This document shows, one piece after another, positions 1 through 45,679 of a DNA stretch of 45,679 nt. Numbering within the stretch: the stretch's first letter is position 1; each line of letters starts with the position of its first letter. Below the pieces are notes generated by a model that saw only the letters and a program-made list of their open reading frames with translations, searched no databases and was not told the DNA's origin. Source of the stretch: Akkermansiaceae bacterium (GTDB lineage: Bacteria > Verrucomicrobiota > Verrucomicrobiia > Verrucomicrobiales > Akkermansiaceae); the NCBI GenBank assembly GCA_023301765.1, contig JALZUC010000051.1:29315-74993 (forward strand), read 5' to 3'. The translations under genes were made by a program, and so were the position numbers.

Positions 1-2
1 TT

Positions 3-1451
3 ACACAAAAAAATAAAGCTGACGGAGAACTAGTAACTAGAAAAGATGGCTCCCAGGCACTTAAAGTGCGCAAGCGGAGGCGCCGCTCAGTACAGCCAGA
101 TAAGAACTCAAATAACCTTAGCCCCAAGGTAAAGTGGACCATTCTAGCGGGAACATTAGGCGTTGGAATCATTTTTACGGCAGCCATAATATTTATTATT
201 GCCAAGTATAACGGCCGCTCATTTAAAGAAAAAACCGAGTCTATAATTGCTGTAATAACGAATGCTCAAAAAAGTGAAATAAGCAAGTTACGCATTACTC
301 CTATATCAGCCAAAGCAACCACATTTAGTATAGATTGGGGTAATCATACCTTTCTAAAAAGGGCCGAGTTTAACAATTTAAGATCAGATATTAAACCTGC
401 CAGCTTCATAACCAGTAAATGGAAGGGGCCGGAAATTGTCACCAGCACTGGCCAAATCTATCTTCAAAAACCTCTGTTGTCAGCCGAAACAACGTCAGAT
501 ACTTCTCCATCACCCTACGATTTTGGATCATACCGGTGTAATCAACTCGATATCTATTTTGGCCAAAATCCAGACGCCCCGGCTATAAAAGAATTACAAA
601 TCTCATTACGCAAGACGAACACGGAAATACACCAAATTGTATTCCAAGGCGGTAAGGTAATAATTCCAGATTGGCCTGATTGCAGATTATCATCAGGCAT
701 CATTACTCTCAACGCAGAAGACGCTCAGATAGAAACTCTAATTAGTGCTGAAAATAGTAAATCTGGGGCGCTTAAAATCACTGGCCGGATTCCTAAAAAC
801 ACACAAAAGAACATCAAGCTTAATGTTAAAGCCACAAACTACCCCATACATGAGTTACTAGGTACAGAACTTGGTAAACTTGTGCTAGGGAATGTTCAGA
901 GTGATCTAGGCGAAATATCCTACGATTATGATAACCCCTCAGCCTCTGGACTTAAATTTTCTCTTCCTTTCAACTCCAACTACATCCGCATCACTTCGTT
1001 CCCCTTTCTCACTATTCTAAAGGACTTTACTAATAATTCTAAATATGTGCGCCCCAGCTTCACTAACTGCGAGGGCGATATTATACGAACCGCGAGCGGC
1101 GTTAGCCTCAATAACATAGACTTTGTCAGCAATAGCCTCATTAGCCTACTCGGTGATATACATGTTGGATCTGATCAAAAATTAAGCGGCACACTTGATG
1201 TAGGCATTCCAGTATCTGCATTTATTGGTAGTCCACCAAAACCATTTACAGGGCCGAGAGATGGCCTATATTATGTGAAACTCACTCTAAGCGGCACTAT
1301 CCAGAACCCACATGATAACCTTCGTGAGCTACTAAGCCCTTACACAAGAGCTAAAGAAAACCTACCAAGACCACGGTCTCATACAGAGCTACTTCGCACT
1401 CCTACCCCTAATGAAAAAATGGAAGATGCCTTTGAGAACCTCAGTCGTTGA
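3..1451 (+). CDS. Single-pass membrane protein, AsmA-like (partial at left edge)
   Basis: The reading frame is open from the first complete codon of the window, so the 5' end probably lies outside it. A GTG at 66 is the first conventional start inside, but nothing marks it as the real one. From that GTG, residues 1-22 are very basic, residues about 23-47 form one membrane segment, and the rest is a beta-rich extracytoplasmic domain. The last 200 residues (motifs such as SGALKITGRIP, LSGTLDVGIPVSAFIG and VKLTLSGTIQNP) resemble the C-terminal repeats of AsmA-like proteins, which occur in envelope lipid transport. That assignment is tentative. It is first of five co-directional genes and ends 16 bp before the next start, so it probably works with the MoxR/DUF58/transglutaminase proteins downstream. 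Confidence 0.6.
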   Translation, partial: TQKNKADGELVTRKDGSQALKVRKRRRRSVQPDKNSNNLSPKVKWTILAGTLGVGIIFTAAIIFIIAKYNGRSFKEKTESIIAVITNAQKSEISKLRITPISAKATTFSIDWGNHTFLKRAEFNNLRSDIKPASFITSKWKGPEIVTSTGQIYLQKPLLSAETTSDTSPSPYDFGSYRCNQLDIYFGQNPDAPAIKELQISLRKTNTEIHQIVFQGGKVIIPDWPDCRLSSGIITLNAEDAQIETLISAENSKSGALKITGRIPKNTQKNIKLNVKATNYPIHELLGTELGKLVLGNVQSDLGEISYDYDNPSASGLKFSLPFNSNYIRITSFPFLTILKDFTNNSKYVRPSFTNCEGDIIRTASGVSLNNIDFVSNSLISLLGDIHVGSDQKLSGTLDVGIPVSAFIGSPPKPFTGPRDGLYYVKLTLSGTIQNPHDNLRELLSPYTRAKENLPRPRSHTELLRTPTPNEKMEDAFENLSR

Positions 1452-1467
1452 TACTACAGCAGTCTTG

Positions 1468-3468
1468 ATGAAAATTATCGTAAGCATCATTTTTCTTATA
1501 GCTGGTGTAATTACCTCAGCTAAAGCTAAAGAGGCCGATATTATACGATCCTCCAAAGCCGCCATTAGCTATTTAGAGATGCTAAATAGTGGTGATTACA
1601 ACCTTACCGATAATACAGCACTATCAAGCTACTGTAGCAGTAGCAGAATCACTGAAATTAAAACTCAGCTAGCATTCTATAAAAAAACAAGTCTATCTCA
1701 TGGTGACAAATACCAGCTAATAGACAAAAAAGTATTAGGTTCGCTCGCTGCTGTGATTATACGTGCAGAAAATCAATCTTCACCTCTAAATACGCATATT
1801 CATGCTCTAGCCATGGTTGAGCATAATGGCACATGGTTACCTGCTCCATTACCAGGCTCATTTACAAATACCATATCCACCTACGAGCTTGATACCGAAA
1901 AAGCCACAAAAAATCTAGAACAGTGGATGGCTAAAGAAAAAAATAAATATCAGACCAATGCGCGTAATAAAGCATCTAACAAACTATTATCAAAGGTTTC
2001 ACAAGAGGCTGAAAAAATCGATTTAAAAAACATTACTCCTGAGCAGCTAACACTAGAGCTCATTCATGCACTACGATCTAAAGACACCCCAAAATCCCTT
2101 GCAATCCTGGGCGTAGCTTCAGATGTCCTTGCCCCTACCCTAGAGACCCTGACCTCCAAATTATCTAACGGATTAAAAATAAATTCCATAGATAATGAAT
2201 GGACACTTGTTAAGGACGCCGCTGCTCTTGTCCAAATCATGCATTTGGATACTAAGAACAATAAGGTAGCCGTGGGGTTTTGGAATCCTCTGGTAAAAAC
2301 AGAAAAACGCGCAGCTATCCTCTATTTCCCCTTTTATAAATCTGAGGGTAAAACATTTTTAAAACTACCTAAGCTTTTATCCATAGGACTACTATCAAGA
2401 ATTGAACGCTTGCGCCAACGTAGACGCCTGAGCGATGTTGATAGAAACAAGCTACTGAGCAAACTACCTGAAAAAATATTACAGAACACCGCCGTAAAAA
2501 CTCATACTGATAAAGAAACACTCCTCACTACAATAATAGGCAGCCCCAAAAAATCAGAATTTTTAAAACTCATTAGCCTCTTGCCACGTGAAGCAAAGTT
2601 TTTAAATACAGCGGCACAAAAGAAAGAATCTCTAGAAGCTGTCAGCGAACTATTAGTGCGCCTCCAAACTATGCAATCTAGGTCCATGCTGAACCCCAGC
2701 CCCTTCCAAAATAAAAATATAGCTCTAGCACCACTCCATGTCATCAACCCCCATATTCCAGAAGAATTTACCATCATTAATATCTGGATGATCAAACTAG
2801 AAAAATCCTGGCATCTCATTCCGGAGCGCATACTTGCTAAACACGGAGGCGCTGAGATAAACCTGACAATACAAAAACTACTTCAGGAGATGAGGGCCAC
2901 TCAAAAAGCTGCACAAGCAAAGCTATTACATAAAATAACTGCAGGAATCACCTCACTATCTCCTCCTCTGCAACTACCTCCCCCATCTGAGGCCTTAGCT
3001 AAAGAAACACTCTTTAACTTCTTTGAATTACTGAAGTCTAACAAAATTAGACCAGCACTCCATTACTGTGCAGCTCTAGATAACACCAGTAATCAGCAAA
3101 TCCTAAAAACATCCAGTTACTTGATACGCGGTAAAGCAGATCAAGCCACTGTAACGCAAGTTCTCGGTTATCACCAGACAGATAATTGGGCAGCTCTGAG
3201 TCTAAAGACACACCCTAAATCATCTGACAAAAAAAATTACCCTCTTTACCTCATTGTTAATACAGCTCATGGTTGTAAAGTTCTATTAGATATAGAACTC
3301 CACCATTCCACAAATAAAGGCCAAGAGCTACTAAACAAAAAAGCTTGGGAAAAACTCACTAACAGCCTCCCTAAAGAATCCTTATCAGCCGTGCAAGCAC
3401 TGTTTAAAAAACACACTAAACTAAGCAGCCAAGATATTACCCAAAACACATCTAAAGCTAAGGACTAA
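1468..3468 (+). CDS. Secreted hypothetical protein with four degenerate NTF2-like repeats
   Basis: I do not recognise a named family. The frame is open upstream to an ATG at 1411, but the ATG at 1468 gives a clean signal peptide (residues 1-20, hydrophobic core IIVSIIFLIAGVIT, then AKA) and avoids overlap with the previous gene. The 666-residue mature-type protein seems to contain four divergent units at about 26-131, 191-304, 347-454 and 507-611. Each starts with a helix carrying a 'LxxLxSxD/K' pattern and ends in a strand such as HALAMVEHNGTWLPAP or INIWMIKLEKSWHLIP. This is the pattern of DUF4878/NTF2-like lumenal domains, an inference by eye. Linkers are Lys-rich and helical. It sits 28 bp before moxR, so an envelope role with that system is likely. 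Confidence 0.7.
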   Translation: MKIIVSIIFLIAGVITSAKAKEADIIRSSKAAISYLEMLNSGDYNLTDNTALSSYCSSSRITEIKTQLAFYKKTSLSHGDKYQLIDKKVLGSLAAVIIRAENQSSPLNTHIHALAMVEHNGTWLPAPLPGSFTNTISTYELDTEKATKNLEQWMAKEKNKYQTNARNKASNKLLSKVSQEAEKIDLKNITPEQLTLELIHALRSKDTPKSLAILGVASDVLAPTLETLTSKLSNGLKINSIDNEWTLVKDAAALVQIMHLDTKNNKVAVGFWNPLVKTEKRAAILYFPFYKSEGKTFLKLPKLLSIGLLSRIERLRQRRRLSDVDRNKLLSKLPEKILQNTAVKTHTDKETLLTTIIGSPKKSEFLKLISLLPREAKFLNTAAQKKESLEAVSELLVRLQTMQSRSMLNPSPFQNKNIALAPLHVINPHIPEEFTIINIWMIKLEKSWHLIPERILAKHGGAEINLTIQKLLQEMRATQKAAQAKLLHKITAGITSLSPPLQLPPPSEALAKETLFNFFELLKSNKIRPALHYCAALDNTSNQQILKTSSYLIRGKADQATVTQVLGYHQTDNWAALSLKTHPKSSDKKNYPLYLIVNTAHGCKVLLDIELHHSTNKGQELLNKKAWEKLTNSLPKESLSAVQALFKKHTKLSSQDITQNTSKAKD

Positions 3469-3496
3469 AGCTCAGCACCCACGCTCGTAACACATC

Positions 3497-4432
3497 ATGT
3501 CTCCCTCAGATACAGCACACCAATTAGAAGAATCTGTCAGCACCATCATCCGCGGACAAAAAAAAGTAATCCGTAATATCCTAGCCTGTATGGCTGCTGG
3601 TGGGCATGTACTTCTAGAAGATAACCCAGGCACAGGAAAAACCACCTTAGCTAAGGCCATCGCAGGATCGATAAATAATGCCGACTTCAGCCGTATCCAA
3701 TTTACCCCAGACCTTCTACCTTCAGATATTCTGGGTGTTTCTATACTTAATCAAAAGACTTCAGAGTTTCAGTTTCATCCCGGACCTGTCTTTACCGATA
3801 TACTATTAGCTGATGAAATCAACCGTGCCTCACCTAGAACACAGAGCGCCTTGCTAGAATCCATGGCTGAGAAACAAGCTACCATTGAAGGTAAGTGCCA
3901 TGATCTTAACGGCCTATTCTTTGTCATCGCTACTCAGAATCCTGTAGAATTTCGAGGCACCTATCCGCTACCCGAAGCGCAAATGGACCGTTTTGCCATG
4001 CAGTGTTCATTAGGCTATGTAACCCCAGAGGAAGAAGCCGCCATTCTCTCGTCACAAAATAACGGCCACCCACTCGATTCATTAGAGCCCTGTGTTACCT
4101 TAGCTGACATACTGGCTCTTCAGTCCGCTGTTTCCGAAGTCCGTATCAGCGATGAGCTACGGCACTACATCGTAGCTATTAGTAATGCCACGCGTAACCT
4201 GGAAGAAGTAAAACTCTCTGCTAGCCCTAGAGCATCTCTAGCATTGATGAAAATAGCACAAGCGCTCTCACTTTTTGAAGGTAGAGACTTTGTTACCCCT
4301 GAGACCATCCAGAACATTGCTCCTGACGTTATTTCACACCGCTTAGTAATGAGCTCAGAAGCTAAGTTTGGTGGACAAAATGGCCGAGCTATCGTCCAAG
4401 ATATCCTCGAAAACACTCCAGCCCCAGTGTAG
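3497..4432 (+). CDS. MoxR-family AAA+ ATPase
   Basis: This is a cytoplasmic AAA+ ATPase of the MoxR family, whose members act as chaperone-like factors for maturation of envelope or metal-containing proteins. Walker A is NPGTGKTT (residues 43-50), Walker B is ILLADE (102-107) and is followed by INRASPRTQSALLESMAE. Sensor 1 is IATQNP and the sensor-2 region includes SPRASLALMKIAQAL. Length (311) is normal for the family. The lid domain ends with EAKFGGQNGRAIVQDIL. It lies 12 bp before a DUF58 gene and then a transglutaminase gene, the usual order moxR-DUF58-tgpA. The client protein is unknown; the two preceding envelope proteins are candidates. The ATG has no Shine-Dalgarno sequence. Confidence 0.93.
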   Translation: MSPSDTAHQLEESVSTIIRGQKKVIRNILACMAAGGHVLLEDNPGTGKTTLAKAIAGSINNADFSRIQFTPDLLPSDILGVSILNQKTSEFQFHPGPVFTDILLADEINRASPRTQSALLESMAEKQATIEGKCHDLNGLFFVIATQNPVEFRGTYPLPEAQMDRFAMQCSLGYVTPEEEAAILSSQNNGHPLDSLEPCVTLADILALQSAVSEVRISDELRHYIVAISNATRNLEEVKLSASPRASLALMKIAQALSLFEGRDFVTPETIQNIAPDVISHRLVMSSEAKFGGQNGRAIVQDILENTPAPV

Positions 4433-4444
4433 ACCTATAACAAG

Positions 4445-5830
4445 ATGGCAGACACACGCCCAGCCGGATTTTTCCGTAATCAGATCTACCAACTTTACCG
4501 CCGGTACTCCGCCATTGCGCATTTTTTTACTCACCGTATTCGGCCGGCTGGCTTCTTACTGATATTACTTGTTCCAGCTTCATGGGTTTTAATCCCACAG
4601 CTGATAGAAGGCCCGCTATTTCAGATGCGAGGCAGCATTCTTACCGTCCTAGGTATCAGCCTCATCTGGGCATTTTTCCGTAACGCCCAAGTTAAAATCT
4701 ACCGCGAACTACCTCGGTTAGCAACAGCAGGTGAGCCGGTTCATTATCGAGTCAAAGTCCATAACACATCTCGTAAACGTTTGGCTTCCGCAAAACTGCT
4801 AGAGCTACCACCGGATAATCGACCTAGCTACAGACTATTTACAAACTCCAAAGAGCCTGGTGAAGAAAAGCGTAACATAGTTGATCAAATGCTAGCCTAC
4901 TATCGCTGGGAATGGCTGCAGCACACGCTAACACGCTTCACACCAGAAAGCGCTCCTCCTCTACCCCACCTTGAAGCGGGAGAAAATGTATCTACAAAGC
5001 TTAGCTTAACCCCCAGAAAAAGAGGCGTTATTACTCTCTCAGATATGAGAGTCTGCCTACCAGACCCTCTAGGTATATTTCAACGCTGTAAGAGAACATC
5101 TGCCGCAGATGATAAACTCATCGTATTACCTAAACGTTACCGCCTACCAGCATACCATATCCCCGGTCATGCGCGCTTCCAGCTAGGGGGGGAATCTGCC
5201 TCCAGTAGCACTGGCCAATCAGGCGACTTCACCAGCGTCAGAGACTATAGGCCAGGAGACCCTATCCGGCACATACACTGGAAAAGCTGGGCACGGACAG
5301 GTAAAGCCATTGTTAAAGAGTATGAGGATGTCTTTTTCCCACGTTACGGACTTGTTCTTGATACCTATAGCCCAGCACATCAAGCTGAGCTCTTTGAGCT
5401 AGCGGTCTCTCTAGCAGCATCATTTGCCTCCAGCATAGATACACGCGAGAGCCTACTAGATCTCATGTTTATTCGTAATAAGGCACACGTCTTTAGTACT
5501 GGCAACGGAGAGGACCGTATTGATAGCATGCTAGAGGTATTAGCTAACGTAAGCTGCGAACCAAATCATGACTTTATATCTCTACAGAAACTGGTTTTAC
5601 GCTACAGTGATGAGCTTACCGCATGTATTTGTATTTTTACTGAGTGGTGTGACCAACGGAGAGATACCGTCATGAAATTACATCACGCAGGAATGCCCCT
5701 AAAGGTCTTCTCAATTTGCTCAGACCTAGATTCAGCAAAATCGCTTAACAGCCAGTATCCCTCAGCCGTCCCTATCATTTGGCTTCGCCAAAATTACATT
5801 GAAGAAGATCTTCAGCAGAATATTTTCTAA
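4445..5830 (+). CDS. DUF58 domain membrane protein
   Basis: The N-terminus has two membrane segments (about residues 34-50 and 58-76 in FLLILLVPASWVLIP and SILTVLGISLIWAFF), then a beta-rich region, then the DUF58 signature SGDFTSVRDYRPGDPIRH followed by IHWKSWARTGKAIVKEYED. The fold after it resembles a von Willebrand A domain (RYGLVLDTYSP, then ALA/AVSLAASFASS). DUF58 proteins are regularly encoded beside MoxR ATPases and are thought to be their membrane partners; their biochemical activity is not established. The gene starts 12 bp after moxR and ends 2 bp before the transglutaminase gene, so the three are almost certainly one transcript. The length of 461 is a little above the usual 300-440. 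Confidence 0.9.
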   Translation: MADTRPAGFFRNQIYQLYRRYSAIAHFFTHRIRPAGFLLILLVPASWVLIPQLIEGPLFQMRGSILTVLGISLIWAFFRNAQVKIYRELPRLATAGEPVHYRVKVHNTSRKRLASAKLLELPPDNRPSYRLFTNSKEPGEEKRNIVDQMLAYYRWEWLQHTLTRFTPESAPPLPHLEAGENVSTKLSLTPRKRGVITLSDMRVCLPDPLGIFQRCKRTSAADDKLIVLPKRYRLPAYHIPGHARFQLGGESASSSTGQSGDFTSVRDYRPGDPIRHIHWKSWARTGKAIVKEYEDVFFPRYGLVLDTYSPAHQAELFELAVSLAASFASSIDTRESLLDLMFIRNKAHVFSTGNGEDRIDSMLEVLANVSCEPNHDFISLQKLVLRYSDELTACICIFTEWCDQRRDTVMKLHHAGMPLKVFSICSDLDSAKSLNSQYPSAVPIIWLRQNYIEEDLQQNIF

Positions 5831-5832
5831 TC

Positions 5833-7941
5833 ATGCACTCTCACGTCCCCCCACGTTTACTCACAGGTGTTGCCCTCATGTTCTGGGCTGCACTTACAGG
5901 TAATATATTATATGGACTGATAGCCGCACTTCTAGTGGAAAGTAAATCATGGACTACCATCCGTTGGAATTTCTCCCCATTATCCTACGTGAGAGCCTGG
6001 CACTTCTCAGTTTTTGCGGCAGTCTTCGTATCCATACTCGCATGGGTTAATGGTATGCAACCTGGCAGACTACACACCTTATTTATCTGGGCACCATTAA
6101 CACTCCTGCCTTTAGAACTCGCTCAACGTTATGGTAAGGCTGAGCTTATCCCCCTAAATACATTTTCCTTTTTTGCTAGGCGTAAGATGCAGCACAATAA
6201 TGATCATGGGAGTCGCACCACTCAGCGGATGGTACACATTAGCTATCCTTACCTCGCCATCATCCTACTAGCCACAGCTGTGGCTAGCGGTAATAATATC
6301 ACTCACTTTATAGGGCTCGCTAGTATACTTGGTGCCTGTTTATACTTTAACGCTAAAGGTACAGGTTTTCGCCCCACTGCATGGGTAGTGGCTTTTATTA
6401 TACTTGTCATATCATCCTACGCCAGCCACTGGGCAATCTATAAAACTTATCAATACTTTCGTAATGGATCAGGACATCATCATAATGGACGTTTCACCAC
6501 CGCTAATGAAACAAGAACTAACATCGGACGGTTAGGTAGAATCAAACTCAGCCCTAATATCTTCTGGAGAATGCAGACTGGTGATAACAAGAACCGTCCC
6601 AAGCTTCTTCGCACAGCAACTTATCATCATTATTCCAAGGGAGTATGGACTCACCGGCCGGGCAACGTAGATGGATTCAGAGACAAGAGTGGCTACATTG
6701 ATGAAACACGTCTACAAGGCGTGGGTAGTGAAAGTAATATTCGTTACTTCACCAAAACTGTTGATGAAGAAGCCCCTTCTATTTCTGGCCCTCCCAATAT
6801 CCGCCTTATCGGCGAGGTTAACTCCACAGCCAGAGCAAACCCCATACCTCTGCCACACTATACTTTCGGAATCGGTGACCTAGGTAATGATGAAAGCGAG
6901 GCTTCTCTAGAGTGTAATGACCTGGGGACTGTCCGTATCATTAATCCTGATTACCATATTGTGTCTTACTCGGTATGGACTGGTGACTATTCAACCACAG
7001 AGACAGACGCCCCCGCCAATCATGACCTAACAATACCGCCAGAGGAACGCGAGGCGGTTCAGCGTATCTGTGCTGAGCTAGAATTAAAAAAAGGCATGAA
7101 AGCAAAAATAATTCTAGCTAGGCTTCGAACATTTTTTCTACAACAGTTTAAATACACAACTCACCTGACTACACCTGCAATCGATAAAGATAGTCGCAGG
7201 TCAGCTATCGGTAACTTCCTTGAACGTTCTAATTCTGGGCATTGTGAATATTTTGCCTCCGCTACTGCAATGGTCCTCCGTGAATGCGGCATCCCTGCTC
7301 GTTACTGTATAGGATTTTCTGTAAATGAGTTTAATAACGAACGCAGTGAATGGCTTATACGCGGTAAGCATGCCCATGCTTGGTGCAGAGTCTGGCATGG
7401 AGACCACTGGGAAGATGCAGATTTAACACCCTCATCCTGGCTAGGCCTAGAACAGGTAGATACCACTTCATGGAAGGTACGGTTAACTGACTGGTGGCAG
7501 CTCCTACGTGAAGACTTTCTAATCTGGCGAACTAATGATGCGAATAAAAAACGTAGCCTCATAGTCTTTAGCGCACTTCTTGGCTCCCTTCTGCTATGGA
7601 TTATATGGAAACTCTGGAGCTCCCGACAACGTGGCGAGATAGAAAATCGTAATCTAATTTACCGGAAGCCAAAAGGTGCTCCGCAAACTGCGCTTAATAA
7701 AATAGAACCAGCCATCGCACGTAAACTTGGCCGCCGGCCTCACGGCACTCCTCTTGTCTCATGGGTTATGTTACTGGAACAGAGAGACCCTCAATTAGCC
7801 ACCCTACTTAGCTCACTCACCAAACTTCACTCCAAACTACGGTTTGACCCAAATGCTAAAAATGAACAACACAGAGAAGCTACAGAGCTAGCTATCGAGC
7901 TAAAGAAAAAGCTAAAAGACATGCCGGCTACAGCAAAGTAG
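5833..7941 (+). CDS. TgpA-like membrane transglutaminase/protease
   Basis: The N-terminal 200 residues carry five or six membrane segments (DUF3488-like). An extracytoplasmic transglutaminase-like core follows, with the probable triad Cys471 (SGHCEYFASA), His515 (GKHAHAWCRV) and Asp530 (EDADLTP). A further membrane segment lies at about 555-577, followed by a cytoplasmic tail resembling DUF4129. This is the TgpA architecture; the Pseudomonas TgpA enzyme is essential for viability, and the family is thought to act on peptides or proteins in the envelope. Substrate is unknown. All three catalytic residues are present, so it should be active. It is the last gene of the operon and no good rho-independent terminator follows it directly. 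Confidence 0.9.
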   Translation: MHSHVPPRLLTGVALMFWAALTGNILYGLIAALLVESKSWTTIRWNFSPLSYVRAWHFSVFAAVFVSILAWVNGMQPGRLHTLFIWAPLTLLPLELAQRYGKAELIPLNTFSFFARRKMQHNNDHGSRTTQRMVHISYPYLAIILLATAVASGNNITHFIGLASILGACLYFNAKGTGFRPTAWVVAFIILVISSYASHWAIYKTYQYFRNGSGHHHNGRFTTANETRTNIGRLGRIKLSPNIFWRMQTGDNKNRPKLLRTATYHHYSKGVWTHRPGNVDGFRDKSGYIDETRLQGVGSESNIRYFTKTVDEEAPSISGPPNIRLIGEVNSTARANPIPLPHYTFGIGDLGNDESEASLECNDLGTVRIINPDYHIVSYSVWTGDYSTTETDAPANHDLTIPPEEREAVQRICAELELKKGMKAKIILARLRTFFLQQFKYTTHLTTPAIDKDSRRSAIGNFLERSNSGHCEYFASATAMVLRECGIPARYCIGFSVNEFNNERSEWLIRGKHAHAWCRVWHGDHWEDADLTPSSWLGLEQVDTTSWKVRLTDWWQLLREDFLIWRTNDANKKRSLIVFSALLGSLLLWIIWKLWSSRQRGEIENRNLIYRKPKGAPQTALNKIEPAIARKLGRRPHGTPLVSWVMLLEQRDPQLATLLSSLTKLHSKLRFDPNAKNEQHREATELAIELKKKLKDMPATAK

Positions 7942-8008
7942 CACCCTGTTATTAACCTTGGGAAAAAATCAGCACTAATCCTCAGGGCCTGCCGCAAGAG
8001 TCATTTTT

Positions 8009-8040
8009 CCCTATCGCCCTATCGCCCTATCGCCCTATCA
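8009..8040. repeat. Short tandem repeat, 8-bp unit CCCTATCG x4
   Basis: Three perfect copies of CCCTATCG are followed by a fourth ending in A, then a partial CCCTG. The unit is not a multiple of three and lies outside genes. It may be a slippage product or a protein-binding array; there is no other evidence for function. Confidence 0.9.
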
Positions 8041-8174
8041 CCCTGACGCAGATAGCCCTAATCAGCTAAGTTACCCTTCACTAGTGCCTACCGGATTTTC
8101 CCGATTTTTTTTACATCCAGCTTCATATCCCCGAGATCTAACAGGCCCGGGACCCTCTTCTCAGGCTTCCGCTC

Positions 8175-8227
8175 AAAAAAGGTAATTCTTAAATTAGGCG
8201 CTGTCGTCTAGGCATCTGTCCTTTTTT
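8175..8227. terminator. Possible bidirectional terminator (A6GG / CCT6 inverted repeat)
   Basis: AAAAAAGG (8175-8182) pairs perfectly with CCTTTTTT (8220-8227) around a 37-nt loop. It lies between convergent transcripts, where a terminator is expected, and gives U-rich 3' ends in both directions. The stem is A/U-rich and the loop long, so the call is weak. Confidence 0.25.
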
Positions 8228-8486
8228 AAATCAGCTCATAATAGATGCGCCACAATACCATAAATACCACAATTAATGAATTATTGGTATTTTAGTAATG
8301 AATCCATACTAAGCGTGAGATTAGCATAGCAGCATACACCTAATAATGTTCTGAAATAATATTATTAGTATATCAAGATATGGCAGTAAGCTTATCCTCG
8401 GCTATACCTGAAACAAAAACACACAAGCAATTACTGGCTAGTAAAAATCTAACCAATAGCCCGTGACATATTTTAAAGCAGATATG

Positions 8487-9470
8487 CTATGCAATAGTGA
8501 GCACTTGCTCAACAATACGGCGGGGATTAGGCAACTGCTCGTCTTCGATGTGTGGTGAGTAGATCGCTGGTGCGTCCAGTGAACATACTCGCTTCACAGG
8601 AGCATCAAGATGATCGAAGGCATGCTCTTGAATGAGAGTGGTGATCTGAGCAGATACGCCACAGAATGGTTTACTCTCGTCCACAAGAACAGCCCGGTTT
8701 GTCTTCATCACGCTGTCAATAATAGCTTGTTGATCTAGCGGGCGAATCGAGCGGAGATCTAAAACCTCAGCATTGATACCGTGCTCGCTCTGCAGCGTTT
8801 CTGCTGCTTCTAGAGCACGGAGAACACTGCGGCCGTGTGCTATGAGAGAAACATCTGAACCTTCTCGTTTGATATCCGCTTTCCCGAGAGGCACGATGTG
8901 ATCACCATCAGCAGGATCTGGCACAGGCCCACTGGTACCGTAGAGAAGAGTATTCTCCATAACGTAAACAGGGTCATTATCACGAATGGCAGCTTTCATG
9001 AGGCCTTTAACGTCAGCTGGTGTGGCTGGTGAGCATACTTTAAGTCCTGGGAAAGCAGCAAAAAGACCTTCCGGCGTGTGTGAGTGTGTCGCGCCAACAG
9101 CAGTTCCGCCATTGGCTGGGCCACGCATAACGATAGGGCAGTTACAGAGCCCCCCTGACATGTAGCGTACGTTGGCCGCATTGTTTACCAACTGGTCAAA
9201 GGCTACGGAGTGGAAGGACCAGAACATAAGCTCCATCACAGGGCGGATACCTAGCATGGAGGCACCTATGCCCATACCGATAAAGCCGGCTTCAGAGATA
9301 GGGGTATCAACAATACGTTTATCTCCCCATTTATCCCAAAGACCTTCGGTGACTTTGTAAGCGCCATTGTACTCGGCAACTTCCTCACCCATGACAACTA
9401 CGTTTTCATCTCTTGTGAGCTCTTCATCGAGAGCTTCGCGGATGGCGTGGCGGTATAGAATTTCGCGCAT
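8487..9470 (-). CDS. pdhB: Pyruvate dehydrogenase E1 component, beta subunit
   Basis: This is the beta subunit of the thiamine-diphosphate-dependent E1 enzyme of the pyruvate (2-oxo acid) dehydrogenase complex, which decarboxylates pyruvate and acetylates the lipoyl group of E2. The start MREILYRHAIREALDEELTRDENVVVMGEEVAEYNGAYKVT is typical of E1-beta. The transketolase pyrimidine-binding domain covers about 1-175 and the C-terminal domain about 195-327 (EVLDLRSIRPLD, then VLVDESKPFCGVSAQI). Length 327 matches the family. It follows pdhA by 33 bp on the same strand. No E2 or E3 gene is adjacent, and a branched-chain 2-oxo acid substrate cannot be excluded from sequence alone. Confidence 0.93.
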   Translation of the reverse strand: MREILYRHAIREALDEELTRDENVVVMGEEVAEYNGAYKVTEGLWDKWGDKRIVDTPISEAGFIGMGIGASMLGIRPVMELMFWSFHSVAFDQLVNNAANVRYMSGGLCNCPIVMRGPANGGTAVGATHSHTPEGLFAAFPGLKVCSPATPADVKGLMKAAIRDNDPVYVMENTLLYGTSGPVPDPADGDHIVPLGKADIKREGSDVSLIAHGRSVLRALEAAETLQSEHGINAEVLDLRSIRPLDQQAIIDSVMKTNRAVLVDESKPFCGVSAQITTLIQEHAFDHLDAPVKRVCSLDAPAIYSPHIEDEQLPNPRRIVEQVLTIA

Positions 9471-9503
9471 GATAAAAAAAATTTAAGTGATCGGTGAGGG
9501 TTA

Positions 9504-10610
9504 TTAGTCGTTAAAAAAGTGACGGCCAATTTTGCTGGCCTCGGTGTTATTATCTGTCTCCCAGTAGACATCTTCGAAGATGGACTCTACGGTAGGAATA
9601 GGAGACTCATCGGCAAACTTGGCGGCCTCAGTGGCAGCTTGCTTTGCCTCCTTATCAATGGCATCAGCTTCTACATCAGTAAAGACTGCCTCCTCGATCA
9701 GACGGCGGCGCCATAGACGGATAGGATCATGGTAGGTTTTATATTTTTCAATCTCGTCCGGTGTCCGGTATTTCTTAGCATTAGCATCAGCAACGGAGTG
9801 ACCGTAGTAACGGTAGGTCGCTATTTCGAGCACAGTGGGCTTACTCTCTTTACGAGCGCGCTCCATGGCTATGTGAGTCTTAGCACGGACTTCATAGAGG
9901 TCTTCACCATTCACTAGATCCCAGTCCATATCATAGGCCTCGGCACGTTGTGCTAGACAGTCTTTATAGGCACTAGAGCGCTCTTGGCTGGTCCCCATGG
10001 AGTAACCGTTATTTTCAATAATGTAGACAACGGGGATACCAAAGAGGGCGGCGATGTTAAGTGATTCGTGGAAAGCACCTTGGTTCACTGCTCCGTCACC
10101 CATGTAGCAGAGGCAGCAGCCTTGTAGGTTTTTGTATTTTACTGCGTAACCTAGGCCAAGGCCGAGAGGTGTCTGACCAGCAACGATTCCGTGCCCACCC
10201 CAGAAGTTTTTTGATGGATCAAAAAGGTGCATCGAACCACCTTTACCTTTAGCTGAACCGGTTGCTTTACCATACATTTCAGCCATGCAGGGATTCATAT
10301 CCATACCTACGGTGAGGGCGTGGCCGTGGCAGCGGTATGCGGTAATAACGTGATCATTTTCTCCACAAAGGGAGATAGTACCTACAGCAACTGACTCTTG
10401 GCCGATGTAGAGGTGGAGGAAACCTCCCATTTTACCACCATTGTAGAATTTCAAGGCTGTTTGCTCAAACCGGCGCACACGCACCATCTGACGGTAGAAT
10501 TCTATTTTGTCAGAATTCGAGAGGTCTTTATTAACCTTGGACTGAGAGAAGTCGAGTGAAGTAATAGGAGAATCCATCATGTTTTTAGGGGAAATAAGTA
10601 AATCTGGCAT
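9504..10610 (-). CDS. pdhA: Pyruvate dehydrogenase E1 component, alpha subunit
   Basis: The protein carries the thiamine-diphosphate motif GDGAVNQGAFHESLNIAALF and then PVVYIIENNGYSMGT. The phosphorylation-loop region YRYYGHSVADANAKKYRT is typical of PDH E1-alpha. MVRVRRFEQTALKFYNGGKMGGFLHLYIGQES matches the N-terminal part of pyruvate-type E1-alpha. Length 368 is slightly long because of about 30 weakly conserved residues before DKIEFYRQMV. Two start regions are possible, the ATG at 10610 or the Met pair at codons 11-12 (10580/10577); neither has a Shine-Dalgarno sequence. With the downstream beta subunit it forms the E1 heterotetramer. A perfect 13-bp palindrome abuts the first ATG. Confidence 0.92.
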   Translation of the reverse strand: MPDLLISPKNMMDSPITSLDFSQSKVNKDLSNSDKIEFYRQMVRVRRFEQTALKFYNGGKMGGFLHLYIGQESVAVGTISLCGENDHVITAYRCHGHALTVGMDMNPCMAEMYGKATGSAKGKGGSMHLFDPSKNFWGGHGIVAGQTPLGLGLGYAVKYKNLQGCCLCYMGDGAVNQGAFHESLNIAALFGIPVVYIIENNGYSMGTSQERSSAYKDCLAQRAEAYDMDWDLVNGEDLYEVRAKTHIAMERARKESKPTVLEIATYRYYGHSVADANAKKYRTPDEIEKYKTYHDPIRLWRRRLIEEAVFTDVEADAIDKEAKQAATEAAKFADESPIPTVESIFEDVYWETDNNTEASKIGRHFFND

Positions 10611-10623
10611 AGCGCACTGCGCT
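10611..10623. promoter_or_regulatory. 13-bp palindrome abutting the pdhA start
   Basis: AGCGCA-C-TGCGCT is a perfect dyad with six-base arms and a one-base centre, immediately upstream of the first pdhA ATG. Its position suits an operator or a translation-blocking element for the E1 operon. No matching regulator is encoded in the window. Confidence 0.3.
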
Positions 10624-10722
10624 TGTGTGCAGAACCAAAGAGATCTATGATTACTGAAGTGGGAATAAGGTAGCCTCTGCGTGGCAGTGTGACCAGTAAA
10701 ATGGGCGTAGAAAAACTATCCT

Positions 10723-11319
10723 TCAAGAATTTAACATCCTCAGGGCATCACGCAGGATATCCTCTGTGGTCAAGTCAGGCTTTAGCTTTACCACTGCAGT
10801 TACGGCTTTTCGTGCTTCTGCCTGTTTATAGCCTAGACCAATGAGGGCAGATTCTGAGTCGATTGCAGCACTCGGCACGGCATCTCCGCCAGATGCCTCC
10901 CAGGCCTCTGCAACACCTATTTTATCCTTAAGCTCCAGGATGATACGCTCGGCAGTCTTTTTACCTAGACCTTTAATTTTGGATAGGGCAGCAGCATCAC
11001 CATTGACCACACAACCTTTAAAATGCTCCACTGGCATACCGCTTAGCACGGCCATACCTATCGATGGCCCAATACCGGTCACCCTCTCAACGAGTAATAA
11101 AAAGAGGTCTTTCTCCGCATCAGAGGCAAACCCATAGAGTGTGTGCGCCGTTTCGCGTATATGTAAATGAGTTCGCAGATCCACCTCAGCACCTTCTACT
11201 GGATTAATTGCATCATAGGTGCTGAGTGATACGGTCAGCATATAGCCCACACCATTTACATCCACTATCAATCTGCCCGGTAGGGCTTCTAAGACTTTTC
11301 CACGTAAGCGAGCAATCAT
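10723..11319 (-). CDS. ruvA: Holliday junction DNA helicase subunit RuvA
   Basis: RuvA binds four-way DNA junctions as a tetramer and loads the RuvB motor for branch migration in recombinational repair. The N-terminal OB domain begins MIARLRGKVLEALPGRLIVDVNGVGYMLTV. Two helix-hairpin-helix motifs follow (VTGIGPSIGMAVLSGM and IKGLGKKTAERIILELKDKI), then a flexible linker and the C-terminal RuvB-binding domain (ALIGLGYKQAEARKAVTAV). Length 198 is normal. The start overlaps the end of the M14-type gene by 4 bp, so the two are translationally linked. ruvB and ruvC are not in the window. Confidence 0.96.
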   Translation of the reverse strand: MIARLRGKVLEALPGRLIVDVNGVGYMLTVSLSTYDAINPVEGAEVDLRTHLHIRETAHTLYGFASDAEKDLFLLLVERVTGIGPSIGMAVLSGMPVEHFKGCVVNGDAAALSKIKGLGKKTAERIILELKDKIGVAEAWEASGGDAVPSAAIDSESALIGLGYKQAEARKAVTAVVKLKPDLTTEDILRDALRMLNS

Positions 11320-12110
11320 GATGGCGGATTAGACCCGTCACCGCCCCCACACGTCAACAGCAATTCCCGCACTGCACACTGAACGGCTAATTTATGACAC
11401 CGCACTCTACACCCGAGTTCTAGTGAACTAGGTGTCTCTAGGGTATAGGATACAGGAGTCCCTCGCTCCGCCATAAAGATAGCCTCCGGCCACTGACCCG
11501 GTGAATCAGGCTCTGGTGAATGGAAAATCCACCCCGGTTGACGGACTTGATGCCCATCAATAGTGTCGCAAGGCTCTCTTGGAATCACAGACTCAACCTC
11601 AGTGAGAACCTTGTCAGCAACACTCTGGCAGATATCTTTCTGTATCTCATATAGGTAGAACCCTGTGCTCTCCCAGTCCTCATGAAGAGATAAAAAAACA
11701 TCTGGCACAGGCTGACTATCTAACCAACTTACATGTCCGCGAACCTCTACACTTACCCTTTGTAAATAATCACGATTCAGATCCAGTCCCTGCATATTCT
11801 CTCGAGCCCCTACCGTCATCCCCGTAGGATTAAGCAGTGGGCAGACTAGCCAGTTTATCCCTTCTAGGAAAAACCCCTCATGCATAAGCTCTAGTAACGC
11901 GCGCGGCCCAGCAGGCTCATCGCCGTGGCAACCTGAGGAAATATATACACAAACTCCCGATTCTATCTTTCTAGAGTAAGCAGGAATCTGATAGCCGCCC
12001 ACGCTAGCCATTTCCTCACGGAGAAAACCCGAATCAGAAGCAATACTGTGAAACTCCTCCAGATAGCCATGCACATCAAAAATCACAGTTATTATGATAA
12101 ACAAAAACAC
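11316..12110 (-). CDS. M14-family zinc carboxypeptidase-like / succinylglutamate desuccinylase-like amidohydrolase
   Basis: The fold and motifs are those of the M14 metallocarboxypeptidase/aspartoacylase superfamily. The zinc ligands are His62 and Glu65 (SGCHGDEPAG) with His143 (SLHEDWE). Substrate-binding residues include Asn112-Arg113 (GLDLNRDY), and the catalytic glutamate is probably Glu225 (YTLETPSS). At 264 residues it is a minimal catalytic domain. The start is uncertain: the first eight residues (MFLFIIIT) are not a convincing signal peptide, and in-frame GTG codons at 12086 and 12074 are alternatives. The substrate cannot be read from sequence; a peptidoglycan or murein-peptide role is possible. 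It shares a transcript with ruvA, with no obvious functional link. Confidence 0.75.
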   Translation of the reverse strand: MFLFIIITVIFDVHGYLEEFHSIASDSGFLREEMASVGGYQIPAYSRKIESGVCVYISSGCHGDEPAGPRALLELMHEGFFLEGINWLVCPLLNPTGMTVGARENMQGLDLNRDYLQRVSVEVRGHVSWLDSQPVPDVFLSLHEDWESTGFYLYEIQKDICQSVADKVLTEVESVIPREPCDTIDGHQVRQPGWIFHSPEPDSPGQWPEAIFMAERGTPVSYTLETPSSLELGCRVRCHKLAVQCAVRELLLTCGGGDGSNPPS

Positions 12111-12123
12111 CCAATACTCAACC

Positions 12124-12133
12124 CTTGACTCTT
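12124..12133 (+). promoter_or_regulatory. CTTGACTCTT box 37 nt before the galE ATG
   Basis: The decamer CTTGACTCTT contains a good -35-like TTGACT and begins 37 nt before the galE start. The same decamer begins exactly 37 nt before the ispG start. If it is a -35 element, transcription would start at or next to the ATG, giving a leaderless mRNA. No convincing -10 is seen. Confidence 0.3.
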
Positions 12134-12160
12134 TGATCTTTCATCACGAACCTCATAGTC

Positions 12161-13150
12161 ATGAACGTCTTAGTTGTAGGAGGCGCAGGCTATATTGGTA
12201 GTCATTGCGTCAAACAACTTCAAGCATCTGGCCACCGTGCCCTGGTGCTAGATAACCTTGTCTACGGACATCGCTCAGCCGTAGCGGAGGGTATTCCTTT
12301 TATAAAAGAAGACATCGGTAATAGAGCAGCCATCACCAAGATTCTTATCGATGAAAAAATAGACCTGGTCATGCACTTTGCCGCATACGCCTGTGTGGGA
12401 GAGTCAGTCACAGAGCCACTGAAGTATTACGAAAATAATACCGGAAATACCATACAGCTCTTACTCGCTATGCAGGATGCCGCAGTAGACAGACTTGTTT
12501 TTTCCTCCAGCTGCACCACCTACGGTACCCCAGAGACTCTACCGATCACAGAAGACCTTCCTCAAGCACCTATTAACCCATACGGCCAAAGTAAACTTCA
12601 AGTTGAATCCATACTCAAAGACTTAGCATATACGGGAGAAATATCCTCTGCTGTATTCAGATACTTTAATGCTGCGGGAGCCTCAGAGGACGGCAGTATC
12701 GGCGAGCATCACACTCCAGAAACGAACCTCATCCCTCTCGCTATTGATGCCGCCACCGGCAAGCGTGGACCGCTTAAAATCTTTGGCACTGATTACCCCA
12801 CACCAGATGGCACCTGCCTCCGAGATTATGTGCATGTAGATGATCTCGCCCGCGCCCATATTGCTGTATTTAATAAATTAGAAAAACCTAACACCTTTAT
12901 TTGCTATAACCTCGGCACCGGTCAGCCTACCTCCGTGCGTAAAATCATCACCACCGTAGAACACGTAACTGGCCTTCCTGTACCTGTAGAAAATGAACCT
13001 CGTCGTGCAGGTGATCCACCATCCCTCTATGCCGATAATACTAAAGCTCGCACAGAACTAAACTGGGAGCCCCAATATATAGACATTAAAGAAATCATCG
13101 CCACCGCATGGAAATGGCACCAAAATCACCCAGAAGGCTATGGTCAATAA
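12161..13150 (+). CDS. galE: UDP-glucose 4-epimerase
   Basis: GalE interconverts UDP-glucose and UDP-galactose with bound NAD, supplying precursors for surface glycans and galactose use. It is an extended short-chain dehydrogenase: NAD-binding GGAGYIGS (7-14), the serine/threonine segment SSSCTTYG (115-122), catalytic Tyr141 and Lys145 (YGQSK), and the C-terminal substrate region (YFNAAGA, LRDYVHVDDLARAH, YNLGTGQPTSV). Length 329 is normal for bacterial GalE. The gene is divergent from the M14-type gene, with a 50-bp gap that carries a TTGACT box. Its stop lies 28 bp before the next CDS, but that product appears unrelated. Confidence 0.95.
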   Translation: MNVLVVGGAGYIGSHCVKQLQASGHRALVLDNLVYGHRSAVAEGIPFIKEDIGNRAAITKILIDEKIDLVMHFAAYACVGESVTEPLKYYENNTGNTIQLLLAMQDAAVDRLVFSSSCTTYGTPETLPITEDLPQAPINPYGQSKLQVESILKDLAYTGEISSAVFRYFNAAGASEDGSIGEHHTPETNLIPLAIDAATGKRGPLKIFGTDYPTPDGTCLRDYVHVDDLARAHIAVFNKLEKPNTFICYNLGTGQPTSVRKIITTVEHVTGLPVPVENEPRRAGDPPSLYADNTKARTELNWEPQYIDIKEIIATAWKWHQNHPEGYGQ

Positions 13151-13178
13151 CAGCGCACAAACAATAACACCCCACCTT

Positions 13179-15419
13179 ATGAAAATCTCCTACCTACTAT
13201 TGATACCGTTCCTCATCTCAGGACTACAAGCCACAGAGTCTAAAAAACCTACTGGTAAAGACTGGTATCTCGCCACCAACCACGGCCCGGCGTTTTTCCA
13301 AACCTTTGGTGATTATTACGAAGGAGAACTACGCAAAACAAATGCCATCAAAGGTCTAGCCCTTCCCTTCACAAATCGAACAGCACTTTTTAATACCGAG
13401 ACTCTAGCCCTCGTCTCCGCCACCACAGATGGCCTCACCCTAAACAACACCCCATGGGCCGGCGGCCACGGACAAGTTAATCTTTTTAACAATAAAAACA
13501 ACTACCTCTTCAACACCTCATCTGGTCCAGTATGGGCAGATGATAAAGGCTCATTCAAAGACCACCGTAGCGTCGAAGGTTACGGAAATTTCAAACATCT
13601 CAGATTTAATGGCTACTTCCGTAATGGTACTAATATCATCCTTGATTACCAAGTACATGGAATACGTATTCTAGACCTAATCACAGAAAATGCACACGGG
13701 CTAAATCGAACCTTTGAAGTAGCACGCCGTGATAAAAAACTTAAAGTTCGCCTTTCTAACAAATCCAGCCAAACAGATTTTAATATCTCAGTGACTGGTT
13801 CTTCAGCCTCATTAAAAAATGAAGATGGAACTTACTTCCTCACCATTCTTCCATCTGATAAAACCGACCACATTTCACTTAGTTACGCCAGCAGCAAAGG
13901 CACCACTGCACCCGCACCGCGCGCGCTCTCGCCAATGGCAAAAGGAGGCAAAGGCATCTCGCCTCATAGTTTCAGTTTTGACCTAAAGGAATCCTCCAGC
14001 AGTGATCCTTGGCTCGTAGATAACATCCCTCTGCCACCTACACTACTAAACTCCCCATACCATAATAAAACTCGTGTCAGTGACGTTGATTTTTTCTCAG
14101 ACGGAGACCGTGCACTACTCAGCACCTGGGATGGTGACATCTGGCTAGCCACAGGATTAAAAGAATTTAAAAAAATCGTTTGGAAACGTTACGCCACAGG
14201 ATTTTTCGAGCCCCTTGGCTTACACATAGTAAAAGATACCCCCTACATTGCAGGTCGCGACGCTATCTGGAAGATTTATGATCTTAACAACGATAATGAA
14301 GCCGATAAGTTTGAAATATTTAACAACGACGTTCTTCTAACAACTAACTTTCACGAATTTCAATTCGGCCTAGAAACTGACTCAAAAGGTAACTTCTACT
14401 TTGCTAAATCGGCACCTGTTCGTGCCGGTGGACGCGGATTTGATAAAATCCTCGCTCACAACGGAACTTTTATCAAAGTCTCTGCCGATGGTAAAAAACT
14501 TGAAGTCATCGCCACTGGCCTACGTGCTCCTGGAGGTATAGGCATAGGGCCTAACGGAGAAATCACCACTGGTGAAAACGAAGGCACTTGGCAGCCCTGC
14601 TGTAAGATCAATTACTATGAGCCCTCGCGTGGCAAAGCCTTCTTCGGGGTTGAAGACGCTCGCCACGATAACAAATCACCATACACGGAACCCCTTTGCT
14701 ACCTCCCCATGGCTGTTGACAACTCCGGAGGAAGTCAGATCTGGGTACCTCAAAACTCAAAAATCGGTATACCCTCCGGTGAACTCATTCACCTCTCCTA
14801 CGGAAAATCATCCATCTATCACGTACTTCGTCAAAAAATAGATGGCGGCCTTCACCAAGGCGGAGTTGTCAAACTCCCTATTAAACTGTCCTCCTCTGCA
14901 CAACGCGCAACCTTCCATCAGGATGGATCCCTATACGTTGTCGGATTTCGCGGCTGGCAGACCAATGCTGCCAAAGAAGCAGGCTTCCAGAGAATCCGCC
15001 GGAATACCGCTATACCCAATCCTCTACCCACTGGCATGAAAGTCACAAAAAAAGGGATAATCATTCACTTTGACGTAGCCCTAGATGATGAACTAGCCAC
15101 AGACCCATCCTCATTTTCTGTTAGAAGATGGAAATACATCCGCAGTAAACAATATGGCTCAGGCCAATTCTCTATCGACAACCCTGACCTCCAAGCTGAA
15201 AAAAAAGCTACCCTCAAAGAATCTAAAAGTCACCGACAGCAAGATAAAGTCAACATCCTCAGTGCCACTTTACTCGATGATAAAAAATCCATCTTAATTA
15301 AAATAGCAAACCATAAACCCGCGCAACAAGTTAAGATCGATTACGACCTTGAATCCGTTGACGGTGATGAACTCATCGGTGACATCCACAGCACCATACA
15401 TAAAATACCCGCAGAATAA
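13179..15419 (+). CDS. Secreted propeller protein (DUF6797-like)
   Basis: The ATG at 13179 is chosen because it opens a clear signal peptide (MKISYLLLIPFLISGLQA); an in-frame upstream start at 13140 would overlap galE and hide the signal. After an N-terminal beta-rich part, residues from about 300 form a beta-propeller of the sugar-dehydrogenase/NHL kind (DVDFFSDGDRALLSTWDGDIW, GLHIVKDTPYIAG, LETDSKGNFYFAKS, GLRAPGGIGIGPNGEI). Such proteins with a downstream cytochrome are common in Planctomycetes and Verrucomicrobia and belong, as I recall, to DUF6797. An oxidoreductase role with the next gene, 17 bp away, is inferred. No CXXCH is present in this protein itself. Substrate unknown. Confidence 0.8.
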   Translation: MKISYLLLIPFLISGLQATESKKPTGKDWYLATNHGPAFFQTFGDYYEGELRKTNAIKGLALPFTNRTALFNTETLALVSATTDGLTLNNTPWAGGHGQVNLFNNKNNYLFNTSSGPVWADDKGSFKDHRSVEGYGNFKHLRFNGYFRNGTNIILDYQVHGIRILDLITENAHGLNRTFEVARRDKKLKVRLSNKSSQTDFNISVTGSSASLKNEDGTYFLTILPSDKTDHISLSYASSKGTTAPAPRALSPMAKGGKGISPHSFSFDLKESSSSDPWLVDNIPLPPTLLNSPYHNKTRVSDVDFFSDGDRALLSTWDGDIWLATGLKEFKKIVWKRYATGFFEPLGLHIVKDTPYIAGRDAIWKIYDLNNDNEADKFEIFNNDVLLTTNFHEFQFGLETDSKGNFYFAKSAPVRAGGRGFDKILAHNGTFIKVSADGKKLEVIATGLRAPGGIGIGPNGEITTGENEGTWQPCCKINYYEPSRGKAFFGVEDARHDNKSPYTEPLCYLPMAVDNSGGSQIWVPQNSKIGIPSGELIHLSYGKSSIYHVLRQKIDGGLHQGGVVKLPIKLSSSAQRATFHQDGSLYVVGFRGWQTNAAKEAGFQRIRRNTAIPNPLPTGMKVTKKGIIIHFDVALDDELATDPSSFSVRRWKYIRSKQYGSGQFSIDNPDLQAEKKATLKESKSHRQQDKVNILSATLLDDKKSILIKIANHKPAQQVKIDYDLESVDGDELIGDIHSTIHKIPAE

Positions 15420-15436
15420 CTCTAAGTCACCCGCTC

Positions 15437-17398
15437 ATGAGGCTCCTACTACTCACCACCCTCTTCTGCGGCATCACCTCAGTTCAGGCCACTCTCACCG
15501 CCACATTTAGCTCGGGAGAAAAATCAATAACCCAGCAAACACGCATGCCAGCCCTGCATGTAGAAGCTGGTGAAGCACCCGCGCCCGGACTAGCACCAGG
15601 TGCATTCACCACACATTGGAAAGGCACCCTAACCATTCCTAAGCGCTACCGTATTAACTTCTCCTACGAGATCAAGGGCAGCTTCACGCTAAAGGTAGAC
15701 GGTAAAGATATCACCTTCGCGGAAGGGCAATCTACGCGCCTCCGTCTCAATCAAGGTGAAGTCCCCATAGAAATACATTATACATCTGTAGCTGACGGCT
15801 CAGGATCCTTCCAGCTATACTGGGAAGAGCGTAAGGAATTTACCCGTGAGCCTATCCCCTCCACCGCATTTAAAAAGGAAGCTCTAACAATTAACTCAGC
15901 CCACCTATTTGCCGCGCACAACTGTGTACAATGCCACGTTACAGGAGATCTTGGGCCTCTTGCTATGCCAGAGCTAAAATACGCCGGCCCTGACCTAACA
16001 AATATCGGTGACCGCACCAATAAATCCTGGCTCATCCGCTGGATTGCCCAGCCAGACCACCTAAAACCCTCCACTACTATGCCGGCCATGGTAGATCACA
16101 CAAAGCCTGCAGGAGCACAAGCCGCCGCAGACATCGGAGCCTACCTTGCCACCCTCACTACAGGAAACCCAAGCCCATCCCCTGATCTAACATCAACGGA
16201 AGCTGGCGGAGCTATTTTTCACAATCTTGGCTGTGCAGCATGTCACACCACTCCATCCGCTAACGAACCTGACTTTGAAAATAATCGTATCCCACTCAAT
16301 AATGTAGCTGCTAAATTCAAAGGGAGCTCTCTCATATCCTTTCTAAAAAAACCTCAACAGCATCACCAAGCCATTAAAATGCCAAACTTCCGCCTCAACG
16401 ATAAAGAGGCAGAGTCACTAGCAGCCTACCTCACTAAAGAGTCAACTGGTAACCACACCCCAGATCCATCTGAGTTCCCCCCCGGCGATATAGCCCGTGG
16501 TAAAAAACTAACAACTTCACTAAACTGCGCCGCCTGCCATGAAGGCCTTCCTGCCAGCACCGCAGCTAAAGTGGCACCCGCACCTGACCTCGTAAACCTT
16601 ACAGACTGGCACAAAAAAGGCTGCCTAGCCCCCCAGGAAAACCGAGGCAGAGCTCCCCGCCTCATTCTCACTGATCAGGAAAAGTCAGCCCTCAATCCAG
16701 CCACCATAGCCAAAGTAGTATTCGATACCCCAGCAGCTTACGCCTCTCGCCAGATCGAGGGGCTCCGCTGTATCTCATGCCACGCCCACGACGGTAGGGC
16801 CTCACTCCTCACCGCCGTCCATAGTGAGACTAAATCTCTCCTCGCCCACATCAAGGGGCAGGACACAAGACTAGACCAATCTCTCCCCTCACTCACCCAC
16901 ATGGGAGCGATGTTAAATACATCATTTAGCGAAAAAATGCTAAACGGCACCGTCAGTCCCCGCCCCAGACCTTGGCTAGATATGCGTATGCCCTCATTCC
17001 CGCTACATGCTAAATCTCTCGCCGCTGGCCTAGCACGCCAACACGGCCTTGGAAGTGCCTCAGCTAATGATAAACTACCAGCTGCAGATCAAATAAAATT
17101 GGGTGAGAAAGTAGCGTCCATGAGTGGTTACGCTTGTGTCACCTGTCATGCACAAAACGAAAAACCTGCCGTCGCAGCCTTCGAAGTACAGGGGATCAAC
17201 TTTGGCCAAATTCACCAGCGTCTGCGCCCTAGCTACTACCACCAGTGGATGTATAATCCCGCACGCCTTGTGCCAAATACTAAGATGCCTCGCTACACCA
17301 ATGAAGACGGTACAGGCCTCCGAGCAGACATCCTTGACGGTGATTCTAAAAAACAATTTGAAGCCATACGTGCCTACCTACAGTCTCTACAGAAATAG
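15437..17398 (+). CDS. Secreted multihaem cytochrome c with N-terminal PA14-like domain
   Basis: A signal peptide (MRLLLLTTLFCGITSVQA) is followed by a PA14-like carbohydrate-binding domain at about 20-135 (HWKGTLTIPKRYRINFSYEIKG, LKVDGKDITF, IEIHYTSVADGSGSFQLYWE). Five CXXCH haem sites follow: CVQCH 163-167, CAACH 266-270, CAACH 364-368, CISCH 445-449 and CVTCH 567-571. Methionines suitable as distal ligands occur in TTMPAM, IKMPNF, MRMPSF and TKMPRY, so most haems should be His/Met ligated. Its position 17 bp after the propeller gene suggests it accepts electrons from that protein in the periplasm. The combined function is not established; oxidation of a sugar or alcohol is a reasonable guess. 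Confidence 0.88.
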   Translation: MRLLLLTTLFCGITSVQATLTATFSSGEKSITQQTRMPALHVEAGEAPAPGLAPGAFTTHWKGTLTIPKRYRINFSYEIKGSFTLKVDGKDITFAEGQSTRLRLNQGEVPIEIHYTSVADGSGSFQLYWEERKEFTREPIPSTAFKKEALTINSAHLFAAHNCVQCHVTGDLGPLAMPELKYAGPDLTNIGDRTNKSWLIRWIAQPDHLKPSTTMPAMVDHTKPAGAQAAADIGAYLATLTTGNPSPSPDLTSTEAGGAIFHNLGCAACHTTPSANEPDFENNRIPLNNVAAKFKGSSLISFLKKPQQHHQAIKMPNFRLNDKEAESLAAYLTKESTGNHTPDPSEFPPGDIARGKKLTTSLNCAACHEGLPASTAAKVAPAPDLVNLTDWHKKGCLAPQENRGRAPRLILTDQEKSALNPATIAKVVFDTPAAYASRQIEGLRCISCHAHDGRASLLTAVHSETKSLLAHIKGQDTRLDQSLPSLTHMGAMLNTSFSEKMLNGTVSPRPRPWLDMRMPSFPLHAKSLAAGLARQHGLGSASANDKLPAADQIKLGEKVASMSGYACVTCHAQNEKPAVAAFEVQGINFGQIHQRLRPSYYHQWMYNPARLVPNTKMPRYTNEDGTGLRADILDGDSKKQFEAIRAYLQSLQK

Positions 17399-17441
17399 CA
17401 CCCACGCGCACCTCAAAGTCAGCTCTAACTCCTCATCCCAG

Positions 17442-17475
17442 TCTTGACTCTTACCTCCGGACTCTTGACTCTTAC
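17442..17475 (+). repeat. 13-bp direct repeat upstream of ispG
   Basis: TCTTGACTCTTAC occurs at 17442-17454 and again at 17463-17475, a 21-bp period. Each copy contains TTGACT. The second copy lies only 5 nt before the ispG ATG, where a ribosome or a regulator would be affected. The repeat may be a tandem duplication of a -35-like element. Confidence 0.75.
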
Positions 17476-17479
17476 AGAC

Positions 17480-19273
17480 ATGTCCTCCACCGCACACGCA
17501 GACCTACACTACTGCCCAGATTACTTCGCCTACTCGCACCGTAAATCGCGTGAGATTATGGTAGGCAATGTAGGTATAGGGGGGGATAACCCCATCCGCG
17601 TGCAGTCCATGATTACTTCTGACACCCGTGATACGGAAGCCTGTGTAAAACAAATCCTAGATCTTGCCGCTGTTGGTTGTGAGATAGTTCGTATTACTGC
17701 CCAGACCAAGAAATACGCTGCAAACTTAGAACATATCCGTAATGGTGTGCGTGCCGCTGGATGTGATGTGCCACTGGTAGCTGATATCCACTTTAAGCCA
17801 GACGCAGCCTTTGAAGCCGCCAAGTGGGTAGAAAAAATTCGGGTAAACCCGGGAAACTACTCAGATAAAAAGAAATTCGAAATCCGCGAATACACAGATG
17901 ATCAATACAGCGCAGAGTTAGAGCGTATCCGTGAAGACTTTGCACCGCTCGTAGAGTTATGTAAGGACCTTGGCCGCGCCATGCGCATAGGGACTAATCA
18001 CGGCTCACTCTCAGACCGCATCATGAACCGTTACGGAGATACACCACTCGGCATGGTAGAGAGTGCTCTGGAGTTTGCACGTATCGCTCGTGAGCTAGAC
18101 TATCATAATTTCTGCTTCTCCATGAAGGCCTCAAACCCAAAGGTAATGATCGAGGCATACCGCCTACTAGTAGCTCGTCTTGATCAAGAGGGTGATGACT
18201 GGAACTACCCCATCCACCTCGGCGTTACCGAAGCTGGGGATGGAGAGGACGGCCGGATCAAATCCGCCATAGGTATCGGCTCGCTATTAGCTGACGGTAT
18301 AGGAGATACCATCCGCGTTTCCCTAACGGAAGATGCAATACATGAGATCCCAGTGGCTAAGGCCATCATCGCTAATATTGAAAAATCTCAATTCCCCGAA
18401 GACCCCACCGGCAGTCAACGCGCCCCCCTTTCCTATAATCCATTTTCCTACGAGCGCCGCCGAGCCCATAAGCTCGAGATCAACGGCCATCAACTAGGTG
18501 GAGATAATACCATCAGAGTATTTACCTCGCGGGAAAAGTGGGCTGCGCTCGCACACAAGATCGATAAGCTAGGTGACTTTACACCAGAAATAGTAGCTGA
18601 AGACGCCCCCATACAAGAGATTCTCCCATGGGACAGCGCCGCCATTCAGAGGCTTAATGCAGTCCAAGAGCCACAGCTAGTCACCGTGGCTGACGGTTGC
18701 CATGGAGCTGCGGTCATCCACGCCTTCCGCCTCCTAGCCGCCAAGCTAGCAGCACACCATCCCATCTTACTCAAGGACACACTCACCCCCTCCACAGATA
18801 CTGGAGCAGACTTTACGGATACCCTCACCACCGCTGCTCGAAACATCGGGTCGCTACTCTGTGATGGCATCGGTGACGCCATTCTCATTCAAGGTGAGCA
18901 AGCCCCTGGACAATCTCTGCGCCTTGCCTACAACGTACTTCAGGCCGCTGGCTCCCGTATCTTCAAGACAGACTACGTCGCCTGCCCATCCTGCGGCCGC
19001 ACCCTCTTTAACCTCCAAGAGACTACCCAAAAAATCCGCGCCGCCACTGGTCACCTTAAGGGTGTTCGAATAGCCATTATGGGCTGTATTGTCAACGGCC
19101 CCGGAGAAATGGCAGATGCAGACTTCGGTTACGTAGGTGGTGCACCTAACAAGATCAATCTATACGTTGGCAAACAAGCCGTAAAATTCAACATCCCCGA
19201 GGATGAAGCCGTTGAACGCCTAATTGAGCTCATCACCGAACACGGTAAATGGATTGATGCTCCCGGAGCGTAA
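17480..19273 (+). CDS. ispG: 4-hydroxy-3-methylbut-2-enyl diphosphate synthase, long form
   Basis: IspG converts methylerythritol cyclodiphosphate to hydroxymethylbutenyl diphosphate with a 4Fe-4S cluster, the penultimate step of the non-mevalonate isoprenoid pathway. The N-terminal TIM barrel begins after SREIMVGNVGIGGDNPIRVQSM. The cluster ligands are Cys502, Cys505 (ACPSCGRTLF) and Cys536 with Glu543 (MGCIVNGPGEM). At 597 residues it is the long type with an extra middle domain (about 290-450), known from plants, Chlamydiae and Bacteroidetes. The ATG at 17480 is preferred over an in-frame TTG at 17444 because the latter lies inside the direct repeat. It stands alone on this strand, with the next gene convergent. 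Confidence 0.95.
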   Translation: MSSTAHADLHYCPDYFAYSHRKSREIMVGNVGIGGDNPIRVQSMITSDTRDTEACVKQILDLAAVGCEIVRITAQTKKYAANLEHIRNGVRAAGCDVPLVADIHFKPDAAFEAAKWVEKIRVNPGNYSDKKKFEIREYTDDQYSAELERIREDFAPLVELCKDLGRAMRIGTNHGSLSDRIMNRYGDTPLGMVESALEFARIARELDYHNFCFSMKASNPKVMIEAYRLLVARLDQEGDDWNYPIHLGVTEAGDGEDGRIKSAIGIGSLLADGIGDTIRVSLTEDAIHEIPVAKAIIANIEKSQFPEDPTGSQRAPLSYNPFSYERRRAHKLEINGHQLGGDNTIRVFTSREKWAALAHKIDKLGDFTPEIVAEDAPIQEILPWDSAAIQRLNAVQEPQLVTVADGCHGAAVIHAFRLLAAKLAAHHPILLKDTLTPSTDTGADFTDTLTTAARNIGSLLCDGIGDAILIQGEQAPGQSLRLAYNVLQAAGSRIFKTDYVACPSCGRTLFNLQETTQKIRAATGHLKGVRIAIMGCIVNGPGEMADADFGYVGGAPNKINLYVGKQAVKFNIPEDEAVERLIELITEHGKWIDAPGA

Positions 19274-19282
19274 CCACAGCTC

Positions 19283-19564
19283 TTAAAACATAGAATCTAT
19301 CTCACGCCATACCTCCTCCTCGGCACCCTCCTTAGTACGAATAAAGAGCTCCTGTAATCCCTTAGAACTTTGGGTGACAGCCTTTAGTCCACCTGAGACC
19401 ACACGCTGTATACGCACAGAGCCAGTAGTCGATTTACCCCCCAATGATTTGCCGCCATATGAGCGCCCTATGATAACGCCCACTACCCCAGGAAATGATT
19501 CTATTTTACGAAACACTTTTAGGCACTCTTTTGAGGAACTTTGATGTCTACCGCGTGAAGGCAT
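19283..19564 (-). CDS. Small basic hypothetical protein
   Basis: Not recognised. The 93-residue product is soluble, basic and glycine/lysine-rich in its centre (IIGRSYGGKSLGGKSTTGSVRI contains two GGKS copies). It has an N-terminal helix ending in FPGVVGVIIG and a C-terminal amphipathic strand/helix with KGLQELFIRTKEGAEEEVWREID. It fills a gap that would otherwise be empty, has a protein-like composition and ends 9 bp from ispG on the opposite strand. A compact alpha/beta nucleic-acid-binding protein is one possibility, based only on charge. Confidence 0.6.
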   Translation of the reverse strand: MPSRGRHQSSSKECLKVFRKIESFPGVVGVIIGRSYGGKSLGGKSTTGSVRIQRVVSGGLKAVTQSSKGLQELFIRTKEGAEEEVWREIDSMF

Positions 19565-19648
19565 AGCGACCTACTTATACCCTATCCACCTTTCTATCAA
19601 AGATGATATTACAGGATTTCTTCTTATTCTAAAAACCACTCCTGCCCT

Positions 19649-20596
19649 ATGAATACCAAAGCGGTTCTCGCTCTTATTCTATGCTGCGCCTCTTGGGGCA
19701 TAACCTTCCCCATTATTAAGGCTGTCATGATTGAACTCCGCGAACAGAGCCCAAACGGCTCTTCGCTCTTCTTCGCTAGCTGGATACAGATGGCCCGTTT
19801 TCTTCTTGCCGGAGTCATCATGTTTTTCTTAACCATCCACCTCAAAAGGCCAACAGCTCTAGAGATCCGCCAGGGGCTTATCATAGGTTTCTGGGGAGGT
19901 ATAGGCATGTGGCTTCAGGCAGATGCCCTAGCTTACACAGAGGCATCCACTTCTGCCTTTCTAACCCAGTGTTACTGTATCTTTCTACCGCTTTGGGTGG
20001 CATTCCGAGATCGTCGCTTACCTGGTAAAACAACCATAATCCCCGTAACACTAGTACTAGTTGGAGGTGCTATACTTGCAGGTATAACCGCAGATGAATT
20101 TACCCTCGGCCGTGGTGAGCTACTCACCATCTTAAGTGCCCTCTTCTTTACCGTCCAAATGTTAGTAATAGAAAATCCCAAGTATACTAAGAATCGAGGC
20201 CGTAGCGTCAGCCTTATCATGTTTGTAGGCATAAGTATCATATTTCTCCCTATCACGTTCTTTGCAGCTCCCTCGTTAGCCAGTGTTATTATTATGGGTT
20301 CATCTAGCAGTATCATTATCCTGATAACCATAGTCGCTACTGTCTGCACCGTTGGGTCATTCTGGCTTATGAATGCCTGGCAACGACATGTAACCGCTAC
20401 AGAAGCTGGTATTATCTACACATCTGAGCCAGTATTTGCCGCATGCTACGTTCTCTTTTTACCCAGTATCCTTGCTTCACTTATGGGCCATTCATATGCC
20501 AATGAAACACTGACTAGTAAACTCATCATTGGCGGTGCACTAATCATTACGGCTAACTTCGTAGTAGTTTATTCTAGGAAAAAATCTAAAATCTAA
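19649..20596 (+). CDS. EamA/DMT-family permease
   Basis: About ten membrane segments are arranged as two EamA halves. The protein starts MNTKAVLALILCCASWGITFPIIKAVM, a typical first EamA helix, and the first half ends with EASTSAFLTQCYCIFLPLWVAFRDRR. The second half has GRGELLTILSALFFTVQMLVIENP and then ATEAGIIYTSEPVFAACYVLFLPSIL. DMT permeases usually export metabolites such as amino acids, or exchange sugar nucleotides; the substrate cannot be told. Length 315 is normal. Position just before kbl-tdh, 107 bp away, could suggest a link to threonine/glycine metabolism, but the gap is large enough for a separate promoter. Confidence 0.88.
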   Translation: MNTKAVLALILCCASWGITFPIIKAVMIELREQSPNGSSLFFASWIQMARFLLAGVIMFFLTIHLKRPTALEIRQGLIIGFWGGIGMWLQADALAYTEASTSAFLTQCYCIFLPLWVAFRDRRLPGKTTIIPVTLVLVGGAILAGITADEFTLGRGELLTILSALFFTVQMLVIENPKYTKNRGRSVSLIMFVGISIIFLPITFFAAPSLASVIIMGSSSSIIILITIVATVCTVGSFWLMNAWQRHVTATEAGIIYTSEPVFAACYVLFLPSILASLMGHSYANETLTSKLIIGGALIITANFVVVYSRKKSKI

Positions 20597-20703
20597 AATA
20601 GAATAAATGTACTCCTTTGTTTATTAAATAATACCCTTTTAGATACTCACATCTGCCCCCTCTTAATGGGCAATTAACGCAGCCCGATACACTAAATACA
20701 ACA

Positions 20704-21903
20704 ATGCTACCAACTTTATTCGATCAGCATCTAAAGTCCACTCTTAGTAAAATTAAACAAGAGGGCCTATACAAATCAGAGCGTTTTATTACTTCCTCCC
20801 AGAACAGTGAAATCACACTTAAAGATGGCCGTAACGTCATTAACCTTTGTGCTAACAATTACCTAGGACTAGCTGATAACCCACAGGTAACTGAAGCCGC
20901 CACCCGGGCGCTTAAAGACTGGGGCTTCGGCATGGCCTCTGTGCGCTTCATATGCGGTACACAGACTCTACATAAAGAATTAGAGGAAAGGATTTCTGAT
21001 TTTCTAGGCACAGAGGACACTATCCTCTACCCGTCCTGCTTTGATGCTAATGGTGGCCTCTTTGAAGTAATATTAGGACCAGAGGATGCTATCATCTCAG
21101 ATAGATTAAACCATGCCTCTATCATCGATGGTGTAAGGCTATGTAAAGCACAGCGGTACCGCTATCGTAACAACGATATGGCAGACCTAGAAACTCAGCT
21201 ACAGAAGGCAGAAAAAGCTGGTGCACGTTTTAAGATGATCACTACCGATGGGGTCTTTTCTATGGACGGTATCATCTGTCAGCTAGATGAAGTACACCGT
21301 CTAGCTGATAAATACGGCGCTATCGTCCATTTTGATGATTGTCACTCCACGGGGTTTCTCGGCGCACGTGGCCGTGGCACTCACGAACACTGCGGGCTTT
21401 TTGGTAAGATTGACCTCACCACAGGTACTCTCGGTAAAGCTCTCGGTGGTGCGTCAGGAGGATACACCAGCGGAAAAAAGGAAATCATTGACCTACTGCG
21501 TCAACGATCACGCCCCTACCTATTCTCTAACACTATCGCACCTGTCATCGTAGCAGCCTCACTGGAGGTATTTAAAATACTAGCAGCATCCACAGAGCTG
21601 GCAGATCGAGTAAAGTCCAATACTGAATATTTTCGTACCCAGTTAGATACCACAGGATTTAAGGTAGCTGGAGCTGATCACCCCATCTGCCCAGTGATGA
21701 TTGGTGATGCAGGCTTATCTCAGCAATTTTCAGAGCGCCTCTTGGAAAAAGGAGTATTTGCTATTGGCTTCTTTCACCCAGTGGTGCCTCACGGAAGCGC
21801 CCGTATCCGTACTCAGGTCAGTGCAGCACATACCCACACTCAGCTAGACAACGCTATAAAAGCCTTCGTAGAAACGGGCAAAGAGCTAGGTATCATCTCT
21901 TAA
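20704..21903 (+). CDS. kbl: Glycine C-acetyltransferase (2-amino-3-ketobutyrate CoA ligase)
   Basis: Kbl cleaves 2-amino-3-oxobutyrate with CoA into glycine and acetyl-CoA, the second step of threonine degradation. It is a PLP enzyme of the alpha-oxoamine synthase family. The Schiff-base lysine is Lys245 ([16 protein letters not shown]), the phosphate-binding region includes [15 protein letters not shown], and [17 protein letters not shown] carries the ring-binding Asp. The N-terminal [10 protein letters not shown] motif is also standard. Length 399 matches the E. coli enzyme (398). The gene starts 12 bp before tdh ends the pair, so the unstable intermediate can be handed over. No Shine-Dalgarno sequence precedes the ATG. 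Confidence 0.96.
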
Positions 21904-21915
21904 CTATACCGTATC

Positions 21916-22944
21916 ATGATGAAAGCCCTCGTTAAAAGTAAGCCAGAGCAAGGGCTTTGGCTAAAAGACGTGCCCATGCCTATATGTGGGCCTATGGATA
22001 TAATGATCCGAATTCAGAAAACATCTATCTGTGGTACTGATTTTCACATCTGGAAATGGGATGAATGGGCGCAGAAAACAATTAAAACCCCCATGATCAT
22101 AGGTCATGAATTTTGTGGTGAAACAGTAGAAGTTGGTAACGGCGTCACAGACTTTAAAATAGGCGAACGCGTATCTGGTGAAGGCCATATCGTATGTGGC
22201 CACTGCCGTAGCTGCCTAGCAGGACGCCGGCACTTATGCCCTAACACTGTAGGTGTGGGTATCCAGCGGGCAGGTGCCTTTGCTGAGTATTTAGTAATCC
22301 CAGCAAGTAATGCTTACAAAGTACCTAAAGAAATCCCTGCCGATATCGTATCCTCTTTTGATCCTCTCGGAAACGCTGTTCATACTGCTTTATCTTGGGA
22401 TCTAACGGCTGAAGACATCTTAATTACCGGCGCTGGCCCAATAGGCTGCATGGCCGCATCTGTGGCACGCTTCGCAGGCGCGCGACACGTGGTAGTTACC
22501 GATGTAAACCCTTACCGTCTAGACCTCGCCAAAAAAATGGGCGCCACACGCGTGGTCAATGTTTCTAAAGAGTCCTTATCTGATGTAAAAGCGGAACTAG
22601 AAATGAAAGAAGGCTTTGACGTAGCCATGGAAATGTCCGGTCACCCAAGTGGTCTTAATGATATTTTAGAAAATACCTCTAATGGAGCTAAAGTATCCCT
22701 ATTAGGTATTTTCCCCAAAGACTTTGCCATTAACTGGGACAAAGTTATTTTTAAGGGGCTAGTGCTAAAAGGCATCTACGGACGTGAAATGTATGAGACA
22801 TGGTACCGTATGTCATCCATGATCAGAGCAGGACTAGATATCAGCCCTGTTATCACACATCACTTTCATTACACCGAGTTTCAAAAAGGTATAGATGTCA
22901 TCAAGTCCGGCGAATGCGGCAAAGTTGTCTTAGATTGGTCATAG
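21916..22944 (+). CDS. tdh: L-threonine 3-dehydrogenase
   Basis: Tdh oxidises threonine to 2-amino-3-oxobutyrate with NAD; it is a zinc medium-chain dehydrogenase. The catalytic zinc Cys is Cys39 in TSICGTDFH, with [12 protein letters not shown] following. The structural zinc loop is [15 protein letters not shown], and the NAD fold is [29 protein letters not shown]. The gene has two consecutive ATG codons (21916 and 21919); using the second gives 341 residues and Cys38, exactly as in E. coli Tdh, so 21919 may be the true start. By eye it is very close to the enterobacterial enzyme. It follows kbl by 12 bp and ends 7 bp from the convergent GH63 gene. Confidence 0.95.
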
Positions 22945-22951
22945 TATAAGC

Positions 22952-25615
22952 CTAACTATCTATTAGATCCCTCTTATGAATTAAATGAGTCACCAACGAC
23001 GTCCACCCAGTCTGGTGAGACGCACCTAGACCTTCGCCCGTTTCTCCATGAAAGTACTCATGAAAGAGGATTAAATCCTGCCAATGGTCCTTCTCTTGAT
23101 AACGAGTAGCATCACCAAAGCATGGCCTGCTACCATCTTCTCTGGGAGTAAACAGGCTTACTAGACGACCACATATATCATGTGCCACCTCACGGAGGTT
23201 AGCTTGCCTTCCAGAACCCACAGGATACTCCACTGTAAAGGAGTCTCCATAGTAGAAGTAGTAGCGCTCAAGAGCCTCAATGAGTAGGTAGTTAGTGGGG
23301 AACCATACCGGCCCGCGCCAATTAGAGTTTCCACCGAACATAGCAGTCTCAGATTCCCCAGGGGTGTAGCGAACCTCATTAGTCTGCCCACCATGGGTAA
23401 AGGTAAATGGCTCTTTCTCATGCGCTTTACTTAGTGAGCGAATACCGTGTAGGGAGAGAAATTCCTTAGGATCTAACATCCGCTCCAGTGTCCTGCGGAG
23501 CTGTTCTTCTGAAGCTACAGAGAGTAGCACTAGATCACCAATGTTTCGCTTTTTAGTACGACGGAAGGAAATATATTTCAGTAGGTCTGGACGATTAGCT
23601 AAAAACCAGTCCACCCTACTTTTAAACTCCGGCAGCCTGTCTAAACTCTCTTGAGTCAGCGTCATGGTAGCAAACAGTGGTAATAAACCCACTAGCGAAC
23701 GCGTGCGTAGGTGCATAGGCTGATTACTATTTATAAGGAGTTGGTCATAGTAAAAGCCATCCTCCTCATTCCAGAGACCTGTCCCCCCGATAGTGTTAAT
23801 AGCATCGGTAATATTAACAAAGTGCTCAAAAAACTTAGAGGCTATATCCTCGTATGCCGGATTCTCAGGGGCTAACTCCAGAGCCATAGCGAGCATGGTG
23901 AGACAGTAGCTCGCCATCCATGCAGTACCATCTGCCTGGTGTAGAGTGGAGCCATCAGGTAGCGCATGTGAGCGATCAAAAACTCCAATATTATCTAGAC
24001 CAAGAAATCCTCCACCAAAGACATTTCTACCCTCACTATCCTTACGGTTCACCCACCATGTAAAATTAATAAGAAGCTTGTGAAATGCCTTTTCTAAGAA
24101 AACAAGATCACGCTCACCACGAGGAGCACCTATTTTATAAACTCGCCACACTGCCCACGCATGCACAGGAGGATTTACATCTGAGAAATTCCACTCATAT
24201 GCCGGCAGCTGGCCATTTGGGTGCATATACCACTCCCTCATCAGTAAGAGTAACTGACTCTTAGCAAATTCAGGGTCAATCGCGGCAAAGGCAATCATAT
24301 GAAATGCAGAGTCCCAGGCGGCAAACCATGGATATTCCCATTTATCTGGCATGGAAAATACATCTTGAGCGTAGACATGCTGCCAATCATGATTTCTTCC
24401 TTCAAGACGGCTTACCGGTAAAGCCGAGCCATCAGGGCTGTGTGTCAGCCAGTCTTTAACTACAAAGTGGTAAAACTGCTTAGTCCATAGCAAACCTGCG
24501 TATGACTGCCTGCAAACTAGCTTTTCCTCATCTGATAGATTCTGCGCAATTTTCCCGCGATAGAATTCATCACACTCAGAGATACGAGCTGCGATCGTCT
24601 CCTCAAATTCCTCAAAAGAGTGAAAGCCATTATTTTCACCTTCTCGGTGGAGGCGGCAGCGTACTGAAACAGAATGACCTGCAGGGATTTCAAATTTAAA
24701 AACTGGTGCCGCCTTCGTCCCTGTATGATCAGGGTTTACCACATCTTTATGCTCATCGATAATATGACGGTGGAAGGCATCTTTAGTGTAAGGACTTTTA
24801 CTCTTTCTTTTAAAAATAGCCTCCTCATTAGTTTCGTTATCAGTGAAGAGCCATGAATCCAGTGGACTCTCATGTGTAGATTCTGCGTGAAAGACAAACT
24901 TCCCCAGTGTTCCATGAGTGATCTTCAGCACCCCATCTTCAAGAAATAGATTAGGTTTTTTAAAAGGTATCTCACTCTTATTTCCACCCTCCCAGATATT
25001 ACGCATCCAGACCATTGGTAGTACGTGGATAGGCGCTGTATCAGGCCCCCTATTAGTTATGGTAATCTTCCAAAGAATATCCTCAGGAGTGCGCTTCGTC
25101 ACCTCTTGGACGACATCAAAGTAACGATCATCATCAAAGACCCCAAGGTCTTCCAACTCAACCTCACGGTCTAATCGCGTAAGCTTACTATTTTCCTCCA
25201 ATAGCTTACCATAGGGATACTCAGACTGTGGATATTTATACAGTACCTTAGTATATGAGTGTGATGGGGTAGAGTCCAGGTAGTAGTAGCACTCCTTACA
25301 GTCTTCACCATGATTTCCCTCATGCCCACCAAAGCCAAATAACCTCTCTTTAAGAATAGGGTCCTTACCATTCCATAAGGCTGGAGCAAAACAGAGTCTC
25401 CCCTTTCGGTCTGACCATCCGTTCAGACCATCCTCACTCCAGCGATAGACTCTACTTCTTGCCTGATCATGAGGAAATGCAGACCAGCAGTGACCATGAT
25501 CTGAGTAATCCTCACGTACCGTACCCCACTGCCGCTCACTAAGGTAAGGCCCCCAGCGGAGCCAGTTTTTAGAACGTTCGCGATTTTCTTCTAGGCGCTG
25601 CTCTTCAGGAATCAT
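22952..25615 (-). CDS. GH63-family glucosidase-like protein
   Basis: An 887-residue protein without a signal peptide, resembling bacterial GH63 glycosidases with an N-terminal beta-domain and a C-terminal (alpha/alpha)6 barrel. Recognisable stretches are GPYLSERQWGTVREDYSDHG, ISNRGPDTAPIHVLPMVWMRN-like beta strands, WEYPWFAAWDSAFHMIAFAAIDP with the probable acidic residue in WDSA, GQLPAYEWNFSDVNPPVHAWA, DGTAWMASYCLTML and ETAMFGGNSNWRGPVWFPTNYLL. Relatives act on alpha-glucosides or mannosylglycerate/glucosylglycerate, so the substrate is undecided. It is probably cytoplasmic. It is divergent from the sulfatase gene with a shared 225-bp promoter region, so co-regulation in glycan use is possible. 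Confidence 0.88.
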   Translation of the reverse strand: MIPEEQRLEENRERSKNWLRWGPYLSERQWGTVREDYSDHGHCWSAFPHDQARSRVYRWSEDGLNGWSDRKGRLCFAPALWNGKDPILKERLFGFGGHEGNHGEDCKECYYYLDSTPSHSYTKVLYKYPQSEYPYGKLLEENSKLTRLDREVELEDLGVFDDDRYFDVVQEVTKRTPEDILWKITITNRGPDTAPIHVLPMVWMRNIWEGGNKSEIPFKKPNLFLEDGVLKITHGTLGKFVFHAESTHESPLDSWLFTDNETNEEAIFKRKSKSPYTKDAFHRHIIDEHKDVVNPDHTGTKAAPVFKFEIPAGHSVSVRCRLHREGENNGFHSFEEFEETIAARISECDEFYRGKIAQNLSDEEKLVCRQSYAGLLWTKQFYHFVVKDWLTHSPDGSALPVSRLEGRNHDWQHVYAQDVFSMPDKWEYPWFAAWDSAFHMIAFAAIDPEFAKSQLLLLMREWYMHPNGQLPAYEWNFSDVNPPVHAWAVWRVYKIGAPRGERDLVFLEKAFHKLLINFTWWVNRKDSEGRNVFGGGFLGLDNIGVFDRSHALPDGSTLHQADGTAWMASYCLTMLAMALELAPENPAYEDIASKFFEHFVNITDAINTIGGTGLWNEEDGFYYDQLLINSNQPMHLRTRSLVGLLPLFATMTLTQESLDRLPEFKSRVDWFLANRPDLLKYISFRRTKKRNIGDLVLLSVASEEQLRRTLERMLDPKEFLSLHGIRSLSKAHEKEPFTFTHGGQTNEVRYTPGESETAMFGGNSNWRGPVWFPTNYLLIEALERYYFYYGDSFTVEYPVGSGRQANLREVAHDICGRLVSLFTPREDGSRPCFGDATRYQEKDHWQDLILFHEYFHGETGEGLGASHQTGWTSLVTHLIHKRDLIDS

Positions 25616-25632
25616 AATCTATGGGGTTTAGC

Positions 25633-25653
25633 TTATTGCTAACGCTGCAATAA
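25633..25653 (-). promoter_or_regulatory. Hairpin just upstream of the GH63 gene
   Basis: TTATTGC (25633-25639) and GCAATAA (25647-25653) are perfect 7-bp arms around a 7-nt loop, 18-38 nt before the GH63 ATG on the - strand. It could be an operator dyad or a structure in the 5' leader. Confidence 0.35.
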
Positions 25654-25814
25654 CTCAGCAGCAGTAGTCATCAAGTAAGAAACTGGGAATTCCTCAGTGA
25701 CTGACATAAAAAAGTAACCATCTCTCCATTTCACAGGCTACTAAACAGAAAGTATTCAGCACAGGTAAAGCCATGAATCATGATATTACAAACAGCTTTT
25801 ATACTAGGCATAAT

Positions 25815-25820
25815 TATAAT
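25815..25820 (+). promoter_or_regulatory. Candidate -10 box of the sulfatase gene
   Basis: A perfect TATAAT ends 20 nt before the sulfatase ATG. No clear -35 is found at 16-18 bp spacing. If used, the transcript leader would be only about 14 nt with no Shine-Dalgarno sequence. Confidence 0.4.
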
Positions 25821-25840
25821 TTTTACCCACTATTCACAGC

Positions 25841-27400
25841 ATGATTCGTAATCATCTAGCCTCTCTCGTCTATGGAGCACTCGCAACCTGCTCTGCTCTC
25901 AGCGCCACAGCAGAAAATAGTGATAAGCCCAACGTTGTATTCATCTCTATTGATGATCTCAATGATTGGCAGGGAGCTCTTGGTGGTAACCCACAAGTAA
26001 AAACACCTAATATGGATCGCCTGTTTTCCAAAGGCACCCTTTTTACGAACGCTCATTGCTCTCAGGCAGTCTGCACTGCTTCACGTAACTCACTACTAAG
26101 TGGCCTACACCCCAGCAGCACAGGCTGGTACACATCCACAACATCAATGAACGAAAGCTACGAGCGCGTGATGGGAAGCCACAAGATGCTACCTCAGCAC
26201 TTTAAAGATAATGGCTACGTCACCATGGCTGTGGGTAAAATCTACCACAAAGGAACATCCGACTATAAATCTAGGACTAAAGATTTCTGGAGCACCACCG
26301 GCCCAAAATATAAAGTGTCTGGTAAACTCCGCGATAGAGGCGATGGCTACAAAGGGACCAAATTCTACCCCTTCCCCAAAGGCGGCAGCCAAATCACTAA
26401 TCACTACGGCTTCAAGGATGGCCACTCCCTCTGCGCAGGCCCATTAGATAAAGATGATATGCCAAACGGTCAAATGTATGATGAAATCATAGCAAACTGG
26501 GCTGTAGATCAGCTAAACGCTAAACATGATAAACCATTCTTTCTCGCCGTAGGTTTTGTCCGCCCTCACACACCTTACACGGCACCAAGAAAATATTTTG
26601 ACCTCTATGACCCGCAAAAAATCATATTACCCAAAATACCTGACGGTGAAATGGCCGACATCCCTATGTTAGGAAAGTCCATTGCTCACGGTAGACTTAA
26701 AAATGGAGATCATCACGCCGTCATAAATCTCAGCGACACCTATGCACGTGACCTTGTCCACGGTTATCTAGCTTGTGTCTCATTCGTAGACGCTCAAGTG
26801 GGCAAAGTAATAGATGCTCTAGAAAAAAGCCCCCATGCAGATAATACTATCATCGTACTCTGGTCAGACCACGGTCAACACCTTGGCGAAAAACACAGCT
26901 GGCGGAAGCAAACACTCTGGGAAGAAGCTACTAAAGTCCCCCTCTTCTTTAAAAGTCCTGAATCACAAAGTGCTAAATGTGCACAGGTCGTAAGCCTATT
27001 AGATATCTACCCCACTCTAGTTGATCTCTGCGGCCTCCCTGAGGCTAAAAAACTCGAGGGGAAATCACTACTCCCACTACTCAAAAACCCCAACACTAAA
27101 AGTGATAAACCCATACTCTGCACATGGTATTATAAAAACCACGCCATACGCAGTAATGACTGGCGCTACATCCGCTACCGTGATGGCACTGAGGAGCTCT
27201 ACGATCACCGCACAGATGGTGGCGAACATATCAATCTAGCCAGTAACCCTAAATACGCAGACATCATCGAACAGCACAAAAAGTGGCTTCCTACTAAAGA
27301 TGCCCTACCACCCAGAGACTCGAAATGGAGTCCAGATAAACTAGACCGCCGTGTACAAGAATGGAGTGATAACAACTCTGTACCAGACTGGTTAAAATAA
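25841..27400 (+). CDS. Secreted sulfatase, iduronate-2-sulfatase-like
   Basis: This is an arylsulfatase-superfamily enzyme with a signal peptide (MIRNHLASLVYGALATCSALSATA, cleavage near AENSD). The metal-binding segment VVFISIDDLNDWQGALGG and the formylglycine site CTASR (within AVCTASRNSLLSGL) define the family; this Cys must be converted to formylglycine by a maturase that is not in the window. Later conserved parts are PFFLAVGFVRPHTPY and LWSDHGQHLGEKHSW. The 'DDLNDW' and 'GFVRPHTPY' signatures are those of iduronate-2-sulfatase-like enzymes. It is likely to desulfate marine polysaccharides in the periplasm or outside. Length 519 is usual. Divergent from the GH63 gene; a strong terminator follows. 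Confidence 0.93.
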   Translation: MIRNHLASLVYGALATCSALSATAENSDKPNVVFISIDDLNDWQGALGGNPQVKTPNMDRLFSKGTLFTNAHCSQAVCTASRNSLLSGLHPSSTGWYTSTTSMNESYERVMGSHKMLPQHFKDNGYVTMAVGKIYHKGTSDYKSRTKDFWSTTGPKYKVSGKLRDRGDGYKGTKFYPFPKGGSQITNHYGFKDGHSLCAGPLDKDDMPNGQMYDEIIANWAVDQLNAKHDKPFFLAVGFVRPHTPYTAPRKYFDLYDPQKIILPKIPDGEMADIPMLGKSIAHGRLKNGDHHAVINLSDTYARDLVHGYLACVSFVDAQVGKVIDALEKSPHADNTIIVLWSDHGQHLGEKHSWRKQTLWEEATKVPLFFKSPESQSAKCAQVVSLLDIYPTLVDLCGLPEAKKLEGKSLLPLLKNPNTKSDKPILCTWYYKNHAIRSNDWRYIRYRDGTEELYDHRTDGGEHINLASNPKYADIIEQHKKWLPTKDALPPRDSKWSPDKLDRRVQEWSDNNSVPDWLK

Positions 27401-27460
27401 TTTGTTAGATGCCTATCAATAAAGGCTACGGCTCTAACTAAAGAGAGGCTTCAAACCAAT

Positions 27461-27489
27461 AAAACGGGGTATTGCTACCCCGCTTTTTT
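27461..27489. terminator. Strong bidirectional rho-independent terminator
   Basis: CGGGGTA (27465-27471) and TACCCCG (27476-27482) form a perfect 7-bp stem with a TTGC tetraloop. It is followed by CTTTTTT on + and preceded by AAAA, giving a T run on -. It separates the convergent sulfatase and leuB transcripts. Confidence 0.9.
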
Positions 27490-27512
27490 GAATGTTAGAG
27501 CCCAGATCAGGC

Positions 27513-28577
27513 TTACTGCATAGTGATGTAATCAACAAGCCAGTCACCCACCTCCGAAGTCTTACGTGCTTGTCCCTCTGCGATGTCCTCGGTGCAGTAT
27601 TCCTCAGCAAGTGAGGCGTCTACAGCTTCGCGGATGAGTTTCCCTTCCTCCATGAGGTCAAAAGCATACTCGAACATCATGGCCGCTGAGAGCACGGTGG
27701 CTAGTGGGTTAGCAATATCTTTTCCTGCGGCCTGAGGGTAAGAGCCGTGAATAGGCTCAAAGACACTGGTGTGAAGGCCGATAGATGCAGATGGTAGCAT
27801 ACCCATAGAGCCAGTAATAACTGATGCTTCATCAGTGAGGATGTCACCAAACATGTTTTCTGTAACCATCACATCAAAGCTCTTAGGCCACTGAATGATG
27901 CGCATAGCAGCATTATCAACCAACATAAACTCAGTCTCCACCTCTGGATACTGAGGTGCCATCTCCTGGCCGATTTCACGCCAGAGACGTGAGCTTTCAA
28001 GTACGTTAGCCTTATCTACAATAGTAAGCTTTTTGTTACGCTTCATCGCATACTCATAACCAAGCTTAATGATGCGCTCTACTTCTTCACGTGTGTAAAT
28101 ACAGGTATCAAATGCGGTATTCCCACCATCCTTACGGCCACGCTCGCCGAAGTAAATCCCCCCAGTAAGCTCACGTATACACATGAAGTCAGCACCATCT
28201 ACAAGATCTGTGCGGAGTGGTGATTTATGGATGAGGGATGGAAAGCTAACAACTGGACGAAGGTTTGCATAGAGCCCTAGTTTCTGGCGCATACCTAACA
28301 GACCTTGCTCAGGGCGCACCGTTGCCTTTGGGTTATTATCATACTTAGGATCACCAATAGCCCCGTAAAGCACAGCATCTGATTTCATACAAAGCTCATG
28401 TGTGGCCTCTGGGTAAGGGTCTCCTACTTCATCGATAGCACAGGCACCGGTGATACCGTGTTCGTAGTTAAGCTCATGGCCGAATTTTTCACAAACGGCT
28501 TTAGTGACCTTAAGAGCTTGGTCGATAACTTCTGGGCCGATTCCGTCGCCGGCTAGAACTGCGATGTTTAATTTCAT
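27513..28577 (-). CDS. leuB: 3-isopropylmalate dehydrogenase
   Basis: LeuB oxidatively decarboxylates 3-isopropylmalate with NAD in leucine synthesis. The start [24 protein letters not shown] is standard. Substrate-binding residues appear in [21 protein letters not shown], with [13 protein letters not shown], the active-site lysine in [19 protein letters not shown], and the metal/NAD segment DAAAMRII-like [71 protein letters not shown] is the classical NAD-binding loop. Length 354 is normal. It is the last gene of the leu operon, 22 bp after the preceding CDS, and ends 24 bp from the bidirectional terminator. Confidence 0.96.
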
Positions 28578-28599
28578 ATGAGTATGATTAATCTATTGG

Positions 28600-30114
28600 T
28601 TAAAATTCTTCGATGATATTGAGCATTTTAATAGTGGCTTGAATCGCCGCCTCTGTCTGGTCCGCATCTAGACCTCTGGTCTTAAACTTTTTACCATCTA
28701 AGTCCCAGAGAATAGTCGTTTCCACCAGTGCGTCTGTATGGCCGCCAGGAGGAATGGTCACAGAATAGTCCCTCAAGACTGGGTGCTGTTTATCCAGACG
28801 TTTATAGATTTTCCAAAGTGCTCTAACAAAGGCGTTATATTGACCATCGCCCACACTGGTCTCTTGGTAAAGTTCTCCCTTAATTCTGAGGCGAACTGTG
28901 GCGCATGGGTTAAGCCCTTGTGTCAGGGATAAAGAGTAATTGACTACTTCGATATCATTACCTGATTTGGCTGTACCTAACACATCTGCAATAATAAATG
29001 GCAGGTCCTCCTTGGTGACACGTTCCTTTTTATCCCCGAGCTCGATGATTCTATTCGTTACACGTTTGAGATCTTCAGACTCTAGGCTCATTCCTATTTC
29101 TTCGAGATTCTTCTGAATGTTTGCCTTACCGGAAGTTTTACCAAGAGCGTATTCGCGGGTGCGGCCAAAGCGCTCAGGCAGTAGACCGTTGTAGTAGAGA
29201 TTATCTTTAGAGTCGCCGTCCGCATGGATACCCGCGGTCTGGGTGAAGACAAATTCACCGATCACTGGTTTGTTTGCCGGGATTCTAACACCTGAGTAGG
29301 TTTCTACTATCCTGCTGACCTTATTGATAAATGTTTCTTCAATATTCGTCGTCTGTTTTAACTGATCATGTACCACCCCTATTACACTAGAGAGAGGCAC
29401 GTTACCCGCTCTTTCACCCATACCATTCACCGTGGCATGTAGCCCATGGACTTTCGCTTTAACTGCACTGAAAACATTAGCTGCTGCTAAATCATAGTCA
29501 TTGTGCGCGTGGAAATCAAACCACTGATCTGGGTAACGCTCAATCATCTGCGTGCAGAAATCAAGTGTCTGATCTGGATTCAAAATTCCCAGAGTGTCTG
29601 GAAGCATAAAGCGCTTGATGGATGTATCCTTGAGCCCATCAACCATAAAAAAGACGTAGTCAGGTGAGCTAATCATCCCGTTAGACCAATCTTCAAGGTA
29701 GATATTTACATCCACATTCTGAGAGTCCGCGTAAGCGATAAGTTCTTTAATATCAGCTAAATGCTCTTCGGGTGTCTTGCGGAGCTGAAGCTCTACGTGG
29801 CGTTGAGAGCCCTTTGCAAGAAGGTTGATCACACGGCCTCCAGCACTTGTAATCCAATCTACAGACACCTTACCATCTACAAAACCAAGAACCTCAACCT
29901 TATCGATCACACCCTGCTCTTGCGCCCACGTGGCAATAGCTTTAACCCCCTCAAATTCACCTTCTGAGACTCTGGCAGAAGCAATCTCTATGCGGTCTAC
30001 TTTTACTTTCTCCAGCAGGATCTTTGCCAAACTTAGTTTCTCATGCGCTGAAAACGAAACTCCTGAAGTTTGTTCACCATCCCTGAGGGTGGTGTCCATG
30101 ATTTCTATGTGCAT
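28600..30114 (-). CDS. 2-isopropylmalate synthase/homocitrate synthase family enzyme (LeuA2-like)
   Basis: The enzyme belongs to the HMGL-like acyl-CoA condensing family: DTTLRDGEQTSGVSF at the start, HAHNDYDLAAAN and NGMGERAGNVPLSSV for metal and substrate binding, then EYALGKTSGKANIQKN. The last 110 residues form a LeuA dimerisation/feedback domain (NYSLSLTQGLNPCATVRLRI, VSVGDGQYNAFVRALW-like, ending MLNIIEEF). It strongly resembles, from memory, the second LeuA paralogue of Bacteroidetes, found between leuC and leuB. Since it is the only synthase in the operon here, it may be the isopropylmalate synthase or instead a citramalate synthase feeding isoleucine. Length 504. Spacing to neighbours is 25 and 22 bp. 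Confidence 0.85.
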   Translation of the reverse strand: MHIEIMDTTLRDGEQTSGVSFSAHEKLSLAKILLEKVKVDRIEIASARVSEGEFEGVKAIATWAQEQGVIDKVEVLGFVDGKVSVDWITSAGGRVINLLAKGSQRHVELQLRKTPEEHLADIKELIAYADSQNVDVNIYLEDWSNGMISSPDYVFFMVDGLKDTSIKRFMLPDTLGILNPDQTLDFCTQMIERYPDQWFDFHAHNDYDLAAANVFSAVKAKVHGLHATVNGMGERAGNVPLSSVIGVVHDQLKQTTNIEETFINKVSRIVETYSGVRIPANKPVIGEFVFTQTAGIHADGDSKDNLYYNGLLPERFGRTREYALGKTSGKANIQKNLEEIGMSLESEDLKRVTNRIIELGDKKERVTKEDLPFIIADVLGTAKSGNDIEVVNYSLSLTQGLNPCATVRLRIKGELYQETSVGDGQYNAFVRALWKIYKRLDKQHPVLRDYSVTIPPGGHTDALVETTILWDLDGKKFKTRGLDADQTEAAIQATIKMLNIIEEF

Positions 30115-30139
30115 GAGATTATATAGTTAGGGGTATTTC

Positions 30140-30736
30140 TTAGTAGAAGCTGGTCTTCTCCCACTCTTCGATTTTGTCCTTATTACTAAGGAGGTAATCG
30201 ATGTCATCGTAGCCATTGAGCATACAGTTTTTCTTATACCCATTGATCTCAAATTTTTCAGAATCCTCAGTGGTATCAAGGGTGATGCTCTGCTCAGGTA
30301 GATCCACGGTGATAGTAGTCTTTGGGTCTGCTTCGATTGCTTTGAAAATCTTAGCAAGAAACTCTTCTGATACCTGCACTGGAAGCACTCCATTATTAAG
30401 TGAATTCCCTTTAAAGATGTCAGCAAAGAAGCTGGAAACAACCACGCGAATACCGTAGCCAGCGATAGCCCATGCAGCATGCTCACGGCTGGAGCCACTG
30501 CCGAAGTTCTTGCCTCCTACAAGAATCTGCCCACTGTAGGTAGGATCATTCAGCACGAAGTTAGACTTCGGCTGGTCTTGTTCATCGTAGCGCCAGTCAC
30601 GGAAGAGATTATCACCAAAGCCCTCTTTAGTAGTGGCCTTAAGGAAGCGTGCTGGGATGATCTGGTCTGTGTCCACATTTTCGATTGGTAGTGGAATACA
30701 AGTGGAAGTAACGGTGGAGAATTTTTCAATAGCCAT
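30140..30736 (-). CDS. leuD: 3-isopropylmalate dehydratase small subunit
   Basis: LeuD is the swivelling small subunit that, with LeuC, isomerises 2- to 3-isopropylmalate. Conserved segments are [83 protein letters not shown], the typical serine loop and substrate region. The C-terminus has [29 protein letters not shown]. Length 198 is normal for the bacterial type. It lies 42 bp after leuC and 25 bp before the synthase gene on the same strand, so it is the second gene of the operon. Confidence 0.96.
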
Positions 30737-30778
30737 GTTTTGGATGGTGTTAGTTGTGATTATTAACTTGTTAGTTGA

Positions 30779-32200
30779 CTAGACGAGTGCTGGCTCTGCT
30801 GACTCCATCATGGTGCGTGGGTCTGTGACTTCACCAGTAATGGCGGCTGCACCTGCGGTGAGAACGCTGGCAAGCAGAGTTCTAGCTCCTGGGCCTTGGC
30901 GGCCTTCAAAGTTACGGTTAGATGTGGAAACACTGTATTTTCCAGCAGGAATCTTATCATCATTCATCGCAAGACAGGCTGAACAACCTGGCTGACGCAT
31001 GACAAATCCAGCTTCAGTAAGAATCTCAATGAGGCCTTCTTCACGAGCTTGCTTCTCCACCTGACGGCTTCCTGGGACGATCCATGCGGTAACATGTTCC
31101 GCCTTTTTCTTACCCTTAATAAAGCTGCAGAATGTACGAAGGTCTTCGATACGACCATTGGTGCATGAGCCTACAAATACAAAATCAATTTTCTTCCCAA
31201 CCATCTGATCACCGGGTTGGAAACCCATGTAGTCCATGGACTTCTTAAAGGTGGCTTGGCCAGCTTCATCAATATCACTGAGTGAGGGGATAGAGCCTGT
31301 GATACCCACACCCATACCAGGATTGGTACCATAAGTAATCATTGGCTCGATATCGGCTGCATCAAAGTTAAACACCTTATCGAATTCAGCATCTTCATCG
31401 GTCTTTAGGGTATCCCAGTAGGCGAGCGCCTTATCCCAGTCTTCTCCCTTAGGGGCAAACTCACGGCCTTCAATGTAATCGAACGTAGTCTGATCCGGAG
31501 CGATCAACCCGCCACGTGCCCCCATCTCAATACTCATATTACACAGCGTCATGCGCGCTTCCATGGAAAGTGAAGTAATGGCAGATCCGGCAAATTCAAC
31601 AAAGTGCCCAGTACCTCCACCTGTAGAAAGTTGAGAAATTATATAGAGAATAACATCCTTAGATGCAACGGCATCACCAAGCTCACCATCGATATTAATA
31701 AGCATCGTCTTAGGGCGTGGCTGAAGGATACACTGACTCGCAAGAACCATCTCCACCTCACTAGTACCAATACCAAATGCGATGGTGCCAAATGCTCCAT
31801 GAGTGGATGTGTGACTATCACCACAGACGATGGTCATTCCAGGCAGCGTGTAACCATTTTCTGGCCCCACAACGTGGACGATACCATTTTTCTTATTACC
31901 AAGACCGTATAGCGTAATACCGAATTCTTCACAATTTTTAGTCAAGGTCTCCACCTGAAACTTGGAAATAGGATCCGAGATCGGCTGGTTTTGATTCCAC
32001 GTTGGGATATTGTGGTCCGGAGTAGCAGTAGTCTTGCTAGGGCGCATAACACCTAGACCACGCTCCCTGATACCATTAAATGCCTGAGGAGAAGTCACTT
32101 CGTGCGCAAACTGACGGTCAATGTAGAGCTGCGTGGGGCCGTCAGTAACCTCTGTCACTGCGTGTGCATCCCAGATCTTGTCGAATAGAGTTTTAGCCAT
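30779..32200 (-). CDS. leuC: 3-isopropylmalate dehydratase large subunit
   Basis: LeuC is the 4Fe-4S aconitase-type large subunit. It begins [41 protein letters not shown]. The cluster cysteines are in [14 protein letters not shown] and in [16 protein letters not shown]. Other aconitase-type motifs are [34 protein letters not shown] and [10 protein letters not shown]. Length 473 is normal. It is the first gene of the leucine operon. The 226-bp divergent region to the PLD-like gene should contain the promoter; I see no T-box or clear leucine leader peptide there. Confidence 0.96.
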
Positions 32201-32426
32201 AATATTTCAAAAAAGTAATTCTGCTGCGCCCAAAAGGCTAGCGGATGCTTACATAATGGTAGATTGGTGCTGTGTGCGATAATAAAGTTTGAAAAACCGT
32301 GACTGTTTTTATCAATTAATCTGGAGCTAGCCAGTAGCCTCACCAAATCACTCACTCTAGTATTAACTCTATTTACCCATTGGTACCACCAGCCGAACGC
32401 CCTACACTAAAGCTAGTGAGAACGTT

Positions 32427-32948
32427 ATGACCGAACTTGTCCTAAATGAAAAAATTCACCAGCGTGTGATTGCTGAAATGATCCCTCAGGCCCAGAAATT
32501 TGTCTGGATCATCACCGCTGACCTCAAGGACATGCACGTGGCTAAGGGGAAAAAATTTGTACCGTTTCTGGAAATCATATCAGACCTTGTGCAGCAAGGA
32601 ATCGCCGTGCGCCTCTTTCACGCCAAGGAGCCTGGCCCTCGTTTCCGCAAGGACTTTGATCGTTACCCAGCGCTAATGGAAAGCGATCTCTTTGAGCGCA
32701 TCCTCTGCCCACGCATTCACACCAAGGCCATTATCATAGATAGTCGCAGCGCATTTATCGGGTCTCCAAACCTTACAGGTGCCGGCATGGGAGCCAAGAA
32801 TCCTAATAAAAGAAACTTCGAAGCTGGATTCATCACCAATGAAGCAGAACATCTAGCCCCGCTATTAGAATGGGTAGACACCCTTTATCTGGGTGATCTC
32901 TGCCAGAGCTGCCAGCGGCGTGCCTACTGCCCAGACCCCATCGCGTAG
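32427..32948 (+). CDS. Phospholipase-D-like protein with one HKD motif
   Basis: A 173-residue cytoplasmic protein with one phospholipase D superfamily motif: HTKAIIIDSRSAFIGSPNLTGAGMG fits HxKx4Dx6GSxN with intact His, Lys, Asp. Single-HKD proteins of this size usually dimerise to form the active site; Nuc-like nucleases and phosphatidyltransferase-like enzymes are known. The N-terminal part has the expected alpha/beta pattern (QAQKFVWIITADLKD, then LVQQGIAVRLFHAKEPGPR). The C-terminus carries three cysteines in LCQSCQRRAYC that could bind a metal. There is no signal peptide. The substrate (nucleic acid or lipid) cannot be decided. Confidence 0.82.
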   Translation: MTELVLNEKIHQRVIAEMIPQAQKFVWIITADLKDMHVAKGKKFVPFLEIISDLVQQGIAVRLFHAKEPGPRFRKDFDRYPALMESDLFERILCPRIHTKAIIIDSRSAFIGSPNLTGAGMGAKNPNKRNFEAGFITNEAEHLAPLLEWVDTLYLGDLCQSCQRRAYCPDPIA

Positions 32949-32972
32949 TATAATCCCTCTAGTAGCCTCTGT

Positions 32973-32989
32973 TATAATAACTTATTATA
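32973..32989. promoter_or_regulatory. 17-bp AT-rich palindrome
   Basis: TATAATAA (32973-32980), one C, then TTATTATA (32982-32989) form perfect 8-bp arms. A second copy of the half-site, GTATAAT (32948-32954), overlaps the end of the PLD-like gene. It lies about 135 bp before the M50B-like start and could be an operator for it. Confidence 0.4.
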
Positions 32990-33052
32990 CCCACATCTAC
33001 GCACCACAATGTTGAAACCTTTTCAAAATTCTGAATTGCGTTAAATACTTAT

Positions 33053-33066
33053 TTAAGTAAACTTAA
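33053..33066. promoter_or_regulatory. TTAAGT-AA-ACTTAA dyad before the M50B-like gene
   Basis: Perfect 6-bp arms with a 2-bp centre, about 58-71 bp before the M50B-like ATG. A further ACTT and an AAGTAACTT flank it. It may be a regulator site in the promoter. Confidence 0.35.
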
Positions 33067-33123
33067 GTAACTTCCTCGCCACACTCACAGTGGCGATAAC
33101 CATTTCCCCTGAAACTCCTAGAC

Positions 33124-34041
33124 ATGAGGTCGAATCGAAGATCCACCCCAAAGTCATTAACCCGCAGAAATCGGAGCACCCGCGTGCGTAACAATAAGCG
33201 CAGCGGCCGGCCGTCTCTTCGCGAAGCTTTTCATAGCGCGAATCAACGTGCTAAACAAAGAGCCAATCGTAGACTAGGGAAGCGCGAAGGCCTCACCTCT
33301 GTCAGAGCCGCTATCGCAGATCCCGGTGATGACGGCATGATCCAGCTAACTATGCCACAGAGAATGTGGCGCTGGCTTCTCGCCCTAGCTCTCATCCCCC
33401 TCTGCGCTGTCACCACCATAGCACTATTTAACGTCAATGATGCAGGCCAGGTAGGCTCCAATTTCTGGGCAGATCTTCTCCGCACTCGCCACTTCCTCTT
33501 CTTTTCCGTAGGAATGATACTTATGGCAGGATGGTTTTTCACCGGCTTACTGGAGCGCCTATTTCTCTATTTCTATGTGCTCGGTCATGAGCTCACACAC
33601 GCCTTCTTTGTCTACGCATGTGGTGGACGTGTATCAAGCATCAGTGTCAGTGCTGATGGAGGATACATCATGACTAATAAAAGTAATATCCTCATTTCTC
33701 TCTCTCCATACTTTATCCCCTTCTGGTCGGTAATTATTTTAGCCGTTTCCAGCCTTATAGGATTATTCACAAATATCCCCTACCAGAGTGAAGCACTCTA
33801 CCTCCTCATCGGTGGTAGCTGGTCATTCCACCTACTCTGGACACTTTGGATGATCCCCCGCGACCAACCTGACCTACAGGAAAATGGCGTCATTTTCTCA
33901 CTCGTAGTCATCTATCTGGCTAATGTAATAGTTCTCTCAGTATTACTCTGTCTAGCACCCGGACACCTTACGTGGCATCACTGGGTTAACCAGTTTCTCG
34001 ATGCCTGGCATTTCATACAGGCATTTATTACCCGATTATAA
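33124..34041 (+). CDS. M50B-like membrane metalloprotease with Arg-rich N-terminus
   Basis: Residues 1-54 contain 20 Arg/Lys and are predicted disordered; about six membrane segments follow from residue 83. The zinc motif HELTH (155-159) sits in the membrane segment YVLGHELTHAFFVYACGGRV, followed by SSISVSADGGYI. This arrangement, HExxH then GGRV and a short beta hairpin, is that of M50B-like (site-2-like) proteases that cleave membrane proteins. I could not place a clear third ligand or NxxP motif, so activity is uncertain. A later internal ATG (codon 72 or 77) could give a form without the basic tail. It is not obviously in an operon. Confidence 0.7.
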   Translation: MRSNRRSTPKSLTRRNRSTRVRNNKRSGRPSLREAFHSANQRAKQRANRRLGKREGLTSVRAAIADPGDDGMIQLTMPQRMWRWLLALALIPLCAVTTIALFNVNDAGQVGSNFWADLLRTRHFLFFSVGMILMAGWFFTGLLERLFLYFYVLGHELTHAFFVYACGGRVSSISVSADGGYIMTNKSNILISLSPYFIPFWSVIILAVSSLIGLFTNIPYQSEALYLLIGGSWSFHLLWTLWMIPRDQPDLQENGVIFSLVVIYLANVIVLSVLLCLAPGHLTWHHWVNQFLDAWHFIQAFITRL

Positions 34042-34073
34042 CTTTCAAATAAAACTGACACCGCTCTCATTTT

Positions 34074-34598
34074 TTAGAGCTGCAGCTCGCCATTATCATC
34101 ATCCTCAGGAACAGGTGGGATAAGATCTTCACGCATCAGCAACCTCTCTACAGAAAGGTCATCTAGTAAATCTTCAGGAGTCTGCTGCACCACTGCCGCA
34201 TAAGGTGTAATCCGGTCCACCTCCGCAATAGCAGCATGGACCATAGATGAGATAATATCTGGGTCAAACTTATCACGCTCAAAGAGATTAGTAATACGAA
34301 ACATCAGCTGAGCACGATCAAGATCATACTCCAGACTCCCAAGTGTGATTTTTTTATTAGCCCGTGCCAGTAACTCTAAAAGCACCAGTTCATTTTCCGA
34401 CTCCAGCTCCATGGGAGCCTCACCCACTACAGAAAGCGCATTTAACTGAGGAAATGCCTGTGCATGCAGATGTATATGAGTGTGATAAGCCTCAAAGGCA
34501 GTTCGGATAACATCCTTCCCCTCGAGGTGTTCGAATTGCCAGCTTTGCTTACCAAAGGCATCCATGACGGACTGAATCTGAATCGATGTAGGGCGCAT
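34074..34598 (-). CDS. YbjN-domain-like protein
   Basis: A 174-residue soluble acidic protein. The pattern of a mixed alpha/beta fold, with LVLLELLARANKKITLGSLEYDLDRAQLMFRITNLFERDKFDPDIISSMVHAAIAEVDRI, resembles the YbjN family, whose members have a type III-secretion-chaperone-like fold and unknown or regulatory roles. The C-terminal tail is acidic (PPVPEDDDNGELQL). It lies 30 bp after the next gene upstream on the same strand, so the two are probably co-transcribed. Function cannot be assigned. Confidence 0.6.
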   Translation of the reverse strand: MRPTSIQIQSVMDAFGKQSWQFEHLEGKDVIRTAFEAYHTHIHLHAQAFPQLNALSVVGEAPMELESENELVLLELLARANKKITLGSLEYDLDRAQLMFRITNLFERDKFDPDIISSMVHAAIAEVDRITPYAAVVQQTPEDLLDDLSVERLLMREDLIPPVPEDDDNGELQL

Positions 34599-34628
34599 AT
34601 GGCGTTATTAGTCACTGGTCAGAAGCAA

Positions 34629-35177
34629 TTAGTCAACCTCCGCATCACGTTTTTCCATCACGCCCAAGATCGCCTCTTCAAGTAAATGGCGGCTACGTAC
34701 CGGAATAGGCCTCAGCGAGACCACTACGCCGCTCTTTTTCTCCTCAGTAAAATGTAATACCAGCCTCTTAGCTCCGTGTGTAAAATCAGCATCCGCTACC
34801 TGTGACCAATAAATCACCTGCAGGTTATCCTTTGCTTTAAAAAAAGGAAATAACTCCACCCCCAGAGGACTAAGTATGATGTATGCGTGGCGAATACAGC
34901 GTAGCCCTAGACGAAACAAGATACCACACAACATAATACCCACCACGCTCAGCCACCACCAGCCCTTCAGTGGAGGCGCTTCTATACCCCAATCTTGAGT
35001 GGATAGAATAAACACACCCATAGCCGCAGCAAATACCACTACTGCACAGGCAAAAAACATCTGCCCCTGTGCTGCCCTCGTAAAACGTAGCTCCTTCTCT
35101 GGTTCAGCAATAGACTTCGGCCCGCGCGGCAGCACGGCGGACTTTACCTTATCACCCAATTTATCCTCAATATTCAT
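34629..35177 (-). CDS. Two-TM hypothetical protein with PH-like domain
   Basis: Not named. It has an N-terminal cytoplasmic segment rich in Lys/Glu, membrane segments at about 40-59 and 73-93, then a beta-rich domain of about 80 residues (ILSPLGVELFPFFKAKDNLQVIYWSQVADADFT, KRLVLHFTEEKKSGVVVSL), a layout seen in bacterial PH-like or DUF304-type membrane proteins. The first gene of a two-gene unit with the YbjN-like gene; divergent from uvrB with only 87 bp between starts. Confidence 0.6.
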   Translation of the reverse strand: MNIEDKLGDKVKSAVLPRGPKSIAEPEKELRFTRAAQGQMFFACAVVVFAAAMGVFILSTQDWGIEAPPLKGWWWLSVVGIMLCGILFRLGLRCIRHAYIILSPLGVELFPFFKAKDNLQVIYWSQVADADFTHGAKRLVLHFTEEKKSGVVVSLRPIPVRSRHLLEEAILGVMEKRDAEVD

Positions 35178-35264
35178 TAACTCTGTCTATTTGTGTCCCC
35201 ATCTCCGTATTTGTTCAATACCCATTCCTATGTTAATTCATCTGCAGTCAGCTCAGACGTAACT

Positions 35265-37382
35265 ATGCCATTCTCCCTCCACAGCGATTACTCCCCCTCC
35301 GGCGATCAAGGCCCTGCTATTGAAAAGTTAGTCAAATCTATCGATGCAGAGAACCGTCACCAGACACTACTGGGCGTTACCGGATCAGGTAAAACATTTA
35401 CCATGGCCAACCTCATTGAGCGCACCGGTAAGCCAACCTTGGTAATGAGCCATAATAAAACACTGGCTGCACAGCTCTACTCTGAGTTTAAAAACTTCTT
35501 CCCTGACAATGCTGTAGAATACTTTGTCTCCTACTTTGATTACTACCAACCAGAAGCCTACATCCCCCGCTCAGATACCTACATTGAAAAAGACAGCTCT
35601 ATTAATGACGAAATAGAGCGCCTACGCCTCAGCACCATGGGCTCCCTCATCACACGGGAGGACGTCATTGTAGTCGCCTCCGTCTCCTGCATCTACGGAC
35701 TTGGATCTCCAGAGGACTATCAAAACATGATGCTCCCAGTAAAAACTGGCGATGAAATGGACCGCGAGGTCTTTCTAGCCGGCCTGATTAACCTCATGTT
35801 TGAGCGTAACGACATAGCCTTCTCACGCGGCCAGTTCCGTGTCCGCGGTGACGTTGTAGAAGTGCACCCTGCTTATTTAGAGGATACCGCCATACGGGTA
35901 GAATTTTTTGGTGATGAAATAGAGCGTATCTCAGAAATCGACGCCCTCACGGGCAGTAGGATAGACACCTTAGACAGCCACACATTTTTCCCTGCCAAAC
36001 AGTTTGTTACCGATAAAGATAAACTGAACACCGCCATCCGCGCGATCAAAAAGGAGGCCTCAGAGCGTGTCGAATGGTTTGAAAAAAACGATAAACTCAT
36101 CGAGGCACAGCGCATCCGCATGCGTACGGACTACGATATTGAGATGATGCAGGAAATGGGCTTCTGCCAGGGAATAGAGAACTACTCACGCCACCTCACC
36201 GGTCGCAAGCCAGGTGCCAGACCTTACACGCTGTTAGACTTTTTCCCAGATGACTACTTACTCCTCATGGATGAAAGTCACGTCAGCATCCCACAGGTAG
36301 GTGGTATGTATGAGGGTGATAAAAGCCGTAAAACTACCTTGGTCGACCACGGCTTCCGCCTACCCAGCGCCCTTGATAACCGCCCACTTAAGTTTGATGA
36401 ATTCATGCAAGTGACTAATCAACGGGTATACATCTCCGCCACCCCTGGCCCGTTTGAATTTATTAACTCACGCCCAGATAATAAAAAATACATCCCATGG
36501 AAACGAGGGGAGATCTCTGCCACTCAAGCACTCAAGCAAATACGCAAAAACATCACTCCCAGCGGAGCCGATCAAGATGTATCAGAATTTAAAGTTAACT
36601 CAGCCAGCACCAATCTCGTAGTAGAGCAGATCATACGCCCCACGGGCCTCCTCGACCCCATCCTCACTCTGAAGCCCCTCAAAGGCCAGATAGACGAAAC
36701 CATCGAGCTCTGCCGTGACCGTGTAGAAAAAAATGAACGCGTTCTCGTAACCACTCTCACTAAAAAAACAGCAGAAGATCTAGCAGAATACCTACAGGAC
36801 ACTGGCCTTAAGGTCCGCTACATCCACTCCGATGTAGGTGCCATCGAGCGAGTAGAGATTCTCCGCTCACTTCGGGCAGGAGAAATAGATATACTCGTAG
36901 GCATTAACCTCCTCCGAGAGGGGCTTGACCTCCCTGAAGTATCCCTCGTCTGCATCCTAGATGCAGATAAGGAAGGCTTCTTACGTAATGAAACTGCACT
37001 CGTCCAGACCGCTGGCCGCGCCGCGCGCCACGTCTCCGGTGAGTGCGTCCTCTTCTGCGATGATCTCACCGACTCCATCCAGGCCCTTATCAACATCACG
37101 AACTATCGACGCACCAAGCAGATAGAACACAATGAACTCCACGGTATAGAGCCTCAAAGCGTCATCAGAAGTGTGCAAAAAAGCCTCAGTCAAGCCACCA
37201 AATACGCCGAGGAGGCAAATGAGCTAAACCGCGCCGTGCTAAATGAAGACGAAGCCACCTATAACGCCACTCATGTCATCGCAGAGCTGGAAGAAGAAAT
37301 GCGTGAGGCTGCCGCCAAATTAGAATTCGAACGCGCAGCCCATCTCCGCGATCAAATTAAACAACTACAGAAAAAAGACTAA
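35265..37382 (+). CDS. uvrB: Excinuclease ABC subunit B with an inserted segment
   Basis: UvrB verifies DNA damage in nucleotide excision repair together with UvrA and UvrC. The start is placed at the ATG at 35265 (MPFSLHSDYSPSGDQGPAIE), since an upstream in-frame GTG at 35193 adds only unrelated residues. Seen are Walker A GVTGSGKT (38-45), the beta-hairpin region YFVSYFDYYQPEAYIPRSDTYIEKD, DESH, VLVTTLTKKTAEDL, the AGRAARH-type motif VI and the C-terminal UVR domain EEMREAAAKLEFERAAHLRDQIKQL. It has 705 residues versus 673 in E. coli; 52 residues replace about six after the SATPGPFEF motif. Located alone, convergent with the following gene. Confidence 0.95.
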   Translation: MPFSLHSDYSPSGDQGPAIEKLVKSIDAENRHQTLLGVTGSGKTFTMANLIERTGKPTLVMSHNKTLAAQLYSEFKNFFPDNAVEYFVSYFDYYQPEAYIPRSDTYIEKDSSINDEIERLRLSTMGSLITREDVIVVASVSCIYGLGSPEDYQNMMLPVKTGDEMDREVFLAGLINLMFERNDIAFSRGQFRVRGDVVEVHPAYLEDTAIRVEFFGDEIERISEIDALTGSRIDTLDSHTFFPAKQFVTDKDKLNTAIRAIKKEASERVEWFEKNDKLIEAQRIRMRTDYDIEMMQEMGFCQGIENYSRHLTGRKPGARPYTLLDFFPDDYLLLMDESHVSIPQVGGMYEGDKSRKTTLVDHGFRLPSALDNRPLKFDEFMQVTNQRVYISATPGPFEFINSRPDNKKYIPWKRGEISATQALKQIRKNITPSGADQDVSEFKVNSASTNLVVEQIIRPTGLLDPILTLKPLKGQIDETIELCRDRVEKNERVLVTTLTKKTAEDLAEYLQDTGLKVRYIHSDVGAIERVEILRSLRAGEIDILVGINLLREGLDLPEVSLVCILDADKEGFLRNETALVQTAGRAARHVSGECVLFCDDLTDSIQALINITNYRRTKQIEHNELHGIEPQSVIRSVQKSLSQATKYAEEANELNRAVLNEDEATYNATHVIAELEEEMREAAAKLEFERAAHLRDQIKQLQKKD

Positions 37383-37389
37383 CCTCTAA

Positions 37390-37914
37390 TTAGTCCACCA
37401 CTGCTAGCCGATCATGACTCTCACCGCTGTCTATATCCGTAAGCAAGTTAGCAGTCTGACTCTGCCCAGATGCCGTAAGACTGAATGTTTTATGCGAGTG
37501 CATTCCATCACTATGAGTCTCCATATATCTCTTTTTAGCTAAAGTATCCACAAGCTTTGTAGTATTAGCAGGCTTACGATCGAAGCTTTGCAGGAAAAGA
37601 TTAAGCCTCTTAGTGTCCATATCTTCATCACCCTCCAGCCGCTTATGATAACTAGCTAGCATAACAGACTCCATACCAGATAGACGGTACTTCTTATCTT
37701 CAAGAATCCTCCTGATCGACCATAGAGTTTCACCGATACGCTTATCCTCATTACCCTCCACATGAGTCGCCGCCATAAAAGCCTCTTCCGCCACCTTCAT
37801 CTCATACTTCTTAGTAATGAACTCATGGTAAAGACGTAACTGCTCAGCACTCATTTGATCGCTCATTTCAAGCGCGTTACTAGCTAATTTATGGATCATA
37901 TCCGGCTCAGACAT
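37390..37914 (-). CDS. Hypothetical protein with possible winged-helix C-terminus
   Basis: Not recognised by name. It is 174 residues and mainly helical. The C-terminal part TTKLVDTLAKKRYMETHSDGMHSHKTFSLTASGQSQTANLL follows the pattern of a MarR-type recognition helix and wing (LVDxLxKxGYhExxxxxxxxxxxhxLTxxGxxxxxxL). The N-terminal 100 residues would then be the first helices of the fold. DNA binding is inferred only. It ends 8 bp from uvrB on the opposite strand and is divergent from the coiled-coil gene across an AT-rich 234-bp region. Confidence 0.55.
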   Translation of the reverse strand: MSEPDMIHKLASNALEMSDQMSAEQLRLYHEFITKKYEMKVAEEAFMAATHVEGNEDKRIGETLWSIRRILEDKKYRLSGMESVMLASYHKRLEGDEDMDTKRLNLFLQSFDRKPANTTKLVDTLAKKRYMETHSDGMHSHKTFSLTASGQSQTANLLTDIDSGESHDRLAVVD

Positions 37915-38148
37915 AGCAGAAACTTAGCCGAAATATATTAATCAAGCAAGCCAATATAGCAGAACATACATTTATTTAAGCTAAAACCGTAAACATATTC
38001 AGAAAAATAAATATTTCGGAAATCTTAAATTAGCATTAAAAACCATTGTTTTACATAGGGTTATAAAAACAATATTAGCAATATATTGCACCGCAGCTCA
38101 TTTCTGTGCATTTTTTAGCTGCAGTTGAGCCACCGCAGCTACGAAGTT
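37915..38148. promoter_or_regulatory. AT-rich divergent promoter region with a 10-bp direct repeat
   Basis: The region between the two divergent genes is clearly AT-richer than its neighbours. CACCGCAGCT occurs at 38089-38098 and 38131-38140, and GCAGCT and AGCTGC lie between. These might be binding sites for a regulator, possibly the winged-helix-like product. No other gene is seen. Confidence 0.3.
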
Positions 38149-38763
38149 ATGAAAGCACGTTTTGACATCCACTTCCCCTTAAATGGACGGTATACCCCAG
38201 TCCAAGGCATTACCCCCACACCACCGAGAACCTACACGCGCAGGGATCGTCAGTCACCGAGTATGCCCTCAGCCCCTGCTACAACAGACTCATTTAGTCA
38301 GGCAAATAGCCAACACCCCTATAAGTTAGAAGAAGAGATAAAACTTTCTGAACTAGAAGATTACACTAATCTGCTAATTTCCCAGCTAACTAATACGCAA
38401 GAAAACTCTGAACTCTACCTAGAAGACCTTCTGCCCAGCTATGTAAAACTTCAGAGAAAATATGAAAAATCTCGCAAAACTAGCAAAGACCAGCAGAGCT
38501 TAGCCAGAAAGCTAGTTCAAGTCGCAGAACCATTACTCAGTAATGGCGCCGTGACAGAAAAAGAAAAACAAGGACTCCTAAACGTCACTGGGCTAGCAGT
38601 AGAAAAAGTGATGCAGCTAAAAATGCGCAGCTCTAATCTCCGCCAACGTATTATTTTCCTCAAACTGACCATCCCTCAGTATGTGGAAAACTACGCTCGC
38701 CTACTAGGTCACCCTAGCGATGTCTGCCAGCAGCTGGCAAATGTGGCGAAGTCTGAGCTCTAA
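38149..38763 (+). CDS. Helical, coiled-coil hypothetical protein
   Basis: A 204-residue product; an in-frame TTG at 38125 would add eight residues. It starts with a short hydrophobic/beta stretch (MKARFDIHFPLNGRY), then a proline/serine-rich disordered linker to about residue 68, then a long helical region with coiled-coil potential (ISQLTNTQENSELYLEDLL, LQRKYEKSRKTSKDQQSL). The tail ends in ANVAKSEL. No domain is recognised. It is divergent from the winged-helix-like gene; its stop codon overlaps that of a small gene on the other strand by 3 bp. Confidence 0.55.
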   Translation: MKARFDIHFPLNGRYTPVQGITPTPPRTYTRRDRQSPSMPSAPATTDSFSQANSQHPYKLEEEIKLSELEDYTNLLISQLTNTQENSELYLEDLLPSYVKLQRKYEKSRKTSKDQQSLARKLVQVAEPLLSNGAVTEKEKQGLLNVTGLAVEKVMQLKMRSSNLRQRIIFLKLTIPQYVENYARLLGHPSDVCQQLANVAKSEL

Positions 38764-38918
38764 TCACACTCCTCCGGAGGTAAGAACGAATCCCGATTGA
38801 TTGATTTTTTGATTAGACGCCCGCCAAAAAATACCAGTAACCCTCCAGTCAGTATCAAGGTGCTAGGCAGTAGAATTAACCTATGCTGATTCTTAAGGTC
38901 CAGAATCAGTTCACGCAT
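38760..38918 (-). CDS. Small 52-residue single-pass membrane protein
   Basis: An ATG at 38918 opens a 52-codon frame ending at 38760. The product begins MRELILDLKNQHRL, has one membrane helix in ILLPSTLILTGGLLVFFGG and then a basic stop-transfer and polar tail (RLIKKSINRDSFLPPEECD). This layout is hard to obtain by chance. The frame is closed by a stop upstream of the ATG, so it is not the end of a longer gene in this frame. It follows the 141-residue gene on the same strand by 113 bp. No Shine-Dalgarno sequence. Confidence 0.5.
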   Translation of the reverse strand: MRELILDLKNQHRLILLPSTLILTGGLLVFFGGRLIKKSINRDSFLPPEECD

Positions 38919-39031
38919 CGCCGATGTAGCTGATAAGTGGTAAAAGATGATACGTTACCAAATACTGTCTGGGTAAACCCTGCTAATAAGATCATTAGCC
39001 TTGCGGTTCTCACTTTTTAATAAAGCCAAAA

Positions 39032-39457
39032 TTAGCTCTCATCCCTCATAGACTTCAGACGTTTATCCTGAGCATCGAGGATAAACATAGAGCGTCTAAA
39101 ATCAATAAGACCATGAAGCTTCTTAGCCTCATCGCGAGAGCGTTCATCAATGTGTAGATCCATCTTCCCCATATCCACACCAGGTATCTCTTTAACCAAG
39201 GCCGGATCTTCAATACGTAGCACTAGCCGCCTGACTTTAAACCATTTTTTAACAAGCTCAACGTGCTCGATCTCCTCATAAGGTAAATCAATAGACGTCA
39301 TCTCCCCCTTCCCCCCCTTAAAAACACTCCCCTTCAGCCGCCAACTAAGCGTAATCCCGTCCGGCAGAAAGCGCAGCTTCCCCAGCACCCCCTCTTTCCC
39401 CAGAGGGTCAGTAGCTGGAATGTGGAAATGGATGTTGACCGGATCAATGGAAATCAT
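39032..39457 (-). CDS. Hypothetical protein, PH-like fold predicted
   Basis: Not named. The 141-residue cytoplasmic protein starts MISIDPVNIHFHIPATDP and is mostly beta strands followed by a C-terminal helix (DEAKKLHGLIDFRRSMFILDAQ). Strand patterns GVLGKLRFLPDGITLSWRLKGSVFKGGKGEMTSIDLPYEEIEHVELVKKWFKVRRLVLRI resemble a small PH-like domain (bacterial PH or DUF304-like), similar in layout to the protein encoded at 34629-35177 but without membrane segments. Gene lies between the PII gene and the 52-residue gene on the same strand. Confidence 0.55.
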   Translation of the reverse strand: MISIDPVNIHFHIPATDPLGKEGVLGKLRFLPDGITLSWRLKGSVFKGGKGEMTSIDLPYEEIEHVELVKKWFKVRRLVLRIEDPALVKEIPGVDMGKMDLHIDERSRDEAKKLHGLIDFRRSMFILDAQDKRLKSMRDES

Positions 39458-39477
39458 CGTAGATGTAGCATAATAAT

Positions 39478-39513
39478 AAAAAAACGGACAAGCAACACTT
39501 TCTCAAGTGCTTC
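39478..39513 (-). terminator. Weak terminator downstream of the PII gene
   Basis: On the - strand a bulged stem (CACTT-GAGA-AAGTG with flanking AAG/CTT) is followed five bases later by seven Ts. It lies just downstream of the PII stop codon and before the next gene on this strand. Confidence 0.35.
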
Positions 39514-39551
39514 TTGGCCGCTTAAACTGAAAACTTTATTGAATAAACTAC

Positions 39552-39911
<360 letters not shown>

Positions 39912-39992
39912 TTACTTTAAGTCCTACGAACCTTAATGCAAGCAAGCATCGTGCCAATTCCTCTATAGAAATTAAATTCTCCGTTTAACTCT

Positions 39993-41090
39993 CTATTTTT
40001 TACTAAATCGGCCACCAGCTGATCTCTGTATTTTGCCCATGATCTCCAGCTTAAGCAGAGTAGCGCTAACTTCAGGAATAGAGCCTCCTACCGCCACGGT
40101 TAAATCATCAAGTAACAACGATTCATTTTCTAAAGCACCGCAGATTAAAGCCTCCATACCCGTTAGCTCAGATGGCTCAGCAGCCTTTAACTCAGGGCTA
40201 GTTAGCCCCAAAGGTAATGTCGCCATGTCATCCAGGATATCATGCCCACCAGTCACCAGAATAGCACCCTCACGGATCATAGCATTACAGCCTGCTGAAG
40301 TAGGTCGATCTATAGGCCCCGGCACCGCATAAATAGTCTTCCCTAGATCACCAGCAAGATTAGCCGTGATACGTGCCCCTGACCACTCAGGGCACTCCAC
40401 TACCACCACTGCCTGTGACCACGCCGCTACAATACGGTTTCTCATTGGAAATGTTTTTTTACTAGGCGGAGTATTAAGCGGAAATTCAGAAACCACAGCT
40501 CCGCGTCCATCCGCAATTTTCTCAGCAAGCACCATATTTTCAGGAGGGTAGATCTGTCCAAGCCCAGAGCCAATCACTGCAATAGTACGCCCATTTTGCG
40601 CAGCTATCGCACCTTCATGTGCATACGTATCAATACCCCTTGCAAGGCCTGAGATAATCGTCAGGCCACTGGATGCCAGCTGAAAAGCAAACTGACGTGC
40701 CGTGTTAGTACCATACATAGAAGTCTTCCTAGAACCTACCACAGCGAGTGCATAACGGTCTCTAGGTGATAGCTCACCCCAGATATAGAGGGCTAGTGGA
40801 GGATCATAGCTCTGGCGGAGATTCTCCGGATAATCTGGGTCTCCATGAGTGACTACAGTTAAGCCTCGTCGCTTAATTTCATCAAGCTCCAGGCTAAGAT
40901 CAATCCTATTTTCCCAATCACGTATGATCTCCGCAGTCTCACGCCCTATCCCATCCACACTCGTCAAGCTTTGTGCATCTGCACTTAAGATCTTCTCCGC
41001 AGAATCAAACCTCTCTAGCAAGCGCCGTACCCTCACAGGCCCTATCTTAGGCAGCATATTCAGAGCAATGATAGCCTCGCGAGTGTTCAT
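39993..41090 (-). CDS. dprA: DNA-processing protein DprA
   Basis: DprA binds incoming single-stranded DNA during natural transformation and loads RecA. The start is set at the ATG at 41090 (MNTREAIIALNMLPKIGPVRVRRLL), since an upstream frame extension adds 12 unrelated residues. N-terminal helix-hairpin-helix/SAM-like region is at 1-70, then the Rossmann DprA domain: AVVGSRKTSMYGTNTARQFA, TIISGLARGIDTYAHEGAI, AVIGSGLGQIYPPEN, SEFPLNTPPSKKTFPMRNRIVAAWSQAVVVVE, GKTIYAVPGPIDRPTSAGCNAMIREGA. A C-terminal winged-helix domain (about 300-365) follows. Length 365 is normal. Other competence genes are not in the window. Confidence 0.95.
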   Translation of the reverse strand: MNTREAIIALNMLPKIGPVRVRRLLERFDSAEKILSADAQSLTSVDGIGRETAEIIRDWENRIDLSLELDEIKRRGLTVVTHGDPDYPENLRQSYDPPLALYIWGELSPRDRYALAVVGSRKTSMYGTNTARQFAFQLASSGLTIISGLARGIDTYAHEGAIAAQNGRTIAVIGSGLGQIYPPENMVLAEKIADGRGAVVSEFPLNTPPSKKTFPMRNRIVAAWSQAVVVVECPEWSGARITANLAGDLGKTIYAVPGPIDRPTSAGCNAMIREGAILVTGGHDILDDMATLPLGLTSPELKAAEPSELTGMEALICGALENESLLLDDLTVAVGGSIPEVSATLLKLEIMGKIQRSAGGRFSKK

Positions 41091-41150
41091 ACGGACACAT
41101 ATACGGCAAAGTCTATAAGTTGCCAAATACCAAATATTACAATCCAGCCA

Positions 41151-43163
41151 TTAACTTTTATAGTACCGCTGATAGAAACTATGACTGAGAGCCTCTCTCT
41201 TTACCCTTGAATAAGCTAGTAATCGGTATCGTAGGCAAAACTCAATAATAGTGAAAAACCGCTTCCAAAAACCATGTTTTGTCCACTTCCTAGCAGACAC
41301 CTCTGCTTCTTTCCCCAGATAGAGCAAATCACCTAAGCCACCTAACCTATCACTCATTTCCACATCTTCCATCAAAGGCTGATCAGTAAGAACTCCAGCT
41401 TGAAGAGCCGTCTCACGATGGAAGAATTGTGTTTGGTCACCAAAGCTTGTCGAGAGAAGAACAGCTCGAAACTCATTCATAACCTCAATAAGTAAAAGCC
41501 CCAGACTCTCATTACCAAATCTCTGCCCCAGCGAGCCCCCTACTGTGTGAGGGTTTTTATCTAGCGCATCCGCTAGATGCACTAATGACCCCTTCGGCAA
41601 AGTAACATCTGAATGTAAGATGACTACCCAATCACCACTAGCGGCCTCCACCCCTGCTTTAATCTGCCCGCCTCTCCCCTGCTTTGTTTGTAATATTAGA
41701 ATGTTTAAATCCTTTGACTCAAGCCCATCAAGTGAGCCGTCACTCGAGTCAGCATCTGCTAATATCACCTCATTTGGCTTGAGACTCTGAGCGGATAGAT
41801 CATCTAATACCCTATCCAGATGTTTACCTGCATTGTACGTGGGAATCACCACTGAGAAATTAGTAACTTCACCACAGCCGCTCTTTTTTGGGAGCATTTT
41901 CACCCTAGTCAACAGGCTCTTATTTTCTAGGAACAGAAATACAAAAAATGGCCCCCAAAATACCAGATGTGCCCAGAGCGGTAGAGACCACCCCTTTCCT
42001 GTAGCTGCGGAGTGCCATACCAGAAAGTAAAGGCTCGATGTTACAGACAGCGATAGCCATGACAACTTCGGCCGTACCGCCACAAAAGGTAAAGCCCAAG
42101 TAAGATACCAGAAATGCACAATCGGAGAAAGTACTACCAAGCTACCCAGTGCTACTAATAAAGATGACCACAACCTCTTTTTAAGTATTAACCAGAAGGC
42201 AAAAAACCAGCACAGGGAATAAAGCCCAGCCACCGCCAGATTAGCCGCCTTCACACCTCCAAAAAGTGTCTTGCTTAGTAGCTGGTGCACTGGACCATTA
42301 AAACTACCACCTGACCCAAACAAAAATAAAGCATGCGCCACAGACCCTAGACTCTGCCAGTAAAAAACGATCGGCAAGATGAGCACGAGTGCCGCCACTG
42401 ACCAGCCACGCTTTCCAGACCTCCATAGTAATAACGGCGCTACCACTGCTGCCATTATCTTGACCCCCACTGCTATAGCCACCGCTGCACCACAGGTAGC
42501 CCACCACCGCTTTGAATGAGCTAACATCGCTACCGTTAGAGCAAATACCATCAAGATATCAAAATGCCCTTCCGCAGCATATGAAAACAAGACAAGTGGA
42601 CTTAATGCGTAAAACAACACCCACCGCAAAGGTAATAAATGATGCCTCAGTAATGCTAAGAGCGTAGTAATCAATAGCATATCTAACACCATCGCCACTA
42701 CCTTGTAGCTCATAGGACTATACCCTAGCTTATTGATTAGACGAAATGCATGCATCGCTAGCGGTGGGTATGCCGTAGGCCGATCACGGTGATTCATTAC
42801 CGCCCAGTACTCATCCTCATAGGGCTCAAACACTGCAGCATCAGCAGTGTCCTGATAGGGGTCTACCCCTAGCTCAGTTAGTTTCCCCTCCCACAAATAA
42901 CGGTTTACATCATCAGATGGTGCCGTAGGGAGTAACGTCAGGCGAGGTAGAAGAGATACCCCCAATATTAAGAAAATAGCCGTTTTCCCAGACACTCTAG
43001 GAAAAATCAATGCTGAGCTTAGCCCCAGAACGCCAATGGTAATACCCAATAAAACACGAGATACTCCAGCGGCATCAAAACTGGTAGTAACAGAGCTATA
43101 GACACAGCAAGCTGCAATCAGTCCAAGATTGATAATCAGCCATACTATCCACCTATTAGACAC
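41151..43163 (-). CDS. Fused GT-C and GT2 glycosyltransferase
   Basis: The 670-residue protein fuses two enzymes. Residues 1-about 415 are a polytopic GT-C type mannosyltransferase/GT87-like domain with acidic pair DDVNRYLWEGKL (84-95), about eleven membrane segments and the loop YPPLAMHAF. After a short linker, residues 435-670 are a cytoplasmic family 2 glycosyltransferase: FSVVIPTYNAGKHLDRVLDDL, DADSSDGS, GRGGQIKAGVEAA, HSDVTLPKGS and MEDVEMSDRLG. The GT2 part resembles the enzymes found beside arsenosugar biosynthesis genes (TIGR04283-like). Probably a polyprenyl-phosphate sugar route to envelope glycans. Its start lies 3 bp from the next gene's end, so they are co-transcribed. Confidence 0.85.
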   Translation of the reverse strand: MSNRWIVWLIINLGLIAACCVYSSVTTSFDAAGVSRVLLGITIGVLGLSSALIFPRVSGKTAIFLILGVSLLPRLTLLPTAPSDDVNRYLWEGKLTELGVDPYQDTADAAVFEPYEDEYWAVMNHRDRPTAYPPLAMHAFRLINKLGYSPMSYKVVAMVLDMLLITTLLALLRHHLLPLRWVLFYALSPLVLFSYAAEGHFDILMVFALTVAMLAHSKRWWATCGAAVAIAVGVKIMAAVVAPLLLWRSGKRGWSVAALVLILPIVFYWQSLGSVAHALFLFGSGGSFNGPVHQLLSKTLFGGVKAANLAVAGLYSLCWFFAFWLILKKRLWSSLLVALGSLVVLSPIVHFWYLTWALPFVAVRPKLSWLSLSVTSSLYFLVWHSAATGKGWSLPLWAHLVFWGPFFVFLFLENKSLLTRVKMLPKKSGCGEVTNFSVVIPTYNAGKHLDRVLDDLSAQSLKPNEVILADADSSDGSLDGLESKDLNILILQTKQGRGGQIKAGVEAASGDWVVILHSDVTLPKGSLVHLADALDKNPHTVGGSLGQRFGNESLGLLLIEVMNEFRAVLLSTSFGDQTQFFHRETALQAGVLTDQPLMEDVEMSDRLGGLGDLLYLGKEAEVSARKWTKHGFWKRFFTIIEFCLRYRLLAYSRVKREALSHSFYQRYYKS

Positions 43164-43166
43164 GTC

Positions 43167-44675
43167 TCAACTCCCTTCCTTCAAACTATAGATACCAAAT
43201 AACCCAAGCCCAGCAGCATAAATTAGGAAAAACGGTACCATCCCCCCAACGCCAACACTATAGTAATAGAGTGCTGTAATAACCGAGAGCAGAGACAAGG
43301 CTATTTCGATCCAAGGTAAAATAGATTTCTTACCCTTATAGCGCACCTTTTCCTTATCATCTCCCTGCTTAGGAGTTCGCACAAATGGTGACTCAATCCC
43401 GATGAGCCCTTCCATACACGCCCTTGCATTACTAGCACAGATACCAAAACCAATGCATAACAGCATAGGTAAACGAGCAAAGAAGTAACCTGCGCGGGTA
43501 GGAGAAATCCATAGTTCGGCTGTTAAATACAGTAAACTTGGTCCCATCATCGCTAACACCATTGGCGCTATAAACCATAATGCGAAAATAGACTGAAACA
43601 CCTCAGGTGTTAGTAAAGCAATAGGAAGTGCTAATAAAAGCTGCACACACATACACAGATGAATCGCATAATGTGTTAAATGGAATGTAGCTTCGATCTT
43701 TTTACGTAAAGGCTCATCAGATCCCCACACCTTTGGTAGAATCTTTTTGGCTGTCTGCATTGAGCCTTTAGCCCAGCGAAACTGCTGACTACGGAAACCA
43801 CGGAAAAGGGCTGGAAGCTCAGCCGGCACACACAACCCTGGCAGATAATGAAACTTCCATCCTTTTAGCTGTGCCCTGTAGGATAGGTCAAGATCCTCAG
43901 TAAGAGTATCTGCCTGCCATCCACCTGCATCATCAATAGCTTCCCGATTCCATACACCTGCAGTGCCGTTAAAATTTAAGAAATGGCCATTATAAGAACG
44001 CGCAACCTGCTCCACGACAAAGTGGCCGTCTATACCGACACTCTGAGCACGAGTAAAAAACGTATCTTCTGCATTCAGGTGATCCCAGCGTGCCTGCACT
44101 ACACCACATTTATCCCGTGATAGAAAATGAGGAATCACACGTTTGAGGAAATTCGCTGGTGGCACAAAGTCACTGTCAAAAATCGCAATGTAAGGGGAAT
44201 CATCCTTAGTCATACCATAAGCCAGTGCACCTGCCTTATAGCCTACGCGATCATCTCTTCTAACAACCTCAATATTTACGCCCTCAGCACGTAGCTCTGC
44301 AGCAATTTCATCCACCATCCCTACAGTCTCATCATCAGAGTCATCCAGCAGCTGGATCGCATGATTTGGGTAGTCAATTGCTGCTACAGCGCGAATCACG
44401 CGCTCAGCTACTGTGGACTCATTATATAGTGGTAGCTGACTTAACACCGCTGGTGCAGAGTCCTCAGTAAAGTTGCACTCAGCTTCTACCTCATGATTTT
44501 CAGTAACTACCTTATCCTTGACCTTAAAAAAGAGCCATAGAACATAATAATGGTGAAGTCCATAAAGCAGCAGCATAGCGCTACAAATTGCATAAAGAGC
44601 GATAGGAAGGTAAGAGATCATTAAGTAATAATTAAAAGGTGTATGCAGGTAACAGAAAAGATCATAAAAAGCCAA
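43167..44675 (-). CDS. Processive family 2 glycosyltransferase (cellulose synthase-like)
   Basis: A membrane-embedded GT2 enzyme of 502 residues. Two N-terminal membrane segments, then the catalytic domain with LPLYNESTVAERVI, first aspartates in LLDDSDDETV, DSDFVPP, TEDLDLSYRA and the QQFRW motif (FRGFRSQQFRWAKGSMQTAKKI), which is the D,D,D,QxxRW signature of processive beta-glycosyltransferases. Four or more C-terminal membrane segments follow. Relatives make cellulose, glucomannan or glucosylceramide-like products. No c-di-GMP-binding PilZ domain is seen at the C-terminus. Encoded 3 bp before the fused glycosyltransferase, so both may build the same polysaccharide or glycolipid. Confidence 0.9.
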   Translation of the reverse strand: MAFYDLFCYLHTPFNYYLMISYLPIALYAICSAMLLLYGLHHYYVLWLFFKVKDKVVTENHEVEAECNFTEDSAPAVLSQLPLYNESTVAERVIRAVAAIDYPNHAIQLLDDSDDETVGMVDEIAAELRAEGVNIEVVRRDDRVGYKAGALAYGMTKDDSPYIAIFDSDFVPPANFLKRVIPHFLSRDKCGVVQARWDHLNAEDTFFTRAQSVGIDGHFVVEQVARSYNGHFLNFNGTAGVWNREAIDDAGGWQADTLTEDLDLSYRAQLKGWKFHYLPGLCVPAELPALFRGFRSQQFRWAKGSMQTAKKILPKVWGSDEPLRKKIEATFHLTHYAIHLCMCVQLLLALPIALLTPEVFQSIFALWFIAPMVLAMMGPSLLYLTAELWISPTRAGYFFARLPMLLCIGFGICASNARACMEGLIGIESPFVRTPKQGDDKEKVRYKGKKSILPWIEIALSLLSVITALYYYSVGVGGMVPFFLIYAAGLGLFGIYSLKEGS

Positions 44676-44715
44676 GCCTATGCTGAGTTTTTAATCACGT
44701 ATCAAAAGCGTTTAT

Positions 44716-45180
44716 TTAGGAAACTAATTTCCTCCATTCAGATTGAGCTATTTTAAGCTGAGACTCCTCACTCTCAGAATTCCAGCTCTTAAGGGTATCA
44801 CCCCAGAGCACCGATTTATAGAACAGATAAATTCTACCCTTGATGATTTTATAGCTCTTGGGGTTAACCCTAACTTTCCCAGCTTTCACAGCGAAGGCAT
44901 AAGCACACCAGCCACCATAAGCAGGTTCATACTTAGTGGGATTACTTTTGAACTCCCTGAGATTCTCGGCAGATGAAAAATGGTATGTTACACCACTTTT
45001 TGAATAAATATGGGTAGTATCACCCTTTTTGGGTTTTCCCGAAAAATATGATACAGGGTCATAGCCCTGTAGGGCTAAGCCACCCTTTAAATTATAGTGC
45101 TTCTGCCGTTGATATTGCGTATCTGCCTGAGCAGCAAAAGCTAAGAACCAGATACTAAGTATAGAGAAATATAGTTTCAT
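44716..45180 (-). CDS. Secreted YHS-domain protein
   Basis: A signal peptide (MKLYFSILSIWFLAFAAQA) precedes a YHS domain: LALQGYDPVSYFSGKPKKGDTTHIYSKSGVTYHFSSAENLREFKSNPTKYEPAYGGWCAYAFAVKAGKVRVNPKSYKIIKGRIYLFYKSVL. YHS domains are small metal-associated domains; secreted stand-alone versions are common in Proteobacteria and Verrucomicrobia with no defined role. The final 25 residues are helical (ESQLKIAQSEWRKL). AGGA lies about 7 nt before the ATG, one of the few Shine-Dalgarno-like signals in the window. The preceding gene downstream is 40 bp away, so it may share a transcript with the glycosyltransferases. Confidence 0.88.
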   Translation of the reverse strand: MKLYFSILSIWFLAFAAQADTQYQRQKHYNLKGGLALQGYDPVSYFSGKPKKGDTTHIYSKSGVTYHFSSAENLREFKSNPTKYEPAYGGWCAYAFAVKAGKVRVNPKSYKIIKGRIYLFYKSVLWGDTLKSWNSESEESQLKIAQSEWRKLVS

Positions 45181-45502
45181 GAGAAATCCTATTGAAAGAA
45201 CCTACTGTTAGATCCCCTACTTTGCCTTTTATTCCCCTGTTTTTTCACACCTCTGTGTTTTCGGTAACTTACAGCCCTAAACGCCTAGCTCTGGCCTGAC
45301 CCCGTAAAGTTAGACATTTTAAGACTACATATTAGATACTATCGCAAAGAAAACCTGATCTATGAAATGAAGTTACTTTAGCGAAGTGCCCCCCCCTACC
45401 GGAGGAGGCTAGTCTTGCCTCTCTGCCGCCAGCAGCCTCTATTCTAGAGCTAGTCTAGAATAGTAAACTAGTTGAGGTAATGCCCGGAGGCACCCTAGCC
45501 AA
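45181..45502. other. Non-coding stretch with IS-like terminus and hairpin cluster
   Basis: This stretch upstream of the YHS gene has no ORF I can defend. It carries a possible IS terminus (45292-45316), an 8-C run (45389-45396), then several adjacent inverted repeats between 45405 and 45508. The GC-rich part stands out against AT-rich flanks. Confidence 0.6.
45292..45316. mobile_element. Possible IS3-family terminal inverted repeat (remnant)
   Basis: TGACCCCGTAAAGTTAGACA (45297-45316), with five further matching-style bases before it, resembles the left/right ends of IS3-family elements from memory. No transposase and no inverted partner are visible in the window, so it may be a solo end or a chance match. 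Confidence 0.3.
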
Positions 45503-45508
45503 CTAGGG
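45405..45508 (-). ncRNA. Hairpin cluster / structured 3' region
   Basis: Five possible hairpins lie in about 100 bp: GAGGC/GCCTC (45405-45421), CTGC/GCAG (45423-45435), CTATTCTAGA/TCTAGAATAG (45439-45463; perfect 10-bp arms, 5-nt loop), TGCC/GGCA (45481-45492) and CCCTAG/CTAGGG (45493-45508). The last competes with CTAGTTG (45468-45474) pairing with CAACTAG (45500-45506). The cluster follows the small gene at 45503-45664 on the - strand. No T run follows any stem, so it is not a standard terminator; a structured RNA, attenuator or mobile-element remnant are options. Confidence 0.35.
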
Positions 45509-45664
45509 AGTGATTTGCGCATTGAAGGAAAATACGGGCCAGCCATTTTTATCACGTAAATTTTGTTCTGCGATATTGTTCCAGCCCATACGGATGTATT
45601 TGGGTGCCAAAATCTCCTTACTCGTGACTACTACACCATCACGTTTGATCTTAGCTTCAGCCAT
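45503..45664 (-). CDS. Small 53-residue hypothetical protein (possibly partial)
   Basis: An ATG at 45664 opens 53 codons ending at 45503. The product begins MAEAKIKRDGVVVTSKEILA and continues PKYIRMGWNNIAEQNLRDKN, then GWPVFSFNAQITP. It is polar with a basic N-terminal half, and not recognised. The frame is open to the window's edge through five more codons, so it could be the end of a longer gene. Its stop codon lies in the CTAGGG arm of the following hairpin cluster. No Shine-Dalgarno sequence. Confidence 0.5.
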   Translation of the reverse strand: MAEAKIKRDGVVVTSKEILAPKYIRMGWNNIAEQNLRDKNGWPVFSFNAQITP

Positions 45665-45679
45665 TACGAATTTTTTATC

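Follow-up and report, generated by a model that had tools for sequence, protein, structure and literature searches.

The window analysed here is a stretch of 45,679 nucleotides from an Akkermansiaceae bacterium, and the gene under study lies on its minus strand beside the gene of a BcsA-like membrane glycosyltransferase. The features of the locus are the following:

41151..43163, minus strand: GT-C/GT2 fusion protein, 670 aa, GTG start
41904..43010, minus strand: GT-C domain, residues 52-420, predicted ALG3/GPI-MT-I/ALG6/PimE fold (VIA-align)
42888..42917, minus strand: SDDVNRYLWE motif, residues 83-92, with D85 (candidate catalytic base) invariant in 45/45 proteins and Y89 present in 44/45
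41154..41864, minus strand: GT2 (GT-A) domain, residues 434-670, TIGR04283-like by NCBIfam match and predicted fold
41355..41372, minus strand: MEDVEM motif, residues 598-603, with M598, E599, D600 and E602 invariant in 45/45 proteins
43167..44675, minus strand: BcsA-like membrane GT2, 502 aa, its stop three bases before the fusion start

The ORF of the fusion runs uninterrupted over its full length, with zero internal stops and zero N. Pfam placed PF00535 at residues 437-553 (E 1.2e-20) and NCBIfam placed TIGR04283 at residues 437-648 (152.6 bits, 1.1e-44). The AlphaFold2 model, based on an alignment of 45 proteins (that of the window and those of 44 of the 62 fusion loci described below), had a mean pLDDT of 94.1 and a pTM of 0.94, and its confidence dipped to a pLDDT of 62 at the block 421-430, inside the linker (positions 41861-41910, residues 418-435). 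The first-pass annotation had described the protein as a fusion of two halves that are normally separate proteins, which a read-through or assembly error at this linker would have undone. The fusion stands, as a single intact ORF in which both halves are predicted as folded domains. When the same architecture was sought in other genomes, 109 relatives were found and 80 loci from named genomes were kept, of which 62, from different genomes, carry both halves in one ORF; the GT-C half alone and separate TIGR04283 proteins were both found as well, so that the halves also occur apart. The linker is continuous in 45 of 45 aligned fusion proteins, and therefore a read-through or assembly error in a single genome is ruled out. 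Nothing was found in favour of such an artefact, whose probability is negligible given the many genomes that carry the fusion.

At the junction of the two genes, the TGA stop of the synthase is followed by GAC and then by the GTG start of the fusion. The model of the synthase (pLDDT 91.0) matched BcsA (4p00) with a Z of 29.2 over 442 residues, and D167/D169, T259-E260-D261 and Q297-Q298-x-R300-W301 were invariant in 35/35. The protein is thus BcsA-like in its DxD, TED and QQxRW residues and in its predicted fold, including the membrane channel, but its identity to the bacterial BcsA matches is 18-20%; Pfam gave no PilZ match in it. With adjacency defined as a gap or overlap of -700 to +400 bases between the ORFs, the synthase gene stands immediately ahead of the fusion in 47 of the 62 loci and is fused to it in one more (L108, a 1159-aa ORF on a MAG contig of ~3.8x coverage), and it stands ahead of an unfused GT-C in 12 of 18. 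An alignment of L108 with separate fusions and synthases was discarded as misaligned, its fusion rows being 15-22% identical to L108. The remaining 14 fusion loci are without a synthase at that place, with L123, L139 and L151 uninformative because the fusion itself runs off the contig or locus. It must be noted that the seed-based neighbour table can miss genes under overlapping ORFs; the synthase of L098 and L121 was missed there, yet it is present.

Predicted fold and orientation of the two halves and their conserved residues

Residues 52-420 of the model matched yeast ALG3 with a Z of 28.4 over 334 residues and an rmsd of 3.1 (VIA-align), and the other fold matches of this half were GPI mannosyltransferase I (Z 23.6), ALG6 (22.0), PimE (21.2) and ArnT (17.3). 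Residues 52-420 are therefore predicted to adopt the GT-C_A transmembrane fold, and the mannosyltransferase-like part previously proposed appears to be of the type that uses lipid-phosphate sugars (ALG3, GPI-MT-I, ALG6, PimE). Sequence identity to these enzymes and to ArnT is 13-16% and, unlike all of them, the fusion has a C-terminal GT2; its activity is putative. PIG-U, a GPI transamidase subunit which is not known to transfer sugars, has the same fold and also matched the GT-C half (Z 20.9-22.4); transferase activity therefore does not follow from the fold by itself. GT87 (PF09594) was matched weakly at 132-347, with 16.0 bits under the Pfam gathering cut-off of 25, and 18 of the 45 aligned fusion proteins match it at an E of 0.01 or better.

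The residues invariant in 45/45 proteins of the GT-C half are D85, R88, E92, N124, Y132, K154, D161, H200, D202, K235, H350, W352 and Y353. The candidate catalytic Asp, D85, stands directly past a membrane helix in the model, in what is predicted to be the first conserved periplasmic loop. According to excerpts of PMC12041525, D58 is the proposed catalytic base of PimE and Y62 is bonded to it, the donor phosphate is bound by K195 and H322, and the K195A and W319A changes abolish activity. The D85..Y89 spacing of the fusion equals that of D58..Y62, and the fusion family has an invariant Lys and a His-x-Trp-Tyr reminiscent of the phosphate site, both likenesses being matches of pattern and not residue superpositions (PMC12041525, in part). 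The predicted fold and the invariant residues suggest that the GT-C half draws on a polyprenyl-phosphate sugar donor.

From residue 434 onwards the predicted model matched the GT-A enzymes TarS (Z 19.5) and WrtF (18.2). In this half, G496, R497, Q500, H517, F574, D576, Q577, M598, E599, D600, E602 and W627 are invariant in 45/45 proteins. A Lys/Arg-rich tail follows the last membrane helix, ahead of the GT2 domain. From this tail and the loops 218-220, 328-330 and 364-366, with helix boundaries and sides assigned in our reading of the model, the positive-inside rule places the GT2 half probably in the cytoplasm, as had been proposed, although the loop 122-133, placed outside in that reading, also has two Arg.

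The label of an arsenosugar-type GT2, also given in the first-pass annotation, has substance. The GT2 half matches TIGR04283 over residues 437-648 and shares genomic company with ArsS, but it is fused to a GT-C and falls under the curated cut-off of 182 bits, even with the 156 bits reached when the profile was run on the host genome, where the next best gene scored 79.7. In the GT2 tree, 15 separate TIGR04283 members form a clade of their own (98/94), and the fusion of the window groups with fusions of Rubritalea and of Akkermansiaceae MAGs. This tree includes 15 of the 30 fetched TIGR04283 loci and omits 9 of the 89 collected sequences whose extracted domain was too short, three of the four opposite-order fusions among them, and its root is meaningless owing to two very long rows.

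Against solved structures, the profile of the fused GT2 matched DPMS over positions 3-116 of 238 (1.6e-14), among the best matches, and ArnC over positions 2-151, the longest one. All 38 matches to solved sequences end at or before position 151 of 238, and therefore the partial DPMS and ArnC matches do not discriminate. By sequence, the likeness to DPMS, ArnC and GtrB concerns the first half of the fused GT2, whereas the ED motif, a putative difference from these enzymes, lies in the second half, to which no solved sequence is matched. DPMS is not among the best 50 fold matches of the fusion, which excludes nothing. Some ArsS clusters contain a DPMS-like GT2 whose matches to DPMS and to ArnC span positions 17-220 of 246 and which is either separate or fused ahead of the GT-C (L045, L046, L199 and L205); GT2 and GT-C have therefore been joined in both orders.

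These data bear on two ways in which the halves could cooperate. It had been suggested that the GT2 half supplies, on the inner side, a polyprenyl-phosphate sugar which is then flipped and used by its GT-C partner within one protein. A lipid-linked donor is indeed required by a GT-C of this fold. When the eight PF00535 genes in the host (genome 97.8% complete) were read, no other DPMS/GtrB/ArnC-type synthase was recognised among their sequences, while a DPMS-type profile search of that genome returned a single partial match of 48 bits. The opposite-order fusions, in which a DPMS-like GT2 is paired with a GT-C, point in the same direction; the DPMS and ArnC matches would agree with it without being decisive. 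On the other hand, the DPMS-like GT2 of other ArsS clusters is of a different type, and the pair E599-D600 is invariant in 45/45 proteins. Such a pair typically marks GT2 enzymes that transfer to hydroxyl groups, in which it acts as base. The suggestion is thus a tentative one, possible but short of even odds. The ED motif would agree better with a sequential transfer on both sides of the membrane, the GT2 half adding a sugar to a hydroxyl group on the inner side of a membrane acceptor and the GT-C half, after flipping, extending this acceptor outside with a donor from another enzyme. The neighbouring synthase could provide the acceptor chain for such a scheme, which is nevertheless held to be slightly less likely than the former; no enzyme that would supply the GT-C donor was recognised in the host genome, and no flippase was identified.

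The mycobacterial Ppm1 and PimE, a synthase and a GT-C enzyme using its product, are separate proteins, whereas GT2 and GT-C are joined here. In that system, as described in excerpts of PMC12041525, polyprenyl-P-mannose is made by the synthase and consumed by the GT-C enzyme.

Distribution of the fusion and its association with arsenosugar genes

Besides its own genome, the fusion was found in 5 of 97 relatives (G013 at 54%, G059 at 47%, G014 at 36%, G063 and G016) and, with three candidates scored per genome and its own genome counted, in 11 of the 384 genomes of the class. The fusion of G016 is split over two contigs. The class sample and the locus sample overlap, as in the case of L082 and G059 or L109 and G014. 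According to record titles, the hosts of the fusion belong to Verrucomicrobiota, Desulfobacterales and other deltaproteobacteria, Nitrosomonas, Kiritimatiellae, Lentisphaerae, Planctomycetota, Fibrobacteria, Elusimicrobia and Cloacimonadota. Two cultured relatives, Rubritalea profundi SAORIC-165 and Coraliomargarita sp. SDUM461004, carry the fusion, the BcsA-like gene and ArsS. At least 6 of the 62 fusion loci (L116, L123, L125, L129, L139 and L151) are truncated where the contig or locus ends. As regards the 18 loci with the GT-C alone, L136, L143 and L146 reach the contig end and L141 has a GT2 in an overlapping ORF, and part of this class may be cut or broken fusions. Among 72,556 plasmid records, 3 were matched, none of which holds the fusion because each covers only 24-30% of the query.

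In a genome of the same genus (G013, locus L037), the genes for an ArsM-like protein (345 bits to NF040538, cut-off 500), PHO4, ArsS (424 bits, cut-off 300), a low-molecular-weight phosphatase which we read as ArsC-like, a reductase, a NapH-like protein, the BcsA-like synthase, the fusion and DUF547 follow each other on one strand. A second cluster (G263, locus L203) contains, also on one strand, ArsS (443.6 bits), DUF6503, DUF547, a 126-aa ORF, reductase/NapH, the BcsA-like synthase, the fusion and an ArsM-like gene, with TIGR04282 on the opposite strand. The 250-aa neighbour is a DUF547 protein, and its identification as a TVP38 flippase was rejected. The fusion thus lies inside an arsenosugar cluster in G013 and G263, and it does so in G059 as well. 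In L086-L088, ArsS, DUF547, the reductase, the fusion and an ArsM-like gene stand in a row with no synthase between them, that of L086 being on the other strand.

By blastp against seed proteins, ArsS was found within 14 of the 62 fusion loci, ArsM within 14, either of them within 17, TIGR04282-like proteins within 22, NapH-type proteins within 22 and DUF547 within 18. The 14 occurrences of ArsS compare with 0.17 expected by chance over the 40 ArsS-bearing genomes. Genome-wide, ArsS was found in 34/50 and 6/12 fusion genomes, that is, in 40 of 62; the 22 others, including Nitrosomonas aestuarii, are mostly MAGs whose completeness is not stated. In the class, 68 of 384 genomes carried ArsS (66 of them with a score above cut-off), comprising 9 of the 11 with the fusion vs. 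59 of the 373 without it (p 4e-6). A strong GT-C match in a protein other than the forward fusion was also associated with ArsS (17/22 vs. 51/362 of the others, p 3e-10), while a weak one showed little link (6/16, p 0.045); the limit between strong and weak (>=144.9 bits) was set after the tables had been seen, and the strong set includes the opposite-order fusions of G184 and G193. These p values ignore kinship, and the nine fusion genomes with ArsS come from four families (f1, f13, f47 and f50) and the two without it from f65 and f77. The tie of the fusion family to arsenosugar genes is statistically clear, and the arsenosugar label attached to the protein from the start has proved to be substantive.

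A separate TIGR04283 gene above cut-off, counted by score and not each inspected, was present in 48 of the 68 ArsS genomes vs. 20 of the 316 others. Among the ArsS genomes it was found in 2 of the 9 with the fusion (G013 and G283) vs. 46 of the 59 without it (p 0.0019). Since the separate enzyme is rare in ArsS genomes with the fusion, the fused GT2 seems to replace it.

The fusion also occurs in other contexts. In the Cloacimonadota locus L134 the genes before it encode LpxI, LpxB and a lipid A acyltransferase, in locus L091 of Nitrosomonas aestuarii a Mur ligase gene comes after it, and in the Fibrobacteria locus L114 TIGR04282-like, NapH-type and DUF547 genes lie beside it in a genome with no ArsS match. 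Therefore, the module is not exclusively arsenical. A general envelope glycosylation module, e.g., for lipid A or a beta-glycan, without any function in arsenic metabolism and linked to ArsS through shared horizontal transfer or genomic islands, would fit the lipid A and Mur ligase contexts, the 22 fusion genomes without ArsS and the location of the arsenosugar genes and the fusion on different contigs in the host. We nevertheless regard it as unlikely, in view of the excess of ArsS inside fusion loci, of the complementarity of the fusion and the separate TIGR04283 among ArsS genomes and of the similar tie to ArsS of strong GT-C matches other than the forward fusion.

The host genome contains both ArsS (contig C29, 415.7 bits, cut-off 300) and an ArsM-like gene (C28, 332 bits to NF040538, under the cut-off of 500). 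TIGR04282, above cut-off, is on C14, and the single DUF547 gene is on C54. The fusion lies apart from all of them on C51, and since this contig ends 1,004 bases past the synthase, it shows little of what lies upstream. With a second ArsS of G013 the host ArsS shares 86% identity and conserved neighbours, and with the ArsS of the fusion cluster of that genome only 52% identity; it is 59-61% identical to those of G144, G263, L087 and L138, which in the last three lie beside the fusion. Because the arsenosugar genes of the host are on other contigs and its ArsS matches the second one of G013, the arsenic link is strong for the fusion family and indirect for the host organism.

Proposed function of the module

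We propose, with a probability of about 0.5, that the fusion is a bifunctional inner-membrane glycosyltransferase of a glycoconjugate module, that this module has frequently been enlisted for arsenosugar metabolism, and that the protein adds an arsenosugar or a partner sugar to a lipid or glycan. As to donors, acceptors, order of action and the arsenosugar as a substrate in the host organism, we infer that the GT-C half would take a sugar from a polyprenyl-phosphate carrier and transfer it, on the periplasmic side, to a membrane-bound acceptor, as its predicted fold and invariant residues suggest, while the GT2 half, tethered at the cytoplasmic side, would use a nucleotide sugar as donor. Together with the BcsA-like synthase, the fusion may act on a glycan or glycolipid that is begun inside and completed outside. 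In Verrucomicrobiota, Desulfobacterales and others, where the module often stands within the ArsM/ArsS gene set, the fused GT2 would work in place of the separate TIGR04283 enzyme, and from this frequent position the attachment of an arsenosugar, or of its partner sugar, to a lipid or glycan would be the most likely outcome.

In the available portions of PMC8552651 and PMC12159101, ArsM and ArsS perform the initial steps of arsenosugar synthesis, with arsenic adenosylated by a radical SAM enzyme, and the later steps and the conversion to lipids are left unexplained. Among the open-licence PMC papers listed for these subjects there was none on the GT-C/GT2 fusion or its cluster, and TIGR04283 is named in no open-licence PMC paper. 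In this regard, the conserved membrane module that travels with ArsS offers candidate genes for the later arsenosugar and arsenolipid steps, and natural GT-C/GT2 fusions in both orders lend themselves to studies of the coupling, across a membrane, between the supply of a donor and its use. A bolder extension, which we hold to be improbable, is that some bacteria make an arsenic-bearing membrane glycoconjugate, in which the ArsM/ArsS arsenosugar, once activated and moved to the other side of the membrane, is joined to a lipid or beta-glycan by the fusion and its BcsA-like partner. If true, this would be in effect a pathway for the export and surface display of arsenosugars.

Genes next to the two glycosyltransferase genes

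The gene immediately upstream of both glycosyltransferase genes, which encode the BcsA-like synthase and the GT-C/GT2 fusion, was assigned to a YHS-domain (seleno)protein family:
window 44716-45180, scoring 105.6 bits to NF041384, whose cut-off is 70

Elsewhere in the window, four ORFs had no Pfam match at E 0.001 (1411-3468, of 685 aa; 34629-35177; 37390-37914; and 38125-38763). The host genome encodes another BcsA-like synthase, 502 aa long, on contig C30 (L258:643-2151), and the small gene adjoining it looks like an L,D-transpeptidase gene.

Settings and architectures of the fusion in other genomes

In a Cloacimonadota MAG, the fusion was included in a run of lipid A genes comprising LpxI, LpxB and an acyltransferase (L134:908-9905). 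A single ORF of 1159 aa (L108:3949-7428), located on a MAG contig with a coverage of about 3.8x according to the record title, joined BcsA-like synthase, GT-C and GT2 in one chain. Fusions of opposite order, in which a DPMS-like GT2 precedes GT-C, were found at four loci, the first of them with ArsS, DUF547 and NapH-type genes nearby:
L199:7168-9105, DPMS-like GT2 then GT-C
L045:3153-5147, DPMS-like GT2 then GT-C
L046:9971-11941, DPMS-like GT2 then GT-C
L205:17250-19253, DPMS-like GT2 then GT-C

ArsS and its recurrent companions

A flavin reductase fused to a NapH-type iron-sulphur protein was repeatedly found beside the fusion and ArsS, as was a DUF547 protein; examples of their genes, together with relatives, are:
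L040:1812-4184 and L080:5756-6487, fused flavin reductase/NapH-type and DUF547 genes

The host-genome ArsS (L194:8630-9601) is adjoined, among others, by an RND transporter gene, and the gene order around it is kept at the second ArsS copy of the same-genus relative G013. In the genomes behind loci L099, L106, L115, L116, L121 and L142, each ArsS match contained one in-frame TGA, as would be expected for a selenoprotein form.
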